Source: Alistipes sp. (GTDB lineage: Bacteria; Bacteroidota; Bacteroidia; Bacteroidales; Rikenellaceae). From it: 52,968 nt of DNA. The number at the start of each line of letters is the position of its first letter. The first letter of the stretch is position 1. The translations under genes and the position numbers were made by a program. Location of the stretch: the NCBI GenBank assembly GCA_017937765.1, contig JAGBCY010000004.1, positions 1 to 52,968 on the forward strand. The letters run 5' to 3'. Under the pieces are notes generated by a model that saw only the letters and a list, made by a program, of their open reading frames with translations, did not search any database and had not been told where the DNA came from. This document shows, one piece after another, positions 1-52,968 of this stretch.

Positions 1-1
1 A

Positions 2-346
2 CACACCTATGCTGATAGTAATAGCGATGGTAAGGCTAATACAGATAAAATAATGGCTCGCTCGGATAGTGACTATTTCTCCGCATTCAAATGGTGCCGA
101 GCAAAGGGAAATAGTTGGTATCTGCCTTCACTTAATGAGTTGATGAGTATATATAGCAATAAGAGTACGCTTAATGCTACTTTGCAGAAGTACGGTACTG
201 CTTTAGATGTATGGTATTGGACATCAACGGAGTATGTTAATTATAAGCCTGAGTTCTGCGCGTGGCTTGTCCGTATGAGCGATGGCAGCCCCGACAGCGA
301 CTATAAGCGCAGCAACTTCTATGTGCGCGCCGTCTCCGCTTTTTAG
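2..346 (+). CDS. 3' end of a DUF1566 / Fibrobacter-paralogous-type domain protein (5' end outside the window)
   Basis: The frame is open from base 2 without a stop, so the gene begins before the window and only its last 114 codons are here. The residues WCRAKGNSWYLPSLNEL, then WTSTEY, then WLVRMSDG and a final FYVRAVSAF are the usual end of the DUF1566 / Lcl C-terminal domain. That domain is common in secreted or surface proteins of Bacteroidetes and its biochemical role is unknown. The in-frame ATG at position 53 lies inside the domain and is not the start. A strong intrinsic terminator follows at 387-420. The family call is firm; the function is not known. Confidence 0.75.
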   Translation, partial: HTYADSNSDGKANTDKIMARSDSDYFSAFKWCRAKGNSWYLPSLNELMSIYSNKSTLNATLQKYGTALDVWYWTSTEYVNYKPEFCAWLVRMSDGSPDSDYKRSNFYVRAVSAF

Positions 347-386
347 AATTAGGCTATGGTGGTAAGTGGCTGCCGCTTTAATACCT

Positions 387-420
387 CTCCTCGCAACTTT
401 GCTTGCGGGGAGATTTTTTT
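387..420 (+). terminator. Intrinsic terminator after the DUF1566 gene
   Basis: A 10-bp stem (CTCCTCGCAA at 387-396 against TTGCGGGGAG at 403-412, one G-T pair) with a 6-nt loop is followed by a run of seven T (414-420). It sits 40 bases after the stop codon at 346. Confidence 0.85.
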
Positions 421-504
421 AGTTGCTGATATAAAGTGTCGAGTGCTGACGCGTAGCCTACCCTCCACGTGATACGCTCACGTGTTCATACCCCTTCCTG
501 TAAT

Positions 505-1701
505 CTAAAATGCCTCGTTGAGGCCGAGGATTAGATAGCGGCTGTTGCGACCAAAGGCCATATCTAAACGTATGGAAGTGAGTGCGTTGAGTGCCCAACG
601 GAGACCGATGCCATAGCTCGGTAGGAGGCGGTCCCACGACGGGCGATCCGTGGCCGAGAATGTGGTGCCCACACCGCCCCACGCTGCGACGCCTAAGCCA
701 TCCCATATATGTTGGCGGAGCTCGACTTGTGCTGCGACGAGGCCATCACCGTTATACCTGCCGGGGAAGTAACCGCGCATACGGTTGTCGCCACCAAGCT
801 CGGCGCGTAGCAGCCACGGCGTTGCGGCGTTATGGAACTCGCCGTAGATGTCCAACGCGAGGGTGCCACCGCGCCATAGTGGCTGGAAGTAGTCGAAGGT
901 GATGTTGAGCTCGTAGAGGTCGCGGTCGTAGCTGCCCGCAAAGCGTGGTCGCCAGATGAACTCCGCACGGGCGTAGATGCCGCGTGTGGAGTGTGCCGCC
1001 GCTCGGCGCGAGTCGTAGCCGAGGCCTATGCCGAGACCCGTAGTTGATAGGGTAGTTGCTTTAGTATCAATGATTTGCTGGGTGCGCGAGTCGAGGTCGA
1101 TGGTAGCTACGCGCAGGAAGTCGGCCGCGAGGCTTAGGAATAGCCTCGCGGTTAGCGCGTAGCGATAGTCGATCCACACGCCATACTCGCGGGCGGTATA
1201 TTCGCCGGGGAGGTCGCGCGCGGAGGTGGCATAGTCGAGGCCCCAGATGTAGGTAGGCTCGGAGCGTAGCTCTGCGCCATATTCCAAGCGGTGCTTACCG
1301 TCGCGGAAACTGTTGCGGCCGAGGAGCGAGATGCTGTAATATCCCGTGAGTGAGGCAGTTGCTGAGAGCGTCAGCGTACCAAGAGCAGTGTTGCGCGTGC
1401 CGCGTTGACGGTAGTAGAGGTTGCCTATGGCAGATAGTCGCCAGCCCGTATTTGCCGAGTATCCCGGGCCGCCGATGACGTTGAAGCGCACGTTGCGGTC
1501 GTTGAGGTCCGCGGAGAGGTAGTCGTCGATGGTGGATGTGGGTGCGCTATCGGCGGGGTGGTAGCTGTAAACTATGTTGTCGCCGCCGATGGTTGTGACG
1601 CTTGAGTGCTGTGCCCGAAGCTCCACGGACGAAAGCAACAACAGGACCGCCGTTAAGACGATCCTGATAGGTGTAATTAGTTGTGTTTTAGCGTATTGCA
1701 T
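505..1701 (-). CDS. Outer membrane beta-barrel protein of the Omp85 (BamA/TamA surface antigen) type
   Basis: This is a predicted 398-residue secreted protein. It has a signal peptide (MQYAKTQLIT start, hydrophobic VLTAVLLLLSS, ending near LRAQ), alternating beta-barrel sequence and a C-terminal aromatic residue (final NEAF). The segment NRMRGYFPGRYNGDG matches the conserved (V/M)RGY/F..GRY region of the Omp85 barrel, and it is followed by a strand typical of the family. There are no obvious POTRA repeats, so it is a barrel-only member rather than BamA itself. I start it at 1701 rather than at the longest open frame (1824). The 1701 start gives the signal peptide, and its ATG overlaps the stop of the upstream gene as TAATG, which implies translational coupling. 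Substrate and partner are unknown. Confidence 0.8.
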   Translation of the reverse strand: MQYAKTQLITPIRIVLTAVLLLLSSVELRAQHSSVTTIGGDNIVYSYHPADSAPTSTIDDYLSADLNDRNVRFNVIGGPGYSANTGWRLSAIGNLYYRQRGTRNTALGTLTLSATASLTGYYSISLLGRNSFRDGKHRLEYGAELRSEPTYIWGLDYATSARDLPGEYTAREYGVWIDYRYALTARLFLSLAADFLRVATIDLDSRTQQIIDTKATTLSTTGLGIGLGYDSRRAAAHSTRGIYARAEFIWRPRFAGSYDRDLYELNITFDYFQPLWRGGTLALDIYGEFHNAATPWLLRAELGGDNRMRGYFPGRYNGDGLVAAQVELRQHIWDGLGVAAWGGVGTTFSATDRPSWDRLLPSYGIGLRWALNALTSIRLDMAFGRNSRYLILGLNEAF

Positions 1702-2219
1702 TAGCGCAATGGCTCGGCTGCTGCGATGAATCGCTGCTGCTCCTCCTCCGACATCTCGCCCTTGTGTAGGTAGACGAGCTCGCCAGCCTTGTTGACAAGC
1801 ATAATGACGAACATATCGTTGCAATCACCTAAACGCCAAGCACTTGAGATGTAATGGTCGGGGTCGCAGAGGATAGTCGCGCCATTCTTAGCCGTACGCG
1901 CATCGGCAATCTTACGCACGAGCGAGTTGGGATAGATGGCATCCTTGAGGTTTACGATGCCGAAGCCCTCGATGTTGGGGCCCTGTACGCGGCCTGTCTC
2001 CTCGATGTAGGTGATGAAGTCGTGGTTCTGCTTTGGCACCTCGGGGTCGACGTAGAAGATCAGGAGGTTCTTCTCGCCCCACCACGGCAGACGAGCCTTG
2101 TTGGTGTCGAGATCCTGTACCTCGACGTTACGCACCTTGCGCGGCAGACTCTGTGCCTCGGCAGTGAGCGTGAGGCCAAAAGAGGCGATGACGATAAGAA
2201 TTAGAGCTTTTAGTTTCAT
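1701..2219 (-). CDS. Secreted thioredoxin-fold protein, YtfJ-like
   Basis: This 172-residue protein has a clear signal peptide (MKLKALILIVIASFGLTLTAEAQ). The mature part has a thioredoxin-like layout: a strand LLIFYVDPE after a charged start, a second strand GFGIVNLKD, GATILCDPDHY, and a late strand MFVIMLVNKAGELVYLHKG. There is no CXXC pair, so it is not expected to be a classical disulphide oxidoreductase. The pattern resembles YtfJ-type periplasmic proteins, whose function is unsettled. Its stop overlaps the start of the Omp85-type barrel gene, so the two are probably made together and may act together at the envelope. Confidence 0.6.
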   Translation of the reverse strand: MKLKALILIVIASFGLTLTAEAQSLPRKVRNVEVQDLDTNKARLPWWGEKNLLIFYVDPEVPKQNHDFITYIEETGRVQGPNIEGFGIVNLKDAIYPNSLVRKIADARTAKNGATILCDPDHYISSAWRLGDCNDMFVIMLVNKAGELVYLHKGEMSEEEQQRFIAAAEPLR

Positions 2220-2255
2220 AGCTATTTGTTGATGTTATACGTTCATAATCATAGG

Positions 2256-2532
2256 TTTACAATCGGTAAACCTGAGTTTTTTACGGCTGACAAACCAGCG
2301 TTTTTACAGTCGGTCTCCCTGTGTTCTTGCAGTCGACAAGCATACATTATTGCGGTCGTCTACTTATGTCTTTACAGTTGGCAACCCAGCATTTTGCAGT
2401 CGGTCTCCCTGTGTTTTTGCAGTCGACAAACCTGCGCTATTACGGTCTGCAACCTCCCTATATTCTGCAATTGGTAGCCCCGCGTTTTCATTGCCGGTAA
2501 CCCCATATTTTTGCAGTTCGCCCCCAGCTTTT
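2256..2532. repeat. About eleven degenerate 24-bp tandem repeats in a gene-free region
   Basis: Read on the plus strand, the units follow the pattern TTTGCAGTCGGTAAACCTGC with variation, with a spacing of 23-25 bp. Two near-identical longer blocks, starting TGCAGTCGGTCTCCC and then TGCAGTCGACAA, occur about 100 bp apart. Because the period is a multiple of three, the open frames on both strands show an 8-residue rhythm, but none looks like a real protein. The whole stretch 2220-2812 holds no convincing gene. It contains these repeats, a possible promoter at 2588-2595 and the inverted repeat at 2730-2779. Confidence 0.75.
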
Positions 2533-2587
2533 CCTAGAATGCAACCTACATACCTTCGGCTGAATACGTGGGAATTTATTACCGATG

Positions 2588-2595
2588 CAAAGATA
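2588..2595 (-). promoter_or_regulatory. Possible -7 box for the thioredoxin-fold/Omp85 pair
   Basis: TATCTTTG on the minus strand fits the Bacteroidetes TAnnTTTG box. It lies about 370 bases upstream of the gene starting at 2219, so the transcript would carry the 24-bp repeats in its leader. No clear -33 TTG is seen at the right distance. Confidence 0.4.
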
Positions 2596-2729
2596 GTAAA
2601 AATATTGTTATTGCCGTCACTTGTGATATTTGGTTTTGACCAATGAATGAGAATTAATTGCCAAACTACCAAATGATTAAACAAACCATAGAAATTGTTA
2701 AATGAAAGATTTTGAAGGTTTATATTGTA

Positions 2730-2779
2730 ATCTTACAAGAGATAGGGTCACCATTTGGTGACCCTATCTCTTGTAAGAT
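2730..2779. terminator. Perfect 24-bp inverted repeat, likely bidirectional terminator of the tubulin-like operon
   Basis: The arms 2730-2753 and 2756-2779 are perfect complements with a 2-base TT spacer. The structure lies 34 bases past the stop of the protease gene (2813). Its position suits a terminator, but no long U run follows on either strand, so another role (a protein binding site or an island boundary) is possible. Confidence 0.6.
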
Positions 2780-2812
2780 ATGTTTACTGTATAATCTACA
2801 TCAACAATTAAT

Positions 2813-5800
2813 TTATTTTATTCCTCGAGTACATTCGCAATCGTCGAATTCTAGTGTTGCAATACTTGTGTATAACATGGTATGAGCATTATCCCAACAC
2901 AGTAAACTACAATTAGGTGATATTGCCTTATTTAATGCTGAGCTATACTGGTTTGCTTGGTATGCAATAAGATATTCGGAACGTTGCATATTGGGGTTTG
3001 CAATAGAACTTAGATGAATAAATATATCTGCTTTGTGAACTAACTCTGTTGCTGTGCTTTTCTTTACACCTTTTACCCAATCAACCGACGGTTTAACAAT
3101 ATGCTCAGTAAGGTTGAACTTAGCAATTCTATCGTTATTGAATAGCTTTTCTACGACCGTATTTATAAGTTCTTGGCGATACTTTAGAATATAGCTTTCG
3201 TCTACTGAGTATTCCTCTATATTATTAGTGAAATCGATGTCTAAGAATTTATCGTTACTAATGGACTTGAATAGTACGTCCGCTAATTTTTTGTCCAGTA
3301 ACGAAATATTTGGAGTCTCCTTATTAAGTGTCATATCATCACTCTTCACTACTTCTAAATACCATGCACGCAGATTGTTAATGAGTGATATATATTTAGT
3401 GTATAACGAGCTAAAGTGAGATTGTAGTCTTAATATTTCACGTAGTAGATGCCATGCAGCAAAGGTCTTGAACTTAAACTGAGGTATGATATCCTGAATC
3501 ACTTGTATTCGATCAATAATATGTTTATGTTCTAATCTCTCCTTACTGATATTTTCGCGATGTACTAACCAATTCTTATAGACTTGATAAGCATAGAATA
3601 TGACAATGCCTAATACTACCAACGTTGGCCAAAAACAACTGACCGTCATAATCTCTATCCATTGCAGATCGGTAAAGATTAGAGGTACAAAAATAGAGTT
3701 CCATAGATAGCATACAAAGTATACAATCGCAGTGATGCCAATGGCGTATAACATCTTCTTAATGTTATATTTCTTGGTTTCATTTATCGCTTTCTCAATG
3801 TTTTCCTCGATCTCAAGTTTCTTATTGCGTAGCTCCTTCTCTTTGATATCGAGAACCGTTAGCGCAGCATTGATAAACTCGTTACGTTTATTCGGATATG
3901 ATGCCAAATTTGAAGTTAGATCATCTAAATATTTTGATAATCTGTCGCGTTCGCTATATAGTGTTATGAGATCGTCACCGTGTTTGGCCACTAAACTCTG
4001 ATTGATGTAGTATCGCATACGTATATCATCGTCGTTTATTGTCAATGTTGGCACATCGAAATCCTTTGAATCTGAATTTTGATGATTGTTCTGATTCTCT
4101 ATATCTTCGGTGCTACTAGGAATATGGATCTCTGTAATGATTGCTGCAAAGTCCATAAGGTTGGGGTGTTCTATGTAGGCATATGGCATGTAGCAGTAGC
4201 CGTTATCACCCCATGATGTACCCCACGAGTTGCGAACAATAAAACATTGTAGTTTATCGCTATAACCTACAATTGCCATTTCGTGTCGGCCGTGTTTGTT
4301 TTTCTCTTTCTCTTCGGCAGAGGCATTTATGGCCGAATCTACCTCAATGGAAGAGGGCATAGGAACGTATCCGTCAACTGATGCTTTTGTAAAGAAACTT
4401 TCGCATAGCAGGAAGCCTCCTGAAATAGGATGTCCTTCCGCAAGAACGGCTTTGAAAACATCCCTTTTGTGCTCAACGTTCATTGCCTTAATGAGGAGTC
4501 GGTTTTGTGCCTCTTTGTATGCTTCATCGCTTGGCCGTTTATTGTACACAAAATCGTTGTAAGGGCACTCTTTCTCAAGCGGTAATCCAAACTTGTTAAG
4601 AGACTCTATGGCGTAACGTTCACGAGAACCAGTATCTGTCTCAATAGATACGTCTCCAGTTCTGTCTAAATCGCGAGCATTGTAGTATAGGAATGCTTCG
4701 CTAAGATCAAGCAACTTGTTTGTCTTGTTGTAGACAATATACTCGAAAATAGACGTGATAGTAAATGCCACGCAAGCACCTTGTTTACCCTGATTGCGAA
4801 TAGTGTTAAAGCGACTGCGTAAGTCAACACTTTCAGGTAGTTTTGTGATATTGGTCGGAACATATGTTTCGTCCAATAGTTCAGGCTTTAAATCATCGGG
4901 AAGAATGCGGAACTCGTCATCGTTGAAATGGAAAATGCCATTATCCTTATCAAAGAAGCATTTCTCAACATTTTCGATATCAGTGATCTGTTTGCGTAGA
5001 TCCTCTACTTCATCACTTAAACGACGAATTTCATTCTCGGTGTTTATAATCTTAGCATCGAGGTCTTTTAGACTCTTTATTGGATTGATTAGTGGCTGGC
5101 CATCATTCTCAAAATATGCGCCATAATTGTTCGTAATAAAGTAATTGATACTTTCTGTAAATAAGTCTCTGACGCAGGTCTTATCCTCGTTATAGATTGA
5201 ATCGGTAAATAGGGAGCATTCAGTCTTCGATAGTAGAGCGGCAAGTATTGCAGCTTTCTTTGTGATACTCTTTTCGTGCTTGAAGATATCCTCACATGAT
5301 GCGATTATTGAAGCAACTTCTTTTTGGAAATATTCCTTCGCTTCAGCGTCATCACGTATCGGGCTCTTGAAAAGTCTTGAAAGGAGTTCTTGTTTGTCTG
5401 CAATGATACTATCGGCTTTCTCTTGGGCCTCGTTAACATCCACCTTAGTGCAATTAACTGATGCTACGTCAATGGAGTTACAGAAAGCTTGATTCATTAA
5501 GTAGTCCACAAGCATATATTTATCAACCTGTAGCGAGGCAACACCGAAGGCAACGACGTCTTTATATGCAAGTGCTGGAGGAAACAACTCTTGGAAGAAT
5601 AGGGCAGAGGCTACAACGAATTGAGCAACAACCTCCTTGAGCCCTTCTTCTGTAAGTCCCAACGATACGCCATTGTATGTTGTATTTTGTAATACAACAA
5701 GCATTGAGGCGGGGTCCATATTCTGTTTGCTACGGAACGCCTTATATCGCGCGATATGTTTCTTCAACGGTGTCTTGATCTCATACGACGGTTCTATGAG

Positions 5801-6271
5801 TTTCGCGAGGTCGTCGAAGTAACCCATAAAATTAATCCGCTTGGGTCTATTTAATGAGTTGATACCAACGTACAAAGCCTCGAAGATATCGTACGCTTCG
5901 GCTTTGTAAAGTGGAAAGTGTAGAATTATGGTCAGTCCCTGATTTGCCTCTAGATTATTTATTGTAAATATTTCGTTATAGAGGTTTGACCAGACAGAAC
6001 CAAACTCTTCAATAGTTATTGAGCTACTAATTGAAGAAGGTGTAGTCCAACTTGTTTCTAGATAGCGGTCAAGGCAACTCATCGAGTTATCATCGGTAGT
6101 AGACGATATGTTCAATCTGGTTATATTGAGATTTTTATCAGCATAATCTACTACCAAGTAGGATATATTGGAAGAGGTCGTGCCTCCGCAATATTTATAC
6201 GCGGCACGACCAATTCCTTCTACTAGTTGAGAGTACTCCTTGCCGATGAATATATGAACAAAACTCGGCAT
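2813..6271 (-). CDS. Membrane protein with degenerate tubulin-like N-terminus, coiled coils and a papain-like (C1) protease domain
   Basis: The product is 1152 residues. Residues about 455-720 are a papain-family peptidase: oxyanion Gln in RNQGKQGAC, catalytic Cys500, His663 in GRHEMAIVGY and Asn681 in VRNSWG, all in the right order, so it should be active. Residues 1-265 align by eye with the neighbouring tubulin-like GTPase, strand for strand, but have lost both glycine-rich loops. A coiled coil follows near 400-435. Two membrane segments lie near 840-860 and 878-897, with further coiled coil at 900-975. If the tubulin-like part is cytosolic, the protease faces the cytosol. There is no signal peptide. 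The gene follows the tubulin-like gene by 9 bases, so the two are co-transcribed. It is AT-richer than the flanking genes, which suggests transfer. Domain calls are firm for the protease, inferred for the N-terminus. The biological function is unknown. Confidence 0.8.
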   Translation of the reverse strand: MPSFVHIFIGKEYSQLVEGIGRAAYKYCGGTTSSNISYLVVDYADKNLNITRLNISSTTDDNSMSCLDRYLETSWTTPSSISSSITIEEFGSVWSNLYNEIFTINNLEANQGLTIILHFPLYKAEAYDIFEALYVGINSLNRPKRINFMGYFDDLAKLIEPSYEIKTPLKKHIARYKAFRSKQNMDPASMLVVLQNTTYNGVSLGLTEEGLKEVVAQFVVASALFFQELFPPALAYKDVVAFGVASLQVDKYMLVDYLMNQAFCNSIDVASVNCTKVDVNEAQEKADSIIADKQELLSRLFKSPIRDDAEAKEYFQKEVASIIASCEDIFKHEKSITKKAAILAALLSKTECSLFTDSIYNEDKTCVRDLFTESINYFITNNYGAYFENDGQPLINPIKSLKDLDAKIINTENEIRRLSDEVEDLRKQITDIENVEKCFFDKDNGIFHFNDDEFRILPDDLKPELLDETYVPTNITKLPESVDLRSRFNTIRNQGKQGACVAFTITSIFEYIVYNKTNKLLDLSEAFLYYNARDLDRTGDVSIETDTGSRERYAIESLNKFGLPLEKECPYNDFVYNKRPSDEAYKEAQNRLLIKAMNVEHKRDVFKAVLAEGHPISGGFLLCESFFTKASVDGYVPMPSSIEVDSAINASAEEKEKNKHGRHEMAIVGYSDKLQCFIVRNSWGTSWGDNGYCYMPYAYIEHPNLMDFAAIITEIHIPSSTEDIENQNNHQNSDSKDFDVPTLTINDDDIRMRYYINQSLVAKHGDDLITLYSERDRLSKYLDDLTSNLASYPNKRNEFINAALTVLDIKEKELRNKKLEIEENIEKAINETKKYNIKKMLYAIGITAIVYFVCYLWNSIFVPLIFTDLQWIEIMTVSCFWPTLVVLGIVIFYAYQVYKNWLVHRENISKERLEHKHIIDRIQVIQDIIPQFKFKTFAAWHLLREILRLQSHFSSLYTKYISLINNLRAWYLEVVKSDDMTLNKETPNISLLDKKLADVLFKSISNDKFLDIDFTNNIEEYSVDESYILKYRQELINTVVEKLFNNDRIAKFNLTEHIVKPSVDWVKGVKKSTATELVHKADIFIHLSSIANPNMQRSEYLIAYQANQYSSALNKAISPNCSLLCWDNAHTMLYTSIATLEFDDCECTRGIK

Positions 6272-6280
6272 AATACGTTA

Positions 6281-9199
6281 TTATAGGTTCTTTAAGGCAC
6301 TAATAAGATGCTTCTCAATGTAATCCCATTCGGCGTCGAACTGAGCTACATCTGCGCTATTTTGCGCATAGTACGTCGCGCTGTGCTTGTCAGTACAAGC
6401 TATACGATCGATATAGTCATTCTTGCCATCTTTGATAATGTTCGAGACAATATGGCTGTAGTAGTCAATACCACGCGCCTGAATATCTGCCTTAATTTTG
6501 TCAGCAAGTTCGGTTTTAAATTTGGGGAAATCCAAAGCCTTGAAGTCGTCAAAAGCACGCTTACGATTGCCTGTGGCAGTACCTCCTCCGACTGGATACC
6601 ATTTGTCATTTTTACCTTGTGATTGGCTCTTATCCTGCCAGAAGTAGTATGCTTTACCCATAAAGCGAATATACTTCGGGTGCTCAATCTCCTCCTTGGA
6701 CTCGATCTTGGTAGTGTTCCCGTTAGAATCCTTCTCCATTATGTATGCGGTTTCCTTGACATCCCTCCAACCAAAGATATGTCCGCAAATCCAATATAAT
6801 AGAGCCTCATTTTGAGCCTCCGGCTTCAGCTTAAAGTCAGTTGAACGCATTCTTTCAAAGATACTCTTATCGAAGTGAGGATTGAATGTCGTTGCACCAG
6901 CACTCAACGAGTCGTTAAGTAATGTCTCATACTCGCCCTTAATTGTTTGTTCGTCGAAAGCTTCGATGCAGTATGGAATTACTGCATAGTCAGCACGATA
7001 TACGATAATTTTCTGTTTCATAGAATCGAATGTCGACGAAAGGAATTGTTTAGACAAATTCCTCATAAAGTTGTCGTCGCGCTCAAAGCGTGTCTTAACA
7101 TCGTTAGGACGGTATAACGATATGAGGCAATTTTGTATGATCAAGTCAGTCGGACATTGATTCTCGCGAGTCTTGCTTGTCTGGCCTCGATCATCAATAG
7201 GTAACAGACGGCTAGATTTAGTAGCAATCTCAAACTTTAAAGCATCATATTGCTCCTGTGTAAGGTTCTCAATAATATCAGTTATAATAACATTTTTGTA
7301 CTCCTTAGCACGGGGAAGTTCTGCTACGTATACATCAATTGCGGGCTTGAGCTCATTTCTAATGTCAATATCCAGCAACGACTTTTTAAGGGTATTCATC
7401 AAACCAATAAGGTTAACCTCGCCATCCTCCAATGTCATATTCAGTCGCTCGTCAGTAGATAAATCGTACTCAAAAGTTAATGAGGACGAATTTAAGTTCT
7501 GCTTATCATTTAACTCAACTTCATAATCCTCGCGGAGGGTACCTAAAGCCACTTTAAGCTCTTCGAGACGAATTGCTGTCTTTCCGATAATGCTTGATAG
7601 CTGAATGAATATATCTCGAGCAATCTCACGACGTTTAATTTCCCAGTTGAACTTCAACAACTCTTTAGCTCCTCGCTTAAGTGTATCAAGACGTTCCTGG
7701 CAACCGCTCTTAAACTTAATTAACTTTCTCGAGTATTCACTATAGTCAGTAAAATTCTTCTTAAAGATGGTTGCCAGAGAATTCTTCTCATTGACGAGAA
7801 TTACAACTTCTCCTTCCATCTCGCCACGATATTTCTCACACAATTTCTTCAACGAGCGGAGGAATACGATGGCATTACCAACGCCATTTTCCTGACGAAG
7901 CATTTGGTCGATCTTCTCGTTAAGCATACGCTCCTTCTCTGCGACCTCCTGATCTAAACATCCCACCTTGGGGAAAGATTGGTTGATATACTCTAAAAGT
8001 TTCGACTCGGTCTCGGCAACGGGGTTATCAATGTCAACGAGAGCTAACTCTACACCTTCAATTTTTTCAGGTGCAACAATAGAGTCGATAAGCATATTAT
8101 ATGTGTTACCGTCCTCTCTAATTCTTGCCTCTTCGGTCCAATTTTGAGCGAGCTGGCTAACATCTGTTCCCTCTTGTGTGGTCATACGGATGAGTTCTAT
8201 GGCTGCCTTATAACCATAAATCTCTGCTAATAAATCGCCCTTATAAACAACCTGGCAACCACCTAATGCTTGAACCCAACCTTTCTTGGGAGTAATATTA
8301 AATTGTCCATTTCGCCAATTAGTGTTGCTAAGTCCTGAGACAATTTGTGTGCCCATATCGCCACCTGAAGCAAACAAGCAATTACCTATCACCTCACATA
8401 ACTGTTGAATTCCTTTTATCTTATTTCCCTTTTGCGTGTTATTATCTATTACGAAAAACTCGTCATAAATCGGCTGTTTAAGGGTTTTCTTTTGGTTGTT
8501 GATCTCAATCTCAATAGGATTTTCGAAGCTGGCGTTCATCAAATAGTCAAGATCCATAATTGCCGAATAGGCATTGGCAACAACGCGAGGAGTCTTGTTG
8601 CTGCTGGGGTCCCACGTGCGGAACACTCCGTGGATAACGCCATAGCCAATAATTCGAGCTTTTTGGCTGTACTTGCTACGGATCAGATCGGCAACGTTAA
8701 GGAATGAACCACTACCAGTACCGCCTGCCAATGACATTACGATATGGATATCCACATTGCTATTAATAGCGTTGGCATCAGCATCCTCAATATTTTTTAC
8801 GTTATTCCAGCAGCCCTGAATGAATGTCATTATTTTTGAACTAATCATTTCGGTATAGAAACGACCAGTTGTGCGTACTTGGCTTGCTCCGTCTGAAATC
8901 TTATCTCCAATAAAACCTGCATTGCCAGAGAACATCCACTGGTACTTACCCTCTTTGCAACCCTGCTCATACAGAGTTCTCGGGTTTGATCCAAGATTGA
9001 GTTCTAGAAAGTCTGATGCAATGTCAGTGGGAAGCGTGGGATCTGATGCTGCAGCTAGGTCAAAATCTATTGCTGCAAATGCAATCTGTTTAGGAATATT
9101 ATCCTTACCATAAGCATCCTCAAAATGCTTCTTTGTCTGAGCAATGGCACGAATGCCCGTACCTCCTAAGCCTACGTAAATAGTTGGTCTAATAGCCAT
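6281..9199 (-). CDS. Bacterial tubulin-like GTPase (Tubulin_2 family)
   Basis: The product is 972 residues and starts with the nucleotide-binding loop YVGLGGTGIRAI (glycines at 10-15). The tubulin signature loop SLAGGTGSGS is at 157-165, followed by the expected helix and the strand ARIIGYGVI. These are the T1 and T4 elements of the tubulin/FtsZ fold as found in the Tubulin_2 group of large bacterial proteins. The remainder (about 350-972) is long, mostly helical and charged, with likely coiled-coil stretches near 400-580, and has no domain I can name. No membrane segment is seen. It is the middle gene of the AT-rich operon, after the lipoprotein gene (62-base gap) and 9 bases before the protease gene. 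Filament formation and GTP hydrolysis are expected from the fold but not shown. Confidence 0.85.
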   Translation of the reverse strand: MAIRPTIYVGLGGTGIRAIAQTKKHFEDAYGKDNIPKQIAFAAIDFDLAAASDPTLPTDIASDFLELNLGSNPRTLYEQGCKEGKYQWMFSGNAGFIGDKISDGASQVRTTGRFYTEMISSKIMTFIQGCWNNVKNIEDADANAINSNVDIHIVMSLAGGTGSGSFLNVADLIRSKYSQKARIIGYGVIHGVFRTWDPSSNKTPRVVANAYSAIMDLDYLMNASFENPIEIEINNQKKTLKQPIYDEFFVIDNNTQKGNKIKGIQQLCEVIGNCLFASGGDMGTQIVSGLSNTNWRNGQFNITPKKGWVQALGGCQVVYKGDLLAEIYGYKAAIELIRMTTQEGTDVSQLAQNWTEEARIREDGNTYNMLIDSIVAPEKIEGVELALVDIDNPVAETESKLLEYINQSFPKVGCLDQEVAEKERMLNEKIDQMLRQENGVGNAIVFLRSLKKLCEKYRGEMEGEVVILVNEKNSLATIFKKNFTDYSEYSRKLIKFKSGCQERLDTLKRGAKELLKFNWEIKRREIARDIFIQLSSIIGKTAIRLEELKVALGTLREDYEVELNDKQNLNSSSLTFEYDLSTDERLNMTLEDGEVNLIGLMNTLKKSLLDIDIRNELKPAIDVYVAELPRAKEYKNVIITDIIENLTQEQYDALKFEIATKSSRLLPIDDRGQTSKTRENQCPTDLIIQNCLISLYRPNDVKTRFERDDNFMRNLSKQFLSSTFDSMKQKIIVYRADYAVIPYCIEAFDEQTIKGEYETLLNDSLSAGATTFNPHFDKSIFERMRSTDFKLKPEAQNEALLYWICGHIFGWRDVKETAYIMEKDSNGNTTKIESKEEIEHPKYIRFMGKAYYFWQDKSQSQGKNDKWYPVGGGTATGNRKRAFDDFKALDFPKFKTELADKIKADIQARGIDYYSHIVSNIIKDGKNDYIDRIACTDKHSATYYAQNSADVAQFDAEWDYIEKHLISALKNL

Positions 9200-9261
9200 A
9201 ATGTAAGTTTTTAGTTAATATCGTTTATGTTTTTTATCTTATTTGGTCGCTTCATCTTCTA

Positions 9262-10272
9262 TTATACGGCGTGTATTTTTATTTTTTTGCCACTATCGGT
9301 GGTGATGATGAAATCTTTACCACGTATAGGTTCATATGGAGTATACGTTACACCTCCGCGAATTCTAAGACGGTATCTGTCTTTACAAGTTATTGTGACT
9401 CGAGATGTCCAAATATCGTTCACTACAACTATATCTTGTACGCGGAATATTTTTTTTAATATACCCTGCTTTATTGGTCGGTTAGTAAATATGAGCTTAC
9501 AAAACCCCTTAGTTCTTATTTGCAATGTCTCTGTAGAGGAGGGATATGTTATATATATGCTAGGAAAGCGCAGGTGCTTATAAAAATTTGGACGAATAAT
9601 AATATACCATATGAGCAACAATGCTAAAATGGCAAATACAATAATCCAAAACACCTTGCTACCAGGGTTGTATACATTCTCCTTGACGACATAGAAACCA
9701 TCGCTATTCAGTGAGCCTAACTGAAATTGCAGGTCGCTCGCTTTTATAGTCTCTTTTGGCCCCTTTCCGATGTCTGCCTCTTTATTCTTAAAGCTAATAC
9801 CTCCATTCTTACTTCCACAAGCAACCAAATATAGATGATGCTTGCCCTCAGCAGCGGTGTTAAGGAACTCGATACCTAAGTTGAGCTCTATATCATCTAT
9901 ATTTTCACCTGTCTTATATGAGTTATCTTCAATAGTAGCATCTTCAATAGTGAGTGCAAATTGGTTACTCTCCTGCCTCTGGCCATTAACGTAGATTACG
10001 ATATCTTTGTTAGGTTCATTCTTCTCGCTATGTGTGCTAATGTAGAAATTAATAGAGCCGCCCCGACTGAACATCTGCTGTGCATCAGGAGTGAGGCTGA
10101 ACTGAAGGGTACGCTCCATTATTACAGGCTTGTACTCCTTAAAGATTGACGACTCGTAATACTCCGTGTGTCCCCATTCGCTGCCAACCTCTTTCTCTCC
10201 TTCGCAAGCAATGGCAAACATAGCAACTGTCACTAATGTGACTAACTTGTATATCTTGTTCATAAATTTCAT
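9262..10272 (-). CDS. Lipoprotein with a second, internal membrane anchor, first gene of the tubulin-like operon
   Basis: The product is 336 residues. A lipoprotein signal peptide ends in FAIAC, with Cys23 as the likely lipidated residue. Residues about 25-205 look like a beta-rich envelope domain. A clear transmembrane helix (FWIIVFAILALLLIWYIII) spans about 208-226. Residues 230-336 form a basic beta-rich C-terminal domain that would lie in the cytosol. This topology would let it connect the envelope to the cytosolic tubulin-like protein and the protease. I do not recognise the family. An alternative start at Met4 would shorten the signal peptide by three residues. No consensus -7 box is visible upstream on this strand. 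Confidence 0.7.
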   Translation of the reverse strand: MKFMNKIYKLVTLVTVAMFAIACEGEKEVGSEWGHTEYYESSIFKEYKPVIMERTLQFSLTPDAQQMFSRGGSINFYISTHSEKNEPNKDIVIYVNGQRQESNQFALTIEDATIEDNSYKTGENIDDIELNLGIEFLNTAAEGKHHLYLVACGSKNGGISFKNKEADIGKGPKETIKASDLQFQLGSLNSDGFYVVKENVYNPGSKVFWIIVFAILALLLIWYIIIRPNFYKHLRFPSIYITYPSSTETLQIRTKGFCKLIFTNRPIKQGILKKIFRVQDIVVVNDIWTSRVTITCKDRYRLRIRGGVTYTPYEPIRGKDFIITTDSGKKIKIHAV

Positions 10273-10306
10273 AGTTAATATAGATATCGAGGGGTGAGAT
10301 GTAATT

Positions 10307-10336
10307 TTGTAGCAGAGTAAAAATGTGCTATCTTTG
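10307..10336 (+). promoter_or_regulatory. Promoter of the LMW phosphatase gene
   Basis: A -33 TTG (10307-10309) and a -7 box TATCTTTG (10329-10336) are separated by 19 bases, an excellent Bacteroidetes promoter. The start codon is at 10427. Confidence 0.75.
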
Positions 10337-10426
10337 TTTGCACTATGTGGCGAATTTGGGTGTAATGCCTAAAATAGAACGCCGTAATGAAATGCGAAAA
10401 CAATAATGATTAAAAGAACATAGGAT

Positions 10427-10906
10427 ATGAAGCAACGTATATTATTTGTCTGCCTCGGGAATATATGTCGGTCGCCGGCAGCAGAGGCAATGCTGAGACT
10501 CCTCGTTGAGCGTGAGGGACTTAGTGATGGTGTCGAGATTGATTCGGCGGGTACGTATGGCGGCCACAGCGGCGAGCGTTCCGATCCGCGTATGAGGCGT
10601 GCTGCGGCGGCAAGAGGTATCGAGATGACACATCGCGCACGTCAGGTTCGTGAGGAGGACTTCGAGCGTTTCGACCGCATCATCGCGATGGACGACAACA
10701 ACTACGAGGCACTATTTCGTCTTGCGCCCGATCGCGCTGCGGGGCAGAAGATTTATCGTTTTCGGGAGTTCTTGCGTCGCAATCCCAACTGGTCGTACAT
10801 CCCCGATCCCTATTACGAGGGTCACGAGGGTTTCGAGCTGGTGTTGGATCTGTTGGAGGATGGGTGTCAGACGATTGTGGATGAGTTGAAACAGGGGGCG
10901 AAATAG
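10427..10906 (+). CDS. Low-molecular-weight protein-tyrosine phosphatase
   Basis: The product is 159 residues, the normal family length. The phosphate-binding loop CLGNICRS (Cys9 nucleophile, Arg15) sits at the N-terminus. The general acid Asp127 is in the conserved DPYY segment, 118 residues later as expected. Such enzymes remove phosphate from phosphotyrosine in proteins and in bacteria are often tied to exopolysaccharide control, but no capsule gene or tyrosine kinase is nearby. It is preceded by a strong promoter at 10307-10336 and appears to be a single-gene unit. It is read away from the tubulin-like operon and is GC-rich like the rest of the chromosome, so it marks the right edge of the AT-rich island. 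Confidence 0.93.
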   Translation: MKQRILFVCLGNICRSPAAEAMLRLLVEREGLSDGVEIDSAGTYGGHSGERSDPRMRRAAAARGIEMTHRARQVREEDFERFDRIIAMDDNNYEALFRLAPDRAAGQKIYRFREFLRRNPNWSYIPDPYYEGHEGFELVLDLLEDGCQTIVDELKQGAK

Positions 10907-11045
10907 ATGAAATGAGGCTGAACAAAAAGTCTATTTTGTCGTTGTGTTCACCCTTAAAATGCTCATTTACACTTGAGTAAGCTCCACTTTTTCAGGTAGT
11001 GCAGACCTAAAACCATATCTTATTATTCACCATTCAAAACAAAAT

Positions 11046-11076
11046 GGGGATGACAAAAAGTAAATTTGTCATCCCC
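11046..11076 (-). terminator. Terminator of the porin-YeiH operon
   Basis: A perfect 12-bp stem (GGGGATGACAAA against TTTGTCATCCCC) with a 7-base loop lies 22 bases past the yeiH-type stop. It is followed on the minus strand by a short T run. It could also stop transcripts coming from the phosphatase gene. Confidence 0.75.
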
Positions 11077-11097
11077 AACTTATTGTGTATCGCTCGA

Positions 11098-12546
11098 TTA
11101 CTCGACCCTGGCGGCCTCGTCGTCGAACGAAATCTCGGGAGCTACGGTAGGCTCCTCGAAGGTGACAACCTGAGCCTCGGTGGCACCATCGGCAGGAAGT
11201 GTAGCCTTAAGCTCGGGGAGTGCCTCGGCAGGTTGCTCGGTGGCGGGTGTCTCGGGCGTTGAGGGCCAGATGGCGGGCTTAACGATACCGAACATCAACC
11301 ACGCGATAAGCATCGTGACGATGATATTGAAGGTCTGAGCACAGAGGAAGGCGTAAAGCGCGTTGCGGTTCTCCTTCGAGATGATATCCTTGAGACGCGT
11401 ATCCATACAGATACATACGAACGAGAGCGAGAAGAAGAACGTCGAGAAGGTCTTAGCGAGCGATGTCTCCATAATCTTACCCTTCTCGTTGAGCGTAAGG
11501 AGGTCCTCGGCCTGAAGCACGCTAAACACGGCTGAGGCGATGACGAAACCGAGGATAAACTTCGGGAACTTCTCCCACACGATGCCGAGTGACGGGCGGT
11601 TCGAACGCTTGCCGTCGGCCGAGCGTGTAGAGAGGAAGAGGGCGATGAAGAACGCCACGACGCCGATAAGCACGTTCTGCGTAGCCTTAACGACGATGGC
11701 CGTCTTCTGAGCCACCTCGCCAGCCATCTCCGACGATGCGCCAACGCCCGAGGTCGTGTCGATGGTACCACCAATCCAAGCACCCGTAATCTCCTGCTGG
11801 ATAGCGGGATCGTCGGTGAACAAGGGTACAACTACACTTGCCAGCCAGGGCATAAGGTAGATCATCGGAACGACGATGATGAGCACCAGCGAGATGATAT
11901 ACGAGAGCTGCTTCTTATCCGTGCCGGCAACACCTGCGGCAGTGATACAAGCCGACACACCGCAGATCGAGCAACCGCTGGCAAGAGTCATCGCCGTAGC
12001 CTGCTCAACCTTGAACTTGCGGGCGAGCCAGAAGGCGAAGAACCACACGATGCCAACGACGAGGACTGCCTGAATGAGACCCGCAGCACCCGACTTCATA
12101 ACGTCGGAGAAGAGCACCGTAGCACCGAGGCAGACAACACCGATCTTGATGAAGAACTCGCCCTGCACGGCGGGCTTGAGCCAGTCGGGCACGTGGAATA
12201 CGTTACGGATGATAAGACCGAAGATTACCGAGAAGAACACAGCCTCGAAGCCGTAGTACTTAACCATCTCGATCTTGGCGATCCACTGCGCGAGCACGGC
12301 AATGGCGAAGATGACGATGAACGACACAAGAAGGCCCTTCAACGGTCTGTTAAGCAGACGATTACCAATGTAAAGGAGTACGAGCGCGATGACGAAGAAT
12401 ACGCCGATGTTCATCCACGCCTCAGGGGTGGTGAGTGTCTCGGGAATCTTAGGACCGCCACCAAGTTCCGAGGCGAAGAATGCGATGATAAGAAGGGGAA
12501 TGCTAAGGAATGTTACAACCCAATCTTCGGTAAGAAACTTTTTCAT
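11098..12546 (-). CDS. YeiH-family membrane transporter (UPF0324, putative sulfate exporter type)
   Basis: The product is 482 residues with about eleven hydrophobic helices and the family hallmarks SGCSICGVSA and WIGGTIDTTSGVGAS. The family is annotated as putative sulfate/anion exporters; the true substrate is not settled. Unusual here is a C-terminal tail of about 60 residues after the last helix, rich in Pro, Glu and Ala (for example PETPATEQPAEALPE). It is acidic and low-complexity and is normally absent. The gene lies 30 bases after the porin gene in the same direction, so the outer and inner membrane proteins are probably made together and may handle the same anion. Confidence 0.85.
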   Translation of the reverse strand: MKKFLTEDWVVTFLSIPLLIIAFFASELGGGPKIPETLTTPEAWMNIGVFFVIALVLLYIGNRLLNRPLKGLLVSFIVIFAIAVLAQWIAKIEMVKYYGFEAVFFSVIFGLIIRNVFHVPDWLKPAVQGEFFIKIGVVCLGATVLFSDVMKSGAAGLIQAVLVVGIVWFFAFWLARKFKVEQATAMTLASGCSICGVSACITAAGVAGTDKKQLSYIISLVLIIVVPMIYLMPWLASVVVPLFTDDPAIQQEITGAWIGGTIDTTSGVGASSEMAGEVAQKTAIVVKATQNVLIGVVAFFIALFLSTRSADGKRSNRPSLGIVWEKFPKFILGFVIASAVFSVLQAEDLLTLNEKGKIMETSLAKTFSTFFFSLSFVCICMDTRLKDIISKENRNALYAFLCAQTFNIIVTMLIAWLMFGIVKPAIWPSTPETPATEQPAEALPELKATLPADGATEAQVVTFEEPTVAPEISFDDEAARVE

Positions 12547-12576
12547 ATTATCCTTTTTATGTTAAACTATCGAGGT

Positions 12577-13584
12577 TTAGAAGATGGCCGATACCATCAG
12601 GTTGATGCCGTTGAAGTTCTTGTCTCGCTTGGCATTCATTGTGTATGAGTAGTTGAGCTGCAAGCGCAAGAATTTGTAGGGCTTGTAGACACCGCCGATG
12701 GTGATGCGATCCTCGTTGAGGACGTTGTAGTCGTCGTTGATGAACTCGTAGCGAGCAACAACACTCCAGGGTTTCTCGAAGTGGTAGCCGGCCAGAGCGT
12801 AGAAGGCGTTGGTCTTATTGCCTGCAAAGTTGGCCTGAGCAAACTCCGCGCGAGCAATCCAGTGGCGTACGTCGTAGATGGCACCTACCGACCAGCGTGG
12901 AGACTTCATATACTCCTTACCGCCGAACTCCGTCTCACTGTACATATATGAACCTGAGATAGATAGGCCCTTGATAGGCTTAACGATAAGGCGGGCGATA
13001 AAGTCCTTCGACGAGTTGTTATCCTTGGCGTTGATGCCAGCACCGTTGAATACGCCGATGTTGTAGTTTAGGATGCTGTAACCATCGCGAGCGAGGAAGC
13101 TACCATAGAGCTGCACGCCCATATCGCGACCCGTTGCCGAGATGCCGTCGTACTTGGCGTTGTTACGCACGAGGTAGGTTGTGAGGTATGAGTACTCGAT
13201 GAACTCGAACTTCGTGGGTCCGTAGAGCTCGTTCTCGAGCGAGAAGGGGAGCTTGTACTGTCCGAGCTGGATGTTGAGTTGGTTAAGGGGCTTATAGCGG
13301 AAGTAGAGGTCGCATACCTTGGGGCTGCCCGCCATATCGACCTGAAGGCGGTAGTCGATCTTCTCCTTAGCTGCGTCGCCCGAGAGGCTCACACGCGCAC
13401 GACGGAGGTAGAACGTCGTCTCGGGGTCGGATGCCTCATTCCACTCGAAGCCACCCTGAATATAGCCCGAGAGCTTTAGGTGCTTATCGGCGAACTCCCT
13501 GATCTTCTCGCCTGTTGTCTGTGCCTCGGCCGAGAAGCCGATGCCAATCATTGTCAATACCAATAATAGGTGTCTAAATTTCAT
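12577..13584 (-). CDS. OprO/OprP-type anion porin
   Basis: The product is 335 residues with a signal peptide ending near FSAEAQ and a series of amphipathic beta strands. The segments LSGYIQGGFEW, FYLRRARVSLSG and GQYKLPFSLE are typical of phosphate-selective porin O/P family proteins. It ends in an aromatic residue (VSAIF), the usual barrel-assembly signal. It forms a likely operon with the YeiH-type transporter downstream. A -7 box lies at 13611-13618. The substrate (phosphate, sulfate or another anion) cannot be read from the sequence. Confidence 0.85.
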   Translation of the reverse strand: MKFRHLLLVLTMIGIGFSAEAQTTGEKIREFADKHLKLSGYIQGGFEWNEASDPETTFYLRRARVSLSGDAAKEKIDYRLQVDMAGSPKVCDLYFRYKPLNQLNIQLGQYKLPFSLENELYGPTKFEFIEYSYLTTYLVRNNAKYDGISATGRDMGVQLYGSFLARDGYSILNYNIGVFNGAGINAKDNNSSKDFIARLIVKPIKGLSISGSYMYSETEFGGKEYMKSPRWSVGAIYDVRHWIARAEFAQANFAGNKTNAFYALAGYHFEKPWSVVARYEFINDDYNVLNEDRITIGGVYKPYKFLRLQLNYSYTMNAKRDKNFNGINLMVSAIF

Positions 13585-13610
13585 AGTCTCTACATTTATT
13601 AAATTTGTTG

Positions 13611-13618
13611 CAAAAGTA
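13611..13618 (-). promoter_or_regulatory. -7 box of the porin-YeiH operon
   Basis: TACTTTTG on the minus strand lies 27 bases upstream of the porin start. A TTG further up (13635-13637) is at a short spacing of 16. Confidence 0.6.
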
Positions 13619-13688
13619 CTACAATATTGTTAAACAAGAGGTAGTATAAATACCTAATTGTTACTATAATATAAATATGTATATAGAG

Positions 13689-13708
13689 CCAAAATAGACC
13701 TATTTTGG
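13689..13708 (-). terminator. Hairpin after the SLOG-family gene
   Basis: Perfect 9-bp arms (CCAAAATAG and CTATTTTGG) enclose a 2-base loop just past the stop at 13712. The downstream bases are AT-rich but not a pure T run. Confidence 0.5.
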
Positions 13709-13711
13709 GGA

Positions 13712-14200
13712 TTAAAAGGCGTGTGTGAAGAGATCGCGAGCAAAGAGGTTTATCACCTCCGAGCCCTGTCGTCGGGCACGACGTACCGTGTAGCCCGTGC
13801 CACTTGAGTGGCCCTCCCACCAGGCCACAACCGTGGCTGCACCGTCGACGAGCATATCGTTGCGGCGATGGAATACGTCAGCAGCATAATCGCCACTCGC
13901 ATAGCGGATTACGGATGCTGCGGCAAGCACTCGCGCGTAGCGTTCACGCTCCTCGGGGCTAAAGCGTGAGGCGAACCCCGGCCACGGGATGCAGGCCTCG
14001 AGGATGATGTCTGAGAGAGTGAGTTGTAGTTCAGCGACAATCTCGCCGGCGTGGAGGTCGAACCCCTCGGCCATACCTACGCGGAAGGTGCGGGCTCCGT
14101 GCTCGTAGAGGGATATGATGGTGGCGCGGAGCTGCTCGTCGGCAACGCCGTTATAACTGCGATGGCCTGTGAAGGCCACTATGCGTTTAGCGTGATTCAC
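13712..14200 (-). CDS. SLOG-family protein (YpsA / DUF1273-like)
   Basis: The product is 162 residues, beginning close to the motif AFTGHRS and continuing with RVGMAEGFDLHAGEIV. That is the Rossmann-like pattern of the YpsA-type SLOG superfamily (possible nucleotide-derivative binding). The later VVAWWEGHSSGTGYTVRRAR fits the second conserved block. The function is unknown; relatives are discussed in nucleotide signalling and cell division. The start is a GTG at 14200, and a TATCTTTG box (14205-14212) lies only 4 bases upstream. Translation may therefore start at the GTG at 14179, right before AFTGHR, or the box is not used. Confidence 0.75.
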   Translation of the reverse strand: MNHAKRIVAFTGHRSYNGVADEQLRATIISLYEHGARTFRVGMAEGFDLHAGEIVAELQLTLSDIILEACIPWPGFASRFSPEERERYARVLAAASVIRYASGDYAADVFHRRNDMLVDGAATVVAWWEGHSSGTGYTVRRARRQGSEVINLFARDLFTHAF

Positions 14201-14291
14201 TCGGCAAAGATAGGAAAAACATCCTATAATGCGAGGGTTTTGGCGTGTGATTTGATGTTAGGGGAGGTGTATAACTAATATTTTAGGTGTT

Positions 14292-14486
14292 ATGAAAAAC
14301 TCATCTTTTTGTTTACTTTCGGCTCTCGGTGGTGCTCTTGTGGGTGCTGCCATCGCTATGCTTGTGACGCCGCAGTCGGGCAAGGAGCTGCGCGGTAAGA
14401 TTCGTACGGCCATCAACGACACGGCCGAGCGTGTGCGTAGCGGTATGTGTAACTGTAACTCTGCCGAGGCGGAGGATGCAGAGTAG
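14292..14486 (+). CDS. YtxH-domain small membrane protein
   Basis: The product is 64 residues. One glycine/alanine-rich membrane helix (LGGALVGAAIAMLV) is followed by TPQSGKELRGKI, the standard YtxH hallmark, and a short helical tail. YtxH proteins are general-stress or envelope proteins of unclear role. It lies 12 bases before the holin-like gene, a common pairing in Bacteroidetes. Its stop TAG is in the same reading frame as that next gene. Confidence 0.85.
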   Translation: MKNSSFCLLSALGGALVGAAIAMLVTPQSGKELRGKIRTAINDTAERVRSGMCNCNSAEAEDAE

Positions 14487-14498
14487 CGGTGCAGCGTC

Positions 14499-14786
14499 GT
14501 GGCGTTGTTACTCTTTATCGTAGCACTGTTGTTGGGCTTGGTGCTGCTGAGTGGTGCATTGGTGATGTGGCTTGCCGAAGTGGCAATGCCACCTCACTGT
14601 GCTATGCTTGTTGTGGGTGGGGCCTATTTGATAATTGCAGGTGTAATATATTGTTGCACACTACGTTTGATGCTGCTGCGTTGGCGGCGTCGACTCGATA
14701 TCGTCTACGAGGTTAGTGCTACGATAGATGCTGTGGCGCGACGTTTGGCGATGGTGGTAAAAAAGATTGTGGGTGACCTTTTATAG
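14499..14786 (+). CDS. Small two-helix membrane protein, phage holin 3-6-like family
   Basis: The product is 95 residues with two hydrophobic helices (about 2-25 and 35-57), then a basic stretch LRWRRRL and an amphipathic tail. This resembles the holin-like family PF07332, which often follows ytxH in this phylum. It is not evidence of a prophage. There is no ATG; GTG at 14499 is the best start, only four codons after the in-frame TAG of ytxH. The terminator at 14768-14806 overlaps the last codons. Confidence 0.65.
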   Translation: MALLLFIVALLLGLVLLSGALVMWLAEVAMPPHCAMLVVGGAYLIIAGVIYCCTLRLMLLRWRRRLDIVYEVSATIDAVARRLAMVVKKIVGDLL

Positions 14787-14806
14787 TCGCCCACAATTTA
14801 TTTTTG
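14768..14806 (+). terminator. Terminator of the ytxH/holin-like unit
   Basis: A 10-bp stem (14768-14777 and 14786-14795, one G-T pair) is followed by a T-rich tail. The hairpin begins inside the last codons of the holin-like gene. Confidence 0.75.
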
Positions 14807-14830
14807 TAGGGGTTATATTATGCCTATATC

Positions 14831-15106
14831 TCACTTGATAAGGCTAAGGTCGTATAACCCTCGCTGTTAGAAAAGCGGCTCCGCCCCTTTCACTTGATAA
14901 GGCTAAGGTCGTATAACCCTCGCTGTTAGAAAAGCGGCTCCGCCCCTTTCACTTGATAAGGCTAAGGTCGTATAACCCTCGCTGTTAGAAAAGCGGCTCC
15001 GCCCCTTCACTTGATAAGGCTAAGGTTTCACAACCCTCGCTGTTAGAAAAGCGGCTCCGCCCTTTCACTTGATATGGCTAAGGTTTCACAACCCTCGCTG
15101 TTAGAA
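14831..15106. repeat. Five tandem copies of a 58-59-bp unit running into the 3' end of sdaA
   Basis: Units start at 14831, 14890, 14949, 15007 and 15065. The first three are essentially identical; units 4 and 5 share a different middle (TTTCACAACC in place of CGTATAACC). Unit 5 is cut short at about 15106, where it passes into the coding sequence, and its GTTAGAA contains the sdaA stop codon (TTA at 15101-15103). Each full unit carries a GC-rich AAGCGGCTCCGCC segment. Apart from a short T-rich leader, the gene-free stretch 14787-15100 consists of this array. Confidence 0.95.
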
Positions 15107-16297
15107 GAAATCTTTGGCAAGGCCACCTTCGCCTGTCTCCTTGTAGATCGATGGCAGGTCGTGGCCCGTCTGCTTCATAACCTCCACCACGCGGTCGAAC
15201 GACACGCGGTGGTGACCGTCGGTGTACATCGAGTAGAGGTTGGCATCCAATGCTCGCGCAGCGGCATAGGCATTACGCTCGATGCAGGGTATCTGAACCA
15301 GACCGCACACGGGGTCGCAGGTCATTCCGAGGTGGTGCTCGAGACCCATCTCAGCGGCATACTCGATCTGTGCTGGTGTGCCTCCAAATAGCTGATTTGC
15401 AGCGGCTGCAGCCATAGCACACGCTACGCCCACCTCGCCCTGACAGCCCACCTCAGCACCCGATATCGAGGCGTTGTGCTTGACGATATTACCGATGAGA
15501 CCGGCCGTTGCCAAAGCTCGGCAGATGCGCTGCTCGGAGAACTCGCGCGTCTTCCACAGGTGGTACAACACGGCGGGCATAACTCCCGAAGAACCGCAGG
15601 TCGGGGCTGTCACGATGCGGCCACCCGAGGCATTCTCCTCGCTCACGGCTAAGGCGTACGAGAAGATCAATCCTCGCGACTTGAGGCTCTGGCTGTAACC
15701 CGAGGCACGCACGTTGTAGCGCATAGCGCGGCGTGGCAGGTTCAGCGGGCCGGGGATTACGCCGTCGGTCTCGATGCCGCGCTCAACGGCCTCGCGCATC
15801 ACACGCCAGATCTTCGATAGGAATATCCATATGCCCTCGCCCTCATACATCTCGACATACTCCCAGAAGGTGCGGCCGTGGTCGGTACACCACTTGAGGA
15901 TGTCGACAAGTTTGGTGTCGGGGTAGATGTCGGCACTCTCGATTGGCTGCTCGCCCTCCTCGGCCAGTGCGCCGCCTCCCACGCTGTACACTGTCCAGTC
16001 GTCGGTGACGGTATCGCCATCGAGAGCCTCGAAGCGCATACCGTTCGGATGGAAGGGCTTGAATATCGAGGGTTCCCAGATGAGCTTCACCTCGCCGTGA
16101 GGCTTGAGCGTGTCGAGGATGGCAACGTCGGTCAAGTGACCCTTGCCGGTGGCTGCAAGGCTGCCGTAGAGTGTCACGCGGAATGCGTGGCAGTTGGGGT
16201 TGCGGTGCTGAAATATCTCGGCGGCACGGCGCGGAGCCATCGTGTGGCTACTCGAGGGGCCTGTGCCTATGCGGTATAACTCGCGGATACTCTTCAT
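15101..16297 (-). CDS. sdaA: L-serine ammonia-lyase, iron-sulfur type, single chain
   Basis: This enzyme deaminates L-serine to pyruvate and ammonia in the cytosol with a [4Fe-4S] cluster. The product is 398 residues, somewhat shorter than the E. coli enzyme but usual for Bacteroidetes. The start SIRELYRIGTGPSSSHTMAP is the conserved N-terminal domain. The alpha domain shows TAPTCGSSGVMPA and the cysteines GCQGEVG (Cys285), CDPVCG (Cys327, Cys331) and IPCIERN (Cys338), which include the cluster ligands. The protein ends DFF, and the tandem repeat array starts right at the stop codon. It has its own -7 box at 16327-16334, back to back with that of hemW. Confidence 0.95.
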   Translation of the reverse strand: MKSIRELYRIGTGPSSSHTMAPRRAAEIFQHRNPNCHAFRVTLYGSLAATGKGHLTDVAILDTLKPHGEVKLIWEPSIFKPFHPNGMRFEALDGDTVTDDWTVYSVGGGALAEEGEQPIESADIYPDTKLVDILKWCTDHGRTFWEYVEMYEGEGIWIFLSKIWRVMREAVERGIETDGVIPGPLNLPRRAMRYNVRASGYSQSLKSRGLIFSYALAVSEENASGGRIVTAPTCGSSGVMPAVLYHLWKTREFSEQRICRALATAGLIGNIVKHNASISGAEVGCQGEVGVACAMAAAAANQLFGGTPAQIEYAAEMGLEHHLGMTCDPVCGLVQIPCIERNAYAAARALDANLYSMYTDGHHRVSFDRVVEVMKQTGHDLPSIYKETGEGGLAKDFF

Positions 16298-16326
16298 AAC
16301 TCAAAATAGTTTGAAATATTACCTTG

Positions 16327-16355
16327 CAAATATAATGAAAATTTTAATAACTTTG
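16327..16355. promoter_or_regulatory. Back-to-back promoters of sdaA and hemW
   Basis: Minus strand: TATATTTG (16334 to 16327) for sdaA. Plus strand: TAACTTTG (16348-16355) with TTG at 16324-16326 (21-base spacing) for hemW. The two boxes are 13 bases apart and point away from each other. Confidence 0.65.
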
Positions 16356-16378
16356 TGGGTTAAGAAAATATAAATCCA

Positions 16379-17488
16379 ATGGCGACGCTCTATTTTCATA
16401 TACCCTTCTGTCGTAAGATATGCACCTACTGCGATTTTTATAAGGTGGGTGCCGTGGCTCTGCTCCCTCGCGCCGTGGAGATGATGCACCGCGAGCTCGA
16501 TGCGCGTTGCGCGGAGATTGGCGATAAACCTCTTACGTCGATATATTTTGGTGGCGGAACGCCGTCACTGCTTAGCCCTCAGGATATCGAAGGACTTATC
16601 TCACACGCCCACGAACTCTTTGATTGCTCGGGAGTTGAGGAGATCACGCTCGAGGCTAATCCCGATGATCTTACCCCAGAGTATGTCGCCGAGCTGATGA
16701 CGACCTCCATCAACCGCCTAAGTCTCGGCGTGCAGTCGTTCGATGACCGTGTGCTCGAGTTTATGAACCGACGACACACGGCCGAGGAGGCTGAGCGTGC
16801 GGTGCAAAGACTCAGGGAGGCGGGGTACGATAACCTCTCGATAGATATAATCTTCGGCATCCGAGGTTTTGAGGATACGCTCCCCGAGACGCTGCGTCGG
16901 GCTGTCGCACTCGGCGTGGAGCATATCTCGGCATACCACCTCACGGTGGAACCGGCCACGAAGCTCGGCGTGATGGTGCGGCAGGGCGAGTATACGCCCA
17001 TTGCGGATGAGGAGTCTGAGGCGGAGTATCTCGCTCTACATCGGATATTTACCGAGGCGGGGTATGAACATTACGAGGTGTCGAACTACGCACTTCCCGG
17101 CAGACGGGCCAAGCATAACTCGGCCTACTGGACGGGTGTCGAGTACTTAGGCATAGGCCCCGGTGCGCACTCCTTCACGGGCGAAGAACGACGCTGGTGT
17201 GTGTCTACGGCGAAGCAGTATTCGGAAGGGGATATGCGCTATGAGGGTGAGCAACTTACGGCGACGGATCGTATCAACGAGTATGTTATGACGTCGCTGC
17301 GTAGGGTTGAAGGTATCGACCTCGACTTTGTGGAGTGTAGCTTTGGTGCGAGGGAGCGTCGGCGCATAGAGCGCAGTGCTCAGCCGTGGATCGAGAGTGG
17401 GGCACTTAGGCGTGAGGGTGTGCGACTGGCAATACCGGCGGAGTCATTCCTGATCTCGGATGCCGTGATCGAGGCATTATTTGCATAA
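16379..17488 (+). CDS. hemW: Radical SAM heme chaperone HemW (coproporphyrinogen oxidase-like)
   Basis: The product is 369 residues. The radical SAM motif is near the start: FHIPFCRKICTYCDF, with Cys11, Cys15 and Cys18 binding the [4Fe-4S] cluster. The conserved FGGGTPS, ANPDDL, SLGVQSF and YEVSNYA segments follow, as does the HemW C-terminal domain. The family inserts heme into respiratory proteins; true oxygen-independent HemN is longer. The start codon directly follows a promoter at 16348-16355 and no other gene is in the unit. Confidence 0.92.
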   Translation: MATLYFHIPFCRKICTYCDFYKVGAVALLPRAVEMMHRELDARCAEIGDKPLTSIYFGGGTPSLLSPQDIEGLISHAHELFDCSGVEEITLEANPDDLTPEYVAELMTTSINRLSLGVQSFDDRVLEFMNRRHTAEEAERAVQRLREAGYDNLSIDIIFGIRGFEDTLPETLRRAVALGVEHISAYHLTVEPATKLGVMVRQGEYTPIADEESEAEYLALHRIFTEAGYEHYEVSNYALPGRRAKHNSAYWTGVEYLGIGPGAHSFTGEERRWCVSTAKQYSEGDMRYEGEQLTATDRINEYVMTSLRRVEGIDLDFVECSFGARERRRIERSAQPWIESGALRREGVRLAIPAESFLISDAVIEALFA

Positions 17489-17507
17489 ATATTTTGTTTA
17501 TTGAAAA

Positions 17508-17515
17508 TATTTTTG
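17508..17515 (+). promoter_or_regulatory. Possible -7 box of the glycogen cluster
   Basis: TATTTTTG fits TAnnTTTG and lies 134 bases before the debranching enzyme start. The nearest upstream TTG (17481-17483) is at a rather long spacing of 24. Confidence 0.5.
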
Positions 17516-17649
17516 TAACTTCACTTGGTAAAACATAGTATATTCTCCTTTCTGTGCTGCTTGTCTCGTGGCTATCTTGCTGAGTTATAGGTATATGCGG
17601 CGTGGAAGTGTTGTATTTGAACAGAAACTAACAAAATATAAGTATCATT

Positions 17650-19680
17650 ATGTCAGGACTTAAATTCGACAAACGTGAATTGGGTAACTTGGAGTACTCG
17701 TTGGATCGCGAGATGCTGGCTACGGATCGCCGTGGTGGCTATATGAGTACGACCATAGTGTGCTGTAATACACGTAAATATCACGGTTTGATGGTTGCAC
17801 CCATCGACCAGAGCGATCGTACCTATGTGCTGCTGTCGTCGCTCGACGAGACCGTTGTGCAGCACGACCAGTCGTTCAACCTCGCACTCCACCGCTTCGA
17901 TGGTGTCTACGAGCCCCGCGGCCATAAGTATATCACCGACTTCGAGTACACGCCTACGCCTACGATCACCTACCGTGTGGGTGGTGTGATTCTGAAGAAG
18001 GAGCTTCTCTGGATTCACAAGCGCACGCAGCTAATGATCCGCTATACGTTGGTGGATGCTCACTCGGAGACGACGTTGCGTCTGCGTCCCTTGTTGGCCT
18101 TCCGCGATAAGCACGCGCTGTCGAAGGCTAATATGGAGGCCGATGGTAGGGCTTATCCTATCCCCTACGGTGTTAAGTGTCGTTTGTACGAGGGCTTCCC
18201 CTGGTTGCATATGCAGCTCGACAAGGCCGATGCAGAGTTTATCGCTGCCCCCGACTGGTATTATAACTTCGAGTATCGCAAGGAGTTGGCTCGCGGCTAC
18301 GAGGGTCACGAAGACCTGCTCACGACGGGTTATTTCGAGTTTAAGATCAAGAAGGGTGAGAGCGTGATATTCTCGGCTGCAACCGATATGATGGCATCGC
18401 CCGAGACAATCTCGGCAGTTTACGAGGCATCGTTGGCACGCCGTACACACAAGATCGATTTCTTAAGTTGCTTGCAGCACTCGGCACGTCAGTTCGTTAT
18501 ACGCCGTCCCGAGAATCGTACCGAGGTTATCGCTGGATATCCCTGGTTTGGTCCATTTATGGAGGATACGTTTATGGCACTTCCGGGCCTTACGCTTACG
18601 CAGGGCCACAAGGAGGACTGCATCGACGTGCTCGATACGGCCGTCCGCGACTTCAAGTCGAGTGGTCTTATCGAGGGTAAGATGTTGCCACCCATGGCTG
18701 ACGCACCGCTCTGGTTCTTCTATGCGCTCCAGCAGCTCGAGGCACATATCGGTCAGAAGGAGTTGTGGGCGAAGTATGGCGAGGCTATGAAGGGTATCCT
18801 CGAGGTGTATCGTCGTGGCTTCTCGGACGAGGTGCGTATGCACGATAATGGCCTAATCTGGGCATCGGCCGAGCGTCCGTTGACGTGGATGGGTACCATT
18901 GTCGATGGCCAGCCCCTCACGCCGCGTAGAGGCTATGCTGTGGAGATTCAGGCTCTGTGGTATAATGCCGTGGAGTTTACGTTGGCAGTGGCTAAGAAGC
19001 AGGGCGACAAGGAGTTTGTTGCCGAGTGGAAGGAGCTACCTAAGCGCATTAAGGCCGCCTTTAACGAAAAATTCTGGTTAGAGGAGGAGGGCTATGTTGC
19101 CGACTATGTGAACTACGACGAGGTTAACAAGTTCATACGTTGTAATATGGCCGTTGTTTGTGGCTTGGACTATAAGCTCGTCGATGACGAGAAGCTCGTG
19201 CGTATCCTTATGACCATCCGCGAGCACCTGCTCACACCGCGTGGTCTGCGCACGTTGTCGCCGCGTAACCTGCTCTACAAGTCGAACTACAACGAGGATC
19301 AGCGTTCGCAGGACCTCGCGTCGCGCAATGGCTCGGCGTGGGTATGGCCGCTGGCGTTCTATGTTAAGGCTTGCTTCGATTTGGGTGGCGAGAAGTTCGC
19401 AGATGAGGCACGTGCCATCCTCGCCGACTTCGACGACGAGCTTCAGACCAAGTGTGTAGGCTCGCTCTCGGAGCGTTTCGAGGGAGATCCTCCGCATAAT
19501 CCCCGTGGTTCGGTATCGCACGCAACGTCGGTAGGTGCTTTGCTCTATATCAACTCGCTTGTCGAGCGATATGCGGCGAAGAAGCCTGCGCGTAAGTCGA
19601 CAGCTAAGAAGGCTACGGCGGAGTGCGCAACGGAGGAGAAGCCCAAGCGTAAGTGTGTGCGCAAGAGTACGAAGAAGTAA
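17650..19680 (+). CDS. Glycogen debranching enzyme (amylo-alpha-1,6-glucosidase type)
   Basis: The product is 676 residues. The N-terminal domain has the family opening EYSLDREMLATDRRGGYMSTT and NTRKYHGLMVAP. The C-terminal (alpha/alpha)6 catalytic domain has GYPWFGPFMEDTFMALPGL and the late RNGSAWVWPLAFY and HNPRGSVSHATSVGAL. It hydrolyses alpha-1,6 branches in glycogen in the cytosol. It is the first gene of a three-gene cluster with a GT4 synthase (25-base gap) and a GH57 amylase (17-base gap), which together make and remodel storage glucan. After the normal end, a Lys/Ala/Thr-rich tail (KKPARKSTAKKATAE, PKRKCVRKSTKK) is added, which is unusual for the family. Confidence 0.9.
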   Translation: MSGLKFDKRELGNLEYSLDREMLATDRRGGYMSTTIVCCNTRKYHGLMVAPIDQSDRTYVLLSSLDETVVQHDQSFNLALHRFDGVYEPRGHKYITDFEYTPTPTITYRVGGVILKKELLWIHKRTQLMIRYTLVDAHSETTLRLRPLLAFRDKHALSKANMEADGRAYPIPYGVKCRLYEGFPWLHMQLDKADAEFIAAPDWYYNFEYRKELARGYEGHEDLLTTGYFEFKIKKGESVIFSAATDMMASPETISAVYEASLARRTHKIDFLSCLQHSARQFVIRRPENRTEVIAGYPWFGPFMEDTFMALPGLTLTQGHKEDCIDVLDTAVRDFKSSGLIEGKMLPPMADAPLWFFYALQQLEAHIGQKELWAKYGEAMKGILEVYRRGFSDEVRMHDNGLIWASAERPLTWMGTIVDGQPLTPRRGYAVEIQALWYNAVEFTLAVAKKQGDKEFVAEWKELPKRIKAAFNEKFWLEEEGYVADYVNYDEVNKFIRCNMAVVCGLDYKLVDDEKLVRILMTIREHLLTPRGLRTLSPRNLLYKSNYNEDQRSQDLASRNGSAWVWPLAFYVKACFDLGGEKFADEARAILADFDDELQTKCVGSLSERFEGDPPHNPRGSVSHATSVGALLYINSLVERYAAKKPARKSTAKKATAECATEEKPKRKCVRKSTKK

Positions 19681-19705
19681 AACGTAAAAAAGAAAGATAT
19701 AGATT

Positions 19706-21025
19706 ATGAGAGTCTTAATGTTCGGCTGGGAGTTTCCTCCCCATATCGCTGGTGGTCTGGGTACCGCCTGCTACGGTATGACACAGGGTCTGGCTCGCAA
19801 CGATGTGGAGGTTATCTTCGTGATGCCCAAGGCATCGGGCGACGAGGACCAGAGCTTTGTTAAGGTTGTCAACGCCAGCGATGTAGAGGCACGCTATTGT
19901 GACTCAAGCATTGAGGGTGCGGATGACATTATGCGTAAAATTTCGTTCATCCATATCGACTCGAATATGGTTCCCTACATCTCGCCCGAGGAGTGGGCTA
20001 CCTACCGCGAGGGCTACGAGCGCACGGGTAAGAAGTTCTGGGAGCGTAAGGGTGATAGCTGGACTCAGCGTTACACCTTCTCGGGTAAGTATGGCGCAAA
20101 CATTATGGAGGAGGTTGCACGCTACGCTGTCGTTGCTGCTGAGGTGGCACGCCAGCTTGAGGGCCAGTTCGATGTTATCCACGCCCACGACTGGTTGACC
20201 TACTTCGCTGGTATCGCAGCTAAGCGCGTGTCGGGTAAGCCACTGGTTGTTCATATGCACGCCACGTCGTTCGACCGCTCGTCGAGCGATAATATCGACA
20301 CGCGCGTCTACGAGATCGAGCGCGCAGGTATGGCTGCAGCCGATATGGTCATCGCCGTGTCGAACCTCACGCGTAACATCGTCATCAACAAGTATAACAT
20401 CGAGCCTGAGAAGGTTGTGGCTGTGCACAACGCTGTGCAGTTTGCCGAGAACGACAACCCCGTGCCCGAGCGTGGCGTCGAGGATAAGATCGTGACGTTC
20501 CTCGGACGTATCACCTTCCAGAAGGGTCCCGACTACTTCATCGAGGCTGCGGCTAAGGTGTTGGCTCGCGTACCCAACGTGCGCTTCGTGATGGCTGGCT
20601 CGGGCGATATGATGAATCACTGTATTCGTCGTGTTGCACAGCTCGGCATCGCCGACCGTTTCCACTTTACGGGCTTCCTTAAGGGTGACGACGTGCAGAA
20701 GATGTTCCAGCTCTCGGACGTCTACATTATGCCGTCGGTATCGGAGCCATTCGGTATCTCGCCGCTGGAGGCTATGCGCTCGAATGTGCCTACGATCATC
20801 TCACACCAGAGCGGTGTTGCCGAGGTGTTGGACTATGCTGTTAAGGTTAACTACTGGGATGTCGACGCTATGGCCGATGCTATCTACGGTCTCATTACCT
20901 ATCCGGCCCTCGCCAAGATGTTCTCGGAGAAGGGTATGGAGGAGGTCAACAACCTCAAGTGGTTCAACGCTGCTGTCAAGATCAAGGATGTATACCAGCA
21001 GGCTATCGACAAGTGTAATAAATAA
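19706..21025 (+). CDS. Glycogen/glucan synthase-type glycosyltransferase (GT4/GT5-like GT-B fold)
   Basis: The product is 439 residues. The N-terminal GT-B domain opens with MRVLMFGWEFPPHIAGGLGTA, the glycine-rich acceptor loop of glycogen synthases. HAHDWLT and VVHMHAT follow. The C-terminal donor domain shows FLGRITFQKGPDYF and SVSEPFGISPLEAM, the EX7E-like signature. Between the debranching enzyme and the GH57 amylase the role is very likely elongation of cytosolic glycogen with a nucleotide-sugar donor. Whether that donor is ADP- or UDP-glucose cannot be told from the sequence. Confidence 0.87.
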   Translation: MRVLMFGWEFPPHIAGGLGTACYGMTQGLARNDVEVIFVMPKASGDEDQSFVKVVNASDVEARYCDSSIEGADDIMRKISFIHIDSNMVPYISPEEWATYREGYERTGKKFWERKGDSWTQRYTFSGKYGANIMEEVARYAVVAAEVARQLEGQFDVIHAHDWLTYFAGIAAKRVSGKPLVVHMHATSFDRSSSDNIDTRVYEIERAGMAAADMVIAVSNLTRNIVINKYNIEPEKVVAVHNAVQFAENDNPVPERGVEDKIVTFLGRITFQKGPDYFIEAAAKVLARVPNVRFVMAGSGDMMNHCIRRVAQLGIADRFHFTGFLKGDDVQKMFQLSDVYIMPSVSEPFGISPLEAMRSNVPTIISHQSGVAEVLDYAVKVNYWDVDAMADAIYGLITYPALAKMFSEKGMEEVNNLKWFNAAVKIKDVYQQAIDKCNK

Positions 21026-21042
21026 AAAAGAAATATAGATAT

Positions 21043-22221
21043 ATGAAGACTGTTTGTTTCTATTTTCAGGTGCACCAGCCCTGGCGTTTGAAGACCTATC
21101 GTTTCTTCCAGATGGGTAAGGATCATAACTACCTTGATGACTTTACCAACCGCGCTATTATGCAGAAGGTTGCGCGCGAGTGCTACCTCCCGATGAATGC
21201 GCTGCTGCTCAGCCTCATCGAGCAGAACAAGGGAGCTTTCCGTTGCACGTTCTCGATCACGGGCTCGGCTGTCGAGCAGTTCAAGGCCTATGCTCCCGAG
21301 GTGCTCGAGTCGTTCAAGGCTCTCGCTGCTACGGGTTGTGTGGAGTTCCTCGGCGAGACATACTCTCACTCGCTTTCGTCGCTCTACTCGGCCGACGAGT
21401 TCAAGCAGGAGGTTAAGCTCCACACCCAGATGCTCAAGGAGGAGATCGGCGTGAAGCCCACCGCCTTCCGTAACACCGAGCTTATCTACTCGGACGATAT
21501 CGCCAAGATGGTCGAGGGCCTCGGCTTTAAGACAATGCTTGCCGAGGGTGCGCGTCATATTCTGGGTTGGAAGTCGCCCAACTTCGTCTATACCGACGCT
21601 GTGGATAACAAGCTCCGCCTGTTGCTGCGCAACTATAAGCTCTCGGACGATATCGCCTTCCGCTTCTCGAATGAGGGTTGGCCCGAGTGGCCGCTAACGG
21701 CTGATAAGTATGCTCAGTGGGTTGCTCAGGAGACTGGCGACGTGGTTAACCTCTTTATGGACTACGAGACCTTCGGCGAGCACCAGAAGGCATCTACCGG
21801 CATCTTCGACTTTATGAAGGCACTGCCCGCAGCACTTCTCGCTACTGGCGAGGTTGAGTTTGCGACGGCCTCGGAGGCAGCGAAGAAGCTCCAGCCTGTG
21901 GCTGTGCTCCACTGTCCCTATGCAATGTCGTGGGCCGATGAGGAGCGCGACGTTACCGCTTGGCTCGGTAACGATCTGCAGAACGAGGCGTTCCAGAAAC
22001 TCTATGCTCTTGCTCCGAAGGTTAAGAAGGCGAAGAACAAGGATTTCGAGTATGTATGGCACTTTATGCAGAACTCCGACCACTTCTATTATATGGCAAC
22101 CAAGTGGTTCTCGGATGGTGATGTTCACTCGTATTTTAACCCATATGACTCTGCTTATGAGGCATTTATAAATTATATGAATGTGTTGGCAGACTTTGAG
22201 ATCGAGCTTAACAAGCTGTAA
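21043..22221 (+). CDS. GH57-family alpha-amylase / glucanotransferase
   Basis: The product is 392 residues and carries the five GH57 regions in order: FQVHQPW (His11), FLGETYSHS, FRNTELIYSDD with the catalytic nucleophile Glu146, and FMDYETFGEH with the catalytic acid Asp240. There is no signal peptide, so it acts in the cytosol on glycogen or maltodextrin. It is third in the glycogen cluster. The stop codon TAA (22219-22221) is followed at once by a palindromic repeat element (22222-22344) that probably also ends the transcript. Confidence 0.92.
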   Translation: MKTVCFYFQVHQPWRLKTYRFFQMGKDHNYLDDFTNRAIMQKVARECYLPMNALLLSLIEQNKGAFRCTFSITGSAVEQFKAYAPEVLESFKALAATGCVEFLGETYSHSLSSLYSADEFKQEVKLHTQMLKEEIGVKPTAFRNTELIYSDDIAKMVEGLGFKTMLAEGARHILGWKSPNFVYTDAVDNKLRLLLRNYKLSDDIAFRFSNEGWPEWPLTADKYAQWVAQETGDVVNLFMDYETFGEHQKASTGIFDFMKALPAALLATGEVEFATASEAAKKLQPVAVLHCPYAMSWADEERDVTAWLGNDLQNEAFQKLYALAPKVKKAKNKDFEYVWHFMQNSDHFYYMATKWFSDGDVHSYFNPYDSAYEAFINYMNVLADFEIELNKL

Positions 22222-22344
22222 TTTCTTGTGAGAAGGGGCCTATTTTGGCCCCTCAATCCAAAGAGCGAATGGGAAATACGTCAAGTATGTCCCATCCGCT
22301 CTTTCTCTTTATCGGCACCAAATTAGGCCCCTTCTCGCAAGAAA
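22222..22344. repeat. Palindromic structured repeat, copy 1 of 4
   Basis: The outer arms TTTCTTGTGAGAAGGGGCCTA and TAGGCCCCTTCTCGCAAGAAA pair over about 21 bp. An inner stem AAAGAGC/GCTCTTT leads to the core hairpin 22268-22296 (ATGGGA, A, ATAC, loop, GTAT, G, TCCCAT). The copy at 52772-52894 is nearly identical along its whole length. Copies at 38491-38619 and 47525-47580 share the core but not the arms. It starts on the base after the GH57 stop codon. Confidence 0.9.
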
Positions 22345-22407
22345 GTGGGATGCGCTATCTCAGACCAAGAGTAATATTTACTCACTACTCATTAAATACC
22401 TCTCTTG

Positions 22408-23217
22408 CTACTGCGTGACGATAAACGTGCCCGAGTAATCCAACGCTACGCTCTCGCCATTGGCTAATGTGTAACGTGCCGTGACGTGGTGTGCCGTGGT
22501 GCCAGTAGCCTCGTCGGTGATGGCAGTAACGTCGGCATTACCCTCTGTAAAGCACTCAAAATCAGCACCCGTGTAGAAGGTGATGTAGGTATAACGCTGG
22601 TCGGTGGTCATCACCGAGCCGTCGCCCAGAGGGTAGTTGCCCGTGGGTAGGTGGTTGCTCTCCAGCGGCGAGTAGAAGTCGATAAATAGCGTACGGTCCG
22701 TGGCGTTATCGTAGAACGACACATAGTCGTTACGCAGACCGTTGGTCTCCATCGTGTAGACATATGCCGTGATGTTGCCGCTAAGGGTGTAGGTGGCATC
22801 CTCCGCGGGCTTCGCGATGGTCTGCACAACGAGCGTGCTTGCCTCGCTGATCTTGCCGGCACTATTCGCTGCCGCCGCATAGATCTCGTAGGTCATACCC
22901 GCAACGAGATTCTCGATCAAGATCACGGTCGTGGTATTCGCCTCGGCCTCTGTGCCGTTAGCGATAACACTCTCGGCATCAACTATTTCGCTACTCTGTA
23001 TTACGCACAGCCAGCGCACCTCCGTTGCATTGCTCGAGCTGAGCTCAACGGTTATGCTCTCCGAGGCGATGTCTACCGTGCGGAGTGCGATCGTAGCCTT
23101 TGCCACCTCCTCCGTGGGGTTGTCGTTAGGGTTCTGGGGTGTGGGCTCCTTGTCGTCGCCACACGCGAGGGTGAGCACGGTCGCAAGGATCATAGATGTA
23201 ATCTTTAATAGTCTCAT
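22408..23217 (-). CDS. Putative lipoprotein with a fibronectin type III-like region, function unknown
   Basis: The product is 269 residues. The signal peptide ends in LTLAC with Cys19 as the lipidation site, followed by an acidic/proline linker (GDDKEPTPQNPNDNPTEE), a frequent sorting pattern for surface lipoproteins in this phylum. Residues about 42-130 have the strand pattern of a fibronectin type III-like domain, including AGMTYEIYAAAANSAGKIS. The C-terminal half is a second beta-rich domain with no family I can name. It lies downstream of plsX in the same direction but behind a hairpin at 23237-23261, so it may be a separate unit. Confidence 0.7.
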   Translation of the reverse strand: MRLLKITSMILATVLTLACGDDKEPTPQNPNDNPTEEVAKATIALRTVDIASESITVELSSSNATEVRWLCVIQSSEIVDAESVIANGTEAEANTTTVILIENLVAGMTYEIYAAAANSAGKISEASTLVVQTIAKPAEDATYTLSGNITAYVYTMETNGLRNDYVSFYDNATDRTLFIDFYSPLESNHLPTGNYPLGDGSVMTTDQRYTYITFYTGADFECFTEGNADVTAITDEATGTTAHHVTARYTLANGESVALDYSGTFIVTQ

Positions 23218-23236
23218 AGTTTGTTAGTTGCAATAA

Positions 23237-23261
23237 AGGCTGTCTCGCGTGGAGACAGCCT
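23237..23261 (-). terminator. Terminator after plsX
   Basis: A perfect 10-bp stem (AGGCTGTCTC and GAGACAGCCT, 5-base loop) lies 19 bases past the plsX stop and is followed on the minus strand by TTTATTG. Confidence 0.65.
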
Positions 23262-23280
23262 AAGGTCATTCATAGTTTCG

Positions 23281-24324
23281 TTATGCCTCCACGTCGTTAT
23301 TCTCCTTGAGAGCCTCGCGGAGCTTGGCGTGGAAGTTACTGTTGATGTCGCGCTCCATAGAGAGGATCATACTGCAAATAGCGCGTGCCGACGAGCTGCC
23401 GTGGCCAATCATAACAGGGGCATTGATACCCATAACCTGCAGACCGCCAACGCTCTCGGCATTCATCGACTCCCAGAAATCCTGCTGCCAGTAGAGCTTC
23501 GGAACGATACGCCCGAGCAGCGGGCGGAGGAAGTTCTTAATGCGAGGCTTACCGCCACCGAGGCGGAAGTTGATGCGGTAGAGGGCCTCGGCCATCTTCA
23601 AGAGGCTGTTGCCAACGAAGGCATCGGCAACGACAACGTCGCCAATCTTTCCGGTGAAGATATACGAAGCCTCGACATTACCCACGAAGTTGTAACGCTT
23701 GTTGGCCTTCATAAGGTCGTACGTTGCCTTCGACTGGGCATTGCCCTTGCCCTCCTCCTCACCGATGTTGAGGAGTGCTACACGCGGGTTCTCCATCTTG
23801 AGGGCCGACTTGGCGTATATCGAGCCGAGTAGACCATACTGAGCCAGTACCTCGGGCTTGGCGTCGACGTTAAGACCCACGTCCATAAGTATTGCACGAC
23901 GTATGCCGTGCTCGGCAGATACCGTGGGTATGAGTGTTGCAAGTACAGGGCGGATGACACCCTCGATAGGCTTGATTACCTGCTGCGAGCCCACCAACAT
24001 TGCGCCCGTAGAGCCGGCACTCGCGAAGCCGTCGATCTTACCCTCCGCCAGATCGCGGAATCCCACGGTGATACTCGAGTCACGCTTGGCAACAAAGGCC
24101 TTGGCGGGGTGGTCGCCCATCTCGATAACTTCGGTGGTGGCCACGATGTCGAAGTTATGCTCGGGGCAGTTATGCTTCCTAAGAAGCTCGCGGATGCGTT
24201 GCTCGTCGCCATAGAGAACTATGCGACTCTCCTTGCTTAGGAGCTTGAGCGACATCACTGCGCCCTCGATTGCTACCTCGGGAGCGAAGTCGCCACCCAT
24301 AGCATCAATACCGATTCTTATCAT
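23281..24324 (-). CDS. plsX: Phosphate acyltransferase PlsX
   Basis: PlsX converts acyl-ACP and phosphate to acyl-phosphate, the donor for glycerol-3-phosphate acylation, at the inner face of the membrane. The true start is MIRIGIDAMGGDFAPE at 24324 (347 residues). The longer open frame back to 24390 runs into the terminator-like hairpin and has no family similarity. Conserved segments include AFVAKRDSSI, GFASAGSTGAML, LMDVGLN and GNVEAS. It follows rpmF in the conserved order yceD-rpmF-plsX; the fabH gene often found next is absent here. Confidence 0.95.
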   Translation of the reverse strand: MIRIGIDAMGGDFAPEVAIEGAVMSLKLLSKESRIVLYGDEQRIRELLRKHNCPEHNFDIVATTEVIEMGDHPAKAFVAKRDSSITVGFRDLAEGKIDGFASAGSTGAMLVGSQQVIKPIEGVIRPVLATLIPTVSAEHGIRRAILMDVGLNVDAKPEVLAQYGLLGSIYAKSALKMENPRVALLNIGEEEGKGNAQSKATYDLMKANKRYNFVGNVEASYIFTGKIGDVVVADAFVGNSLLKMAEALYRINFRLGGGKPRIKNFLRPLLGRIVPKLYWQQDFWESMNAESVGGLQVMGINAPVMIGHGSSSARAICSMILSMERDINSNFHAKLREALKENNDVEA

Positions 24325-24370
24325 AGTGTAGCTGTTAAGGTTCGAAAATAGATGGTCGGGGGAACCTAAG

Positions 24371-24409
24371 TTATAAAAAGAAAAGCACAACCGCTTTGTG
24401 CGGTGTGCT
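24371..24409 (-). terminator. Attenuator/terminator between rpmF and plsX
   Basis: A 10-bp stem with one bulged base (AGCAC-A-ACCGC at 24384-24394 and GCGGTGTGCT at 24400-24409) is followed on the minus strand by TTTTCTTTTTATAA. It should reduce the message passing from rpmF to plsX. Confidence 0.65.
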
Positions 24410-24429
24410 CTTCTTCTTTGTTCGGAAGA

Positions 24430-24615
24430 CTACTCAGCTGCCTTCTTCTCGATAGCGAGCTTACCGCGGTAGAAGCCGCACTCGGGGCATACGCGGTGGT
24501 AGAGTACTGCTGAACCGCAGTTTGAGCAGTTTACTACAGTGGGAACTACAGCCTTGTAGTGAGTTCTTCTCTTGTCTCGACGTGTAGAAGAGACTTTGTG
24601 TTTAGGATGTGCCAT
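24430..24615 (-). CDS. rpmF: 50S ribosomal protein L32
   Basis: The product is 61 residues. The start AHPKHKVSSTRRDKRRTHYK is the conserved basic N-terminus. The four zinc-binding cysteines are present as CSNC and CPEC, so this is the zinc-containing (C+) form. It lies between yceD and plsX, as in many bacteria. Confidence 0.97.
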   Translation of the reverse strand: MAHPKHKVSSTRRDKRRTHYKAVVPTVVNCSNCGSAVLYHRVCPECGFYRGKLAIEKKAAE

Positions 24616-24702
24616 ACTACAATATAATTTTTAAGTTTTTAAGTTTCTATTTCAGCATTGCCTCGTGCCTGACGGATAGACCCGAGCGATGCCGCAAATC
24701 TT

Positions 24703-25266
24703 CTATTCTTTACCCTCCATCTTGTGCTTGAGAGCCTCGAGCAACTCCTTGTTGTAGTCGTCGAGACCGCAGACGTCGCTCTCCTCAGCCTCGGCCTCCA
24801 TACGCTCGATCTCCTCCTCGGTAGCAACGCTAAACGACGCGAGCATCTCGGGATTGCAACCACCCTCCTCGTGTACACGGCGGTAGGGCAGTGTGAGCAC
24901 GATACTCTCGTAGATATACTGCGTGAGGTCGAGAAAATCCTCCGAGGGTGATATCCACATCACATCGCCATCGTAGTCGTTGATCTCGTCGGAGAACTTA
25001 ACCACGAGGTCGCCCTCATAATCTACCGCTATCGGACAATCCTCCAAGCAGCGGTCACACTCGCAGATTACCTCGCCATTTATTGTGACGTTGAGCTCCA
25101 ACATCGTCTCGCTACGCTTGAGCGTGACGTGTGCATCGCAACGTCCTCCCTTGATCTCCACACGGTCGTATGCCTCGAAAAGCGAGTCATCTACCTGAAA
25201 ATCATACTCATAGCTTCCACTTTTAAGCCCTTTGTAGGCTATTGTGTACAATGCAATCTGCTCCAT
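24703..25266 (-). CDS. yceD: YceD (DUF177) family protein, linked to 23S rRNA / L32
   Basis: The product is 187 residues from MEQIALYTIAYKGL. The DUF177 core shows CECDRCLEDCPIAV and a late acidic C-terminus with CNPEMLA and DPRW-like spacing. The family is co-conserved with rpmF and implicated in 23S rRNA maturation. I choose the ATG at 25266 over the upstream ATG at 25287. The -7 box TAAATTTG (25285-25292) covers that upstream ATG, so a transcript from this promoter would not include it. It is the first gene of yceD-rpmF-plsX. Confidence 0.88.
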   Translation of the reverse strand: MEQIALYTIAYKGLKSGSYEYDFQVDDSLFEAYDRVEIKGGRCDAHVTLKRSETMLELNVTINGEVICECDRCLEDCPIAVDYEGDLVVKFSDEINDYDGDVMWISPSEDFLDLTQYIYESIVLTLPYRRVHEEGGCNPEMLASFSVATEEEIERMEAEAEESDVCGLDDYNKELLEALKHKMEGKE

Positions 25267-25284
25267 TTCAGCACAATTAGTCTG

Positions 25285-25315
25285 CAAATTTACGACAAAA
25301 AACTAAAATCTGCAA
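25285..25315 (-). promoter_or_regulatory. Promoter of the yceD-rpmF-plsX operon
   Basis: The -7 box TAAATTTG (25292 to 25285) and the -33 TTG (25315 to 25313) are separated by 20 bases. The box overlaps the ATG at 25287 and so decides the yceD start in favour of 25266. Confidence 0.75.
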
Positions 25316-25323
25316 ATTATTAC

Positions 25324-25331
25324 TATTTTTG
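25324..25331 (+). promoter_or_regulatory. -7 box of the gene at 25373
   Basis: TATTTTTG lies 41 bases before the ATG at 25373 and points away from the yceD promoter. No good -33 is seen. Confidence 0.5.
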
Positions 25332-25372
25332 TAGCAAAGTTTTAAGTAAAAAGATTGAAAATTGTTGATGTT

Positions 25373-25786
25373 ATGTCTCGGTTTACTGTTTCTGTTGAGT
25401 GCAACGACGACGCCTTTTGGCGATATAACTACACGGTAATGGGGAGTGTGCGCCGCGCTGGTGCAGAGGTTGACTTCCTGAAGCATCGTAGCGAGGTGGC
25501 CGCAGTGGGTGCCGAGCTCGGGGAGGTACCGGCTGGCTACGTGAAGGAGCGCGGCGTGAGGCTCGAGAGCGCAGAGGGCGACGAGCTTATACTATATATA
25601 TATATAATACCGCACACGCTCCCGCGCGAGAACCGCACGGAGGATGTTGCGCCACTCACCCTGCAACTTCGCGTCGACTATGGTAAGAGTTGCATCCTAA
25701 AGCGGCAGATGGAGATCAACCCCTGGTCGGGCGACAACATTGAGCTTAGGCTCAACTCCGAGGGGGTGATTGCGGGTGAGGTGTAG
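25373..25786 (+). CDS. Hypothetical protein of unknown family
   Basis: The product is 137 residues from MSRFTVSVECNDDAFWRYNYTVMGS. It has no signal peptide or membrane segment. The sequence alternates like an all-beta protein (VMGSVRRAGAEVDFL, ELILYIYIIPHTLP, PLTLQLRVDYGKSC). I do not recognise a domain. The in-frame ATG six codons upstream (25355) is also possible, but the closer ATG fits the -7 box spacing at 25324-25331. GC content and codon use match the surrounding genes, which supports a real gene. It is divergent from yceD and faces the broken AraC gene. Confidence 0.6.
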   Translation: MSRFTVSVECNDDAFWRYNYTVMGSVRRAGAEVDFLKHRSEVAAVGAELGEVPAGYVKERGVRLESAEGDELILYIYIIPHTLPRENRTEDVAPLTLQLRVDYGKSCILKRQMEINPWSGDNIELRLNSEGVIAGEV

Positions 25787-25797
25787 TCGAGGGACAA

Positions 25798-26261
25798 CTA
25801 CCTCAATTTGTTAGGTGTGCTCCCCGTATGGCATTTGATGAATTGCACGAATGCCGAGGGACTCGAGAAGTTTAGTTGGCGCGGATGTTTTGTGCGGCCT
25901 CGGTGCTAAACATCTTCTCATATTCCGTGATTATCTCGAGTATCAGGGCGTAGAATATCGAGCGAATAATCTCTGTCTGATAGCGGCTTTCCTCCTTCGA
26001 CTCCTTGTGTATGAACCGATAGTAGCTCATCAAATCCTCGAACTTGTCGTCCGAGACATTTATTACTGATATGTAACGCGAATAGCTGAAGATGTTGGTG
26101 TCGATTGGTGATGGCATATTTAGCACGTAGTCTGTGGAGACGGCTATCACGCCACGCAACCCCTCGAACTGCTTGGCAATATTGCTAATGATGTGATTCT
26201 CGGGCTGGCTCTTTTGTGTGCCACGTAGCGTGGTAATATAAAAATTTGGGCTGTCGGACAT
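25798..26261 (-). pseudogene. Broken AraC-family transcription regulator (most of the DNA-binding domain deleted, frame-shifted)
   Basis: The open part (25872-26261, 129 residues) resembles the N-terminal sensory domain of Bacteroidetes AraC regulators, including VSDDKFEDLMSYYRFIH and EIIRSIFYALILEI. It ends at a stop before any helix-turn-helix. Directly beyond, in another frame, 25798-25869 reads FSSPSAFVQFIKCHTGSTP followed by NKLR and a stop. That is the classic end of an AraC DNA-binding domain (second helix-turn-helix and TP..R tail). About 80-90 residues between the two parts are missing. The apparent start codon (26259-26261) lies in the loop of the groEL terminator, so the original start may also be lost. 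Confidence 0.8.
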
Positions 26262-26278
26262 TGTGTCGGACAGCCCAA
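26246..26278 (-). terminator. Terminator of groES-groEL
   Basis: A 10-bp stem (TTGGGCTGTC and GACAGCCCAA, 13-base loop) starts 21 bases past the groEL stop. It is followed on the minus strand by AAATTTTTAT. Confidence 0.65.
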
Positions 26279-26298
26279 AACCTTATGGTTGTACGGGA

Positions 26299-27936
26299 TT
26301 ACATCATACCGCCCATACCTGCGGCACCTGCACCTGCCAAGGTCTGAAGAGGACCCTCCTCCTTCTTCTCGGCCAAGACGCACTCCGTGGTGAGGAACAT
26401 CGAAGCGATAGAGGCTGCATTCTCCAATGCCACGCGCGATACCTTCGTCGGGTCGATGATACCCGCAGCGAGCATATCCTCGTAGCGGTCGTCGCGAGCG
26501 TTATAGCCGAAGGCACCCTCGCCCTCCTTTACCTTGTTAACCACAACCGAGCCCTCACCACCAGCGTTGGCAACGATCTGGCGCAGAGGCTCCTCGATGG
26601 CGCGCTTAACAATCTGGATACCTGTTGTCTGGTCGTCGTTCTCGCCCTTCATACCCTCGAGCGAAGCCACGGCGCGGATGTAAGCGACACCGCCACCCGG
26701 CACGATACCCTCCTCAACGGCGGCACGCGTAGCGGCCAAAGCATCGTCGACGCGGTCCTTCTTCTCCTTCATCTCGACCTCGGTAGCGGCACCCACGTAG
26801 AGCACTGCAACACCACCGGCGAGCTTAGCCAAACGCTCCTGCAACTTCTCGCGGTCGTAGTCCGACGTAGCGTTCTCGATTGAGGCGCGAATCTGCTGCA
26901 CGCGAGCGGCAATGGCCTCCTTTGTGCCGGCACCGTCGACGATCGTCGTATTCTCCTTATTCAAGGTAACCTTCTCGGCTGTTCCGAGCACCTCGAGACC
27001 TGCGTCCTCGAGCTTCATACCCTTATCCGTAGAGATGACCGTTGCACCCGTAAGCGTAGCGATATCCTCGAGTATCTCCTTGCGGCGGTCGCCAAAGCCC
27101 GGAGCCTTGCAGGCGGCAATCTTAAGCGTACCGCGGAGCTTGTTTACGACGAGAGCCGAGAGAGCCTCGCCATCGACATCCTCGGCAATGATAAGCAACG
27201 AGCGGCCGCTCTGAGCCACGGGCTCGAGGATGCCCATAATCTCCTTCATCGTCGAGATCTTCTTGTCGGCGATAAGGATGAAGGGCTTGTCGAGCTGTGC
27301 CTCCATCTTCTCGGTGTCGGTGATGAAGTAGGCCGAGATGTAACCACGGTCGAACTGCATACCCTCGACAACGTCGACGTGTGTCTCCGTGCCCTTAGCC
27401 TCCTCGACGGTGATGACACCCTCGTTGTTGACCTTAGCCATAGCCTCGGCGATGAGCTTACCGATCTTGCGATCGTTGTTGGCAGAGATTGTTGCTACCT
27501 GCTCGATCTTATCGAAGTCCGAGCCAACCACCTGGCTCTGGGCCTTGAGCGATGCTACAACCTTCTCAACCGCAGCGTCGATACCGCGCTTGAGATCCAT
27601 AGGGTTAGCACCTGCCGTCACGTTCTTGATACCCACCGAGATGAGCGACTGTGCAAGGACAGTGGCCGTTGTGGTACCATCGCCAGCATCGTCGTTGGTT
27701 TTTGACGCTACCTCGCGCACCATCTGTGCGCCCATATTTGCAAACGTATCCTCGAGCTCTACCTCCTTAGCTACGGTAACGCCATCCTTCGTAACCTGCG
27801 GAGCACCGAACTTCTTGTCGATGATTACGTTACGGCCCTTAGGACCAAGTGTCACCTTTACGGCGTTGCATAGTGCATCGACGCCCTCCTTGAGAAGCTC
27901 TCTCGCCTCTACGTTATATCTAATCTCTTTTGCCAT
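26299..27936 (-). CDS. groL: Chaperonin GroEL (60 kDa)
   Basis: The product is 545 residues, the standard length. It has the ATP-binding GDGTTT at 85-90, [11 protein letters not shown] near the start, the apical-domain sequence of Bacteroidetes Gro[15 protein letters not shown], and the characteristic GGMM end. It forms the double-ring folding chamber with GroES. It lies 58 bases after groES in the same unit. The N-terminal sequence [18 protein letters not shown] starts at 27936 without ambiguity. Confidence 0.98.
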
Positions 27937-27994
27937 AATAGTCTTAAATGTTATGCTAATTATACTACTAATTGTTAATTAGTTAGGAGTGTTG

Positions 27995-28267
27995 TTACTC
28001 GATAACTGCGATGATGTCCGACTGCTTCATAACGAGGTAATCCTCGCCCTCGTAGCTAAGCTCTGTGCCGGCATACTTGCCATACATCACCACGTCGCCA
28101 ACCTTCACCTCCATCTTAACATCGGCGGTGCCGGGGCCTGCTGCCACTACCTTACCCATCAGGGGCTTCTCCTTAGCTGTGTCGGGGATGAACAGACCAC
28201 CTGCGGTCTTCTCCTCTGCCGGATTGGGCTTCACCAATACACGGTCTGAAAGCGGTTTTACTGCCAT
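27995..28267 (-). CDS. groS: Co-chaperonin GroES (10 kDa)
   Basis: The product is 90 residues. [20 protein letters not shown] covers the N-terminal strand and the mobile loop region, and [25 protein letters not shown] is the conserved end. It forms the lid of the GroEL chamber and is the first gene of the operon. A TGNCA-N3-TGNCA motif, also seen before dnaK, lies 134 bases upstream (28401-28413). No CIRCE element is seen. Confidence 0.97.
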
Positions 28268-28400
28268 AATCTCTGTTTGTTTTATGTTTTAGTTTATGTT
28301 TTGCTTAGCGTTAGCACTTTTCTGCTTACGAACGATGGTGGGCAATCTCTGTGCCAAACGACGTGATGCGCCTTGTAGCTTGTCCTTTTGTCACGTGTGC

Positions 28401-28413
28401 TGACAAAATGGCA
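28401..28413 (-). promoter_or_regulatory. TGNCA-N3-TGNCA inverted motif upstream of groES
   Basis: On the minus strand the sequence reads TGCCATTTTGTCA, matching TGTCATTTTGTCA upstream of dnaK (31885-31897). The flanks also agree (CT before, GCACACG or GTGTGTCG after). Sharing by the two major chaperone operons suggests a common operator or heat-shock promoter element; this is inference. Confidence 0.5.
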
Positions 28414-28504
28414 GAGTCGTTGGCGTCAACCCTGCTGCAACTATAAAAGATGATTTTTGTATTGTTATTTAGATGTGTTCTTCTCCCCGCGGTAGCGTTT
28501 TTTG

Positions 28505-29785
28505 CTATTTCTGATACTTCTCGCCCCAGAGTGCGCGCATACGCTCGGCAATCTTGGCCTCTGCGGCGTTCTGCTCGTTGGGCGTGTAGAAGCGTGTGCC
28601 TGAGAGTGTATCGGGTAGGAACTCCTGACGGACGAAGTTACCCGCGTAGTCGTGGGCGTATTTATAATCGGCACCGTAGCCGAGCTTATCCATCAGCTTC
28701 GTGGGGGCATTCCTAAGATGCAGAGGCACAGGACGGTTGGTAGTGTCGTGCTCGACCATCTGCAAGGCCTTATTTATAGCGGCGTAAGCCGAGTTGCTCT
28801 TGGGACTTGTAGCCAGATAGATCGTGGTCTCGGCCAGTGTGATGCGTGCCTCGGGCATACCGATCTTATGCACCGTGTCGAAGCAGGCATTGGCTAAAAG
28901 TAGGGCATTGGGGTTGGCAAGGCCCACATCCTCGGATGCGAGGATGACAAGACGGCGGGCGATGAAGCGTGGCTCCTCGCCACCGGCAAGCATACGCGCG
29001 AGGTAGTAGATGGCGGCATTGGGGTCGCTGCCACGCACCGACTTGATGAATGCCGAGATGACGTCGTAGTGCTGTTCGCCCGACTTATCGTAGAGGGCGA
29101 TGTTCTGTTGCAGGCACTCCGTGACGCGCTCGTCGTCGATGACGATTGCGCCATCCGACGCGCCGACGATGATGTCTATGATGTTGAGTAGCTTCCTCGC
29201 GTCGCCTCCCGAGAAGCGGAACAGGGCCTCGGTTTCGCGTACCTCGATCTGTCGGCTCTTAAGCTCGGGGTCGGTCTCGAGGGCACGGTCGAGGAGCGTC
29301 TGAAGCTCGCTATCGTCCATTGGCTTAAGAACATAGACCTGACAGCGGCTAAGCAGCGGCGAGATAACCTCGAACGATGGGTTCTCCGTCGTTGCACCTA
29401 TGAGCGTGACGATGCCCTGCTCAACAGCTCCGAGCAGTGAGTCCTGCTGCGACTTGTTGAAACGGTGGATCTCGTCGATAAACAGGAAGGCCGGGCGGGC
29501 ATTGAAGAGGTGCTGATTCTTAGCCTTCTCGATGACCTCCCTCACATCCTTGACGCCCGAGGTCACGGCCGAGAGCGTATAGAATGGGCGGTCGAGGGCT
29601 GTGGCTACGATCTTGGCAAGCGTGGTCTTTCCCACGCCCGGAGGGCCCCAGAGTATGAACGAGGGGACGCTGCCCGAGGCGATAAACTTACGAAAGACGC
29701 CAGTCTCGCCAACGAGGTGCGTCTGACCGATGTAGTCGTCGAGGCTCTGCGGACGCAGACGCTCGGCTAAGGGTTGCTGTGCCAT
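28505..29785 (-). CDS. rarA: Replication-associated recombination ATPase RarA (MgsA)
   Basis: The product is 426 residues. It is an AAA+ ATPase with Walker A GPPGVGKT (47-54), Walker B FLFIDEIHRFNKSQQD, sensor 1 IGATTENPSFE, arginine finger SR, and the C-terminal RarA oligomerisation domain (VGLANPNALL, YLATSPKSNSAY). RarA acts at stalled replication forks together with SSB. It starts 65 bases after the nucleoside permease gene, with a hairpin between, so partial co-transcription is likely. Confidence 0.95.
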   Translation of the reverse strand: MAQQPLAERLRPQSLDDYIGQTHLVGETGVFRKFIASGSVPSFILWGPPGVGKTTLAKIVATALDRPFYTLSAVTSGVKDVREVIEKAKNQHLFNARPAFLFIDEIHRFNKSQQDSLLGAVEQGIVTLIGATTENPSFEVISPLLSRCQVYVLKPMDDSELQTLLDRALETDPELKSRQIEVRETEALFRFSGGDARKLLNIIDIIVGASDGAIVIDDERVTECLQQNIALYDKSGEQHYDVISAFIKSVRGSDPNAAIYYLARMLAGGEEPRFIARRLVILASEDVGLANPNALLLANACFDTVHKIGMPEARITLAETTIYLATSPKSNSAYAAINKALQMVEHDTTNRPVPLHLRNAPTKLMDKLGYGADYKYAHDYAGNFVRQEFLPDTLSGTRFYTPNEQNAAEAKIAERMRALWGEKYQK

Positions 29786-29801
29786 AGGCTATCGGATGTG
29801 T

Positions 29802-29824
29802 GAGGCTGCCACACGGGCAGCCTC
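29802..29824. other. Hairpin between the permease gene and rarA
   Basis: Perfect 9-bp arms (GAGGCTGCC and GGCAGCCTC, 5-base loop) lie 26 bases past the permease stop. No T run follows, so it may be an mRNA processing or stability hairpin rather than a strong terminator. Confidence 0.5.
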
Positions 29825-29850
29825 GGGTGTGTTGTCTATATAAATAGGTA

Positions 29851-31194
29851 TTAGTGTCTTACGTCGCCCAACTTGTTGGGGTCGTGCTTATACTTAAACA
29901 TAACGAGGAAGGCCAACGCCACAACCAGCGCGTAGCCTGCAAAGACGAACCACGTGGTCTGCCAGCCATCCGTAAACTCGGGGCGCGACACGAGGTGGCC
30001 ACCCTCCCATACGCAGTAGTGGTCGACGATCTTGCCGGCGATATAGGTGCCCACAGAGGCACCGATACCGTTGGTCATCAGCATAAATAGACCCTGGGCA
30101 CTGCCCTGCATCGACTGCGGAGCCTCCTGCTGTACGAACATCGCGCCCGACACGTTGAAGAAGTCGAACGCCACGCCGTAAACTAAGCACGAGCAGATGA
30201 GCGCGGCGATACCCATAATCGTCTCCGTTGAGCCTACGCCAAAGAGACCGAAGCGCAATACCCACGCAAACATAGCGATGAGCATAACCTTCTTAATGCC
30301 AAAGCGCAGGAGGAAGAACGAGGTGAGCAGGATGCAGAGTGCCTCGGAGATTTGTGAGAGCGACACGAGCATCGTGGGGTTGTTGGCAAACCAACTGTCC
30401 GAGGTCGCCGAGAAGCTCTCGATATAGGGCGTAGCGAAGCCGTTGGTGATCTGGAGCGACACACCGAGGAGCATCGAGAAGATGAAGAACAGGGCCATAG
30501 TCTTCGACTTAAAGAGTCGGAACGCATCGAGGCCGAGACGCTCCGCAAGGCTCTTGTTGCCAACCTCCTTGTTCAGCGGACACGCGGGCAGCGTGAACGA
30601 GTAGAGGCCGAGCAGTACGCCCAGACCGCCACTGATTACCAGCTGCATATATGTTTGCTGGGCCGTGAGCTCTTGTCCGAACGAGAGGCTGTTTACGAGC
30701 CACATCGAGGCGATGAAACCTACGGTGCCAAGCGTACGGATGGGGGGGAATGCCTTAACAAAGTCGAGACCAGAGCGTGTGAGCGTGCCGAAGGCCACGG
30801 TGTTCGACAGCGCGATGGTCGGCATATAGAATGCCACGCTGAGGACATAGGGTATGAAGATGGGCCAGATGTCGGCAACGTAGCTTGCGTTGGCACTATT
30901 GGCCGCGGCGAGCTCCGTAGCCTCGTAGCCAAAGTAGGCGGCAACGAGCATAAAGCCTCCGGCCAATAGGTGCGAGAGACCCAACAATCGTTGTGGCTGG
31001 ATGTACTTGTCGGCGATGATACCCATAATCGCGGGCATAAAGATCGAGACTACGCCCTGAGCGACGTAGAACCACGAGATGTAGTTTCCGAGTCCCACCT
31101 TGCCCAAAAACTGACCTATGCAGGTCAGATAGGCTCCCCACACTGCAAACTGCAGGAAGTTCATTACGATTAATCGTGACTTGATATTGTTCAT
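29851..31194 (-). CDS. nupG: Nucleoside permease, NupG/XapB-type MFS transporter
   Basis: The product is 447 residues with twelve predicted membrane helices. The start RLIVMNFLQFAVWGAYLTCIGQF and GIIADKYIQPQRLLGLSHL are characteristic of the nucleoside:H+ symporter family, as are SNTVAFGTL and VKAFPPIRTLGTVGFI. It imports nucleosides across the inner membrane; exact specificity (nucleoside or xanthosine type) cannot be read off. A -7 box TACCTTTG sits at 31245-31252. Orientation and proximity suggest a common unit with rarA. Confidence 0.9.
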   Translation of the reverse strand: MNNIKSRLIVMNFLQFAVWGAYLTCIGQFLGKVGLGNYISWFYVAQGVVSIFMPAIMGIIADKYIQPQRLLGLSHLLAGGFMLVAAYFGYEATELAAANSANASYVADIWPIFIPYVLSVAFYMPTIALSNTVAFGTLTRSGLDFVKAFPPIRTLGTVGFIASMWLVNSLSFGQELTAQQTYMQLVISGGLGVLLGLYSFTLPACPLNKEVGNKSLAERLGLDAFRLFKSKTMALFFIFSMLLGVSLQITNGFATPYIESFSATSDSWFANNPTMLVSLSQISEALCILLTSFFLLRFGIKKVMLIAMFAWVLRFGLFGVGSTETIMGIAALICSCLVYGVAFDFFNVSGAMFVQQEAPQSMQGSAQGLFMLMTNGIGASVGTYIAGKIVDHYCVWEGGHLVSRPEFTDGWQTTWFVFAGYALVVALAFLVMFKYKHDPNKLGDVRH

Positions 31195-31244
31195 AATCAG
31201 CGAGTTTTATATGTTTATGTGTATATGCGTTGCAAAAATCTTAA

Positions 31245-31252
31245 CAAAGGTA
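31245..31252 (-). promoter_or_regulatory. -7 box of the nucleoside permease
   Basis: TACCTTTG on the minus strand lies 51 bases upstream of the start codon. No good -33 TTG is visible. Confidence 0.55.
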
Positions 31253-31274
31253 TGAAAAAAAAATCACTTTTTTC

Positions 31275-31305
31275 TTTGTAATTCAAAAATAATGTTCTAC
31301 TTTTG
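31275..31305 (+). promoter_or_regulatory. Promoter of tRNA-Gln
   Basis: TTTG (31275-31278) and the -7 box TACTTTTG (31298-31305) are separated by 19 bases. The tRNA begins 20 bases after the box. Confidence 0.8.
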
Positions 31306-31324
31306 CACCGTCAAACAGAGACAT

Positions 31325-31395
31325 TGGGCTATGGTGTAATGGTAACACTACAGATTCTGGTCCTGTCATTCTTGGTTCGAATCCAGGTAGCCCAA
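31325..31395 (+). tRNA. tRNA-Gln (anticodon CTG)
   Basis: The acceptor arms TGGGCTA (31325-31331) and TAGCCCA (31388-31394) pair perfectly. The anticodon loop TTCTGGT holds CTG and the T arm has GGTTCGAATCC. The CCA end is not encoded. A terminator follows at 31404-31428. The T arm, the 3' acceptor strand and the terminator are repeated at 31713-31771 without the rest of the tRNA. Confidence 0.93.
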
Positions 31396-31771
31396 CTAAA
31401 GAGCAGTCGATTTCCGGCTGTTTTTTTTGTTTTATCCCAGTTGTGTTATGGCGAGAGGGGTTGTTTCACAACCATTGTCTTGTTCCGTGGAACTGATGCT
31501 ATGCAAGCATAATCAGCCCCACGTAACAAGCCGAGCAGAGCACTCCTCTCGCCATACTTCAAATCCTTCGGTGCTTTTGTAGTTGTACTCCCTGATTCTC
31601 TCTTGCCGTTGGTTGAGCCGATGGTATCGTGTTTAAAGCGAGACCTTTGCGGGCAAAGGTCTACGTATCCAAAAGTATCGGCTCTACTTTGCAATGGCTC
31701 ACCATTGCTGCAGTTCGAATCCAGGTAGCCCAACTAAAGAGCAGTCGATTTCCGGCTGCTTTTTTTGTTTT
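31375..31771. repeat. 59-bp direct repeat of the tRNA-Gln 3' end flanking a 279-bp structured insert
   Basis: Copies 31375-31433 and 31713-31771 differ at one base. The insert (31434-31712) is rich in stems. TATGGCGAGAGG (31447-31458) pairs with 31545-31556 and encloses three nested or adjacent hairpins (31459-31473; 31479-31530 with an inner stem 31493-31516). GAGCCGAT (31615-31622) pairs with 31677-31684 and encloses a 9-bp hairpin (31641-31662). A 7-bp hairpin (31691-31708) precedes the second copy. No integrase and no convincing ORF are present. Together with 31772-32201 (promoter motifs and the dnaK leader), this fills the stretch between the tRNA and dnaK. Confidence 0.85.
31404..31428 (+). 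terminator. Terminator of tRNA-Gln
   Basis: CAGTCG (31404-31409) pairs with CGGCTG (31415-31420, one G-T pair), followed by eight T. The same terminator is present in the second copy at 31742-31766. Confidence 0.75.
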
Positions 31772-31884
31772 GAATTTAATGTGTCTGCGCTCATAGAGCT
31801 ATACAGCTACTATATGCGTACCCCCCCCGCAATTAATCATTACCAATTACTCGCTACTTACTACTTATTTAATGGTGCCGTCTC

Positions 31885-31928
31885 TGTCATTTTGTCAGTG
31901 TGTCGCGGGTGTGATGTCATTTTTGTCA
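31885..31928 (+). promoter_or_regulatory. Two TGTCA-N3/4-TGTCA inverted motifs upstream of dnaK
   Basis: TGTCATTTTGTCA at 31885-31897 and TGTCATTTTTGTCA at 31915-31928. The first has the same core and flanks as the motif upstream of groES. They lie 40-110 bases upstream of a likely dnaK promoter. Confidence 0.55.
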
Positions 31929-31971
31929 TAGTTTCGGAAATGTTTGTGACACATTTGTCGCATTTTTTTGT

Positions 31972-32001
31972 TTGGTATGCCGTTTGCCTTGCTTACTTTC
32001 G
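31972..32001 (+). promoter_or_regulatory. Likely dnaK promoter
   Basis: TTG (31972-31974, part of TTTG) and TACTTTCG (31994-32001) are separated by 19 bases. The -7 box has one mismatch to TAnnTTTG. It would give a leader of about 195 bases containing the direct repeat at 32042-32173. Confidence 0.5.
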
Positions 32002-32041
32002 TCGAGCCGATGAGGTAACTCGGGGCCGAGAAGATAATTGA

Positions 32042-32173
32042 GTGAAAGGCTGAAGCTCATTGTGGCGAGTGAGGCTGGTAAACATAAGGTGCAAAACTTT
32101 AATTAGCAGTGTAAAACTTGTGAAATGCTGAAGCTCATTGTGGCGAGTGAGGCCGGTAAACATAAAGTGCAAA
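32042..32173 (+). repeat. Direct repeat in the dnaK leader (two copies, 78-bp period)
   Basis: GCTGAAGCTCATTGTGGCGA and the following bases to GTGCAAA occur at 32049-32095 and again at 32127-32173 with two differences in 47 bases. The preceding GTGAAA is also shared. The second copy ends 28 bases before the dnaK start. Confidence 0.9.
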
Positions 32174-32201
32174 TTTAATTAACAAAATAAAACTAAAGAT
32201 T

Positions 32202-34100
32202 ATGAGCAAGATTATTGGTATTGACTTGGGTACGACAAATTCGTGCGTATCAGTAATGGAGGGTAACGAGCCCGTGGTTATTCCTAACGCCGAGGGTCAC
32301 CGCACAACCCCTTCTGTTGTGGCTTTCACCGAGGGTGGCGAGCGCAAGGTGGGCGACCCCGCTAAGCGTCAGGCGATCACCAACCCTAAGCGTACGGTGT
32401 TCTCTATCAAGCGTTTTATGGGTGAGCGTTACGACAACGTTACTGCTGATATTCAGCGTGCTCCCTACTCAATCGTCAAGGGTGACAACAACACTCCTCG
32501 CGTGGAGATTGACGGTCGTCAGTACACTCCTCAGGAGATATCGGCCATCACGCTCCAGAAGATGAAGAAGACCGCTGAGGACTACCTCGGTCAGGAGGTT
32601 ACGGAGGCAGTTATCACCGTGCCCGCATACTTCTCAGATTCTCAGCGTCAGGCTACTAAGGAGGCTGGCGAGATTGCAGGCTTGAAGGTTCGCCGTATCA
32701 TCAACGAGCCTACGGCCGCGGCTCTCGCATATGGTCTCGATAAGAAGCAGGACGAGATGAAGATCGCAGTATATGACCTCGGTGGTGGTACCTTCGATAT
32801 CTCCATCTTGGAGCTTGGCGACGGCGTATTCGAGGTTAAGTCGACCAATGGCGATACTCACCTCGGTGGTGACGACTTCGACCACGTATTGATTGACTAT
32901 ATGGCTGAGGCATTTAAGGCCGAGCACCACATCGACCTGCGTCAGGATCCTATGGCTTTACAGCGTTTGAAGGAGGCTGCCGAGAAGGCAAAGATCGAGC
33001 TTTCGTCAGCAACGACAACCGATATCAACCTTCCCTACATTATGCCCGTAAACGGTATCCCTCAGCACCTTGTGATGTCGCTCACACGCGCTAAGTTCGA
33101 GCAGCTCTGCGACCACCTCGTGCAGAAGACTATCGAGCCCTGCCGCATTGCTTTGCGTGACGCAGGCCTTCAGGCAAGCCAGATCGACGAGGTAATCCTC
33201 GTGGGTGGCTCGACGCGTATCCCTGCAATCCAGAAGGTCGTTGAGGAGTTCTTCGGCAAGACGCCTAACCGCTCGGTTAATCCCGACGAGGTTGTTGCCG
33301 TAGGTGCTGCCATCCAGGGCGGTGTCCTTACGGGTGAGGTTAAGGATGTGCTTCTTTTGGATGTTACGCCCCTTTCGCTTGGTATCGAGACTTTGGGTGG
33401 CGTGATGACAAAGCTCATCGACGCAAATACAACAATCCCTACTCGCAAGAGTCAGGTGTTCTCTACGGCTGCCGACAATCAGCCCTCGGTGGAGATCAAC
33501 GTATGCCAGGGTGAGCGCGCTATGGCTGCTGATAATAAGTCTATTGGCCGCTTCCACCTCGACGGTATCCCCGCAGCTCCGCGTGGTGTTCCTCAGATCG
33601 AGGTGACGTTCGATATCGACGCCAACGGTATTCTCAACGTGTCGGCTAAGGATATGGGTACTGGCAAGGAGCAGAAGATCCGCATCGAGGCTTCGAGCGG
33701 TCTTACCGACGCCGAGATCCAGCGTATGCGCGACGAGGCTAAGGCCAACGAGGAGAAGGATAAGAAGGAGCGCGAGCGTATCGAGAAGATCAACGCTGCC
33801 GACTCTAACATCTTCGCTACCGAGAAGCAGCTCAAGGAGTATGGCGACAAGCTCCCCGCCGATAAGAAGGCCGCCATTGAGGACGCCCTCGGCAAGCTCA
33901 AGGAGGCCCACAAGGCTCAGGATATCGCAGCTATAGACACTGCTATCGAGGCGTTGAACGCCGCTTGGCAGGCTGCATCGCAGGATATCTACGCTCAGCA
34001 GCAGGCTCAGCAGGCTCAGGGTCAGCCCGGTGGTGCTCAGGGCGCAGGCGCAGAGCAGCAGGCACAGCCCGAGGATGTTGAGTTCGAGGAGGTTAAGTAA
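32202..34100 (+). CDS. dnaK: Chaperone DnaK (Hsp70)
   Basis: The product is 632 residues. The nucleotide-binding domain begins [18 protein letters not shown], with the phosphate loops [15 protein letters not shown] and [13 protein letters not shown]. The substrate-binding domain begins at [17 protein letters not shown], and the lid ends in a Gln/Ala/Gly-rich tail and EEVK. It folds client proteins with DnaJ and GrpE, neither of which is in the window. The leader carries the 47-bp direct repeat. A very strong terminator follows at 34143-34193, so it is transcribed alone. Confidence 0.98.
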
Positions 34101-34142
34101 TTTCCAACGATACGGGGTCTATTGCGCCCCATCCTTTAAGAC

Positions 34143-34193
34143 AGACTACCACGGAATCGTACACTAGAGGACGATTCCGTGGTAGTCTTTTTT
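34143..34193 (+). terminator. Terminator of dnaK
   Basis: Perfect 18-bp arms (34143-34160 and 34171-34188, 10-base loop) are followed by TTTTT. Confidence 0.9.
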
Positions 34194-34266
34194 GTTGTAA
34201 TCCCCACCCTCTCCACCCCCCCCGTCACACGCGCATACGAGGCCGATTTTGTAAATTAACCGCTTT

Positions 34267-34297
34267 TTGTGTCAATTAAATTTTTTTTGTACCTTTG
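34267..34297 (+). promoter_or_regulatory. Promoter of RNase P RNA
   Basis: TTG (34267-34269) and TACCTTTG (34290-34297) are separated by 20 bases, directly before the RNA. Confidence 0.8.
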
Positions 34298-34301
34298 CCG
34301 C

Positions 34302-34648
34302 GGATACGCGCTCCATCGCTGCCACCTGCGGGTGGGGGAGGAAAGTCCGAGCAACATAGAGCACCGCGCAAGTTAACGGCTTGATATGCGTAAGTGTATA
34401 GTAGCGTAGAAGAAAATAACCGCCCGCAAGGGTAAGGGTGAGAAGGCGGGGTAAGAGCCCACCGCGAGGGTAGCAATACTCCTCGGCAGTACGTCTCGTG
34501 GGTTGCAAGACCATGTATACCGACAATTAAGGGTTGCTCGCCCAATGTCGGGGGGTAGGTTGCTGGAGGCGGCAAGTGATTGTCGTCGTAGATAAATGAT
34601 GGAGGCTCCGCCGCGTGCGGAGAACAGAACTCGGCTTATAGCGTATCC
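34302..34648 (+). ncRNA. rnpB: RNase P RNA (class A)
   Basis: The diagnostic GAGGAAAGTCCGAGC is at about 34339-34353, and the 3' CAGAACTCGGCTTATA at about 34625-34640 is the other half of the conserved core. Helix P1 pairs GGATACGC (34302-34309) with GCGTATCC (34641-34648), which sets both ends. The length of about 347 bases is normal. The RNA is the catalytic part of the tRNA 5' processing enzyme. Confidence 0.95.
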
Positions 34649-34656
34649 AAAAAACA

Positions 34657-34692
34657 AGGTGTCGGCCATCGCGGTCGACACCTCTGTTTTTA
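34657..34692 (+). terminator. Terminator of rnpB
   Basis: AGGTGTCG (34657-34664) pairs with CGACACCT (34676-34683), followed by CTGTTTTT. Confidence 0.8.
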
Positions 34693-34698
34693 TAATTA

Positions 34699-34798
34699 GT
34701 AATGAGCAGTGAGTAATTACTAATGGTTTGTAAGACTCATCTTTATAAATATAGGTATTACTAATTACTCACTCCTCACTCCTCATTACTCATTGACA
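34699..34798. repeat. ATTACTCACT-type low-complexity repeats, in inverted arrangement
   Basis: One block, GAGCAGTGAGTAATTACTAAT (about 34712-34732), and a second, ATTACTAATTACTCACTCC with further CTCACTCCTCATTACTC (about 34757-34795), are related in opposite orientation. The second ends at the pgi stop codon. Similar blocks occur near 22370, 31840, 47590 and 52925. Confidence 0.7.
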
Positions 34799-36130
34799 TT
34801 AAAGTCTTGCCTTGATGGCCTTCGACTCCTCCTCGTAGCCGGGCTTGTCCAGAAGCGCGAACATATTCTTCTTATAGGCCTCGACACCGGGCTGGTTGAA
34901 CGGATTGACGCCGAGCATATAGCCCGAGATGCCGCAACCCTTCTCGAAGAAGTACAACAGCTGACCGATGGTGCGCTCGTCGATGCGCTCAATCTCGATA
35001 AGCATATTGGGCACGCCACCATCGACGTGAGCGATGCGTACACCGAGCTCTGCCATCTTGTTGATCTCTGAGAGACGCTTGCCAGTGAGGAAGTTAAGAC
35101 CATCGAGGTTAGCCTCGTCTGCCTCGACCTTAACCTCATACTTCGAGTTCTTCACCGAGATAATCGTCTCGAACAGCGTGCGCTCGCCCTCCTGGATATA
35201 CTGGCCCATAGAGTGGAGGTCGGCCGTGAGCGTAACGCTTGCGGGGAAGATACCCTTACCCTCTTTGCCCTCCGACTCGCCGTAGAGCTGCTTCCACCAC
35301 TCGGCGATATACTGCAACTTAGGCTCATACGAACCGAGGATCTCGATCTTCTTGCCTGCCTTGTAGAGCTCGTTGCGGACGATGGCGTACTGCGCAGCGG
35401 GGTTCTGCTCGATGGGCTGATCCATAGCCGTCAGTCGCTCCATATCGCGAGCACCCTCTACGAAGGCATCCACATCGACACCTGCCACTGCCAACGGCAG
35501 AAGGCCTACGGGTGAGAGCACCGAGTAGCGGCCGCCGACGTTATCCTCGATAACGAAGGTGGGGTAGCCCTCCTGTGTCGCGAGGGTCTTAAGAGCACCG
35601 CGCGCCTTGTCCGTGATTGCCACGATGCGCTCGGCAGCCTCAGCCTTGCCATAACGCTTCTCGATCTCGGCCTTGATAAGGCGGAAGGCGATGGCGGGCT
35701 CGGTCGTCGTTCCCGACTTAGAGATGACGATAGCGGCGATAGAGTAGTCCTTAACAGCATCCATAAGCTCGTAGGTGTAGTCCTCCGAGATATTCTCGCC
35801 AGCGAAGACAACGGTGGGGTTGTCGTGCTTGCGCTTTAGACCCTCGAACGAGTTGCTCATAGCCTCCAAAACGGCCTTAGCACCGAGGTACGAGCCACCG
35901 ATACCTATACAAATAACCACCTCGGCACGCTCGCGTAGCTTGCGCGCTACGGCCTTAATCTCCGTGAGGTCGGCCTCGGTAATCGACGAGGGAAGGTTCA
36001 CCCAGCCGAGGAAGTCGTTGCCGGCACCCTCGCCCGTGTGAAGAAGAGCATTGGCACGACGTGCCGACTCCTGCATCTCTGCTGTCACCGTCACTCCTGT
36101 GTGTGCGGCGTTGAATCTAATCAATTCCAT
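34799..36130 (-). CDS. pgi: Glucose-6-phosphate isomerase
   Basis: The product is 443 residues, the shorter bacterial form. It interconverts glucose-6-phosphate and fructose-6-phosphate in the cytosol. The sugar-phosphate binding segments are visible: [52 protein letters not shown] and [23 protein letters not shown], the last with the catalytic Lys. It lies 76 bases after gpsA in the same direction and may share its message. Confidence 0.96.
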
Positions 36131-36206
36131 ATTGTTATTCTGTTTATGTTGTTATTACTTTAATTGTCAATAAGTTATCTGTGAGTTGTGGTCTCTACTA
36201 CGACGA

Positions 36207-37211
36207 TTAGTGTAGCATCTGGGTTAGTGACTGCATAACCCCGCGGGCCGAGGCGTTGCGGTAGAGTACCTCCCATACCATATCTGCAATCGGCATATCA
36301 ATATTGCGGTGCATCGAGCTCTGACGGATACATTCCGCGGCGTAATAACCCTCGGCAACCATCGTCATCTCGTTGAGCGCACTCTTTACCGAGCATCCCT
36401 TACCCAAAAGCGTGCCGAGGCGGCGATTGCGGCTCAAGGGCGAGTAGCACGTCACGAGCAGGTCGCCCATATAGGCTGCGGAGTTGATGTCGCGACCCTC
36501 CATAGGCACTGCCGTGTCTATAAATCGCTTCATCTCGGCAGCACATCCGGCGATGAGCACAGCCAGAAAGTTGTCGCCATAACGCAGACCTACGGCGATA
36601 CCCACGGCCAGCGCGTAGACGTTCTTCATAATAGCCGCAGCCTCGACACCCAAGACATCCTTCGAGAGCGAGCAACGGAAGAAATCGTTTGCCAAAACAT
36701 CGCGCACACGCTCCGCTGTGGTCATATCCTCCGAGGCTACCGTGAGGTACGACAGCTGACACTGGCCTACCTCCTCGGCGTGCGAGGGTCCGGTTACCAC
36801 GGCCAAGTTCTGCATTGGTATGTTGTAGTAGCGGTTCATATGCTCGACGATGGTGAGGTAGTCACCCGGGATGATACCCTTCACGGCCGAGACAACGATC
36901 TTATTTGACAGGTCCTCGGTGAGAGGCTCTAAAAACTTCTTCAGAAAAGCTGAGGGCATAGCAAGGATCACAATGTCGGCATCGCGCACAACGGCATTGA
37001 TGTCCGACGATGGGGTTATGAACTCCTTGTCGATGTAGCACCACGGTAGATACTTCGAGTTACGGCTGCGCTCGTGGAGCGACTCGCGTATCTCGTCGTT
37101 TAGCACGAGCCAATCAACGTGGTGGTGGTTTACGGTGAGTGTCTTGACTATCGCCGTAGCCCAACTGCCGTAGCCCAGCACGGCACACTTAGGTCTTATA
37201 TCCGACTTCAT
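36207..37211 (-). CDS. gpsA: NAD(P)-dependent glycerol-3-phosphate dehydrogenase
   Basis: It makes sn-glycerol-3-phosphate from dihydroxyacetone phosphate for phospholipid synthesis. The product is 334 residues from MKSDIRPKCAVLGYGSWATA. I use the ATG at 37211; the longer frame begins with a TTG two codons earlier. The Rossmann motif GYGSWA, VSAVKGI, VTGPSHAEEV and the catalytic region MKNVYALAVGIAVGLRYGDN are present. It is paired with pgi and divergent from mreB. Confidence 0.93.
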   Translation of the reverse strand: MKSDIRPKCAVLGYGSWATAIVKTLTVNHHHVDWLVLNDEIRESLHERSRNSKYLPWCYIDKEFITPSSDINAVVRDADIVILAMPSAFLKKFLEPLTEDLSNKIVVSAVKGIIPGDYLTIVEHMNRYYNIPMQNLAVVTGPSHAEEVGQCQLSYLTVASEDMTTAERVRDVLANDFFRCSLSKDVLGVEAAAIMKNVYALAVGIAVGLRYGDNFLAVLIAGCAAEMKRFIDTAVPMEGRDINSAAYMGDLLVTCYSPLSRNRRLGTLLGKGCSVKSALNEMTMVAEGYYAAECIRQSSMHRNIDMPIADMVWEVLYRNASARGVMQSLTQMLH

Positions 37212-37257
37212 AAGCAAAAAATTATTGACAAAATTAGCAAAAAAAATGTGAAAACTC

Positions 37258-37290
37258 TTGCAAATTGTCCATATCTTTTTCCTATCTTTG
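37258..37290 (+). promoter_or_regulatory. Promoter of the mre operon
   Basis: TTG (37258-37260) and TATCTTTG (37283-37290) are separated by 22 bases. The leader to mreB is about 165 bases and contains a small hairpin (CGAGTT...AACTCG near 37313-37333). Confidence 0.6.
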
Positions 37291-37463
37291 CAAGTGGATA
37301 ATGGTGAGTTTTCGAGTTGTAGTCAATAACTCGCTGTTAGTTATGATGTTACGACCTGCGGTGTTCCCCTGCACTAAGCGTCGCTTTTTTTGTCTGCAAT
37401 GCTAATCATTGCGGGCGATTGGGCGTGGTTGTAACCTAAATATGCAAATAAAATAGATTATAT

Positions 37464-38492
37464 ATGGGATTGTTTTCACTTACGCAGGAGTTAGCTATTG
37501 ACCTCGGTACGGCCAATACGCTCATTATGCACAACGGCAAGATCGTCGTGGACGAGCCTTCGATCGTTGCGCTCAGTATGAAGACCGGCGACCTTATGGC
37601 CATCGGTCACAAGGCGCGTCTTATGGATGGTAAGACCCACTCCAACATTCGCACCATTCGCCCCTTGAGGGATGGTGTTATTGCCGATTTCGAGGCTACG
37701 GAGCTTATGCTTCGCGGCCTTATCAAGAAGGTGGGTGCCACGCGTGGTATGTTCGCGCCGTCGCTCCGAATGATGATCTGCATCCCGTCGGGCTCGACCA
37801 ACGTGGAGATTCGTGCCGTGCGCGACTCTGCTCAGCACGCCGGTGGCCGCGAGATATACCTCATCTTCGAGCCTATGGCTGCGGCCCTCGGTGCAGGTCT
37901 CGACGTTGAGGCTCCCGAGGGTAACCTCATCATCGACATCGGTGGCGGTACCTCGGAGATCGCTTGTATCTCGTTGGGTGGTATCGTATGTTCGAAGTCT
38001 ATCAACGTGGCGGGTGATGTCTTTACGAACGACATCCAGAACTACATTCGCCAGCAGCACGGCATCCGTATCGGTGAGCGTACTGCCGAGGATATCAAGT
38101 GTGCTATCGGTGCCGCTGTTCCCGAGCTTGAGAACGAGCCCGAGGATTACATCTTCACCGGCTCGAATATGCTCACGAACCTCCCGCAGACCGTGACGCT
38201 CAATTATAGCGAGATTGCCTATGCTCTCGATAAGTCGCTCGTCAAGCTCGACAACGCCCTTATGGAGGTGTTGGAGAATATGCCTCCCGAGCTCTACTCC
38301 GACGTTGTGAAGAATGGTATCTATCTTGCTGGTGGTGGTGCACTTATCAAGGGTCTTGATCAGCGTCTCTCGAAGAAGTCGGGTCTTCCCGTGCACATTG
38401 CCGACGATCCACTTCGTGCCATCGCTCGCGGTACTTGCATCGCCCTAAAGAACATTGGAAACTTCTCGTTCTTGATGGGTGGCGAAAAGTAA
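37464..38492 (+). CDS. mreB: Rod-shape-determining actin homologue MreB
   Basis: The product is 342 residues. Actin-fold phosphate loops ELAIDLGTANTLI and LIIDIGGGTSEIACIS and the adenosine motif GIYLAGGGALIKG are present. MreB forms membrane-bound filaments that guide the elongasome (MreC, MreD, PBP2, RodA), all encoded downstream. A structured repeat (38491-38619) and a hairpin (38754-38783) separate it from mreC, so the downstream genes may be expressed at a lower level. Confidence 0.97.
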   Translation: MGLFSLTQELAIDLGTANTLIMHNGKIVVDEPSIVALSMKTGDLMAIGHKARLMDGKTHSNIRTIRPLRDGVIADFEATELMLRGLIKKVGATRGMFAPSLRMMICIPSGSTNVEIRAVRDSAQHAGGREIYLIFEPMAAALGAGLDVEAPEGNLIIDIGGGTSEIACISLGGIVCSKSINVAGDVFTNDIQNYIRQQHGIRIGERTAEDIKCAIGAAVPELENEPEDYIFTGSNMLTNLPQTVTLNYSEIAYALDKSLVKLDNALMEVLENMPPELYSDVVKNGIYLAGGGALIKGLDQRLSKKSGLPVHIADDPLRAIARGTCIALKNIGNFSFLMGGEK

Positions 38493-38619
38493 TTTGCTGT
38501 GATAATGGGTCATCTACTTCCGCTAACGAATTATCTCGCCAATGGGCAGTACGCTCAAGTACAGCCCATCGTCTCGAAATTCGCCGAGCGTTGTATCTAA
38601 CCCATTCTGATAACAAATT
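38491..38619. repeat. Structured repeat, copy 2 of 4, starting in the mreB stop codon
   Basis: The outer arms (AATTTGCTGTGATAATGGGT at 38491-38510 and the near-complement 38600-38619) enclose a core hairpin ATGGGC, A, GTAC, loop GCTCAA, GTAC, A, GCCCAT (38542-38569). The core matches copies at 22268, 47539 and 52818 with compensating base changes. The rest of the 303-base mreB-mreC gap holds only the hairpin at 38754-38783. Confidence 0.8.
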
Positions 38620-38753
38620 GTGTCGCGTGGCGGCGGTGCCTCTCTATCTGATTATGTCGTGGGGTGGAAAGATAACCGCTCGCTTAGACTTAAATCGGGA
38701 CGTGGGGCGACCCTATCTGCCCTATTAACGCGGTGCGCTAAGCACAAAAGAAA

Positions 38754-38783
38754 AGAGGCTGTCGCTTTATGTGAACAGCCTCT
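38754..38783 (+). terminator. Hairpin just upstream of mreC (attenuator-like)
   Basis: AGAGGCTGT pairs with ACAGCCTCT (12-base loop), ending 12 bases before the mreC start. There is no T run, so it may modulate translation or mRNA stability rather than terminate. Confidence 0.5.
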
Positions 38784-38795
38784 CTAAACAAAATT

Positions 38796-39629
38796 ATGCA
38801 CAGATTAATTGAATTCATAAAGCGCATATATGTCCTCGTGCTGTTCCTGATTCTCGAGGTGGCGGCATTGTGGAGCTATGCCACATCGTCGGTATATGCC
38901 GAGGCCAAGATCCTATCGCGAACAACAGAGGTGGGAGGAGCTATCAGCGGTACCATCACCGACATAGGACACTTCTTCTCGCTCACCTATCACAACCGCG
39001 AGCTCACGTCGCGCGTGGCGGAACTCAACGAGGAGCTCGAGCGCACGCAGCTACTCCTTGAGGAGAGTGGCATTGATCCCGAGTCGACGACTGCAATAGA
39101 CGAGGATCTACACTTCCGCTACCATCCTGCGCGTGTGGTGTCGATGACGACCAATCGCAACCGCAACTTTGTGGTTCTCGACAAGGGCACGCACGACGGC
39201 ATTGCCAAGGATATGGGTGTCATCACGCCCGACAACAAGTTGGTGGGCTACGTGGTGTCGTGCTCGGAGCACTATGCCGTGGTGATGCCTATGCTCAACA
39301 CCGACTTCTCGACGGGAGGTCGTCTGGTGGGTAACGACTATGTATGTGTGATACGTTGGTCGGGAGTGTCGAAGTACAAGTTTGAGGCTGTGGAGCTCTC
39401 GATATACTCCAACCCGAGCGAGGGTATGGAGGTGGAGGTGCGCTCGGAGCGTCTGCCTGCGGGCATCCTCATCGGCACGATTGTCGACTACGAGCTCAAC
39501 TCCTCGAAGTCGGCATATAGCGCGACACTCTCAATCGCTGCCGATATGTCGAGCCTCGACAATCTCCTCATCGTCGAGAATACGCACTATGGCGAGATTG
39601 AGGGGCTGATGCAACAGGTGGGGAATTAG
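38796..39629 (+). CDS. mreC: Rod-shape-determining protein MreC
   Basis: The product is 277 residues. A short cytosolic start and one membrane helix (about 11-30, YVLVLFLILEVAALWSYA) are followed by a coiled coil (about 60-95) and the two beta domains typical of MreC, with VVSMTTNRNRNFVVLDKGTHDGI and GVITPDNKLVGYVV. It is the periplasmic scaffold of the elongasome. Confidence 0.93.
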   Translation: MHRLIEFIKRIYVLVLFLILEVAALWSYATSSVYAEAKILSRTTEVGGAISGTITDIGHFFSLTYHNRELTSRVAELNEELERTQLLLEESGIDPESTTAIDEDLHFRYHPARVVSMTTNRNRNFVVLDKGTHDGIAKDMGVITPDNKLVGYVVSCSEHYAVVMPMLNTDFSTGGRLVGNDYVCVIRWSGVSKYKFEAVELSIYSNPSEGMEVEVRSERLPAGILIGTIVDYELNSSKSAYSATLSIAADMSSLDNLLIVENTHYGEIEGLMQQVGN

Positions 39630-39659
39630 TGCTGTGTAACAACGAAAAGTAGATGCCTG

Positions 39660-40175
39660 ATGTTTAAGAATCTATCATACCTTTGGATGGCTATCGTGCT
39701 CATCCTATTGCAGATATTCATCCTCGACCAGCTATCCATCGCTATGTGGCTGCGTCCGATGCTCTTCCCGCTTATCGTCATACTCCTGCCGATGGAGTGG
39801 CGCACGATATGGGTGTTGCTCATCTCGCTGACCGTGGGTGTCGTTATGGATATGTCGCTTGGTGGCGTGGGTCTGTATACGGCGACACTGCTGCCGCTGG
39901 CCATCATACGTCGCACGACGATGTACCTCACAACGCGCCGAGGTCTCGAGCCGGGCGACCAGACGTCGCTTATGTCGCGCCTCGGACTGCGACAGCTGAT
40001 GTTCTACGTGGCGGCGATGATACTGCTCCACCACGCGATGTTCTTCCTGTTGGAGACCTTGTCGTTGGAGAATGTGCTACATCTGGTGGCAACGATACTC
40101 CTAAGCTCGTTGCTGTCGATAATCATAGCTCTGCCCATCGTACATCTGTTCACTCTGAAAATCATTGATAAGTAA
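39660..40175 (+). CDS. mreD: Rod-shape-determining membrane protein MreD
   Basis: The product is 171 residues with five to six hydrophobic helices and the context mreC-mreD-mrdA. Sequence is weakly conserved in this family, so the call rests on length, topology and position. Its stop overlaps the mrdA start (TAATG). Confidence 0.88.
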   Translation: MFKNLSYLWMAIVLILLQIFILDQLSIAMWLRPMLFPLIVILLPMEWRTIWVLLISLTVGVVMDMSLGGVGLYTATLLPLAIIRRTTMYLTTRRGLEPGDQTSLMSRLGLRQLMFYVAAMILLHHAMFFLLETLSLENVLHLVATILLSSLLSIIIALPIVHLFTLKIIDK

Positions 40176-42010
40176 TGTACGGCACGCCAAATACGCGATA
40201 CAGAATCCTCCGATTCTTGGTACTCGGCATAGGTCTGGTGATCGTCGGGCGACTCTTCTTTATGCAGATCGTCGCCTCGGACTACGACCAGCGTGCCACG
40301 CGCAATATGTTGCGTACCGAGGTGGAATACCCGATGCGTGGCGAGGTGCTCGACCGTAATGGCGAGTATCTTGTCAAGAGCCGTGTGTGCTACGATGTGC
40401 TTGTGGTGCATAGGGAGTTGCCCAAGGAGGGCTTCGACACCACGCGCCTTATCACTATCCTCGATATGCCGCGCGAGAAGTTCGAGCAGCGACTCAAGGA
40501 GGCAGCGCGCCATCCACGTGCCTCGACGCTCGTCATCGGCTACCTCTCGCAGGATAGTAAACTTCTTCTCGACGAGGGTGGCTTCAGCGGCTTCCACACT
40601 CGTTTTCGCACGGCGCGCGAGTATCCGCGAAAGATCGGTGGTAATCTGCTGGGCTACGTGAGCGAGATATCGTCCGACCAGCTAAACCGCAAGGGATATG
40701 AGTATTACAGCGTAGGCGACTACATCGGCACGCAGGGTATCGAGTCGGCCTATGAGACGCTGCTGCGTGGTGAGAAGGGTGTGAACTACCGCATCTATGA
40801 CTCGCATAACGCAGTGCAGGGTGCCTATAACGATGGTGCCGACGACATCCTCCCGGTTAAGGGCCTTCAGCTCACCTCGACAATCGACGCCCGCTTGCAG
40901 GAGTTTGCCGAGACGTTGATGGAGGGAAAGATTGGTGCCGTAGTGGCCATCGAGCCTGCGACGGGTGAGGTGCTCGTTATGGTGTCGTCGCCGACCTATA
41001 ATCCCGACTTGATGGTAGGCCGCGAGCGTAGGGCAAACTATAACAAGATGCTCAACGACCCGCAGCACCCGGAGTTCAACCGCGCCGTCAAGTCGAAATA
41101 TCCGCCCGGCTCGACTTTCAAGCTCGTACAGGGACTCATCGGCTTGCAGGAGGGTATCCTCCGTGCCAGCGACCGCCACCCCTGTCATAACGGCTTTGCC
41201 TATGGCTCACGCGTGATGGGTTGCCACCCGCATAGCTCGCCGCTCGACCTGCGCGAGGCGGTGGCACAGTCGTGCAACGCCTACTTCTGCTACGTGTTCA
41301 AGGATATGCTTACGAACTCGAAGTATAGTAGCATCAAGGAGAGCTTCCGCGTGTGGAACGAGTATGTATATAGCTTCGGCTTCGGCCGTAAGCTCGGCAC
41401 CGACCTCTATGGCGAGGGTGCCGGCTATGTCCCCACGCCCGAGTTCTACGACCGCGGATATAACGGCCGCTGGAACTGGGGTACGGTTATGTCGTGCGCC
41501 ATCGGTCAGGGCGAGATGGGATGTACGCCGTTGCAGATGGCCAACCTCGCGGCTATCGTGGCTAACCGTGGCTACTACTATATCCCCCATCTGATCAAGC
41601 ATATCGAGGGCCGTGATTCGATTGATGCGCGCTTCTATGAGCGTCACTATACGTTGGTCGACTCGGTGAACTTTGTGCCTATCATCGAGGGTATGTGGCG
41701 CAGTGTTAACGTGTCGGGAACGTCGCGTAAGGCATACCTCGAGGGCTACGACGTCTGCGGTAAGACGGGTACGGCCGAGAACTCGGGCCCCGATAACTCG
41801 ACATTCCTGTCGTTCGCGCCGAAGGATAACCCGAAGATCGCCATCTCGGTATATGTCGAGCACGGAGGCTTCGGCTCGGCAGTAGCGGTGCCTATCGCCA
41901 GCCTTATCGAGGAGCTCTATCTGACCGATACGATCAAGCGTCCGCAGCTTGTCGAGGAGGTGCTTAATACGAAGATCAACTACGCCGCGTATGGCGAGAA
42001 GAAAGAGTAG
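40175..42010 (+). CDS. mrdA: Penicillin-binding protein 2 (elongasome transpeptidase)
   Basis: The product is 611 residues with one N-terminal membrane helix (about 12-30), the PBP dimerisation domain (EYPMRGEVLDRNGEYL) and the transpeptidase domain. The catalytic motifs are in order: SxxK at Ser313 in PPGSTFKL, SCN in AQSCNAYF, and KTGT in CGKTGTAEN. It cross-links peptidoglycan during elongation with RodA, encoded next. The start codon overlaps the mreD stop. Confidence 0.96.
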   Translation: MYGTPNTRYRILRFLVLGIGLVIVGRLFFMQIVASDYDQRATRNMLRTEVEYPMRGEVLDRNGEYLVKSRVCYDVLVVHRELPKEGFDTTRLITILDMPREKFEQRLKEAARHPRASTLVIGYLSQDSKLLLDEGGFSGFHTRFRTAREYPRKIGGNLLGYVSEISSDQLNRKGYEYYSVGDYIGTQGIESAYETLLRGEKGVNYRIYDSHNAVQGAYNDGADDILPVKGLQLTSTIDARLQEFAETLMEGKIGAVVAIEPATGEVLVMVSSPTYNPDLMVGRERRANYNKMLNDPQHPEFNRAVKSKYPPGSTFKLVQGLIGLQEGILRASDRHPCHNGFAYGSRVMGCHPHSSPLDLREAVAQSCNAYFCYVFKDMLTNSKYSSIKESFRVWNEYVYSFGFGRKLGTDLYGEGAGYVPTPEFYDRGYNGRWNWGTVMSCAIGQGEMGCTPLQMANLAAIVANRGYYYIPHLIKHIEGRDSIDARFYERHYTLVDSVNFVPIIEGMWRSVNVSGTSRKAYLEGYDVCGKTGTAENSGPDNSTFLSFAPKDNPKIAISVYVEHGGFGSAVAVPIASLIEELYLTDTIKRPQLVEEVLNTKINYAAYGEKKE

Positions 42011-42088
42011 GGACGATAGGTGAGACGTGAATTTTAGGCCGCAGGCGGTTATGCTTGGCAGCTTTGGTGAGGATAGAAGATAAAGAGT

Positions 42089-43528
42089 ATGATTTCTGAC
42101 TATAACATATCACGAGGCAGACGCAGTACGTCGCTTTTCGGGTCGCTCGATATGGTGGCCGTGACGATCTATGTCGTCATCGTGCTTATCGGCGTTCTGT
42201 GTATCACCTCGGCTTCGTTCGATGCCGAGAGCGATAGCCTATTCTCGCTGAGCCATAACTATATGAAGCAGCTCGTGTGGGTGGGTATCTCGTGGGTAAC
42301 GGCCACGGTGGTGCTGCTCTTAGATAGACGCCTGTTCCATATGTTTGCCTACCCGACCTATATCCTCGGTATCGTGGCTTTGTTGGCGGCCCTGTTCTTT
42401 GGCCGCGAGGTCAACGGTGCTAAGGCGTGGTTCGAGTTGGGAGGTATGCGTATCCAGCCCGTCGAGTTCGTGAAGATTGCCACGGCACTGATGATGGCGC
42501 GTGTGATGAGCGACTATGCCTTCAATATCAAGCGATTGTCCGACCTTGTTAAAGTTGCGCTGGTGGTGCTTGTGCCGTTGGGTATCATTGTGTTGCAGAA
42601 CGATACGGGCTCGGGTCTGGTGCTCGGAGCCTTTCTCTTTGTGCTCTACCGCGAGGGCCTGTCGAAGTATATCTACTTCCCGATAATCTTCACGATATTC
42701 CTGTTCATCGCTGCGATGATGTTCTCACCCGTGGTGATATTCACCACGCTCTTGGTGCTCTTCACGCTTTATAGCGCGCTTAAGACGGGAGCTATTGCGG
42801 GCCACGTCCGCTTCCTCGGTATGGTATTCCTCGCAGCTTTGCTTCTGGCCGTGGTCACGCCGCTTAGTGGCTATGCTGCACTTATGATTGTGTGCGGTGT
42901 GGGTGCTGCATTGCTTGCGGTGGTCGCTATCAAGACACGCACGATGATGCTCCTTTGGCCGATCCTTATGTTTGTCTACGCGATGATCTTTGTACCTACG
43001 ACCGACGTACTTTTCTCGCACCTCGAGCCGCACCAGAAGAACCGAATCCTCACGTTCGTGGGCCTTGTCGACGACCCTCAGGGTGCGGGATATAACGTCA
43101 ACCAGTCGCAGATTGCCATCGGCTCGGGAGGCGTGTGGGGCAAGGGCTTTATGGATGGCACGCAGATTCAGTACGACTTCGTGCCCGAGAAACATACCGA
43201 CTTTATCTTCTGTATTGTGGGCGAGGAGTGGGGCTTTGTGGGGGCGTTGATCGTCGTTAGTCTCTACGTCGCACTGATACTTAGGCTTATGCGTATGGGC
43301 GAGCGTATCAAGGAGCCCTTTGGTAGGGTCTACTGCTACTCGGTGGCGGCAATACTCCTGCTACACGTTTTGGTGAACATAGGAATGACCATCGGCATTA
43401 TGCCCGTGATGGGTATCCCTCTGCCGCTGATGAGCTACGGAGGCTCGTCGCTCTTGGCCTTTACATTGTTGATAATGATTGCTATACGTCTCGATGCCTC
43501 GACCTCGGATAACGACATCTCCGTGTAG
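42089..43528 (+). CDS. rodA: SEDS glycosyltransferase RodA
   Basis: The product is 479 residues, longer than the usual 370-420. It polymerises glycan strands of the elongating wall. Family signatures: GAKAWFELGGMRIQPVEFVK, NDTGSGLVLGAF, GAGYNVNQSQIAIGSGG with KGFMDGTQIQYDFVPEKHTDFIF, and MGIPLPLMSYGGSSL. The extra length is an insert of about four hydrophobic helices (about 205-300), as seen in Bacteroidetes RodA. It is the last gene of the elongasome operon, 78 bases after mrdA. Confidence 0.95.
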   Translation: MISDYNISRGRRSTSLFGSLDMVAVTIYVVIVLIGVLCITSASFDAESDSLFSLSHNYMKQLVWVGISWVTATVVLLLDRRLFHMFAYPTYILGIVALLAALFFGREVNGAKAWFELGGMRIQPVEFVKIATALMMARVMSDYAFNIKRLSDLVKVALVVLVPLGIIVLQNDTGSGLVLGAFLFVLYREGLSKYIYFPIIFTIFLFIAAMMFSPVVIFTTLLVLFTLYSALKTGAIAGHVRFLGMVFLAALLLAVVTPLSGYAALMIVCGVGAALLAVVAIKTRTMMLLWPILMFVYAMIFVPTTDVLFSHLEPHQKNRILTFVGLVDDPQGAGYNVNQSQIAIGSGGVWGKGFMDGTQIQYDFVPEKHTDFIFCIVGEEWGFVGALIVVSLYVALILRLMRMGERIKEPFGRVYCYSVAAILLLHVLVNIGMTIGIMPVMGIPLPLMSYGGSSLLAFTLLIMIAIRLDASTSDNDISV

Positions 43529-43556
43529 CGCGTAACAAAGAATCAAAACTCGAACT

Positions 43557-44336
43557 ATGGATAAGAAACGTCTCATATTTCTTACGAACGACGATAGCTA
43601 CCTCTCGAAGGGCTTTCGTGCCGCTGTGGAGTTGGCCTTGGAGTTTGGCCGCGTGGTAGCCATCGCACCTGATAGGGTGCAGAGCGGAATGAGTCAGGCA
43701 ATAACCATCAATAACCCGCTCTTTATTCGTAAGGTCGAGGCTCCGGAGGGTGCCGAGATCTACGCTTTCTCGGGTACGCCTGTCGACTGTGCCAAGATTG
43801 CCTTCGACCATATCTTCGCCACCGAGAAACCCGACCTCGTGCTCTCGGGTATCAACCACGGCTCGAATGCCGCTATCAACGTGATGTACTCGGGAACGAT
43901 GGGTGCAGCCATCGAGGGTAGCTTCTATGGCGTCCCCTCGATTGGTCTATCGCTCGACGACCACGCGGCAGATGCCGACTTCGAGGGTGCGGTAAGGTAT
44001 GGCCGTGATATCATCGCTCAGGTGCTTGAGGCGGCCGATAGACTCCCTCGCCCGCTGTGTCTGAATGTCAACGTGCCGCGCTGTGCTGCCGATGAGATTC
44101 GGGGCATACGCCTCTCGCGCCAGACGCGAGGCTTCTGGAGGGAGGATTTCTATGCGCACAAGGACCCTCAGGGTCGCGACTACTTCTGGCTCACCGGTGC
44201 GTTCCAGAACGCCGAGCCAGAGGCGGAGGATACCGACGAGTGGGCACTCGCCAACCGCTATGTGGCTGTTGTGCCGGTGCAGACTGATATGACGGACTAT
44301 CGTATGCTCTCGAGCCTCGAGGGCGTGATTAAATAG
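43557..44336 (+). CDS. surE: 5'/3'-nucleotidase SurE
   Basis: The product is 259 residues. The metal site is in LTNDDSYLSKGF (Asp-Asp), SGTPVDC, and SGINHGSNAAINVMYSGT. SurE removes phosphate from nucleoside monophosphates in the cytosol and is linked to stationary-phase survival. It follows rodA by 28 bases and precedes the sensor kinase by 19. Confidence 0.95.
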   Translation: MDKKRLIFLTNDDSYLSKGFRAAVELALEFGRVVAIAPDRVQSGMSQAITINNPLFIRKVEAPEGAEIYAFSGTPVDCAKIAFDHIFATEKPDLVLSGINHGSNAAINVMYSGTMGAAIEGSFYGVPSIGLSLDDHAADADFEGAVRYGRDIIAQVLEAADRLPRPLCLNVNVPRCAADEIRGIRLSRQTRGFWREDFYAHKDPQGRDYFWLTGAFQNAEPEAEDTDEWALANRYVAVVPVQTDMTDYRMLSSLEGVIK

Positions 44337-44355
44337 CTAAATAGAGTCGACTAAT

Positions 44356-45363
44356 ATGCGCGGAGCGGAGATTGCGATGATTGTCTGCATCGTGATGCAG
44401 ATGGGAGCTACGGTGCTGGCACTGCTTCTGGTTAACCATACCAAGTATAGGGCCTTGTGGTGGTGCTGTATCATAGGCCTCTCGATGCTCACCGCCGAGC
44501 GCGTGTTGCAGCTCTTCGAGTGGGACGGTGTCGATGTGTCGAACCTCACGTTTGCGTGGGTGGGCACGGCCGTGTCGGTGAGCTTCTCGGTGGGCGTTCT
44601 TTGTGCGCATATGCTTGTGCGCCACGTGGATAGGATGACCAACCAGCGTCGTATGCTCGAAAATAGGCTGATGACCGCAGTGCTCAGAACCGAGGAGCGT
44701 TCTTGCGCCTCGTTCTCGCGCGAACTGCACGATGGTCTCGGTCCTCTGCTCTCGTCGGCCAAGATGTCGATATCGGCACTGCAACGTGCCGAGCTCAGCG
44801 ACAAGGATCGTCGCACACTGGCCAACACCTCGGCCGTCATAGACGAGGCAATACGTTCGTTGCGCGAGATATCGAACAACCTGTCGCCTCATATCCTCAA
44901 TAACTTCGGTCTGGTACGCGGCATCAAGAATTTTATAGATAGGATAGTCTCGCTCCACGACGTAAAGATAACCTTTAGGACGGGGCTGCGTGCCGAGCGT
45001 TTCGACTCGAACATCGAGGTTATCCTCTACCGCGTGGTCTGCGAGCTCATAAATAACTCGCTGAAGCACTCGGCCTGCAAGGCGATAGATATCAGCCTCG
45101 AGCTAAGTAGCGACCGCCTCGTTGTAGAGTATCGTGACGATGGCCGTGGCTTCTCGCCTCGCGATGTCGAGACTATGGGTATGGGCCTCTCGAACATCCG
45201 CTCGCGAATATCGTCGCTCAGCGGCAAGTTTAATCTTGTAAGCTCGCCGGGTAGGGGTATGACGGCTACGATATCGGTGTCGATTGATAGTGCCATCGCC
45301 CACCTCTCGGGTAGCGATTACGACCAACTGTATAATACTCCAAAGAATGACAAAAAGCGTTAA
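44356..45363 (+). CDS. NarL-type sensor histidine kinase
   Basis: The product is 335 residues. Three N-terminal membrane helices (about 5-26, 33-52, 66-90) carry no evident periplasmic sensor, so the signal is probably sensed in the membrane. The HisKA_3 motif is SFSRELHDGLGP with His125, and the ATPase domain has ELINNSLKHS, YRDDGRGF and GMGLSNIRSR. It overlaps the response regulator gene by 17 bases, so the two form a two-component pair. The signal and targets are unknown. Confidence 0.92.
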   Translation: MRGAEIAMIVCIVMQMGATVLALLLVNHTKYRALWWCCIIGLSMLTAERVLQLFEWDGVDVSNLTFAWVGTAVSVSFSVGVLCAHMLVRHVDRMTNQRRMLENRLMTAVLRTEERSCASFSRELHDGLGPLLSSAKMSISALQRAELSDKDRRTLANTSAVIDEAIRSLREISNNLSPHILNNFGLVRGIKNFIDRIVSLHDVKITFRTGLRAERFDSNIEVILYRVVCELINNSLKHSACKAIDISLELSSDRLVVEYRDDGRGFSPRDVETMGMGLSNIRSRISSLSGKFNLVSSPGRGMTATISVSIDSAIAHLSGSDYDQLYNTPKNDKKR

Positions 45364-45997
45364 AATAGCCCTTGTTGACGACCACACGCTATTCCGCACG
45401 GGCCTTAGCGGCCTGCTCTCGCAGCGCGACGACTTCGAGGTTGTGGCCGATGTGGGTAGCGGCGAGGAGTTCCTCGCACGGCTTCCGGATTTGGATGTCG
45501 ACGTGGTATTTATGGATATCTCGATGCCGGGTATGGATGGTGCCGAGACTACGCGCCGAGCTCTCGCCATGCGCCCCGAGCTGCGCATCGTCACCCTCTC
45601 GATGTATGGCGACGATCACTACTACGCACTTATGATGGATTGCGGAGCCTCGGGCTTCCTGCTCAAGGACTCGGATATTGACGAGGTATATGCCGCGGTT
45701 GACACCACGGTGGCGGGCGATAGCTACTTTAGCTCGGCACTGCTGGGCTCGCTCACGCGCAATATGAGTCGCTTGGCTCAGGGCGTGGAGGAGGATGACG
45801 ACGCCTTGTCGGATCGCGAGATTGAGATCCTTGTGGAGGTGTGTCGCGGTCTGTCGAATCAGGAGATTGCCGATAAGCTCTTCATCTCGAAGCGTACGGT
45901 CGACAAGCATCGCGCCAATATCCTCGAAAAGACGGGGTGTAAGAATACGGCGAACCTTGTGGTTTATGCCATCAAGAATCGCCTTGTCCAGATATAA
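45347..45997 (+). CDS. NarL/LuxR-type response regulator
   Basis: The product is 216 residues from MTKSVKIALVDDHTLFRTGL. The phosphoacceptor is Asp57 in VVFMDISMPGMDG and the switch Lys is in FLLKDSD. The C-terminal LuxR helix-turn-helix has LSDREIEILVEVCRGLSNQEIA and SKRTVDKHRANILEKTG. I start it at 45347; the longer frame from 45284 lies inside the kinase gene and adds unrelated residues. A terminator follows at 46021-46080. Confidence 0.93.
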   Translation: MTKSVKIALVDDHTLFRTGLSGLLSQRDDFEVVADVGSGEEFLARLPDLDVDVVFMDISMPGMDGAETTRRALAMRPELRIVTLSMYGDDHYYALMMDCGASGFLLKDSDIDEVYAAVDTTVAGDSYFSSALLGSLTRNMSRLAQGVEEDDDALSDREIEILVEVCRGLSNQEIADKLFISKRTVDKHRANILEKTGCKNTANLVVYAIKNRLVQI

Positions 45998-46020
45998 CCC
46001 TTAGCGGAATGTCGTCCCAT

Positions 46021-46080
46021 AGGCTCGCGGTATATACATAGGTATTTTTACTTATTTATCCCCGCGAGCCTATTTTTTTT
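46021..46080 (+). terminator. Terminator of the two-component operon
   Basis: AGGCTCGCGG (46021-46030) pairs with CCGCGAGCCT (46062-46071) over a 31-base loop, followed by ATTTTTTTT. Confidence 0.75.
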
Positions 46081-46114
46081 GATACGCCGAGGAATAAAAA
46101 CCCAAAAATAATAT

Positions 46115-46122
46115 TACCTTTG
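46115..46122 (+). promoter_or_regulatory. -7 box of the alpha-oxoamine synthase gene
   Basis: TACCTTTG lies 86 bases upstream of the start codon at 46208, a position usual for this phylum. The -33 is unclear. Confidence 0.6.
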
Positions 46123-46207
46123 CAGAGATAATTGTGGCTGCCCGAGGCCCGCTAAGGGGCTTGCGGCCGCCGATGAAACAGAAATTTTTAACCAAACAAA
46201 CAGAATA

Positions 46208-47476
46208 ATGGTAGATATTTTTGATCGCTTATCGAAGAATGCTGGCGGCCCTATCGGCCAGTATATGTCGGCAGTACACGGCTATTTCGCATTCCCCAAG
46301 CTTGAGGGAGAGCTCGGTCCTCATATGACCTTCCGTGGCAAGCCCGTGTTGAACTGGAGCTTGAACAACTATCTCGGCTTGGCTAACCACCCCGAGGTGC
46401 GTGAGGCAGATGCGCAGGGCGGTAAGGACTTTGGTATGGCATACCCTATGGGTGCTCGTATGATGTCGGGCCAGACCAAGTACCACGAGCAGCTCGAGCG
46501 CGAGCTCGCTGAGTTCGTTGGTAAGGAGGATGCCTTCCTTCTGAACTATGGCTATCAGGGTATGATCTCGATTATCGACTGTCTGCTCACTCCTCGCGAC
46601 GTTGTTGTCTACGATAAGGAGTGTCACGCTTGTATCATCGACGGTCTTCGTATGCACCCCGGTAAGCGTTTTGTATATGCTCACAACGACGAGGAGTCGT
46701 TGCGCTTGCAGCTCAAGCACGCTACCGAGCTTGCTGAGGAGCAGAAGGGTGGTGTGCTGGTTATCACCGAGGGTGTCTTCGGTATGAAGGGCGACCTCGG
46801 CTTCCTCGACGTTATCGTTAAGTGCAAGAAGGACTTTAGCTTCCGCCTCCTCGTTGACGATGCTCACGGCTTCGGTACTATGGGTACCAACGGTCGCGGT
46901 ACGGGCGATCACTTCGGCGTGCAGGACGAGATCGACGTGCTGTTCAATACCTTCGCTAAGTCTATGGCCGGCATCGGCGCATTCGTATCGGGTCCCCGTT
47001 GGCTCATCAACCTCTTCCGCTACAATATGCGTTCGCAGCTCTACGCTAAGTCGTTGCCTATGCCTATGGTTATCGGTGCGTTGAAGCGTCTCGATCTTAT
47101 CCGCAAGCACCCCGAGTATCAGGAGAAGTTGTGGGAGATCACCCGCGCATTGCAGAAGGGTCTTACCGAGAATGGCTTTAACATCGGTGTAACGCAGTCA
47201 CCCGTAACGCCTATCTATATGAAGGGTGGTAACGAGGAGGGTACCAACCTCATCGTTGACCTTCGCGAGAACTACGGCTTGTTCTGCTCGATTGTTATCT
47301 ACCCCGTTATTCCTAAGGGCGAGATTATCCTTCGCGTCATCCCCACGGCTGCTCATACTATGGAGGATGTCGAGTACACGATCAACACCTTCAAGGCTGT
47401 TCGTGCGAAGTTCGAGGCTGGCGAGTATATTAAGCCTATTCCTCAGATGGCGGATCCCGATTTTAAGGTGCGCTAA
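46208..47476 (+). CDS. PLP-dependent alpha-oxoamine synthase (serine palmitoyltransferase / cysteate acyltransferase / KBL type)
   Basis: The product is 422 residues of the fold type I PLP enzymes that condense an amino acid with an acyl thioester. Features: SLNNYLGLANHPEV at the start, His140 in KECHACIIDG (ring stacking), Asp218 in LVDDAHGFGTMG, and the Schiff-base Lys251 in NTFAKSMAGIGAF. The sequence is close in pattern to Bacteroidetes members involved in sphingolipid or sulfonolipid base synthesis rather than to BioF. The substrate (serine, cysteate or glycine) cannot be decided from the sequence. It has its own promoter and is followed by structured repeat copy 3. Confidence 0.8.
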   Translation: MVDIFDRLSKNAGGPIGQYMSAVHGYFAFPKLEGELGPHMTFRGKPVLNWSLNNYLGLANHPEVREADAQGGKDFGMAYPMGARMMSGQTKYHEQLERELAEFVGKEDAFLLNYGYQGMISIIDCLLTPRDVVVYDKECHACIIDGLRMHPGKRFVYAHNDEESLRLQLKHATELAEEQKGGVLVITEGVFGMKGDLGFLDVIVKCKKDFSFRLLVDDAHGFGTMGTNGRGTGDHFGVQDEIDVLFNTFAKSMAGIGAFVSGPRWLINLFRYNMRSQLYAKSLPMPMVIGALKRLDLIRKHPEYQEKLWEITRALQKGLTENGFNIGVTQSPVTPIYMKGGNEEGTNLIVDLRENYGLFCSIVIYPVIPKGEIILRVIPTAAHTMEDVEYTINTFKAVRAKFEAGEYIKPIPQMADPDFKVR

Positions 47477-47524
47477 TTTGAACGTCTCGAATATATCGTG
47501 ATAGGGTAGCTTTGTTGCTACTAA

Positions 47525-47580
47525 CAAAAAGTGCCGTCAATGGGACGTACGTCCAGTACTACCCATCGACGGCATTTTTG
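47525..47580. repeat. Structured repeat, copy 3 of 4 (short form)
   Basis: CAAAAAGTGCCGTC and GACGGCATTTTTG form the outer stem with one bulged G. The core ATGGG, AC, GTAC, loop GTCCA, GTAC, TA, CCCAT (47540-47566) matches the other copies. It lies 48 bases after the synthase stop and, with its T run, could also act as that gene's terminator. Confidence 0.8.
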
Positions 47581-47628
47581 CCGAGTGTTACTAATGACTC
47601 TTTACTGATTACTAATTTCCTCCATATT

Positions 47629-47961
47629 GTGAAGCAGTACCTATTTTTACTCCTCGCCATCATCTTCGAGGTGGCGTGGGCCGTACTACTGAAATATACC
47701 GATGGCTTCACGCGATTGTGGCCTACGGTAGCAACGCTAACAACCTATTTAGCAGCACTATACTTCCTGAATCTCACGGTGCAGACTATGCCTGTAGGCA
47801 TCGCATATGCCGTGTGGGCGGGTACAGGAATGGTGCTTATCGCCCTCTTTGGTGTCGTGGTGCTTAAGCAACATCTCGACCTCCCGGCCATCATCGGCCT
47901 TGTGCTGATTGTCGCGGGTGTACTTGTCCTTAACCTCGGTTCTAAGAGCGTAACACATTGA
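47629..47961 (+). CDS. Small multidrug resistance (SMR) family transporter
   Basis: The product is 110 residues with four membrane helices and the essential membrane Glu14 in LLLAIIFEVAWAVLLKY. GIAYAVWAGTGMVLIALFG is the conserved third-helix region. I start it at the GTG (47629), which gives the normal SMR length and Glu14; the longer frame from 47512 runs through the repeat element at 47525-47580. It may export cationic drugs (EmrE-like) or guanidinium (Gdx-like). It ends 2 bases before the next gene's ATG. Confidence 0.88.
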   Translation: MKQYLFLLLAIIFEVAWAVLLKYTDGFTRLWPTVATLTTYLAALYFLNLTVQTMPVGIAYAVWAGTGMVLIALFGVVVLKQHLDLPAIIGLVLIVAGVLVLNLGSKSVTH

Positions 47962-47963
47962 TT

Positions 47964-49232
47964 ATGAAAGAGAATATTCGTGTTGGATTGTCTATCGTTG
48001 TATGGGTTGCGCTGTTTGTCGGTTTCGGTGCGCTGGGCATCTATGGCTATATGCGTGCTGGCGATGAAAGGAGTGATGCCATAGAGTCGCCTGAGCTTGT
48101 TGAAGTGCCTCGCATTGAGCGTGTTGTGGCCGACAGTGTAGGCTTGGATACGCGCGTGCTTCGTCGCGTTGATGCTCTTGTCGAGCGGTATGTCGAGCGT
48201 GGTGCAATCCCCGGTGCTGTCGTCGCTGTTGTGCGAGGTGATAAGCTCGCCTACATTGAGGCTTTCGGCGAGCATTGCCGAGGCGAGGTGATGACCGAAG
48301 GTGTACGCTTCGACCTTGCGTCGCTGACGAAGCCCGTGGTTGTGGCAACCTCGGTTATGCAACTCGTCGAGCGTGGAGAGCTGCGCCTAAGCGAGCGTGT
48401 CAGCCGCCATATTCCCGACTTCGAGGGTTGGCGCGACGAGGAGGACAAGAGCCACGACATCACCATCCTCGACCTTATGACTCATACCTCGCAGCTACCG
48501 CCCTACGTGTCACTCGAGCGTCTACGCAAGGAGTATCCCGACTCTATGGAGCTAAGCCGTGAGCTCCTTATTGACTACATTGCGCACTGCGATAGGGAGC
48601 CTGTCAATGGTGGCGCAAGCCGTTACAGTTGTCTGAATTATATCGTGTTAGGTGCTATTGTTGAGCAAGTTACGGGCTTATGCCTTGATGAGTATGCCGC
48701 GCGAAATATCTTCGAGCCACTCACGATGCACGACACTCGTTACTCGCCTGATGTGGCATACGCGGCGTTATGTGCCCCGACGACTGAGGAGCTTTGCGGC
48801 GTTGTTCACGACCCATTAGCCCGTGAGGTTATGGGTGGCGTGTCGGGCAATGCGGGGCTCTTCTCTACGGCTGAGGATCTCGCGATCTTTGCGGCGATGC
48901 TCCTCGGTGATGGCACGTGGCAGGGCGCGGAGATTCTCTCGCCGCTCGCTGTCGATGCGCTATTTACCATCCCTGCGGGCAACGAGGCGTCGGAGCGCAC
49001 GCTCGGCTGGAGGAGCGCGACGGATATTTTTGCCGCGGCCGGCGACCTCCTCGTAGGTAGCGAGACTATTGTCCACACCGGAGCTACGGGAACATCCTTA
49101 GTCATTGATCGTGAGCACGATATCGCCGTTATCATCCTCACTAACCGTACGGCTGGTAGGGCTACGGCATCGGATATTTTCGATCTGCGCTCGAAGATTT
49201 GTAACGTCGTTGCCGCGGCTTATCGACGTTAG
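47964..49232 (+). CDS. Membrane-anchored serine hydrolase (class C beta-lactamase / PBP-like family)
   Basis: The product is 422 residues from MKENIRVGLSIVVWVALFVG, with one N-terminal membrane helix and the catalytic domain in the periplasm. The catalytic SxxK is Ser120-Leu-Thr-Lys123 in FDLASLTKPV. The second motif reads Y221-S-C in place of the usual YxN, and the third is HTG in IVHTGATG. The family includes esterases and D-aminopeptidases as well as beta-lactamases; the missing Asn argues against a classical beta-lactamase. The ATG at 47964 is preferred over an upstream TTG that overlaps the SMR stop. Confidence 0.85.
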   Translation: MKENIRVGLSIVVWVALFVGFGALGIYGYMRAGDERSDAIESPELVEVPRIERVVADSVGLDTRVLRRVDALVERYVERGAIPGAVVAVVRGDKLAYIEAFGEHCRGEVMTEGVRFDLASLTKPVVVATSVMQLVERGELRLSERVSRHIPDFEGWRDEEDKSHDITILDLMTHTSQLPPYVSLERLRKEYPDSMELSRELLIDYIAHCDREPVNGGASRYSCLNYIVLGAIVEQVTGLCLDEYAARNIFEPLTMHDTRYSPDVAYAALCAPTTEELCGVVHDPLAREVMGGVSGNAGLFSTAEDLAIFAAMLLGDGTWQGAEILSPLAVDALFTIPAGNEASERTLGWRSATDIFAAAGDLLVGSETIVHTGATGTSLVIDREHDIAVIILTNRTAGRATASDIFDLRSKICNVVAAAYRR

Positions 49233-49332
49233 TTGAGGAGAGCCAAGGTGGCTGCCGCGGCCGAGTAGGTTAGTGGTAATCTGATAAGAGGTCTGACAGG
49301 TAATTTTATAGGCAATTTAGCTTGTCGACAAC

Positions 49333-49380
49333 GTAAAAATGAAAAGCCCTCTGGATCGTCCAGAGGGCTTTTCGTTTTAC
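49333..49380. terminator. Bidirectional terminator between the serine hydrolase and TPR genes
   Basis: Perfect 14-bp arms (49342-49355 and 49359-49372, 3-base loop TCG) carry A runs and T runs at their bases on both strands. GTAAAA/TTTTAC further extends the stem. It serves both converging genes. Confidence 0.9.
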
Positions 49381-49393
49381 CTAATCGAGTAGA

Positions 49394-50338
49394 TTATTTT
49401 GCAGTGAGTGCAGCGATAACAGCCTGAGCGTTAGCTACGTTGTTGCCGGCAGTAACCTTCTGCATAGCAGCGATAGCCTGGTCGAACTGCTCCTTCTCGT
49501 TGTAAGCAACGCCGAGCAAGTAGTAGATGTCGCTACGACCCTCATCGGTAGCCTGTGCCTCGAGAGCGGCCTGCGAGAGCTCGATCATCTTGTTGAAGTC
49601 CTTCTTGCCGTAGTATGCCTGCATAGTGATCTTTGCTGCCATACCAGCGTCCTCGAGCTGCTCAGCCATAGCGATGATACCATCGTAGTCGTTAGCCATC
49701 TGGAGTTTAGCAACCTCGTTATTGGTGTACATATCCATCTTCGACTGGGCCTCAGCGATAGCCTCAGCGAACTTGTCGGGGTTCAAGGCAGCGATCTTTG
49801 TGCAGACCTTCATACCCTCCTGATACATATCGCTCTTGAAGTAGCTCTCTGCGAGGTTCAGAGCCATATCGGTGTTACGTGGATCAGCCTCGTAACCCTT
49901 CGAGAATACGGCGATAGCAGTTGCGTAGTCCTCAGCGTTGAAGGCATCGGCACCCTGTACCTGATATACCTGACCGATAAGCGTGCGGTTCTTGTTCATC
50001 GACGCTACATCCTCGTACAACTCGGCGAGGTTAGCAGCCTCGGTAAAGTTTGCGATAGCTGTCTCGTAGTTCTTAGCATTGATAGCTGCCACACCCATCT
50101 TGTTGTAGCAAGTAACGATAAACTTCTTTGCACCAACGATACCCTTCTGCTGGTTTGCATCGGGCTCCTCGATATCCCAGCTTGCGTCGATAATTGCCTG
50201 GAACTGCTCGATAGCCTCGGTGTAGTTGCCAGCCTTAGCATTGCCCACACCCTGCTGGAATGTAGCTACAACATCGGTCTGAGCGAAGAGTGTTGTTGCA
50301 CCCAACAAGGCAACAACGGTCATAATGAGTTTTTTCAT
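49394..50338 (-). CDS. Secreted tetratricopeptide-repeat protein
   Basis: The product is 314 residues. A signal peptide (MKKLIMTVVALLGATTLFAQ) is followed by a run of TPR-type helical pairs: GVGNAKAGNYTEAIEQFQ, GVAAINAKNYETAIANFTEA, ADAFNAEDYATAIAVFSKGYEADP and GVAYNEKEQFDQAIAAMQ. It probably acts as a periplasmic adaptor; partners are unknown. It has a good promoter at 50418-50446 and a shared terminator at 49333-49380, so it is a single-gene unit. Confidence 0.85.
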   Translation of the reverse strand: MKKLIMTVVALLGATTLFAQTDVVATFQQGVGNAKAGNYTEAIEQFQAIIDASWDIEEPDANQQKGIVGAKKFIVTCYNKMGVAAINAKNYETAIANFTEAANLAELYEDVASMNKNRTLIGQVYQVQGADAFNAEDYATAIAVFSKGYEADPRNTDMALNLAESYFKSDMYQEGMKVCTKIAALNPDKFAEAIAEAQSKMDMYTNNEVAKLQMANDYDGIIAMAEQLEDAGMAAKITMQAYYGKKDFNKMIELSQAALEAQATDEGRSDIYYLLGVAYNEKEQFDQAIAAMQKVTAGNNVANAQAVIAALTAK

Positions 50339-50417
50339 AGTTTTAGTTATAGTTTGAAATTTTATCTATTCTGTTCAATTTCGTTGGTAAAGTCGCCTAA
50401 TTAGCGAAAACCAAACG

Positions 50418-50446
50418 CAAAGTTACACATTTTTTTAAATATGCAA
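50418..50446 (-). promoter_or_regulatory. Promoter of the TPR gene
   Basis: On the minus strand TTG (50446 to 50444) and TAACTTTG (50425 to 50418) are separated by 18 bases. The start codon is 79 bases downstream. Confidence 0.7.
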
Positions 50447-50461
50447 CGTCTCGGCGGGAGC

Positions 50462-50923
50462 TTATTTGCGTAACTCCGCAAAAAAACGGGTCATTAACGC
50501 CTCGCACTCCTCCCTAAGAACGCCACTTTCGACTACCGTCCTCGGGTGCATAATACGCTCGGAGTATGTCGAGTAGCCGCGTTTCGGGTCGGCAGTGCCG
50601 TAGACCACGCGCCCAATCTGGCTCCAAGCCAATGCCCCACCGCACATAACGCACGGCTCGACCGTGACGTATAATGTGCTGTCAGATAGGTACTTGCCAC
50701 CGAGCGTCGACATCGCTGCCGTGATGGCCTGCATCTCGGCGTGGGCCGTAGCGTCGCCCAATGTCTCGACGAGGTTGTGGCCGCGACCTATAACTCTGCC
50801 GCCCGCAACTACCACAGCACCAATGGGTACCTCCCGTTTTGCTAACGCACGTTCGGCCTCGTCTATTGCCATACGCATATATTTTTCATCGTTTGAGGCG
50901 TCGATGTTACTTTTTTTCTCCAT
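50462..50923 (-). CDS. tadA: tRNA adenosine(34) deaminase / nucleoside deaminase
   Basis: The product is 153 residues. Zinc and catalytic residues are His61 and Glu63 in TAHAEMQ and Cys91, Cys94 in EPCVMCGGAL. GAVVV near the N-terminus and VVYGTADPKRG fit TadA, which converts A34 to inosine in tRNA-Arg. A guanine deaminase of the same family cannot be wholly excluded. Its promoter overlaps that of aspS (50952-50974). Confidence 0.88.
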   Translation of the reverse strand: MEKKSNIDASNDEKYMRMAIDEAERALAKREVPIGAVVVAGGRVIGRGHNLVETLGDATAHAEMQAITAAMSTLGGKYLSDSTLYVTVEPCVMCGGALAWSQIGRVVYGTADPKRGYSTYSERIMHPRTVVESGVLREECEALMTRFFAELRK

Positions 50924-50951
50924 AGCTTGAATAAGTTCGTCGAAAAATTAT

Positions 50952-50974
50952 TACCTTTGTGAGTTACAAAGGTA
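50952..50974. promoter_or_regulatory. Face-to-face overlapping promoters of aspS and tadA
   Basis: Plus strand TACCTTTG (50952-50959) with TTG at 50927-50929 serves aspS. Minus strand TACCTTTG (50974 to 50967) serves tadA. The two boxes form a 9-bp inverted repeat with a 5-base spacer and point towards each other, so RNA polymerase should not occupy both at once. Confidence 0.7.
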
Positions 50975-51013
50975 CAAAAAAAGAGATAAACGAAAACTAA
51001 ATATCATAACATT

Positions 51014-52771
51014 ATGTACAGAACACATAATTGCGGAGAACTCCGCATCGAGAATGTAGGCCAGAAGGTGACACTTTCGGGCTGGGTACAGAAGGTTCGT
51101 AACCTCGGAGCTATGGCCTTCATCGACCTTCGCGACCGCTACGGTATCACGCAGATTACCGTCGAGGAGCACTCTGACGACGCCGTTAAGGCTGTGGCTC
51201 AGGAGGTGGGTCGCGAGTTTGTATTGCAGGTGACGGGTACCGTCATCGAGCGACAGTCGAAGAACTCGAAAATAGCAACAGGCGACATCGAGATCACTGC
51301 CTCGGAGCTTAAGATTTTGAATCGTGCCGTGACGCCTCCCTTTACCATCGAGGAGGAGTCGGATGGTGGCGACGACCTTCGTATGAAGTATCGCTACTTG
51401 GACCTCCGCCGTCCGCCCTTGCAGCGCGCTATGATCCTGCGCCACCGTATGGCTCAGGCCGTGCGTCAGTTCCTCGACAAGGAGGGCTTCCTCGAGATCG
51501 AGACCCCCTACCTTATCAAGTCTACGCCCGAGGGTGCGCGCGACTTTATCGTTCCCTCGCGTATGAACCCCAACCAGTTCTACGCCTTGCCGCAGTCGCC
51601 CCAGACCCTAAAGCAGCTCCTTATGGTTGCTGGCTACGACCGCTACTTCCAGATCGTGCGTTGCTTCCGCGATGAGGACCTCCGTGCCGACCGTCAGCCC
51701 GAGTTCACGCAGATCGACTGCGAGATGTCGTTTGTCGAGCAGGAGGATGTTCTCGAGATCTTCGAGCGTTGGGCTCGCTATATGTTCAAGGAGGTTATGG
51801 ACATCGAGTTTGCGGAGCCATTCCGCCGTATGCCCTGGATCGAGGCTATGGAGAAGTATGGCTCGGATAAGCCCGACTTGCGTTTCGGTATGACCTTCGG
51901 CGATATCACCGACCTCGCTCACGGCCACGACTTCGTTGTCTTTGACTCGGCAGAGTATGTTGTTGGCTTCGCGGCCGAGGGCTGTGCTTCGTACACACGT
52001 AAGCAGATCGACGAGCTCACGGAGTTCGTTAAGCGTCCTCAGGTGGGTGCTAAGGGCCTTGTCTGGATTCGCGTCGATGAGGCTGGCAATATTAAGTCCT
52101 CTATCGATAAGTTCTTCTCGGCCGACGACCTTAAGGCCATCACCGAGCGCGTAGGTGCTAAGGCTGGCGATATGGTATTCATCCTCTGCGGCGAGAAGTT
52201 TAAGACATTGACGCAGCTCTGTACTCTACGTCTTGAGGTGGCTGAGCGTCTCGGCCTGCGCGATCCTAAGAAGTTCGCTCCCCTCTGGGTTGTCGACTTC
52301 CCGATGTTCGAGTGGGACGAGGAGACACAGCGTTTCTACGCTATGCACCACCCCTTCACCTCGCCGAAGCCCGAGGATGCCAAGTACTTCGATTCTGGCG
52401 AGCTGGGCAAGATGCGTGCTAACGCTTACGACTTCGTATGTAACGGCACGGAGATCGGCGGTGGCTCTATCCGTATCCACGACGCTGAGCTCCAGGCTAA
52501 GGTCTTCGATGCCCTGGGCTTCACACCCGAGGCTGCCGAGGAGCAGTTCGGCTTCCTTATGAATGCCTTTAAGTATGGTGCACCTCCTCACGGTGGTCTT
52601 GCCTTTGGTTTCGACCGTCTCTGCTCACTCTTTGGTGGCTCCGACTCTATCCGCGACTACATCGCCTTCCCCAAGAACAATGCTGGTCGCGATGTGATGC
52701 TCGATGGTCCGTCGCCCGTAGCACAGGCGCAGTTGGATGAGCTATATTTGTCGCTCGTAAAACCCGAGTAA
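51014..52771 (+). CDS. aspS: Aspartyl-tRNA synthetase
   Basis: The product is 585 residues, the bacterial length. The N-terminal OB anticodon-binding domain ([21 protein letters not shown]) is followed by the class II catalytic domain with motif 2 [18 protein letters not shown], the bacterial insertion domain, and motif 3 [10 protein letters not shown] near the end. It charges tRNA-Asp in the cytosol. The stop codon TAA (52769-52771) is followed at once by structured repeat copy 4. Confidence 0.97.
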
Positions 52772-52894
52772 TTTCTTGTGATAAGGGGCCTACTTCGGCA
52801 CCTCAATCCAAAGAGCGAATGGGAAATACGCCGAGTATGTCCCATCCGCTCTTTCTCTTTATCGGCACCAAATTAGACCCCTTCTCGCAAGAAA
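52772..52894. repeat. Structured repeat, copy 4 of 4, directly after the aspS stop
   Basis: It is nearly identical along its whole length to the copy at 22222-22344. The core hairpin (52818-52846) is the same apart from the loop (GCCGA against GTCAA). In the arms the differences weaken pairing (for example AGACCCC where copy 1 has AGGCCCC). Confidence 0.9.
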
Positions 52895-52924
52895 TTATAG
52901 TGTGCTGTCCCAACCGTTATATCT

Positions 52925-52968
52925 CAAGTGGTAATTATTACTCACTGCTCACTGCTCACTGCTCACTG
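52925..52968. repeat. CTCACTG heptamer repeat at the window end
   Basis: ATTACTCACTG is followed by three further GCTCACTG units running to the last base. It is related to the low-complexity blocks near 22370, 31840, 34712, 34757 and 47590. Confidence 0.8.

Follow-up and report, generated by a model that had tools for sequence, protein, structure and literature searches.

The locus studied here raises the question of what a tubulin-like GTPase might do when its gene stands between those for a lipoprotein and a papain-like protease. Members of the tubulin superfamily are known to form filaments that act in division and DNA segregation. The operon is part of a stretch of 52,968 nucleotides from Alistipes sp. 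(GCA_017937765.1, contig JAGBCY010000004.1, positions 1 to 52,968), referred to as the window throughout, and its genes and boundaries are as follows:

9262..10272, minus strand: anchor gene, encoding a 336-aa lipoprotein, first in transcription order
6281..9199, minus strand: FtsZl1 / Tubulin_2 GTPase gene, 972 aa, second in transcription order, assigned by PF13809 and family alignment A7
2813..6271, minus strand: third gene, 1152 aa, last in transcription order
2730..2779, no strand assigned: near-perfect palindrome of 50 nt, probable terminator 3' of the operon
2220..10426, no strand assigned: inserted stretch as a whole, between a redoxin-like gene (1701-2219, minus strand) and an LMW phosphatase gene (10427-10906, plus strand)

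In full agreement with an earlier note on this DNA, which had described three adjacent, A+T-rich genes on one strand, the three reading frames at 2813-10272 are intact, the intergenic gaps of 62 and 9 bases are operon-like, and the GC content amounts to 0.398 for the operon stretch vs. 0.536 for the remainder of the window. The foreign base composition that the note had reckoned with is also evident from GC3, which is 0.39-0.43 in the operon vs. 0.699 (sd 0.038) in 26 neighbouring ORFs, i.e., seven to eight sd lower. The palindrome at 2730..2779 had been regarded as an edge sign of acquisition; as an insertion end it was dropped, and it is read as a probable terminator instead.

The redoxin-like and LMW phosphatase genes, both core genes, stand side by side in divergent orientation within the genus, and 8.2 kb lie between them in the window. 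The phosphatase gene is present in 29 of 31 genomes of the genus, and eight such loci were examined for an insertion. Because the flanking genes are about 214-275 bp apart at an empty site in four of these eight loci (L071, L072, L074 and L078), the operon is an 8.2-kb insertion. Two further loci (L073 and L075) have unrelated genes of surface-protein-like type in the gap, spanning about 3.4 kb, and in the other two (L076 and L077) the phosphatase gene is reversed, yet still adjoins the redoxin-like gene. Apparently, the operon was acquired laterally, and the empty sites bear out what had been supposed on this point. As also stated before, no integrase is seen: inspection by eye of the insert ORFs of at least 80 aa revealed no integrase, transposase, phage or plasmid gene.

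Distribution of the operon is sporadic, as expected earlier. With the query P0002, matches were obtained in 2 of the 101 family genomes sampled, the second being G864 with a copy that is 26% identical, and in 8 of 393 sampled order genomes. With family model A7, 13 of the 393 order genomes were found at E values up to 1e-10, three of them with a full-length match, and A1 matched 6 of 395 class genomes. A6 proved misleading as a survey query and was rejected: 220 of 393 genomes match, but among the listed matches outside the own genome only in the papain region. Since P0002 alone retrieved nothing from genome contigs, a three-row alignment was needed. The relatives considered in the following comprise 15 Bacteroidales loci (L024-L038), obtained by an A1 profile search of genome contigs, and the same-genus locus L040 from G864. 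Viral contigs searched with A1 contained no relative; the phage collection yielded a single faecal scaffold of 9.8 kb, unverified, that carries a vWA gene together with a gene distantly similar to Tubulin_2; it was considered as a case of viral carriage and not accepted as phage.

The genes stay adjacent in these diverse Bacteroidales, which is the conservation of neighbours that the earlier note had asked about, and all 16 relatives encode a GTPase of the same FtsZl1 type behind the anchor/vWA gene. The third gene is readable in 14 of them, L026 and L031 ending at a contig edge before it. It encodes a papain-like protease in ten of the 14 (L024, L025, L027, L028, L029, L030, L032, L033, L035 and L040) and a protein with a transglutaminase-like core in L038 (PF01841, E 1.7e-9), while no recognised peptidase is present in L034, L036 and L037 (L037 judged by Pfam, L034 and L036 by motif and alignment). 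The comparison shows a conserved unit whose predicted peptidase part is exchanged or absent.

The GTPase matches PF13809 (Tubulin_2) in Pfam with an E value of 1.1e-53 over positions 1-355 of the 356 of the profile. A GG(T/S)G-type loop for GTP binding is present, and the tubulin loops are as intact as had been claimed, with glycines invariant in 16 rows:

9155..9172, minus strand: T1-type loop GLGGTG, residues 10-15, with G10, G12, G13, T14 and G15 invariant in 16 rows
8708..8725, minus strand: T4-type loop GGTGSG, residues 159-164, with G159, G160, T161, G162 and G164 invariant in 16 rows

Judged from its sequence, the protein is a member of FtsZl1, a named family that was defined together with its vWA partners by Makarova and Koonin (2010), who proposed a function in membrane remodelling (passages of PMC2875224). 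In the literature examined, the role of this family, described in 2010, is predicted only. The operon resembles FtsZl1 systems in the N-terminal GTP loops and helical C-terminal part of the GTPase, in the arrangement as an operon and in the patchy distribution; furthermore, the vWA partner of FtsZl1 systems often carries a signal peptide or membrane segment, and vWA is shared by the relatives of the operon (passages of PMC2875224). It differs from them in its papain-bearing third protein, the word "papain" occurring 0 times in the text of PMC2875224, the family lists A1-B9 of which are in additional files. The earlier note knew of no named system with this composition; the GTPase does belong to a named family with known vWA partners. 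A papain partner of FtsZl1 was not found described in open-licence papers, supplements aside.

In a midpoint-rooted tree of 29 GTPase domains, with the near-copy L032 excluded, the 16 Bacteroidales sequences of the operon type cluster together (100/99), and this cluster falls with three proteins from Thermaceae plasmids (95/95), the Thermaceae rows being of skewed composition. The joint group stands apart from five other Bacteroidales FtsZl1 proteins and five further proteins, four outside rows being long. In either GTPase tree the papain rows cluster together (66/92 and 94/91), to the exclusion of the papain-less and transglutaminase lineages.

Affiliation with FtsZl1, the loci of which have vWA, membrane and OmpA neighbours (passages of PMC2875224), would also suit a membrane-remodelling machine without any conflict role, in which the GTPase would mould or mark the inner membrane, with the anchor as its link to the envelope and the protease acting in the maturation or recycling of a structural protein. 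The anchor helix and the hairpin, which place two of the three proteins at the membrane, agree with such a machine. We nevertheless consider it distinctly unlikely, as the sporadic occurrence, the empty sites found inside a single genus and a peptidase that may be exchanged or lacking are better suited to an accessory conflict system.

The lipoprotein consists of a periplasmic part, a membrane helix and a predicted cytosolic tail of about 110 aa, and thus has the lipid anchor and the internal helix ascribed to it before:

10204..10206, minus strand: Cys23, which we take to be the lipobox cysteine by the lipobox rule, sequence FAIAC
9595..9651, minus strand: internal membrane helix, residues 208-226, Kyte-Doolittle mean 3.0

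It had been described as an envelope sensor. Because it matches the anchor of L040 (29% over 328 aa, E 1e-37, blastp) and the C-terminal portion of the vWA fusion protein of L028 (31% over 113 aa, E 1e-10, blastp), the lipoprotein is evidently the anchor half of a vWA-anchor pair, the vWA half of which is missing in the window. It also matches two fused proteins of L010/L011 (E 2.3e-6, hhalign), and Pfam returned a chance-level match only. Among FtsZl1 operons in general, a vWA partner is frequent but not universal. In the relatives, the position directly upstream is taken by a vWA gene or its end in 16 of 16 cases (seen in 15, and present in L024 as a gene tail on the contig), either as a separate gene 5' of the lipoprotein anchor (L025, L027, L031, L037 and L040) or fused to the anchor (L026, L028, L029 by eye, L030, L032-L036 and L038). 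The vWA label rests on homology among the proteins of the relatives (mutual blastp; L029 by eye), with Pfam support above the cut-off for L027 and below it for L031 and L028, and with no Pfam vWA match for L025, L032, L037 and L040 at E values up to 0.01.

Unlike all these relatives, the window operon has no vWA gene beside it, and two queries, run without a positive control on an assembly that is 85.7% complete, found none in the window's own genome. The window copy may sense differently or be partially disabled. These two absences, set against the presence of vWA upstream in every relative, could even mean that it is a decaying remnant which lost its vWA sensor and no longer works while the relatives are functional; with three intact frames, preserved GTP loops and papain triad and operon-like spacing, this appears quite improbable.

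The third protein is composed, in this order, of an N-terminal alpha/beta domain, a coiled coil, a papain domain, a membrane hairpin and a C-terminal domain. Its protease and membrane segments are:

4184..4840, minus strand: papain-like protease domain, residues 478-696, triad Cys500, His663 and Asn681
3581..3754, minus strand: membrane hairpin, about residues 840-897, with basic residues on either side

Peptidase_C1 was recognised by Pfam with an E value of 1.2e-17, a papain fold is predicted, and the oxyanion Gln is present along with Cys, His and Asn, so that the catalytic residues and the two membrane helices are as reported in the earlier note. The triad is intact in all 11 papain proteins, that of the window included, Cys and Asn having been verified by script in all 11 and His by script in ten and by eye, as HGM, in L040. 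A structure search with the third protein, which tests little beyond residues 436-717, listed matches to papain and none to tubulin. Because no signal peptide is visible and basic residues flank the hairpin, the papain domain is implied to face the cytosol. Such a location and the lateral insertion would also be compatible with a self-killing module apart from infection, i.e., a suicide protease restrained by FtsZl1 and the anchor and freed by other stresses or rival bacteria, but this is very improbable, as the large multi-domain proteins differ from what is generally known of small addiction toxins and no phage or plasmid gene is visible by eye among the insert ORFs.

The part of the third protein that does not depend on the type of peptidase is its N-terminal domain:

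5462..6271, minus strand: N-terminal alpha/beta domain, about residues 1-270, common to the papain, transglutaminase and no-peptidase versions

N-domains of the papain set (12 rows) match those of the other set (4 rows) with an E value of 2.8e-8; comparison of the third protein with its papain-less counterparts had given no N-domain match, which appeared later with the N-domains alone. AlphaFold predicts an alpha/beta alternation with pLDDT mostly about 80 and lower at 58-66 and 104-106. The domain is devoid of the G-rich T1 and T4 loops. When the N-domains of FtsZl1 were aligned with three overlapping sets of third-protein N-domains, all three alignments gave the same register, which lies around VIDN..NG in FtsZl1 and downstream (p 0.019, 0.0079 and 0.008; hhalign probability 2-5%). 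Column shuffles reached the score in 1, 0 and 0 of 60 cases in the three sets, the single case, in the papain set, being an unexplained outlier that scored 135, far over the others. Full-length comparison of the third protein with FtsZl1 yielded no N-domain match. We lean slightly towards regarding the N-domain as a putative loop-less relative of FtsZl1, i.e., the pseudo-tubulin of the earlier note.

The features described above fit the membrane-coupled GTPase-protease system envisaged in the earlier note. Our tentative reading, the prospects of which fall just short of even, is that the operon, acquired laterally, encodes a protease tethered to the membrane and controlled by the GTPase, probably a conflict system of the FtsZl1/vWA class directed against invaders or envelope damage. 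Taking its parts separately, we lean slightly towards control of the protease by the GTPase, find a defence or conflict role nearly as plausible as its absence, and regard clustering on a filament as the trigger of the protease as doubtful. In a conceivable course of events, the anchor, with or without vWA, would sense a change in the envelope and relay it via the membrane helix to its cytosolic tail, the signal of which would nucleate GTP-dependent assembly of FtsZl1. Tethered to the membrane through its hairpin and bound via its N-domain, the third protein would cluster on this assembly, and the protease would become active by crowding or by release of the segment preceding the papain domain, cut cytosolic targets and so halt growth or infection. 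An extended version, which we judge unlikely, would see a tubulin pair in the active GTPase and its loop-less, protease-bearing partner, co-assembling at the membrane so that induced proximity switches on the protease, a GTP-gated arrangement resembling an inflammasome, with a peptidase module of either papain or transglutaminase fold and an anti-phage function. Should GTP-driven assembly indeed gate the protease, this would represent a kind of control new to bacteria, with a parallel in animal inflammasomes. A conserved FtsZl1-papain operon with an intact triad would give FtsZl1 a readable output, proteolysis, and thereby make its role directly testable.

As no papain partner of FtsZl1 was found described in open-licence papers, we regard as new a tubulin-vWA scheme in which the conserved third component is fused to an output that can be of the papain or the transglutaminase kind. 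Loci combining tubulin with vWA are predicted conflict systems (Kaur et al., 2020; passages of PMC7159879). Among these, the GTPase-centric GAP1-N2 systems, with two tubulin genes in Firmicutes, share with the operon a tubulin with a coiled coil, membrane vWA proteins and a predicted conflict role (passages of PMC7159879); no match to a TRAFAC GTPase or a GAP1-like protein is listed by Pfam for the three operon proteins at E values up to 1. The only mention of "papain" in the text of PMC7159879 refers to an EAD1-linked peptidoglycan peptidase, not to tubulin. Pairs of vWA and peptidase are presumed to be inactive until triggered (passages of PMC12839542), and MoxR-vWA ternary systems resemble the operon in combining vWA with a peptidase presumed to await a trigger and in the recurrence of transglutaminase-like peptidases, whereas here FtsZl1 replaces the MoxR AAA+ ATPase and the protease belongs to the papain family (passages of PMC12839542 and PMC8195603). 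Xylellain, a cysteine protease of Xylella fastidiosa (PDB 3ois), consists of 291 residues with a protease domain and lacks the N-domain, the hairpin and a tubulin partner. The operon as a catalogued defence system was rejected, as PADLOC-DB 2.0 gave 0 matches for each of the three operon proteins at E values up to 0.1 and NCBIfam two chance matches only, far under the cut-offs.

Outside the Bacteroidales clade, the nearest FtsZl1 proteins belong to Thermaceae plasmid islands. All three plasmids (NZ_CP021131.1, NC_014213.1 and NC_019387.1) carry vWA, FtsZl1 and a third gene in this order, followed by brxL, which in one case is preceded by an IS, and their FtsZl1 groups with the Bacteroidales clade. 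They differ from the operon in the presence of brxL and in a third protein of about 680 aa without convincing homology to the Bacteroidales one. As a homologue the Thermaceae third gene was rejected, three of four profile scores lying within the range of 40 shuffles; the fourth, with the papain-less set, was 17.1 vs. a shuffle maximum of 14.2 over 16 columns only (E 0.16). Genes for RecQ, a methyltransferase, WYL, DUF1156 and Swt1-HEPN occur near one or another of the Thermaceae loci. Among seven plasmid FtsZl1 regions examined out of 15 records, brxL is present in the three from Thermaceae, caspase-family genes lie beside one Azospirillum FtsZl1, and three regions contain no recognisable defence gene.

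The PADLOC scan covered three of the Bacteroidales loci (L024, L025 and L040), and the flanks of the others are largely housekeeping-like in the ORF lists. L024 adjoins the PADLOC candidate PDC-S27 (E 1e-199), and in L025, a few kb upstream, genes of HigB-like and helix-turn-helix type occur. Genes of SIR2-like (by Pfam only) and Fic type flank L040 on one side, a CRISPR array, Cas2 and Cas1 on the other. From the gene contexts described here, a putative defence role is favoured in our tentative reading. The CRISPR array beside L040 is made up of units of 66 nt.

The intergenic site that harbors the operon in the window is a variable spot, because the matching site in two other species of the same genus is taken up by surface-protein-like genes that are unrelated to the operon (L073, 4941-8009, and L075, 6719-9254). 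The stretch that separates the operon from the redoxin-like gene contains degenerate direct repeats (window positions 2256-2532). The operon copy in the same-genus locus L040 is directly adjoined by a long CRISPR array with 66-nt units together with genes for Cas2 and Cas1 (15560-18600); SIR2-like and Fic genes reside on the opposite side.

In the Bacteroidales relative represented by locus L038, the third gene (5673-8612) encodes a C-terminal transglutaminase-like core at the place where papain otherwise stands, a natural swap of the peptidase module. At positions 2083-2889 the same locus contains another anchor-like gene. In genome G368, the papain-less operon is followed downstream (L011, 14465-17842) by genes for a DnaJ-domain protein (Pfam PF00226, E-value 6.7e-19) and a long repeat protein, Sel1-like as judged by eye.

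On three Thermaceae plasmids (L122, L124 and L125), genes for a vWA protein, a tubulin-like protein, a hypothetical protein and BrxL follow each other consecutively and form a BREX-like island. The words 'tubulin' and 'FtsZ' do not occur in the searched text of the 2026 BREX survey. Plasmid p2 of Azospirillum sp. TSA2s (L126) features a further tubulin-protease neighborhood, with three caspase-family genes and OmpA genes close to a distant tubulin-like gene.
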